18,950 nt of DNA from the NCBI GenBank assembly GCA_021158055.1, contig JAGGVJ010000043.1:1-18950 (forward strand). The letters run 5' to 3'. Position numbers and translations under genes: made by a program. Shown piece after piece: positions 1 to 18,950 of this stretch (positions within the stretch are counted from its first letter, which is position 1; each line of letters opens with the position of its first letter). Origin of the DNA: Candidatus Iainarchaeum sp. (lineage in GTDB: Archaea > Iainarchaeota > Iainarchaeia > JAGGVJ01). The notes under the pieces are model-generated. The model saw nothing but the letters and a program-made list of their open reading frames with translations. It was not told the origin of the DNA and ran no database searches.

Positions 1-523
1 ATGCTGATGCTTGTACTGTTCCCTGCTTACTGCCCAATAAATAAGTTGAGGTCCCTGAAGCAACACTGATATTGCAAGCGTCGCCATCAGAAATAGTTGC
101 GCTTGTGTCAATGACTATGAAGTATTCAATCCCGGAAGCAGATGCTGGAATTGAACGGTTAACAGTTACGCTCGTAGATGAACCGAGGTTAACGTTTGAG
201 TTTGTGCCAACCAATGTATCAGTAGAACTGTCAAAACCATTGTCATCAGTGCTGTCCCTGTAAATATATACGCCGTCAAAGTCAGAAGATGTTACAGTGC
301 CTGCTTGTCGAGTTACTGTAAATACTACGCTATTCAACGTCTCACTAGCGTTTTGGTCCAACCCAAAACCGACCATGGCAACTTTTGCACTGTCCGCTAT
401 AATCGCAGTATTTCCACTGAGCATCTCTGTTGCAGCAGTTGTTTCTGTAACTGTCGCTAAAGCAAAGTTCATTCCAAGCATCACTGCAAGGACAACAAAT
501 ACTGAAAATATTTTTGACTTCAT
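1..523 (-). CDS. Secreted beta-sandwich-type protein, N-terminal part (runs off left edge)
   Basis: Reading leftward from the ATG at 523, 174 codons stay open to the window edge, so the C-terminus is missing. The first 23 residues are a classical signal peptide (MKSKIFSVFVVLAVMLGMNFALA, cleavage expected after ALA). The mature part is rich in Ser, Thr, Asp and Asn. Its pattern, with a hydrophobic strand, then VYIYRDSTDDNGFDSSTDTLVG and later YFIVIDTSATISDGD, resembles the Asp/Gly-rich beta-sandwich repeats of surface and S-layer-associated proteins, where acidic loops often bind calcium; that function is inferred. GGAG at 532-535 lies 8 nt before the ATG and supports the start. The protein is probably exported to the cell surface. 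I cannot name the family. Confidence 0.75.
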   Translation of the reverse strand, partial: MKSKIFSVFVVLAVMLGMNFALATVTETTAATEMLSGNTAIIADSAKVAMVGFGLDQNASETLNSVVFTVTRQAGTVTSSDFDGVYIYRDSTDDNGFDSSTDTLVGTNSNVNLGSSTSVTVNRSIPASASGIEYFIVIDTSATISDGDACNISVASGTSTYLLGSKQGTVQASA

Positions 524-575
524 TTAATCAACTCCAACTTATTTACTTATTTTTTCCCTGTGTTTTATTTTATAA
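524..575 (-). promoter_or_regulatory. Promoter and ribosome binding site of the secreted-protein gene
   Basis: TTTATAAA on the minus strand (568-575) is a good archaeal TATA box. Transcription would start near 545, giving a leader of about 22 nt that contains GGAG (532-535). Unlike several other genes here, this one appears to be leadered. Confidence 0.5.
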
Positions 576-664
576 ACTTTATTTTCATCGGTTTGTTCTT
601 GTTTTTTTGATTTTCTTTCATTTGTTAATTTTTTTAAATTTGTTAATATTTTAACTTAATTTTG

Positions 665-766
665 ATTATTTTGCTCACCACAATTTTACCTTGAATCAAA
701 GGCAAAAAATGAGAGATATCACTATACTTACATAACATTAAAAAAGAAACTCATATTTAAACACTA
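665..766. repeat. Uninterrupted copy (copy A) of the sequence split by the TnpB element
   Basis: 665-730 matches 1556-1621 at 64 of 66 positions (mismatches at 677 and 727). 732-766 continues with about 29 of 35 matches to 2893-2927, beginning with an exact 19-nt block (ATAACATTAAAAAAGAAAC). Copy A therefore looks like the empty version of the locus into which the tnpB element at 1622-2892 is inserted. Both copies lie upstream of a minus-strand gene (the secreted protein and hicB), so the repeat may carry regulatory DNA. On the minus strand copy A contains TTTAAATA near 754-761, a possible TATA box, while copy B is changed there. Confidence 0.85.
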
Positions 767-1167
767 TCCTAAAATATGCCTTGCAGAACTCCAGTTGGAT
801 TGCCGGACTGCTTGTTAAAGTTGTTGTTTTGTCTGTCCATCCCATGTTAAGGGCCGATGCTAAGCGGCAATTTGTTTTGCCGGATGCCTTGTTTGAAAAA
901 AATAAGCGGATAAAAAAAGACGCCGGAATCATGGAAAAGATTACCATGGGGAATAGTGGATCCTGAAGGAGACTTGAGACATATATCTTTATGTCGGATA
1001 TGATTTTAGGGATTTCAGGATAAAGAAATTCCTGCGCTGAATTTCCCATTATCCGCCTGCATACCTTATATGAATCCGCATGACTGCAATACCCCACCCG
1101 GCTTTGAATTTATGCTTCAATTCTTGCTTTTGAAATTGCATTTGATGCAAGAAACTGATGAGGCCTT
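767..1167. other. Stretch without a supportable gene
   Basis: A 119-codon minus-strand frame (738-1097) and a 61-codon plus-strand frame (781-966) overlap here. Neither has a ribosome binding site or a recognisable motif, and the minus frame uses part of repeat copy A as its C-terminus. It could be the remnant of a decayed gene. A small palindrome, TTGCAT-TTG-ATGCAA at 1136-1150, lies just downstream of the truncated hicA. Confidence 0.4.
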
Positions 1168-1284
1168 TTATTTTATCAAACCCGCGAACTTATCCCTGCT
1201 TCCTTGTTGTCTCTTCAATTCAAAACCCAGTTTTTTCAGCACCTTTGCAATTTCTCTTGCGGTCATTAAAGGCAATTTTGCCAT
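1168..1284 (-). pseudogene. hicA: Truncated HicA toxin (N-terminal half only)
   Basis: The ATG at 1284 follows the hicB stop codon by 2 nt. The 38-residue product, MAKLPLMTAREIAKVLKKLG then FELKRQQGSRDKFAGLIK, matches the start of the HicA mRNA interferase family (KLP, then a helix, then LKKLGFE, R-Q-x-GS). In HicA the GS is followed by the catalytic histidine and then by strands ending in a PVH/G-x-L region, for a total of about 60-85 residues. Here GS is followed by Arg and the frame stops 11 codons later, so the catalytic His and the C-terminal half are absent. No trace of the missing half was seen further along the minus strand. The product should be inactive as an RNase. Small genes of this kind are easily missed because the frame is short. 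Confidence 0.7.
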
Positions 1285-1286
1285 TA

Positions 1287-1502
1287 TCAAACCTCTACTT
1301 CTAACTGTTGCACAGCTAAGAATTTAGTTTTAGTCTCTTTGGTGCCTTTAACTTGCAGATATAATGATATTGCCTCTTTAGTCCTCTTAAGCAACTCATC
1401 ATATGTTTTAGCTTGTGTGTGGCAACCCGGAAGTTCAACTACTCCTGATATCAGGTAACCATCTTCCCCTTCTTCTATAATTACATTATATTTTTCTGTC
1501 AT
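1287..1502 (-). CDS. hicB: HicB-family antitoxin
   Basis: The 71-residue protein has the HicB partial RNase H-like fold signature: a first strand YNVIIEEGEDGYLISGVVELPGC, then HTQAKTYDELLKRTKEAISLYL. HicB normally binds and masks the HicA toxin and often represses its own operon. No C-terminal DNA-binding domain is visible, as in the short HicB class. GTGAT (1508-1512) stands 5 nt before the ATG and is a plausible ribosome binding site. The gene precedes hicA, which is truncated here, so this antitoxin no longer has an intact partner in cis. It may act in trans on another HicA, or be decaying. Confidence 0.85.
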   Translation of the reverse strand: MTEKYNVIIEEGEDGYLISGVVELPGCHTQAKTYDELLKRTKEAISLYLQVKGTKETKTKFLAVQQLEVEV

Positions 1503-1507
1503 TTTGC

Positions 1508-1546
1508 ATCACTAAATGTGTAAAAATACGTCGGTATTCATATAAT
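1508..1546 (-). promoter_or_regulatory. Promoter of hicB-hicA
   Basis: ATTATATGA on the minus strand (1538-1546) is a likely TATA box about 40 nt before the hicB ATG, giving a leader of roughly 14 nt that carries GTGAT. The repeat copy B begins about 10 bp upstream, and the TnpB element is inserted about 75 bp upstream of the box, so the core promoter itself is intact. Confidence 0.45.
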
Positions 1547-1555
1547 TTGGTTTTT

Positions 1556-1621
1556 ATTATTTTGCTCGCCACAATTTTACCTTGAATCAAAGGCAAAAAA
1601 TGAGAGATATCACTATAGTTA
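1556..1621. repeat. Left half of repeat copy B, flanking the TnpB element
   Basis: 64 of 66 positions are identical to 665-730. It abuts the 3' (right) end of the tnpB element. In a TnpB system the bases just outside this end become the guide of the omega RNA, so the guide would begin TAACTATAGTGATATC (minus strand, from 1621). Confidence 0.85.
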
Positions 1622-1770
1622 TGTCAATTACTCCACCTTGTCGGGTGGGGCTTGTAACTAACTATATTGTTGTTACTTTTGGTTGATTGACGAACAACCT
1701 GCTGATCTCAGATATACCAAGATTAGCGATGTTTCGCGAAGCATTTAGATCAGCATGTAATTGAAAACCG
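1622..1770 (-). ncRNA. Putative omega RNA (reRNA) of TnpB
   Basis: In characterised IS200/IS605 TnpB systems the guide RNA overlaps the 3' end of tnpB, includes the right-end hairpin and takes its guide from the flanking DNA. The equivalent region here is the end of tnpB plus the 7-bp hairpin at 1631-1650 (minus strand CCCCACC-CGACAA-GGTGGAG). The upstream boundary is a guess; only the position and hairpin are visible. The presumed guide continues into 1621 and below. Confidence 0.35.
1631..1650. repeat. Right-end hairpin of the TnpB element
   Basis: CTCCACC and GGTGGGG form a 7-bp stem (one G-T pair) around the loop TTGTCG, 11 bp from the tnpB stop codon and about 9 bp from the element end. 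The position is typical of a TnpA-recognition hairpin. Confidence 0.7.
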
Positions 1771-2729
1771 CAACCACAACTATACCAACTGCCTTCTCTG
1801 TTTGTTTTTTTTATTGTGTTGCAATTGCTGCATTTTTGGCTTGTGTATCTTGGGTTTACTTTTACAATCTGTTTGCCTAATGCTTCTGCTTTGTAACTTA
1901 AAAACAATTCAAATTGATTGTAAGACCAATTGCCTAACATTCTGTTGAATCGCTTTCCATTACTTTTCTTTGTCATCCTGCTTAATCTTTCAAATGCAAA
2001 CACTTTAAAATCACTTTCTGCAATTGCTTTGCTTAACCTGTGATTTACATCAGTCACAAACCGTGTTTCTTTACCGCTGATTAATTTAAGTCTTTTTATA
2101 GCGGGTTTAGTGCCTTTGGACTGCAATACTCTTTTCAGGTATTGGTATTTGCCTTTGACTCTTTTCAAATCCTTTGAATTGAAAAACTGATTGTTTGAGC
2201 AGACCAAAATGTTGTTTATCCCCCTGTCTATTCCCAAAACATCTTTTGCTGTTGCCTGTTGAATTATCGGCTTTTCTTTTTCAACAACCACATTCAAAAA
2301 CAAATTATTGTTCCTGTAAATCAACATTCCTGCTTTTGGCTTCCAGTCAATGTATCTGTTCAGCTGTTTGTTTGTGCCAAAATTAAGTTTTATCCTGCCC
2401 CTGATTGTTGATATTGAAATGAATTTGTGTTCAAATGAAACCCTCAAACATCGCTTGTCATATCTCAAAGCAGACATTTGTTTTACTTTGATTTTTCTGC
2501 CTAACTTGTCTTTTTTTAATGCTTCTATTGCAACATCCCTTGATGTCTGAATCAAAGCAGATGGGAACTCAGGGTAAAGTTTTCTGATTTTTTTATAAGT
2601 TAAGTCATGCAATTCGTTTTTGTTATCTGTCTGGATGTTGAATCCAAAATCACAAATCAACTGCCTTATTTTTGAAGCGGCCTGCAAAGTGTTTTCCAAT
2701 CCCTTGCTTTTACTTAACCTTATTTGCAC
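1662..2729 (-). CDS. tnpB: TnpB RNA-guided endonuclease, start region altered by a duplication
   Basis: From the GTG at 2729 the product is 355 residues. The three RuvC-type catalytic acids are intact: Asp168 in GIDRG, Glu247 in AFERL and Asp327 in HADLNASRN. A zinc finger (Cys300, Cys303, Cys318, Cys320) sits between the last two, as in the OrfB_Zn_ribbon family. TnpB cuts DNA guided by an RNA made from the element's end and flank. The original start was most likely the ATG at 2773, giving MQRTVQIRLSKSK, but a 32-bp tandem duplication (2704-2767) shifts the frame so that this ATG now leads to a TAA at 2720-2722 after 17 codons. Initiation at GTG 2729 would lose only four residues, but it has no obvious ribosome binding site. 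The gene may therefore be poorly expressed or a very recent pseudogene. Confidence 0.85.
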   Translation of the reverse strand: MQIRLSKSKGLENTLQAASKIRQLICDFGFNIQTDNKNELHDLTYKKIRKLYPEFPSALIQTSRDVAIEALKKDKLGRKIKVKQMSALRYDKRCLRVSFEHKFISISTIRGRIKLNFGTNKQLNRYIDWKPKAGMLIYRNNNLFLNVVVEKEKPIIQQATAKDVLGIDRGINNILVCSNNQFFNSKDLKRVKGKYQYLKRVLQSKGTKPAIKRLKLISGKETRFVTDVNHRLSKAIAESDFKVFAFERLSRMTKKSNGKRFNRMLGNWSYNQFELFLSYKAEALGKQIVKVNPRYTSQKCSNCNTIKKTNREGSWYSCGCGFQLHADLNASRNIANLGISEISRLFVNQPKVTTI

Positions 2730-2767
2730 AGTTCTTTGCTTTTACTTAACCTTATTTGCACAGTTCT
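2704..2767. repeat. 32-bp perfect tandem duplication at the tnpB start
   Basis: 2704-2735 and 2736-2767 are identical (each begins TTGCTTTTACTTAACC). Because 32 is not a multiple of 3, the insertion breaks the reading frame between the ATG at 2773 and the body of tnpB. Removing one copy would restore a 359-codon gene. Confidence 0.95.
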
Positions 2768-2850
2768 TTGCATTTTATATCTATGGGTGGCAAACTATTT
2801 ATCTATTCATGTCTATTGTGCCATACAATACATTCAAGGTTTTATGCCCT

Positions 2851-2892
2851 CCCTTGCGGAAAGGGTCTTACGGAAAGGGTCTTACGGTAAGG
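2851..2892. repeat. Left end of the TnpB element: hairpin and 14-bp tandem repeat
   Basis: CCCTT-GCGGA-AAGGG (2851-2865) can form a 5-bp hairpin. The 14-bp unit CGGAAAGGGTCTTA occurs at 2857-2870 and 2871-2884. CTTAC-G-GTAAG at 2881-2891 is a palindrome at the very tip. These features match the subterminal hairpins expected at an IS200/IS605 left end. Confidence 0.6.
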
Positions 2893-2927
2893 ATAACATT
2901 AAAAAAGAAACCCAGAGTTAAACAATA
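2893..2927. repeat. Right half of repeat copy B, beyond the TnpB left end
   Basis: Matches 732-766, with the first 19 nt identical and about 29 of 35 overall. Together with 1556-1621 it reconstitutes the sequence that is continuous at 665-766. Confidence 0.8.
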
Positions 2928-3297
2928 CTGTGAATACCACCGATTAAAATCGTTGGATTCCCGGCTTGCAAAGGCACGGAATTTTTGCACTCCCGTGTCA
3001 AAGGTTTACCCACCGTGTCAAAGGTTTACCCACAGAACCAATTCAAAATTCTATATTACATTACACTTCTATATCATATTCATATTACACTATTCTGCAC
3101 TATTTCCACTTTCAATTTAAGATTTGAGACAGCTGATTTTACCCCATTAACCAATCCAATCAGCTGATTTTAATAACAGTTAAAATCTTATTATTTTAGA
3201 ATACACTCATTATGAAATTAATCCGAAAATCTAAAAAATATATTAAAAACACATAAAAAAGCTATTAAAAATACATCAATCGCGGTCTTGAAAAACC
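2928..3297. other. Intergenic stretch with short duplications
   Basis: No gene is supported in these 370 bp. A perfect 20-bp tandem duplication occupies 2993-3012 and 3013-3032 (CCGTGTCAAAGGTTTACCCA). A 12-bp direct repeat, CAGCTGATTTTA, occurs at 3130-3141 and 3161-3172. The DNA then becomes very AT-rich; TATTAAAAATA near 3263-3273 could be the TATA box for the gene at 3298. Confidence 0.6.
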
Positions 3298-5781
3298 ATG
3301 AAAGGCAAACAGGAAAAATTAAAAAAACTGTATCAGGCCCAACAGCAGGGCAACTGGCTGGAAATCCAGCAGGTTCAGGAACAGTTAAAGGACTGTTTCA
3401 AGGAAAGCTATGAAGAAGGTTTTCAAAAACTGCTTCTGGAAAAACCGGGCATCAGACCCTTCTTTGACATGGACAGCGAACTGCCTCAGTCAAGGACCAT
3501 AACCCCTGAAATTGCCGATTATTACAACGTCAATCTTATTTTCAGGGAATTCATTTCAAAAGCAAAATTTTCCACAGCAGGAATCCGCGGTTTTACTGAT
3601 GTTTTGCACAGCGAAAATCCGGATAAGATATACAACGACTTATTCATGGCCATCCTGATTGAAGCAGAAGCGGAATTTTTGAAGGAAATGCACGGCCGAA
3701 TCAAGAGCCGGCTGGACAAAATCAGGGACATTGACAGGCATTGCCTGATGCTCAAAAAAGAAATAGGCGAAGAAAACACGGCAATAATAGAAAAAATATA
3801 CGGCATGGAACTCAAAGACATCCTGCACTTTTTAAAACACAACATCGTAAAGCTTGTCGGAGGGGAAGTGCGGGTGCATACCGCGAAATTCTGCGAGATG
3901 GAAGCGCGGATACTGGCAGAAAAAGGCATAACAGTCATCGCCATGAAAAGCTATTCAGACAGCACCGCAATATACATCTACTCACTGCTTACGTTTATGC
4001 TCGGGGCCTGCGGGGCAACATACTACACTTCAAGCCACAGTTCCAGTTACCTTTTCGGCAGAAAATACCTTTCACCCGACGGCGGACAGCTCCTCCCCGA
4101 AGAATATGATCCTTATATCAAAATACTGGACAGGATAATCAACAAGGAAATATACGGCCAGGGAAAATACACAATATCCATGTCTGCCGCAGACAACAGC
4201 AACATAAAGAAGAACCTGGACTACAAAGAGATGTCAAAACTATTCCTGCCTGTCCTGAACGTGACCGAAAAAGACGTGCAGGTGATAAACAATGCGACAG
4301 AAGAAGGCCAAAAAATTATCCTGAACTGCCTCAACGGCTCAACATGGAAAACCCTGAAACCGATTTTAGATGAACTGAAAATAGACACAGGCGTCTTTGA
4401 CCTGGTCTGGCAGGAAGAAAACGCTTTTTTCAACGCCGGATATTCTGTAATTTATGACCGGGACACAGGCAAGTTTATCGTCGACCATTTTGGAATCGAC
4501 ACCACCTGGAATAAATGCATCAATACAATTCCTTATTGCAGCATCTTAAAAGACCAGCCGGTCGGAAAAATGGTATTTGAATGCGACCCGGATTCCGACC
4601 GCTTTGTCTTAAAGCAGGTCATGAGTGAAGAACAAATTCCTTTATTAGAGGAATTCGGGGTTGAACACATCAAGCTGCAGGAAGGCAAGGTGCTGGGGAT
4701 GCCTTCCCCGAACAAGGTCTTTCTGGCCCTCGACATAATAGACAAGGAAAAACTGGAAGCGCAAGGCCTATGGGAAAAATACATCTCCCTGTATTTCATC
4801 ACATACGTCTCCACAAGAGCATGGAGCGAATTCGCCGACTCAGTTCCGCACCTGGTCCGCGTCATGGAAATGGTCGGGTTCAAGAACTTAACGGCAATGC
4901 AACGGGTCTTTGAAAACTGGTGGTTTGACTCAGACAAAGAAAAGCTTGTTTTCAAAGACCAGCTGGGCAGGGAAATTGCCCTGGACCGCGCACTGCCCGT
5001 CAGGATCCACAGCAAGGAAGAAGAAAGCGGGGGGCGCGTTGCCGGAACAGCCAAAGTATGCGTGAATATCCTTGGGCAACGCACCCTTGCCATGCCTGAA
5101 AAAAGCTCGGTTGACGCATTGGTTTCAATGCTTATTTTTGCCTCCGAACAGTATCTTGCCGGAAAAAACGACCTGGAAAACAGCGATTATATCATGATGA
5201 ACTTTTTAAAGGCAAAATTCAAAAAATACAGCCTAAAATCAAAAATTGATATGCGGCTTGATATCCTGCACGGGTCGCAGGGGATAATCGCAATGCTTCC
5301 TTACAAGGAACAGCAGAAAGCGCTTAAAGAAGCACAGGCAAAAAAAGACAACTTCAACAACTTTGCATTCTCGCTGGGAAAAGCAGTGCGTGAAAAAGAA
5401 AAAACCATTGATGAAGTCATAGAAATGCTTATCGCGGCAGCGCCGGAATACAAAGAAACATGGCGTTGCCTGGACGAAATAACCGTAACCGAAGAAGAAG
5501 TGGCGGGCGGCGAAACAAGGTTTGAGGGAACCCCCATGATCTTCAGGCCCAAAAACGGTTTAAACCCCCTGTTTACGGAACTGGATTTCAGGCCCTCCGG
5601 AACAGACCCGCTGAAAAGCAAAGTATATGTTGACGCAGAATCGCTTTCATTTGAGCAACGGAAAAAAACCGAAAAATACTTTGATAATCTGGCAGGGCGT
5701 GATCTTTATCATATACTGGCTCATTTCAAGGTAAAATCCGCTGTTCCGAAAAGTGATTCAACAGGTAAACAAAAACAATAA
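3298..5781 (+). CDS. Large phosphohexomutase-like protein (phosphoglucomutase/phosphomannomutase superfamily)
   Basis: The 827-residue protein carries all four superfamily loops in order: TAGIRG (93-98, substrate phosphate region), TSSHSSS (244-250, the position of the catalytic phosphoserine loop normally TASHNP), DPDSDR (430-435, metal-binding Asp triplet), EESGG (575-579, sugar-specificity loop) and FRPSGTDP (764-771, phosphate-binding loop). These enzymes move phosphate between C1 and C6 of hexose phosphates for glycan and nucleotide-sugar synthesis. The family is usually 450-580 residues, so about 250-350 residues are extra: a 90-residue N-terminal extension and long insertions around 115-210 and 440-560. 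The Asn-Pro after the active-site His is replaced by Ser-Ser, so substrate or mechanism may differ. The ATG lacks a clear ribosome binding site. The gene appears to stand alone. Confidence 0.85.
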   Translation: MKGKQEKLKKLYQAQQQGNWLEIQQVQEQLKDCFKESYEEGFQKLLLEKPGIRPFFDMDSELPQSRTITPEIADYYNVNLIFREFISKAKFSTAGIRGFTDVLHSENPDKIYNDLFMAILIEAEAEFLKEMHGRIKSRLDKIRDIDRHCLMLKKEIGEENTAIIEKIYGMELKDILHFLKHNIVKLVGGEVRVHTAKFCEMEARILAEKGITVIAMKSYSDSTAIYIYSLLTFMLGACGATYYTSSHSSSYLFGRKYLSPDGGQLLPEEYDPYIKILDRIINKEIYGQGKYTISMSAADNSNIKKNLDYKEMSKLFLPVLNVTEKDVQVINNATEEGQKIILNCLNGSTWKTLKPILDELKIDTGVFDLVWQEENAFFNAGYSVIYDRDTGKFIVDHFGIDTTWNKCINTIPYCSILKDQPVGKMVFECDPDSDRFVLKQVMSEEQIPLLEEFGVEHIKLQEGKVLGMPSPNKVFLALDIIDKEKLEAQGLWEKYISLYFITYVSTRAWSEFADSVPHLVRVMEMVGFKNLTAMQRVFENWWFDSDKEKLVFKDQLGREIALDRALPVRIHSKEEESGGRVAGTAKVCVNILGQRTLAMPEKSSVDALVSMLIFASEQYLAGKNDLENSDYIMMNFLKAKFKKYSLKSKIDMRLDILHGSQGIIAMLPYKEQQKALKEAQAKKDNFNNFAFSLGKAVREKEKTIDEVIEMLIAAAPEYKETWRCLDEITVTEEEVAGGETRFEGTPMIFRPKNGLNPLFTELDFRPSGTDPLKSKVYVDAESLSFEQRKKTEKYFDNLAGRDLYHILAHFKVKSAVPKSDSTGKQKQ

Positions 5782-5865
5782 ATAGAAAACAAACACATAC
5801 CTATTAATCCGTGTGTACGCTGGCTTGCAAATCAAACAGCATGTGAAATTCAAGAGGTGGTATTT

Positions 5866-6780
5866 TTGGGTGCAGTGGAAATAGTTCTGACAAGTTTTAA
5901 GATGCCGTTTGAAAAACGGGAAACGCTGAGAGTAACCGGTTTTCAGGTGGCTGCCAGTTTAATCGTGATTTTGTTAAGCCTCGGGATATTCTTTGTGACG
6001 GTTGCAGCGTCCTTCCCGGGAAATTTTGACCCAGGCAACCCGCAAGCAGCCGCGGGAATAATCGGCATAATCATAAGTTTTTCAGGAATAATCCTTATCA
6101 GCATTATCCTGTTGTGGGTAATCAACTCACTGACAGCCATCATGTTCGCAAGACAGGTAAACACCATTTATTCAAAGTCCGCTGTAAACCTCAGCGACCT
6201 TGTAAACAAATCAAAACCAAAAATTTTGACTGTGCTTGGAATCGACATTGTGCTAAGTTTAATAATTACAATAATAATGCTCTTGCTTGGAGTGGTTATG
6301 CTGGGCGGGTTAATAAGCTCGCTTGGACAGGGAGCTGCAATGAGTGGAGTGGCAATGCAATCTGCTGTTCAGGCAACTCAAAACTTCAGCAACTTATTCA
6401 CAGTCATCACACTGCTCCTAAGCCCATTGTTTTTCCTTACCGTGCCGATAGCTGCCCTCAGCAAAAAAAGTGTTTTCGGCTCTTTAAAACAAGGGTTTGA
6501 AGTGGGCAAAAAAAACTACCTGTCGCTTTTGGCAGTAATGCTGTTGACAACGGGATTGATGATCGTACTCATCATCCCCGCAGCAATCCTCCTGATAATC
6601 GTTGCGGGAATCACTGCGCTTATCTTCGGTCTGGTCGGCGGTTTAACAGGCAGCTTAATCGGCGGCCTGGTTGCCGGCGCAATAATATACATCTTGCTGC
6701 TGCTTTACATGATGACGGTTTCCGGAGTCATGCCAGCAGTTGCCTACATGGACTACATTAAAGGAAAAGAACTCAAATAA
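5866..6780 (+). CDS. Polytopic membrane protein, function unknown
   Basis: I place the start at TTG 5866 because AGAGGTGG (5853-5860) is a strong ribosome binding site 5 nt before it; the longer frame from GTG 5857 would overlap that site. The 304-residue product begins with an amphipathic stretch and then has about six hydrophobic segments: near residues 28-50, 68-95, 130-152, 185-200, 225-250 and 255-285. The soluble piece before the last pair (KKSVFGSLKQGFEVGKKNY) resembles the pattern of YciC/DUF975-like archaeal and bacterial membrane proteins, in which repeated amphipathic and transmembrane units occur. No catalytic motif is visible. The secretion ATPase starts 107 bp downstream on the same strand, but the protein is not recognisable as the ATPase's usual membrane partner (TadC/ArlJ). 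Confidence 0.75.
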   Translation: MGAVEIVLTSFKMPFEKRETLRVTGFQVAASLIVILLSLGIFFVTVAASFPGNFDPGNPQAAAGIIGIIISFSGIILISIILLWVINSLTAIMFARQVNTIYSKSAVNLSDLVNKSKPKILTVLGIDIVLSLIITIIMLLLGVVMLGGLISSLGQGAAMSGVAMQSAVQATQNFSNLFTVITLLLSPLFFLTVPIAALSKKSVFGSLKQGFEVGKKNYLSLLAVMLLTTGLMIVLIIPAAILLIIVAGITALIFGLVGGLTGSLIGGLVAGAIIYILLLLYMMTVSGVMPAVAYMDYIKGKELK

Positions 6781-6840
6781 CAATCAAAATAAGCAAACAG
6801 CTCAAACAGGTAAATAACCCAAAAACAAATAAAAATAAAT

Positions 6841-6887
6841 GAAAGCCACGGGGGAGTCGTTCCCCCGCTTTCAAAACCGGTGCTTTA
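6841..6887 (+). promoter_or_regulatory. Strong leader hairpin and ribosome binding site before the secretion ATPase
   Basis: GAAAGC (6841-6846) pairs with GCTTTC (6867-6872), and GGGGGA (6850-6855) pairs with TCCCCC (6861-6866), around the loop GTCGT with a 3-nt bulge (CAC). GGTG at 6879-6882 lies 5 nt before the ATG at 6888 and probably serves as ribosome binding site. The stem ends 6 nt before it, so it could end the upstream transcript or control translation of the ATPase. Confidence 0.65.
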
Positions 6888-8375
6888 ATGGCAACAATAA
6901 TCGAATCTTACGGAAACATCGAAATACTAAAAGATAAAACCGAGGAAAACATTATTTACCAGGTCAACTTCCCCGACTTTACCCCGGATGAGCGAAACAT
7001 AATCAGAAGCGTCAAAATGCGGCTTGACTCCGAAACACTGGCAGAGCTAAACAGCATGATCGACGGCAGAAGAAAAAGGGAAATACTTGAGCAGTTCCTT
7101 GACTTTGAAAAAAAAGACATTAAAAACAAGGAATCTGTAATCTCATTCATCATAAACCAGTACTTTTCAAAATACGGCGTTCTCGAGGAACTCATAAACG
7201 ACGACAACCTTGAAGAAATAATGGTAAACGGAGTCAACCAGCCCGTATTTGTCTTTCACAAAAAATACGGGATGTGCAGGACGAATATACAAATACAAAA
7301 CGTGCAGACAATAAACAGGATAATTGACTTCATTTCAACCACGACAGGCAGGGAAATAACAAGCGAAAAGCCGTTAATGGACACCAACATCCCGGACGGC
7401 AGCAGGGTCAACGTCACCGTTCCGCCCGCGTCCCCGAACGGACCCTCGATTACCATAAGGAAATTCAAAAAAGTCCCCTACAACATAATAGAACTCATCA
7501 AGCTCGGCACCCTGAACACTGAACTCGCCGCACTGCTCTGGTGCTGCGTGGAAGGGCTGAGAATATGCCCTGTAAACATGATGATTGCAGGAGGGGCAGG
7601 CTCAGGCAAAACAACTTTGCTGAACGCGTTGTCATCATTCATTCCCCCGGAAGAACGCATCATAACCATTGAAGACACGCGCGAACTGAACCTTGACTGC
7701 CTTTCAAACTGGGTGCCCCTTGAATCAGTCCCGAAAGTGCTTGAAAACAGCGACGGGCTAAGCAGGCAAAGCCTGATTCAAAACGCGCTGCGCATGAGGC
7801 CAAACAGGGTGCTGGTCGGGGAAGTGAGGGGAATGGAAGCGGAATCCATGTTTGTCGCAATGAACATCGGGCTCAACGGGACAATGGGAACGATCCACGC
7901 AAACTGCTCAAGAGAAGCCATAACCCGGCTCACAACCCCCCCGATGGACGTGCCTGTAAAAATGATCCCGTTAATGAAGCTTTTAGTCGTGATAAACAAA
8001 ACCTACAACCAAAACAGGGAAATTGTCAGAAGAGTTACCCAGGTAAGTGAAATAACAGGGCTTGAAGGAGACGTGGTCCGCATGAACGAAATCATGTCAT
8101 GGAACAGGAACACCGACGAACTTGAAAAAACAGGGGACGCGTCAAGGCTCAAGGAATACATCGCAAGCTCCTGTGCAATAAGCGTAAACGAAGTCAACCG
8201 GCAGATAAGAGAACGCGACGAACTCCTGAAAAAAATGGTTGAAAACAACGTGACTGAAAGAAAACAAGTAGCGGAAATATTCAAAAAATACCGTCTTGAA
8301 TCCTCTTATGCAGCTTCCGGAAACAAAAGCAATGAAAAAGACAAAGACAGCAGCATAATCAAAGACCTGCGCTGA
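6888..8375 (+). CDS. Type II/IV secretion ATPase, CpaF/TadA (VirB11) family
   Basis: The 495-residue protein has the complete secretion ATPase core: Walker A GGAGSGKTT (235-243), Asp box IITIEDTREL (258-267), Walker B-like RVLVGEVRG (307-315) and His box GTIHAN (334-339), preceded by an N-terminal domain with MVNGVNQPVFV (112-122). Such hexameric cytoplasmic ATPases power assembly or retraction of archaeal type IV pili, archaella or Tad-like systems. The C-terminal approximately 90 residues are charged and helical (REREDLLKK-like, ending with Lys/Asp/Ser-rich sequence). The usual membrane platform protein (TadC/ArlJ/PilC) and pilins are not adjacent, so the filament it serves cannot be told from this window. 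The start at 6888 is supported by GGTG 5 nt upstream. Confidence 0.9.
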   Translation: MATIIESYGNIEILKDKTEENIIYQVNFPDFTPDERNIIRSVKMRLDSETLAELNSMIDGRRKREILEQFLDFEKKDIKNKESVISFIINQYFSKYGVLEELINDDNLEEIMVNGVNQPVFVFHKKYGMCRTNIQIQNVQTINRIIDFISTTTGREITSEKPLMDTNIPDGSRVNVTVPPASPNGPSITIRKFKKVPYNIIELIKLGTLNTELAALLWCCVEGLRICPVNMMIAGGAGSGKTTLLNALSSFIPPEERIITIEDTRELNLDCLSNWVPLESVPKVLENSDGLSRQSLIQNALRMRPNRVLVGEVRGMEAESMFVAMNIGLNGTMGTIHANCSREAITRLTTPPMDVPVKMIPLMKLLVVINKTYNQNREIVRRVTQVSEITGLEGDVVRMNEIMSWNRNTDELEKTGDASRLKEYIASSCAISVNEVNRQIRERDELLKKMVENNVTERKQVAEIFKKYRLESSYAASGNKSNEKDKDSSIIKDLR

Positions 8376-8378
8376 AAA

Positions 8379-8426
8379 CAGGTCAACAGGCCATTTCAGG
8401 TCAACAGGCCATTTCAGGTTAACAGA
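8379..8426. repeat. 18-bp tandem repeat between convergent genes
   Basis: The unit CAGGTCAACAGGCCATTT occurs at 8379-8396 and 8397-8414, followed by a decayed third copy (CAGGTTAACAGA, 8415-8426). It begins 3 bp after the ATPase stop codon and ends at the stop codon of the MFS gene on the other strand. Confidence 0.9.
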
Positions 8427-9038
8427 TCATCTTCCTGCTTTTTTTCTGAAAAACTTCCTGAGAAAAGCCCCCTTCATTTTCAATGGATTCACACCGTCGT
8501 TTTTCACAAAAGCAAATGTCACGGCTCCCGCTGCCAGCGCGAGCAAACCCATGAAAAGAAACAATGTCTTAAAACCGAAAAGGTAAACAACCGAAGCACC
8601 CACCAGCGCTGAAAATGCGCTTGAATAACCGGAAACCATCTCCCAAGTCCCCCACTCCTGGCTCTCGCGGTTGCGGTCAATGTTCACCGAGAACAACCCG
8701 TCGTAAGCAGGGGTGCCGACAGCCTGGAAAACCCCTATAAAAAATTCCAGAACAAAAAGCTCCTCAACACTTGAAATAAACATCATTGAAAAGAAAACCA
8801 ACGCGGTTCCGAAACACTGGACCAGCAAAAAAAACTTTTTTGAATAGATATCCGCAAGCTTCCCCATCGGGTACTGCAGGGAAGCAAAAGCAACCGACGC
8901 AATAAACCACGCCACTCCCGCATCCAGGATAGAGCCGTTTATCTCCTCAACAAAAACCGCATAAATCGGGGCAAAAAGCCCGCTTGCAAACAACGACAAC
9001 GCACTCGTAAACAAAAGAATCTTTATCAGCCTGTTCAA
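8427..9038 (-). CDS. Half-size MFS-type transporter (six helices)
   Basis: I choose TTG 9038 as start because GGTGG (9043-9047) lies 4 nt upstream; the longer frame from GTG 9059 reads through that site. The 203-residue product has six hydrophobic segments and, between the second and third, GKLADIYSKK, the MFS motif A (G-x-L-a-D-r-x-G-r-k type). This corresponds to one six-helix half of a normal 12-helix, roughly 400-residue major facilitator protein. The frame ends normally with a basic tail (FLRKFFRKKAGR) and no second half is seen downstream, where the ATPase gene lies in the opposite direction. It may act as a homodimer or with another half-transporter, or be a truncated relic. The substrate is unknown. 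Confidence 0.8.
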   Translation of the reverse strand: MNRLIKILLFTSALSLFASGLFAPIYAVFVEEINGSILDAGVAWFIASVAFASLQYPMGKLADIYSKKFFLLVQCFGTALVFFSMMFISSVEELFVLEFFIGVFQAVGTPAYDGLFSVNIDRNRESQEWGTWEMVSGYSSAFSALVGASVVYLFGFKTLFLFMGLLALAAGAVTFAFVKNDGVNPLKMKGAFLRKFFRKKAGR

Positions 9039-9119
9039 AAAACCACCGCTTTCAGCCACCGCTCACATTCACGCAACTGCTCATGTTCATGTGACTGTCA
9101 CTCCAAAAAGTCCGCATTC

Positions 9120-9254
9120 ACATCAAAAACCAAAAAACCGTTAAATAAATAACGCTAAAACAATTAGAATAAATAACACTAAAACAATTATTATACTTGT
9201 TGTAACAGACAAAAAATACAGCAAATTAACACTTAAAATTATCGGAGGGATTAA
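9120..9254. promoter_or_regulatory. Divergent promoter region with a 24-bp tandem repeat
   Basis: Two 24-bp units (9144-9167 and 9168-9191, beginning AATAAATAAC) differ at two positions. GTTATTTATTTAACGG on the minus strand may include the TATA box of the MFS gene. GGAGGGATT (9244-9252) is a strong ribosome binding site for the small gene at 9255. Confidence 0.55.
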
Positions 9255-9425
9255 ATGAAACTTGAAGAAATAGCGGAATTCACACTTGAATTCCTTGACA
9301 TGTGCTACACGCACAAAAAACCGGTGGATGAGGCACTCAAGGACTTCAAATCAGTGACAAACGACTTGTTCACTGTTAAAAAAAGCGTGGCTTCCGAAGC
9401 AAAAAAAGAAAAAACAACAGTTTAA
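9255..9425 (+). CDS. Small acidic/basic helical protein of 56 residues
   Basis: The ATG is preceded by GGAGGGATT (9244-9252), one of the best ribosome binding sites in the window, and the frame ends before a clear hairpin terminator, so I consider this a real gene despite its size. The protein starts MKLEEIAEFTLEFLDMCYTH, continues KKPVDEALKDFKSVTNDLFT and ends in a Lys-rich tail. It looks like two helices joined near the Lys-Lys-Pro, with one Cys and one His. There is no signal peptide or membrane segment, so it should be cytoplasmic. I do not recognise a family. Confidence 0.75.
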   Translation: MKLEEIAEFTLEFLDMCYTHKKPVDEALKDFKSVTNDLFTVKKSVASEAKKEKTTV

Positions 9426-9440
9426 AGAACAACAACAAAT

Positions 9441-9473
9441 CGCGCTTCAACTGAAGCGCGCACCTATTTTTTT
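9441..9473 (+). terminator. Hairpin terminator, possibly bidirectional
   Basis: CGCGCTTC-AACT-GAAGCGCG (9441-9460) forms a perfect 8-bp GC-rich stem, followed by T7 at 9467-9473. It lies 15 bp after the 56-residue gene. The convergent minus-strand gene ends at 9542, and the same stem could serve it too. Confidence 0.75.
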
Positions 9474-9541
9474 ACCCAAACAACCAGCCTCAGGCATACC
9501 CAAAAATGTATGCATGCATAAACCTGAAAACAGGCAAAAAA

Positions 9542-9886
9542 TCATCGGGAAGCAAGCTGCTGGAACTCAAGGCCCAGTTTTTTCTTGAGCGCCAAGTACT
9601 CCTTTTTTGAAAGACCAACATCCTGCAAAGCCCTGTCGCGCAACACGCACTCCCTTGAAGGCTTGCAGCAAAAAACAAGCGAGCCGAAACAGACAGGAAG
9701 ATCATGCCCCTTATCAAACAGATCCTTAAAAACATGCTTTAAGGCAAGGTACTGGAACCTGCTTATGTTGTTTTTTTCAAGCATCGCATCCCGCACAGAA
9801 CAAATTTTTGAAGTGTGGCAGCAAAAAGCAAGGGCTGAAACACCCCCTCCCCTGCAGACATGTTTCGGGGAATCTTTCCAACCCAT
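9542..9886 (-). CDS. Protein with two tandem Cys-rich modules
   Basis: The 114-residue protein contains two copies of one module, 51 residues apart over most of their length. Copy 1: Cys11, then ALAFCC (18-23), Cys29, RD (32-33), YLALK (46-50). Copy 2: Cys66, SLVFCC (69-74), Cys80, RD (83-84), YLALK (97-101). Each module keeps four cysteines, enough for one metal site or small cluster. The opening VCRGG...ALAFCC and the length resemble what I recall of the methanogenesis marker domain 9 family (TIGR03277); this needs a search. There is no signal peptide. AGGTGATT (9889-9896 on the minus strand) before ATG 9886 is a strong ribosome binding site. The function is unknown; metal or Fe-S binding is an inference. 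Confidence 0.8.
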   Translation of the reverse strand: MGWKDSPKHVCRGGGVSALAFCCHTSKICSVRDAMLEKNNISRFQYLALKHVFKDLFDKGHDLPVCFGSLVFCCKPSRECVLRDRALQDVGLSKKEYLALKKKLGLEFQQLASR

Positions 9887-10066
9887 TCAATCACCTGAAA
9901 ACAAACTCAAAAAATCACGCCAGTCAATAACACAAAAAACAACAAATAACCCAATCGTCAGTGAAATAAAAAATGAAACAAATCAACTAAACAAAAATCA
10001 ACTAATATAATCCAAAATATAAAAAACTGGCGTTCCAAATAAAACAACCAACACCCTTTGCGGAAA
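9887..10066. other. Short gap, no gene seen
   Basis: A-rich sequence between two minus-strand genes. It should carry the promoter of the Cys-module gene and the end of the transcript from 10486. No convincing frame or repeat was seen. Confidence 0.5.
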
Positions 10067-10486
10067 TCACAGGTCAGTTCTCGGGTAAAAAACCACCCTG
10101 CATTTATTGTCAAGAGAACAGGTAATATGAGCCAAAAAATTCATGGTTGCTCTGGCTCTCAAGCACTGGCCCCGGCTTTCACCATCAGAGCCGACTACTT
10201 CGGCAAACTCTGCTTCACCCTCATAAACCAAGGTCACGTCTGAAAAAGGGATATCAAGGCCTGAAACAAACTCGCTCTCGCAAATCCGCTCGCCCTGCTG
10301 CAGCAAAAACGGGCCTGCTAACTGGGGATCATTGGGGCTTTTCAAAGCCATTAAAAAAAACTCGTGAGGCGACCCGCGCCCAAGCTTCATCGGATCCGCT
10401 TCAATAAGCAATCCCGACAAAGCACCGCCAAGGTAAAGGCCGATAATCAGTGCTGAAACCAGTAAAATAGTCGTCTTTGTATCCAA
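10067..10486 (-). CDS. Membrane-anchored extracytoplasmic protein with four cysteines
   Basis: Start chosen at TTG 10486: CGGTGG (10491-10496) lies 4 nt upstream, and the longer frame to 10537 runs through it. The 139-residue product starts LDTKTTILLVSALIIGLYLG and has a single hydrophobic anchor at about residues 6-28. The rest is polar, with four cysteines (69, 108, 123, 129) that could form two disulfides outside the cell. A basic cluster (CLRARATMNFLAH) precedes the final strand VVFYP. No family was recognised. TTTAAAAG near 10513-10520 is a possible TATA box, which would leave a very short leader. The gene is divergent from serS. Confidence 0.7.
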   Translation of the reverse strand: MDTKTTILLVSALIIGLYLGGALSGLLIEADPMKLGRGSPHEFFLMALKSPNDPQLAGPFLLQQGERICESEFVSGLDIPFSDVTLVYEGEAEFAEVVGSDGESRGQCLRARATMNFLAHITCSLDNKCRVVFYPRTDL

Positions 10487-10625
10487 AAAACCACCGCAAA
10501 GGTTATTATACTCTTTTAAATGAATAAAAACACACATATAAAAACCATGCGCAAAACAAAAAGAAAAACATCAAAAAAACCTGAAAAATACACAACCCAA
10601 AACAAAAAACAAGTTCAAGCAATGG

Positions 10626-10633
10626 TTTAAATA
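10626..10633 (+). promoter_or_regulatory. TATA box of serS (leaderless)
   Basis: TTTAAATA is centred about 26 bp before the serS ATG at 10656, so transcription would begin at or next to the start codon. No ribosome binding site is visible. Confidence 0.6.
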
Positions 10634-10655
10634 CATTAATCAACTTATTTGTGCC

Positions 10656-11936
10656 ATGCTTGACATAAAACTGATTCGTGAAAACCCAAAAATCGTGCGA
10701 AAAAACCTGGAAAAAAGGCACGACCTGGAAAAAATAAAACTTCTTGACCAAATCATTCACGAAGACTCCGTGTGGAGAAAAACCAGCATTGAAACAAACT
10801 TGCTGAAAGCAAAAAGAAACAAATTCTCGCAGGAAATAGCCGCGCTGAAACAACAGAAAAAAGACGCTTCAAAGCCAATAAAAGAAATGAAAGAAATAAA
10901 CGCAAAAATTTCAGCAATGGAAAACAAAAGCAAAGAATCATTTGAAAAGACGCGAAAAGGGTTAATGAAACTCCCGAACATGCTGCACGAATCAGTTCCG
11001 TTTGGAAAAGACGACACCGAAAATGTTGAAATCAAAAAATGGGGAAAACAAAAATTCGGCTTTCCTGCAAACAACCACCTTGACCTTCTGAAAAACCTGA
11101 ACCTCATTGACCAGGAAAACGCAAACAAATTATCCGGACACGGGTTCTTTTACCTGAAAAACGAGCTTGCGCTCCTCGACCTGTCCCTGATCAGGTTCGG
11201 CCTTGACTTCCTGGCAAAAAAAGGGTTTGACATAATCGAACCCCCCTTCATGATGCGCAGGAAACCATACGAGGGAGTCACTGACTTAAGCGACTTTGAA
11301 GACGTCTTATACAAAGTTGAAAACGAAGACCTTCACCTGATAGCGACCGCCGAACACCCCTTGGCCGCAATGCACATGGACGACACGCTTCTTAAAGAAA
11401 AACTGCCGAAAAAACTCGCCGGATTCAGCCCGTGCTTCCGGAAAGAAGTCGGGGTGCACGGGAAATACACCCGCGGGCTTTTCAGGATGCACCACTTCAA
11501 CAAAGTCGAACAATTCGTATTCTGCGCACCCGAAGACTCGTGGAAGATCTTTGAAGAACTGCAGCAAAACACAGAAGAAATACTGCAACAGCTAAACATT
11601 CCTTACCGCGTGGTAAACGTGTGCACTGGAGACATCGGAATCATCGCCGCAAAAAAATACGACATAGAAATGCTCATGGCAGACGGAAAATACCGGGAAA
11701 TAAGCTCCAACTCAAACTGCACCGACTTTCAGGCAAGGCGCCTCAACATAAAACACGCCCAAAAAGAAGGGGCAAAAAAAGAAGGGTTCGTGCACACCGT
11801 AAACAACACCGGAATAGCAACCAGCAGGGCAATGATCGGAATCATTGAAAACAACCAGCAGGAAGACGGCTCAATCAAAATACCAAAAGCCCTGCAGCCA
11901 TACATGAACGGGCTCAAAGAAATCACAAAGGACTAA
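10656..11936 (+). CDS. serS: Seryl-tRNA synthetase
   Basis: SerRS charges tRNA-Ser (and tRNA-Sec where present) with serine in the cytoplasm. The 426-residue protein has the normal layout and length: MLDIKLIRENP start, a long antiparallel coiled-coil tRNA-binding arm (about 20-105) and a class II catalytic core. Motif 1 is near GFDIIEPPFM (190-199), the TAE loop is IATAEHP (229-235), motif 2 is FRKEVGVHGKYTRGLFRMHH (261-280) with its two conserved arginines, and motif 3 is GIATSRAMIGIIENNQ (386-401). It is the common SerRS type rather than the divergent methanogen form. All key regions are intact. The transcript is probably leaderless. Confidence 0.97.
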   Translation: MLDIKLIRENPKIVRKNLEKRHDLEKIKLLDQIIHEDSVWRKTSIETNLLKAKRNKFSQEIAALKQQKKDASKPIKEMKEINAKISAMENKSKESFEKTRKGLMKLPNMLHESVPFGKDDTENVEIKKWGKQKFGFPANNHLDLLKNLNLIDQENANKLSGHGFFYLKNELALLDLSLIRFGLDFLAKKGFDIIEPPFMMRRKPYEGVTDLSDFEDVLYKVENEDLHLIATAEHPLAAMHMDDTLLKEKLPKKLAGFSPCFRKEVGVHGKYTRGLFRMHHFNKVEQFVFCAPEDSWKIFEELQQNTEEILQQLNIPYRVVNVCTGDIGIIAAKKYDIEMLMADGKYREISSNSNCTDFQARRLNIKHAQKEGAKKEGFVHTVNNTGIATSRAMIGIIENNQQEDGSIKIPKALQPYMNGLKEITKD

Positions 11937-11992
11937 CAGCCACCTGCATCCTGATTCTGCAACCGCAAAAAACAAAAAACGAAAGTTTACTT

Positions 11993-12140
11993 CCATTACA
12001 ACAGTAACAAATGCATAGTTTTACACCCATTACAACAGTAACAAATGCATAGTTTTACACCCATTATAATAGTAACAAAAGTATAACTTTAGACCTATTA
12101 TAATAGTAACAAAAGTATAACTTTAGACCTATTATAATAG
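11993..12140. repeat. Array of 34-bp direct repeats (iteron-like)
   Basis: A unit of exactly 34 bp recurs at anchors 11995, 12029, 12063 and 12097, with a partial fifth at 12131. Units 1-2 are nearly identical to each other (ATTACAACAGTAACAAATGC...), and units 3-4 are identical to each other but differ from 1-2 (ATTATAATAGTAACAAAAGT...). Each holds the near-palindrome ATTATAAT or ATTACAAC. No unique spacers are present. The array ends about 6 bp before the TATA box of the ATPase gene at 12177, so it may bind a regulator or replication-type protein. Confidence 0.9.
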
Positions 12141-12145
12141 TTCAA

Positions 12146-12153
12146 TTTATATA
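12146..12153 (+). promoter_or_regulatory. TATA box of the DUF4143-type ATPase (leaderless)
   Basis: TTTATATA is centred 27 bp before the ATG at 12177. It abuts the end of the 34-bp repeat array. Confidence 0.65.
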
Positions 12154-12176
12154 CTTTAATAATCATAAATATAAAC

Positions 12177-13634
12177 ATGAATGAAGAAAAGCTAGTTAAA
12201 CAACTAGATCATTTAAATGACTGGTGGAGTACCGCACAAGTACCAAAAAACAAACTAAAATCATTTGAACGAAGAGACTTATTTTTCATAAAAAGGGACA
12301 TCAGCAAACAAGAAATTTTAGCAATAATCGGTCCAAGACAAGTTGGAAAAACCACATTAATATATCAAACAATTCAATATCTGTTAACTGAAAAAAACAT
12401 CAATCCATCTAATATATTATTTATAAGTTCAGACAATGAGGTCCTAAAACTTAACTCAAATGATTTCCTTGAAGACATTCTAAACACTTACTTCAAATAC
12501 CGGCTAAAACAACCAATAGGACAATCAAGGGAAAAAATATACCTTTTCTTAGATGAAATACAATCCATGGATAACTGGAACTATAAACTAAAAAATTGGG
12601 TGGATCAAAAATTAAACATTAAAATTATTGTATCAGGATCTTCCTCAACACACATTCTAAAGGGTGGAAATGAATCCTTGGCAGGAAGAATGCAAACTCA
12701 ATTAATTTTACCACTAAAATTTCTGGAAGTAATCCAATACAAAACAAACAACGAAACAATTTGTGACATAAATGAAAATTTACGGGAAAAACTGAAAAAA
12801 TCAATTAAACTATCCAACCCAACCCACTTGTTCAACGAACTAAACTCAATAAACATGACACTAACAACCACAACTAAAGAACAGCTTCAAATTTATCTAA
12901 ATAATTACCTCTTAAAAGGCGGATACCCTAGTTTGCTTGATACTGATAACTACTATGATTTATCAAGATCACTGGATAACTACATTCAATCAACCATTTA
13001 TCGGGACATTGTCAGATTATATGAAATAAGGCGCCCAAAAACACTAAGTGCTTTAATTACATACATCGCACAATCAGGCGCACACGCAATAACATACACT
13101 AAACTATCAAATCACCTGAAAATCAGAAAAGAAACAATTGAATCATACTTAGAATATCTTGAAAACACATTTTTGATATCTGAATCAGACTTTTACTCAA
13201 CAAACCTGAAAGTAAAACAAAGAAACCCGAAAAAAATATACATCAGGGACCCGGGAATCAGAAACTCACTACTCCACCAAATAACAGATGATCTGCTAAA
13301 AGACCCTGCTGAACTTGGAATAATAGCCCAGACCATCTGCTACGACCACTTAAAAAGACTAAGTTTTTACCTCTTAAAATCAGAAAACCCAACCATAAGC
13401 TACTGGCACAACGGCAAAGAAATTGACTTAATACTTGAAGGAACAAAATGGAACATCCCAATAGAAGTTAAATACACAAACCAAAACAAAAAAGATGCAA
13501 TTAAAGAAATAAACAAATTCATAAATGAAAACAAAAACAAAGCACCCTTTGGAATCATCGTAACCAAAAACACACTCGACTTAAAAGACAATACCCTTCT
13601 AATCCCTCTTTGGCTATTCTTACTCATGTGCTAA
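12177..13634 (+). CDS. AAA+ ATPase with C-terminal DUF4143-like nuclease fold
   Basis: The 485-residue protein has Walker A GPRQVGKTT (52-60), Walker B IYLFLDEIQ (121-129), a sensor-like strand IIVSGSSS (150-157), a helical middle with YLLKGGYPSLL (244-254), and a C-terminal domain with GKEIDLIL...IPIEVKY (413-433). The last has the PD-(D/E)xK pattern: Asp417 then Glu430-x-Lys432. This is the architecture of the widespread ATPase group COG1373 (AAA_14 plus DUF4143), whose biological role is unsettled; links to mobile DNA and defence are inferred. The gene is AT-rich compared with serS, its promoter lies behind the 34-bp array, and it converges on a second ATPase-nuclease gene with a 4-bp overlap. 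This suggests that the pair moved together. Confidence 0.85.
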   Translation: MNEEKLVKQLDHLNDWWSTAQVPKNKLKSFERRDLFFIKRDISKQEILAIIGPRQVGKTTLIYQTIQYLLTEKNINPSNILFISSDNEVLKLNSNDFLEDILNTYFKYRLKQPIGQSREKIYLFLDEIQSMDNWNYKLKNWVDQKLNIKIIVSGSSSTHILKGGNESLAGRMQTQLILPLKFLEVIQYKTNNETICDINENLREKLKKSIKLSNPTHLFNELNSINMTLTTTTKEQLQIYLNNYLLKGGYPSLLDTDNYYDLSRSLDNYIQSTIYRDIVRLYEIRRPKTLSALITYIAQSGAHAITYTKLSNHLKIRKETIESYLEYLENTFLISESDFYSTNLKVKQRNPKKIYIRDPGIRNSLLHQITDDLLKDPAELGIIAQTICYDHLKRLSFYLLKSENPTISYWHNGKEIDLILEGTKWNIPIEVKYTNQNKKDAIKEINKFINENKNKAPFGIIVTKNTLDLKDNTLLIPLWLFLLMC

Positions 13635-15073
13635 AACCAACCCTTCATTTGAAGCTGAATTACCTCTTCTTTTTTCATTTCATCATCTAATATTTTTGTT
13701 ATCTCCTTGAGATCCAATAACAACAAACCCGATACGTTCCTATCAATCAATTCCTGTTCAAACCCTGACTTAGAAATAATTATATACTCAAACTTACCAC
13801 TTGCAGATGTTTTTTGAGATTTTCTTTTCAGTTCTTCAAAACAACCGCTCCCCATTTTTTTTTCTTTAAACTTTGCTTCAAGAAAAACTGTTTTTGATTT
13901 ACTTTTTAACACTAAATCAATATCTTCATTTTTTTCCCACCATTTTCCGCATTCAATAAACTCAATTTTTTTATTTTTTATCTCTTTACCATTCATAAAA
14001 ATAAAAAATTCTCTAACAATGTCTTCAAATATCCTGCCGCAATAAGTACCAAATTCTTTATGTATTCTTTTTTGAATGGCATCAGAATTACCCATAGCCA
14101 CCTGTTCTCTGTAAGAATAAACAAACCGATACCAAAACCTGAAAAAATTATCTTTTATCCCATATCTTTTCATTCTTTTCTTCCCAAACAACGGGTCATT
14201 TACTTCTATAATATCTAAAAGTTCCGATAAATTTTTCAAATACGGGGAAATTTCATAATTTTCCAAACCAAGAGAATCAGCTATTTCTTTGGATTCAACT
14301 TTTCCTTTTGAAATTGCCTTTAATATAGAAATATATCTTTCAGGGTTTTTTAATTCAAATTTAAGGGCATTTATGGGTTCATCAAACAAAGACCCATTCT
14401 CAGACAAAGCAAGATAATTAAACGATTCAAACAAATCTTTATCTAAAAACTTAAAATCAGACAAATATTTTGGAGTGCCGCCAAAAACCGAAAATATCTT
14501 TATTTTTTCTTCTTCTGATTTTTCCTTAAACATTTCCCTCAAATCTATATATCTAAACTGTTTAAGATGATAAGAAAACGTTTTTCTCCCATAAAGAGGG
14601 CCTTTTTCTTCTAATGCTAATCTATGCATCATACTCATAGAAGAACCGCAAATAATAACCATGATTCTTTTGTCCTTCAAAGAATTATCCCAACTTTCCT
14701 GAAGATTAAAAATAAAATCCTTTGCAAAATAATTTACTCTTTGAAACTCATCAATTACTAAAAGAATCTTCTCATCAGCAGATTTTTGAGACACATAACT
14801 AAAAAAATCTTCCCATTTACTTATTTTAACTGATTCTTTAAAAGTCTCTTCTATCTTAATTGAAAGAGCATTCATAAAATCTCTTTTGTTATCATAAACA
14901 ACATTTATGTAAATCTTGTTTTCTTTCACCTTTCCAAAAAACTTACGAAGCAACTCAGACTTTCCCACCCTCCTTCTGCCATACAATACCCCAAACTCTC
15001 CTTTTTTCAAATTAATAAATTTACTTCTAAGGAATTCCAACTCTTGAACCCGATTATAAAACCGCTTTTCCAT
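13631..15073 (-). CDS. Archaeal ATPase with winged helix and DUF234-like nuclease fold
   Basis: The 480-residue protein has Walker A GRRRVGKS (32-39), Walker B ILLVIDEFQR (103-112), GSS (143-145) as the sensor strand, a probable winged-helix region (about 245-300, ISKGKVESKEIADSLGLE) and a C-terminal PD-(D/E)xK-like domain: Asp384/Asp386 in EDIDLVL and Glu399-x-Lys401 in FLEAKF. This matches the ATPase_2/DUF234 family common in archaea (COG1672 group). Role unknown; ATP-driven DNA or protein remodelling with a nuclease-like tail is inferred. Its stop codon overlaps that of the ATPase on the other strand (CTAA, 13631-13634). The start at ATG 15073 is supported by a TATA box at the leaderless distance. 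Confidence 0.85.
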   Translation of the reverse strand: MEKRFYNRVQELEFLRSKFINLKKGEFGVLYGRRRVGKSELLRKFFGKVKENKIYINVVYDNKRDFMNALSIKIEETFKESVKISKWEDFFSYVSQKSADEKILLVIDEFQRVNYFAKDFIFNLQESWDNSLKDKRIMVIICGSSMSMMHRLALEEKGPLYGRKTFSYHLKQFRYIDLREMFKEKSEEEKIKIFSVFGGTPKYLSDFKFLDKDLFESFNYLALSENGSLFDEPINALKFELKNPERYISILKAISKGKVESKEIADSLGLENYEISPYLKNLSELLDIIEVNDPLFGKKRMKRYGIKDNFFRFWYRFVYSYREQVAMGNSDAIQKRIHKEFGTYCGRIFEDIVREFFIFMNGKEIKNKKIEFIECGKWWEKNEDIDLVLKSKSKTVFLEAKFKEKKMGSGCFEELKRKSQKTSASGKFEYIIISKSGFEQELIDRNVSGLLLLDLKEITKILDDEMKKEEVIQLQMKGWF

Positions 15074-15093
15074 ATATAATCAACATTATATAG

Positions 15094-15102
15094 TTATATA
15101 AT
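15094..15102 (-). promoter_or_regulatory. TATA box of the DUF234-type ATPase (leaderless)
   Basis: ATTATATAA on the minus strand is centred about 25 bp before the ATG at 15073. The surrounding 50 bp is almost pure A/T, so the exact box is uncertain. Confidence 0.5.
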
Positions 15103-15142
15103 GTAAATTATATAAACATTTCGATACTACAAAAAAACCCAA

Positions 15143-15760
15143 TCACTCCCCCTTATAACCAACCGACTCCATAAACCCGACAAGATCCTTCCCGTGAACA
15201 TCAAAATCAAAAACCTTATTGACATTCTTGTTAAGCTGATCAATAAAATCAAAAAACCCTTCATCGCCCCAGACCTCAAGCTCAAGCAAACCACACATTT
15301 TACCCAGCTTCTCCTTTGCAGCAGAAATCTCAACCTCATTTTCAACAACAACTTCAAGCTCGAAATAAAACCCATAACCCGGAATCTCAACCAAAGCAAA
15401 AACAACACCGTCAAACTCAAAATTTTCCATGAACCTGAAAGCAGACATCCCCCTCTTATAACCCAAAGCAGCATACGCTTCAACAACATTCAAAAACCCA
15501 CCTTTCTCTGCCCGCACCAAAATCTCCTTTCTTTCATCACAAGCGCCCCAGCCACCCACCTTAATGACCATCTCAGGCACGCCGTCAGTAACCCTGGCGC
15601 GAACATCCGTCTTCCTCTCCCGAATACCCTCGCAAAACGTCGAATAATCAATCAAAAACCTACTCTTCCTGCCCAAAAACCTGCCCTTGTCAAGCAAAAA
15701 ACGCTTCAACTCAACATACTTCCTATCAGAAATCGGGCCCCGAAACTCCACTTCAAACAC
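15143..15760 (-). CDS. CYTH-domain protein (CyaB/thiamine triphosphatase-like)
   Basis: I place the start at GTG 15760, behind GAGGTG (15768-15773), so the product begins VFEVEFRG, the usual place for the CYTH signature ExExK; an upstream GTG at 15769 would overlap that site. The 205-residue protein continues with the tunnel-lining pattern: RARVTDG (near 57-63), MVIKVGGW, ERKEI, LGYKRGMSAFRF and VFALVEIPGYGFYFELEVVV. CYTH enzymes bind inorganic triphosphate-type substrates inside a beta barrel with a divalent metal; family members are triphosphatases or class IV adenylyl cyclases. Here the Lys of ExExK is Arg, so activity cannot be assumed. The actual substrate is unknown. Confidence 0.85.
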   Translation of the reverse strand: MFEVEFRGPISDRKYVELKRFLLDKGRFLGRKSRFLIDYSTFCEGIRERKTDVRARVTDGVPEMVIKVGGWGACDERKEILVRAEKGGFLNVVEAYAALGYKRGMSAFRFMENFEFDGVVFALVEIPGYGFYFELEVVVENEVEISAAKEKLGKMCGLLELEVWGDEGFFDFIDQLNKNVNKVFDFDVHGKDLVGFMESVGYKGE

Positions 15761-16151
15761 ACGCAACACCTCAAAAAACCAACAAATCTAAAAAACCACC
15801 CTTACAACATTACAACAAAGGCAAAACAAAGTAATAAACCCTTTTAATTTTGCGCTTGGTTGCGATTATAAAGCTTTTAACCTCTAAAAAATAAGGGTTT
15901 TTTAAAAAATATAGAAAAACTTTGTTTCTGAAAGAAATAAAGTATTTCCATTAAAGCATTTTGTAAAAGCAAGTGCAACACCATTTTAAAGCTAAAAACC
16001 ACCACCCTGAAAGCCAAATAAAAACATATCTTTTTTGCAAAGGTTTTTAAATGTTAAATGCAGTATAGTAAATCCAAAGATTGTATCTTTTTTGCAAAAG
16101 ATTGATCCAACACAATAAAGCCACAAGAAAAGCAATTAGAAGGTGATGAAA
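15761..16151. other. Promoter-bearing gap with repeats
   Basis: Holds the promoter of the CYTH gene (GTTTATTAC near 15830-15839, minus strand, is a candidate TATA box), one long palindromic repeat (15911-15954) and a 15-bp direct repeat TATCTTTTTTGCAAA at 16027-16041 and 16084-16098. GTTTTTAAATG near 16043-16053 may be the TATA element for the small gene at 16152. Confidence 0.5.
15911..15954. repeat. Dispersed palindromic repeat, copy 1
   Basis: GAAAAACTTTGTTTCT followed closely by AGAAATAAAGTATTTCC, which is nearly its reverse complement, then ATTAA. Copy 1 of a five-member family (others at 16361, 16487, 16727 and 18632). Confidence 0.8.
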
Positions 16152-16388
16152 ATGAGCGATATAGAACTGGTTTTCAGGATATTTGGCATCGGTATTGTTC
16201 TTTTTTGCATTTCTTTCCTAGTGCTGGGAATCATGGTTTCATCAGCAATAAACGAAAAACTAACCAACACAATCAACTCACCGATTGATTCAATTATCAA
16301 CACCGCATTAATCACAGAAGAATTTTCAAATTTAAAAAACACACATAGCACAATAGAATTAGAAAAAGATTATTTCCAAAAGAAATAA
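16152..16388 (+). CDS. Small single-pass membrane protein
   Basis: Start chosen at ATG 16152, because AAGGTGAT (16140-16147) is a good ribosome binding site 4 nt upstream; earlier GTG/ATG codons at 16143 and 16146 overlap it. The 78-residue protein begins MSDIELVFRIFGIGIVLFCI and has one membrane segment (about 8-33), followed by a Ser/Thr/Asn-rich part and a charged tail ending EKDYFQKK. No family recognised. The stop codon lies inside palindromic repeat copy 2, so the repeat provides the last codons. Confidence 0.65.
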   Translation: MSDIELVFRIFGIGIVLFCISFLVLGIMVSSAINEKLTNTINSPIDSIINTALITEEFSNLKNTHSTIELEKDYFQKK

Positions 16389-16400
16389 AGTTTTTCCATT
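16361..16400. repeat. Dispersed palindromic repeat, copy 2
   Basis: Arms GAAAAAGATTATTTCC (16362-16377) and AGAAATAAAGTTTTTCC (16381-16397), then ATT. It overlaps the 3' end and stop codon of the 78-residue gene. Confidence 0.75.
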
Positions 16401-16486
16401 GAGAACCGGGCCAAAAAACAAGATCTCAAATAAGCTGCAATAAACTGAATTTGAAAGCACAGCAACTGGCTGCAAGGACCGTTCAA

Positions 16487-16530
16487 ATAAAAAGAAATAA
16501 ACTATTTCTTATAGAAACAAAGTTTTTCCC
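16487..16530. repeat. Dispersed palindromic repeat, copy 3
   Basis: AAGAAATA-AAC-TATTTCTT (16492-16510) is a perfect 8-bp palindrome, followed by AGAAACAAAGTTTTTCCC (16513-16530). Same architecture as the other copies, with more symmetrical arms. Confidence 0.75.
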
Positions 16531-16700
16531 TAAAACAATCTTTTGTTTTAGTCAAAAAAATAACGATTGTCAGGTCAAAATTGTGGTTCTAATCAAACAC
16601 ATCAACAAATTTATCACAATTTCTGCAACAACTAAAGTACAAATCACACCATAACAGCCCCCGCTTTGACTATGCCTATTGTATTCTGCAGCTGACACAA

Positions 16701-16721
16701 CCTGCCGGATCGCCAGGCAGG
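16701..16721. other. GC-rich hairpin
   Basis: CCTGCC and GGCAGG form a 6-bp stem, extended by GG/CC around ATCG with one bulged A. It stands out from AT-rich surroundings and is followed within 10 bp by palindromic copy 4. Confidence 0.6.
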
Positions 16722-16726
16722 CAAAA

Positions 16727-16768
16727 GGAAAAAGTGTGTTTCCTTAAGAAATAAAGTTTTTCCATTAA
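16727..16768. repeat. Dispersed palindromic repeat, copy 4
   Basis: Arms GGAAAAAGTGTGTTTCCTT (16728-16746) and AAGAAATAAAGTTTTTCC (16746-16763), then ATTAA. The tail ATTAAGCATTTT also follows copy 1 in nearly the same form. Confidence 0.8.
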
Positions 16769-16876
16769 GCATTTTTTGACACCCCGCAACACCAAAATTA
16801 AACAAGAAAATTCAAAAATGCTTTAGTTTGCCTTATCTGAACCGAATAGGAGAGGGGTAATTGGATAAATTTGTGG

Positions 16877-16918
16877 TTTTTGAAGGGTTTTTTGTTGATC
16901 TTTTTTGAAGGGTTTTTT
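16877..16918. repeat. T-rich direct repeat
   Basis: TTTTTGAAGGGTTTTTT occurs at 16877-16893 and 16902-16918, 25 bp apart. Its T-runs could act as plus-strand termination signals. Confidence 0.7.
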
Positions 16919-17041
16919 CGGAAATTTTTTGTGTTTCAATTTTTCCCTGGAATTTTGCTTTGTTTTTTGAAAATTTTCAGTATTTTTTCAGGCTCAAAAA
17001 ATAACCCTATTCATATCAAAGTCATATAACTACTATTTTAC

Positions 17042-17262
17042 TATATCAGATTAATGTGTAGTATTTTTTGAGTTGTTTGCGGGAAAAATGTGCTTGTTAT
17101 ATCGAACTAATGTGATGAAAGTATTCTTTGCAGCGGAACCTTGCCTAAATGGGTTGGATAGAGTATTTTAGGGGGAAAATGGGTTAATTCTTATGTTTAC
17201 ATATCGGATTGATGTGAATGGGGTTTTTAGGGGGTTTTGGTGGAACATAGCGGATTGATATA
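17042..17262. repeat. Four copies of a degenerate 17-bp motif
   Basis: The motif YATATCRGATTRATGTG occurs at 17042-17058, 17098-17114, 17200-17216 and, more decayed, 17246-17262. All are in the same direction, with start-to-start distances of 56, 102 and 46 bp, and are separated by G/T-rich sequence (GTATTTT, GGGGTTTTTAGGGGG). Confidence 0.7.
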
Positions 17263-17340
17263 ATTAGTTACAATCTTCATTTGTAAATCTGAAAAAATAA
17301 ACTAATTAGTATGTCAAACAAATTTAAAAAAATGATTTTT

Positions 17341-18585
17341 TTAATAATTTTTCGCCGGGGGTGTTGTTTTTCCTTCAACAAACAAACCATTTGGCAAAGT
17401 TAATTTAAAAGTGTGACTATTATAATAATCAGAAACTATATGAGAAACTATATGAGAATCTCTACATCTGCTTGTTTTTTTTGTAAAATCAAAAATTAAT
17501 TCTTCACTATTACCTGGATTAATAATATTACCCATAACTTCAAAACAAAGCCTTCCACCCAAATAAAATTTATAAAAACCAGACTTAATACTATCTTGAC
17601 TATTATTTCTTATTAAAATACTTATATAATCAACTTTCAGACTTGTATTAACCAATTTTGAGGAAGGATCCATAACAGCATTAGTATTTCCCACATCTAT
17701 TTTAATGGGCATAAAGGCCGGACAATCTGGTTTACAATTAAGTCTATTTTCTTCTAAATCACAAACACCATCACCACATTTATCAATACATAAGCATTTT
17801 AACTCACTGAATTTTTGATTTTCCTCACAATTTGGAACTGATACGGGATACTCTTTACAACAACCTTCAATATATTCCACATTACAAATATAATCATCTG
17901 TTTTATCACAAACATCTTTACTACATCTATTATTATCATTACAATCGCGATTAGATAGGCACATTATCTGTTTTTTTCCACCACAAACATCAGTTAAATC
18001 TTTGCTATAACCATCAATGTTTGACAACATAAACAACACAATTATTCTTACATCTAAATCTGCAAACTCACTAACTATATTTTGATAACTTCCTTGTAGC
18101 GACCGTTTAACCAGTTTAGATACAGAAAAATTACTTTTTAAAACCACATTGTCTAGTTGTTTTATGTTTTCAATAAAGCCATTTTTCTCTATAATTTCTT
18201 CTTTTTCAACATCAACCACTACTTTATAATCAAAAATATCCTTCCAACTAGTTCCACTGAATTTTACAAAATCATTCATTATGCCAAGTGGTTGAGACTG
18301 CCCAAAATACCCATTTTTATCAACAAGATCATATAACTTACCTTCAGAAACATCAAAATCATAATAAACAACATATGTGGAAACAGTTATCTTTTCAACT
18401 TTTTTATCCAAGTTTATTACAAAAATATTTGGGCAGTTTTTTTCAATTTCCTTGAAAGCAACTAAACTTTTAATTACTCCCAAGTCAGAATCAGCGATAT
18501 CAATTGCTTTTTGTGAGTTTTCATCATTTATACAACCAGCAAAAAAAATAAATAAAATGATTAACAAAGGAAGTATTTTTGACAT
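17341..18585 (-). CDS. Cysteine-rich lipoprotein
   Basis: The 414-residue protein starts MSKILPLLIILFIFFAGC: a short signal peptide ending in a lipobox, with Cys18 as the likely lipidated residue, so it should be anchored at the outer face of the membrane. Residues 19-200 form an uncharacterised domain. Residues 201-288 contain 15 cysteines, including CLSNRDCNDNNRCSKDVC and CGDGVCDLEE...NCKPDC; both resemble short disulfide-rich Cys/Asp repeats found in extracellular proteins. The final part (about 290-400) looks like a beta-sandwich (ISILIRNNSQ, FKLTLPNG). An in-frame 12-bp duplication (17431-17454) gives HIVSHIVS at 378-385. Function unknown; surface binding or cell contact is inferred. Confidence 0.8.
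   Translation of the reverse strand: MSKILPLLIILFIFFAGCINDENSQKAIDIADSDLGVIKSLVAFKEIEKNCPNIFVINLDKKVEKITVSTYVVYYDFDVSEGKLYDLVDKNGYFGQSQPLGIMNDFVKFSGTSWKDIFDYKVVVDVEKEEIIEKNGFIENIKQLDNVVLKSNFSVSKLVKRSLQGSYQNIVSEFADLDVRIIVLFMLSNIDGYSKDLTDVCGGKKQIMCLSNRDCNDNNRCSKDVCDKTDDYICNVEYIEGCCKEYPVSVPNCEENQKFSELKCLCIDKCGDGVCDLEENRLNCKPDCPAFMPIKIDVGNTNAVMDPSSKLVNTSLKVDYISILIRNNSQDSIKSGFYKFYLGGRLCFEVMGNIINPGNSEELIFDFTKKTSRCRDSHIVSHIVSDYYNSHTFKLTLPNGLFVEGKTTPPAKNY
17431..17454. repeat. 12-bp in-frame tandem duplication in the lipoprotein gene
   Basis: AGAAACTATATG occurs at 17431-17442 and 17443-17454, doubling four residues (HIVS) without shifting the frame. Confidence 0.9.
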
Positions 18586-18607
18586 GCAATACTATTACAT
18601 TAACACA

Positions 18608-18615
18608 TTTAAAAA
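18608..18615 (-). promoter_or_regulatory. TATA box of the lipoprotein gene (leaderless)
   Basis: TTTTTAAA on the minus strand is centred about 26 bp before the ATG at 18585, with no ribosome binding site between. Confidence 0.55.
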
Positions 18616-18631
18616 TTTAGCTAAGCACAAT

Positions 18632-18672
18632 AGAAAAACTTTCTTTCCTAAAGAAAAATATTATTTCCATTA
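18632..18672. repeat. Dispersed palindromic repeat, copy 5
   Basis: Arms GAAAAACTTTCTTTCC (18633-18648) and AAGAAAAATATTATTTCC (18651-18668), then ATTAA. It lies between the promoter of the lipoprotein gene and the stop codon of the gene upstream of it. Confidence 0.75.
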
Positions 18673-18695
18673 AATAACTCAAACAATAAACAAAT

Positions 18696-18950
18696 TCATA
18701 TTTCAGGTAGAACATACTTTAAATAAATTTTTTCTTTTGCTTCATACTTCCCATCTTTAGTTCTAACCACAACTTCAACAAAACAGTCGTTTTCAATAAT
18801 TTTTTGTTTACTAATTGATGGCATTCTTAAGAGATATCTTTTTACCCCATTAGGTTTCAAAATAGTAATGTTTTTATCATAGTCTAAACTAAATCCCACC
18901 AATGAATTATCACCAGATTTTTTTTCTTTTTCAGAAACAATACTGTATTC
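18696..18950 (-). CDS. C-terminal part of an unrecognised protein (runs off right edge)
   Basis: The frame is open from the right window edge to the stop at 18696 (84 codons), with no upstream stop, so the true start lies outside the window; an internal TTG at 18902 need not be used. The visible end begins EYSIVSEKEKKSGDNSLVGF and alternates short strands (NITILKPNGVKRYLLRM, CFVEVVVRTKDGKYEAKEKI), resembling the last strands of an extracytoplasmic beta-sandwich, like the tail of the lipoprotein next to it. It is in the same direction as the lipoprotein gene, with a 110-bp gap holding palindromic copy 5. Confidence 0.6.
   Translation of the reverse strand, partial: EYSIVSEKEKKSGDNSLVGFSLDYDKNITILKPNGVKRYLLRMPSISKQKIIENDCFVEVVVRTKDGKYEAKEKIYLKYVLPEI

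What the first reader, a model, noticed from the sequence alone, without database searches (positions are those of the whole stretch)
665..2927. An intact paralogous target defines the exact ends of a tnpB-only element and matches its predicted guide
Copy A (665-766) is continuous, whereas copy B is split at 1621/2893 by the tnpB element. This fixes the boundaries and shows no target duplication. The predicted omega RNA guide (minus strand from 1621, TAACTATAGTGATATCTC) matches the same place in copy A except at guide position 4, next to the conserved flank AATGTTAT. The genome thus keeps, 0.9 kb from the element, a near-perfect target for its own TnpB. The single change may protect it, or the site may be a homing destination.
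Basis: partly seen in the sequence, partly recalled or inferred. Interest (0 to 1): 0.75.

Follow-up and report, generated by a model that had tools for sequence, protein, structure and literature searches.

The report
Decaying TnpB element beside duplicated insertion site
A small archaeal jumping gene of a well-known kind (an IS200/IS605-type tnpB element) sits in one of two copies of a ~115-base repeat, so the second copy shows what the site looked like before insertion; the resemblance between its RNA guide and that second copy is what simple duplication predicts, and the element looks partly broken.

Summary
A ~115-bp repeat occurs twice in this archaeal genome, both copies in this window. 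Copy A (652-766) is continuous; copy B is split cleanly, without target duplication, by a 1,270-bp tnpB element (1623-2892, minus strand). Nine relatives and sibling elements in the same genome place the right end at TAATTGAC (1623), not 1621/1622. The guide is therefore ATAACTATAGTGATATCTC (from 1622), next to TAM-like TTAT. Copy A carries TTAT plus this target with two mismatches (guide positions 1 and 5), not one at position 4. Those two fit the general A/B divergence (11/115; Fisher p=0.65), so there is no sign of selected protection. Best reading: a decaying, now probably immobile IS200/IS605 (IS1341-like) TnpB element that landed in one copy of a local duplication. Copy A is a natural empty-site reference, not demonstrably a homing destination. 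New member of a known kind.

The parts
652..766 (.). Repeat copy A, continuous (empty site)
   Evidence: the repeat finder; alignment to the joined flanks of B
732..735 (-). TTAT (TAM-like motif) in copy A
   Evidence: sequence; same motif precedes sibling left ends
712..731 (-). Near target of the predicted guide in copy A; mismatches at guide positions 1 and 5
1543..1622 (.). Repeat copy B, guide-side half
2893..2927 (.). Repeat copy B, TAM-side half (TTAT at 2893-2896 on the minus strand)
1623..2892 (-). tnpB element, 1,270 bp, inserted 3' of TTAT without target duplication
   Evidence: boundaries from the empty-site comparison, relatives and siblings
1662..2729 (-). tnpB open frame from GTG, 355 aa; putative RuvC and zinc-finger residues conserved
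2704..2771 (-). Perfect 32-bp tandem duplication across the tnpB start; the native ATG (2773) frame stops after 17 codons
2857..2884 (-). Perfect 14-bp tandem duplication inside the left end
1623..1701 (-). Predicted 3' part of the omega RNA: stem-loop with GTCAAT (1686-1691) pairing the terminal ATTGAC (1623-1628), and hairpin 1631-1650
   Evidence: covariation over 10 sequences
1603..1622 (-). Predicted guide segment, ATAACTATAGTGATATCTCT
   Evidence: follows the conserved right end
1287..1502 (-). HicB-like antitoxin gene just downstream of the element on the same strand (neighbour, not part of the element)
   Evidence: Pfam PF15919, E 4e-6

Best explanation
An IS200/IS605-group tnpB-only (IS1341-like) element inserted by the usual single-strand 'peel and paste' route 3' of a TTAT in one copy of a pre-existing ~115-bp local duplication. 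Shown: the empty paralogue, the exact ends, the absence of target duplication, the conserved right-end RNA structure, the conserved TnpB active-site residues, the two mismatches at copy A, the start-codon frameshift and the lack of a detectable Y1 transposase. Inferred: the right end is transcribed as an omega RNA whose guide reads into copy B, so an active TnpB would have cut the empty site left after excision and helped retain the element; copy A resembles the guide only because it is a paralogue of the insertion site, drifting at the general rate; and the element is now decaying and probably immobile, with TnpB made, if at all, from the internal GTG, possibly by re-initiation because the upstream frame's stop lies a few bases past that GTG.
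For: Clean empty-site alignment; only two copies in the genome; right end shared by nine relatives and by siblings in the same genome behind the same TTAT; right-end structure 94.7% paired with 9 pairs changed on both sides, above all 500 shuffles on the covariation score; OrfB_IS605 and Cas12f1-like_TNB domains; D168, E247, D327 and C300/C303/C318/C320 invariant in the six aligned homologues; frameshift; no Y1_Tnp match in own genome while 6 of 14 control genomes ring; guide mismatches not enriched.
Against: No RNA or cleavage data. The TAM is inferred from flanks, not measured. The genome is a 45-contig, 95%-complete assembly, so a TnpA gene could be missing and the tandem duplications could be assembly errors. 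With only two copies and no outgroup, the order (duplication, then insertion) rests on parsimony. Fisher's test on 11 differences has little power.
Confidence: 0.85

Rival explanations
1. Copy A is a live near target: TnpB cuts it or is held off by the two mismatches, and it acts as a homing destination or is under selection to keep the mismatches.
For: TTAT is intact and guide positions 2-4 and 6-19 match. An archaeal TnpB cut a target with a single mismatch at position 5 next to its cognate TAM as well as the full match (PMC11043419).
Against: Mismatches are not denser in the guide than elsewhere. TAM-proximal double mismatches abolished ISDra2 TnpB cleavage (PMC10097598). The tnpB start is frameshifted, and copy A has not been converted.
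Confidence: 0.07
2. Copy A is an excision scar: the duplication happened after insertion, both copies once carried the element, and A lost it precisely.
For: IS200/IS605 excision and insertion leave no target duplication (PMC8612924), so an excised site and a never-occupied site look alike.
Against: It needs an extra loss and a TnpA that is not detected. No element sequence remains at copy A.
Confidence: 0.07

Closest known systems
IS200/IS605 tnpB-only elements (IS1341 group) and ISDra2 TnpB (PMC8612924)
   Same: TnpB with RuvC and zinc-finger motifs, insertion 3' of a short T-rich motif without target duplication, right end overlapping a predicted guide RNA
   Different: Motif is TTAT rather than TTGAT; the tnpB start is frameshifted; no TnpA detected in the genome; a paralogous empty site lies 0.9 kb away
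ISDra2 omega RNA pseudoknot (PMC10097598)
   Same: The last scaffold bases before the guide pair with an upstream segment
   Different: Here six bases (GTCAAY with RTTGAC) pair, with the partner in a small stem-loop about 60 nt upstream
Palindrome-associated transposable elements of Haloquadratum (PMC3119063)
   Same: Transposase-free copies with fused IS605-type ends, as in this genome's miniatures
   Different: The miniatures here are only 38-41 bp, mostly with one large hairpin; whether they move is not shown

Membership tests
IS200/IS605-group tnpB element | TnpB protein with OrfB_IS605 and Zn-ribbon domains | tested here: met
   PF01385 E 3e-11 and PF07282 E 1e-21
IS200/IS605-group tnpB element | RuvC catalytic residues and zinc-finger cysteines | tested here: met
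   D168, E247, D327, C300, C303, C318, C320 invariant in the aligned homologues; catalytic role assigned from knowledge of TnpB
IS200/IS605-group tnpB element | Insertion 3' of a short motif, no target duplication | tested here: met
   Empty-site comparison; TTAT also before sibling left ends
IS200/IS605-group tnpB element | Near-terminal palindromes at both ends | tested here: met
   Right-end hairpin 1631-1650; left-end CCCTTTCCGCAAGGG read from sequence
IS200/IS605-group tnpB element | Y1 HUH TnpA available in trans (tnpB-only members carry none themselves) | tested here: inconclusive
   No PF01797 match in own genome, but the assembly is 95% complete; presence now is not required for membership
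TnpB-omega RNA nuclease | Right-end RNA with pseudoknot, ending at the element boundary | tested here: met
   Covarying structure in 10 sequences; structure only, no RNA data
TnpB-omega RNA nuclease | RNA-guided cleavage next to the TAM | not testable with these tools
   Needs biochemistry
Intact tnpB gene | Open frame from the native start | tested here: not met
   ATG 2773 frame stops after 17 codons; 355-aa frame reopens at GTG 2729

The most novel reading that the evidence does not exclude
The duplicated empty site is a functional partner of the element: an imperfect chromosomal target that TnpB binds or cuts inefficiently, promoting gene conversion between the copies or tuning TnpB activity.
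Probability: 0.05. Interest if true: 0.6.

Novelty: new member of a known kind. Interest (0 to 1): 0.3.

Why it matters
A built-in empty site gives exact ends, TAM and guide register for an archaeal TnpB element without needing a second strain, and offers a natural two-mismatch target for testing TnpB specificity. It also corrects a tempting claim: guide resemblance to a nearby paralogue is expected from duplication alone. Separately, the same genome shows TnpB, IscB and 41-bp transposase-free elements sharing one set of ends.

Tried and rejected
A dispersed repeat family: rejected, only two copies in the genome, and only short weak matches in 86 other genomes of the class. A known RNA family in the repeat or right end: no Rfam match. 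The repeat core in viral contigs: none. Close tnpB relatives in plasmids or phages: none at the limits used. Selection on the mismatches: no support. A left-end pattern in viral contigs gave 24 matches that I did not follow. One alignment call failed on a wrong frame and one script on a coding slip; both were redone. The right end of relative L029 could not be read and was left out of the RNA alignment.

Full report
Observation. The window holds two copies of a ~115-bp repeat, 652-766 and 1543-1622 plus 2893-2927. A search of the 1.15-Mb genome finds strong matches only at these places, and 86 other genomes of the class give only short weak matches. When B's flanks are joined at 1622|2893 and aligned to A, the match runs through the junction without an indel; the score is 97 against at most 20 in 200 shuffles. 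The local alignment also continues at lower similarity towards 602 and 811 in A, so the original duplication may have been somewhat longer.

Ends and guide register. Nine relatives of the TnpB with a readable right end (L030-L033, L048-L052) all finish in TAATTGAC or TAGTTGAC followed by unconserved sequence. In the same genome an IscB-type element and three 41-bp miniatures end in TAATTGAC and begin behind TTTTAT. The window element thus ends at 1623, and the predicted guide is ATAACTATAGTGATATCTC from 1622. In copy A the sequence after TTAT is GTAAGTATAGTGATATCTC: mismatches at guide positions 1 and 5. A genome scan with 17 nt of guide and up to 3 mismatches returns the element's own flank, copy A (2 mismatches) and three 3-mismatch sites, one of them on the opposite strand at the element's own right junction.

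Right-end RNA. On an alignment of ten right ends, a structure with an upstream stem-loop, a GTCAAY/RTTGAC pseudoknot and a terminal hairpin pairs in 94.7% of cells; 9 pairs change on both sides, and the covariation score 0.449 exceeds all 500 shuffles (mean 0.144) and all slid versions. Five of the six pseudoknot pairs never vary and say nothing by themselves; the sixth is U-A in six, C-G in three and U-G in one. I chose the structure by eye on these sequences, so the percentage paired is favoured; the covariation is the stronger part. Shuffles ignore relatedness of the sequences. ISDra2 omega RNA has a comparable pseudoknot just before the guide (PMC10097598).

TnpB. The 355-aa frame has OrfB_IS605 and Cas12f1-like_TNB domains, and the residues corresponding to the RuvC acids (D168, E247, D327) and the zinc-finger cysteines are invariant in the aligned homologues (their catalytic assignment is from general knowledge of TnpB). 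The native start is taken as ATG 2773 (MQRTVQIRL; compare MIRTIQLRL and MFRTIKLKL in L031 and L033), but a perfect 32-bp tandem duplication puts that frame out after 17 codons. The long frame reopens at GTG 2729, a few bases before the upstream frame's stop, so re-initiation is possible (inference). The copies being identical, the duplication is recent or an assembly error. No Y1 transposase was detected in the genome (95% complete), though the same search rings in 6 of 14 control genomes.

Does copy A matter to the element? Eleven of 115 compared positions differ between A and B; two fall in the first 16 guide positions (Fisher p=0.65). The test was run for three guide lengths (12, 16, 20 nt): p was 0.32, 0.65 and 1.0. 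This gives no support for a selected protective change, though power is low. Published work bears both ways: an archaeal TnpB cut a target with a single position-5 mismatch next to its cognate TAM (PMC11043419), while TAM-proximal double mismatches abolished ISDra2 TnpB cleavage (PMC10097598). In the homing model TnpB cuts the empty donor site so that repair restores the element (PMC8612924); here A remains empty.

Siblings in the genome. Two sets of ends recur: TTAT...TAATTGAC (the window element, an IscB-type element at C15:11714-13179, a left-end fragment at C14:40381, and 41-bp miniatures at C45:28566, C25:4209 and C40:1222) and TTAA...TAGTTCAC (a tnpB element on C28, a deletion derivative at C33:33691-34136, and miniatures at C14:14297, C45:22589, C22:10811 and C31:1409). 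The IscB assignment rests on RRXRR and HNH domains. Two miniatures (C25, C40) are 40/41 identical with unrelated flanks. This fits movement of the miniature itself, but the same core deletion in two copies of one parent is not excluded. Terminal-only IS605 derivatives formed by repeat-mediated core deletion are described in Haloquadratum (PMC3119063). A pattern built from this genome's miniatures found none in 86 other genomes of the class, which says little because ends diverge between species.

How the work went. After the window and own-genome checks I searched the class and the public genome and viral collections for relatives, used them to fix the right end, then built an RNA model whose weak own-genome matches turned up the miniatures.

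Verdict. Real, correctly spotted, and slightly mis-registered. It is an ordinary IS200/IS605 tnpB element, apparently decaying, beside a paralogous empty site that is useful for defining ends and for a specificity test but not shown to be a homing destination.

Noticed in passing
G000:C45:28566-28606, C25:4209-4249, C40:1222-1262, C14:14297-14337, C45:22589-22629, C22:10811-10851, C31:1409-1446: Transposase-free miniatures of 38-41 bp made of fused IS605-type left and right ends behind TTAT or TTAA; the C25 and C40 copies are 40/41 identical with unrelated flanks.
   Followed up: partly
G000:C15:11714-13179 (L145): IscB-type element (RRXRR and HNH domains) with the same TTAT left flank and TAATTGAC right end as the window's tnpB element.
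   Followed up: partly
window 1168-1284, minus strand: Short HicA-like frame of 38 codons after hicB, read by eye from the sequence; it looks truncated. The family was not tested.
   Followed up: no
window 2993-3032 and 3232-3275: Further short tandem duplications (20 bp perfect, 22 bp 86%) near the element, suggesting frequent slippage or assembly effects here.
   Followed up: no
L029, 1300-1500 minus strand: A related TnpB (42% identity) whose 3' flank lacks the usual right-end motif in the stretch read.
   Followed up: no
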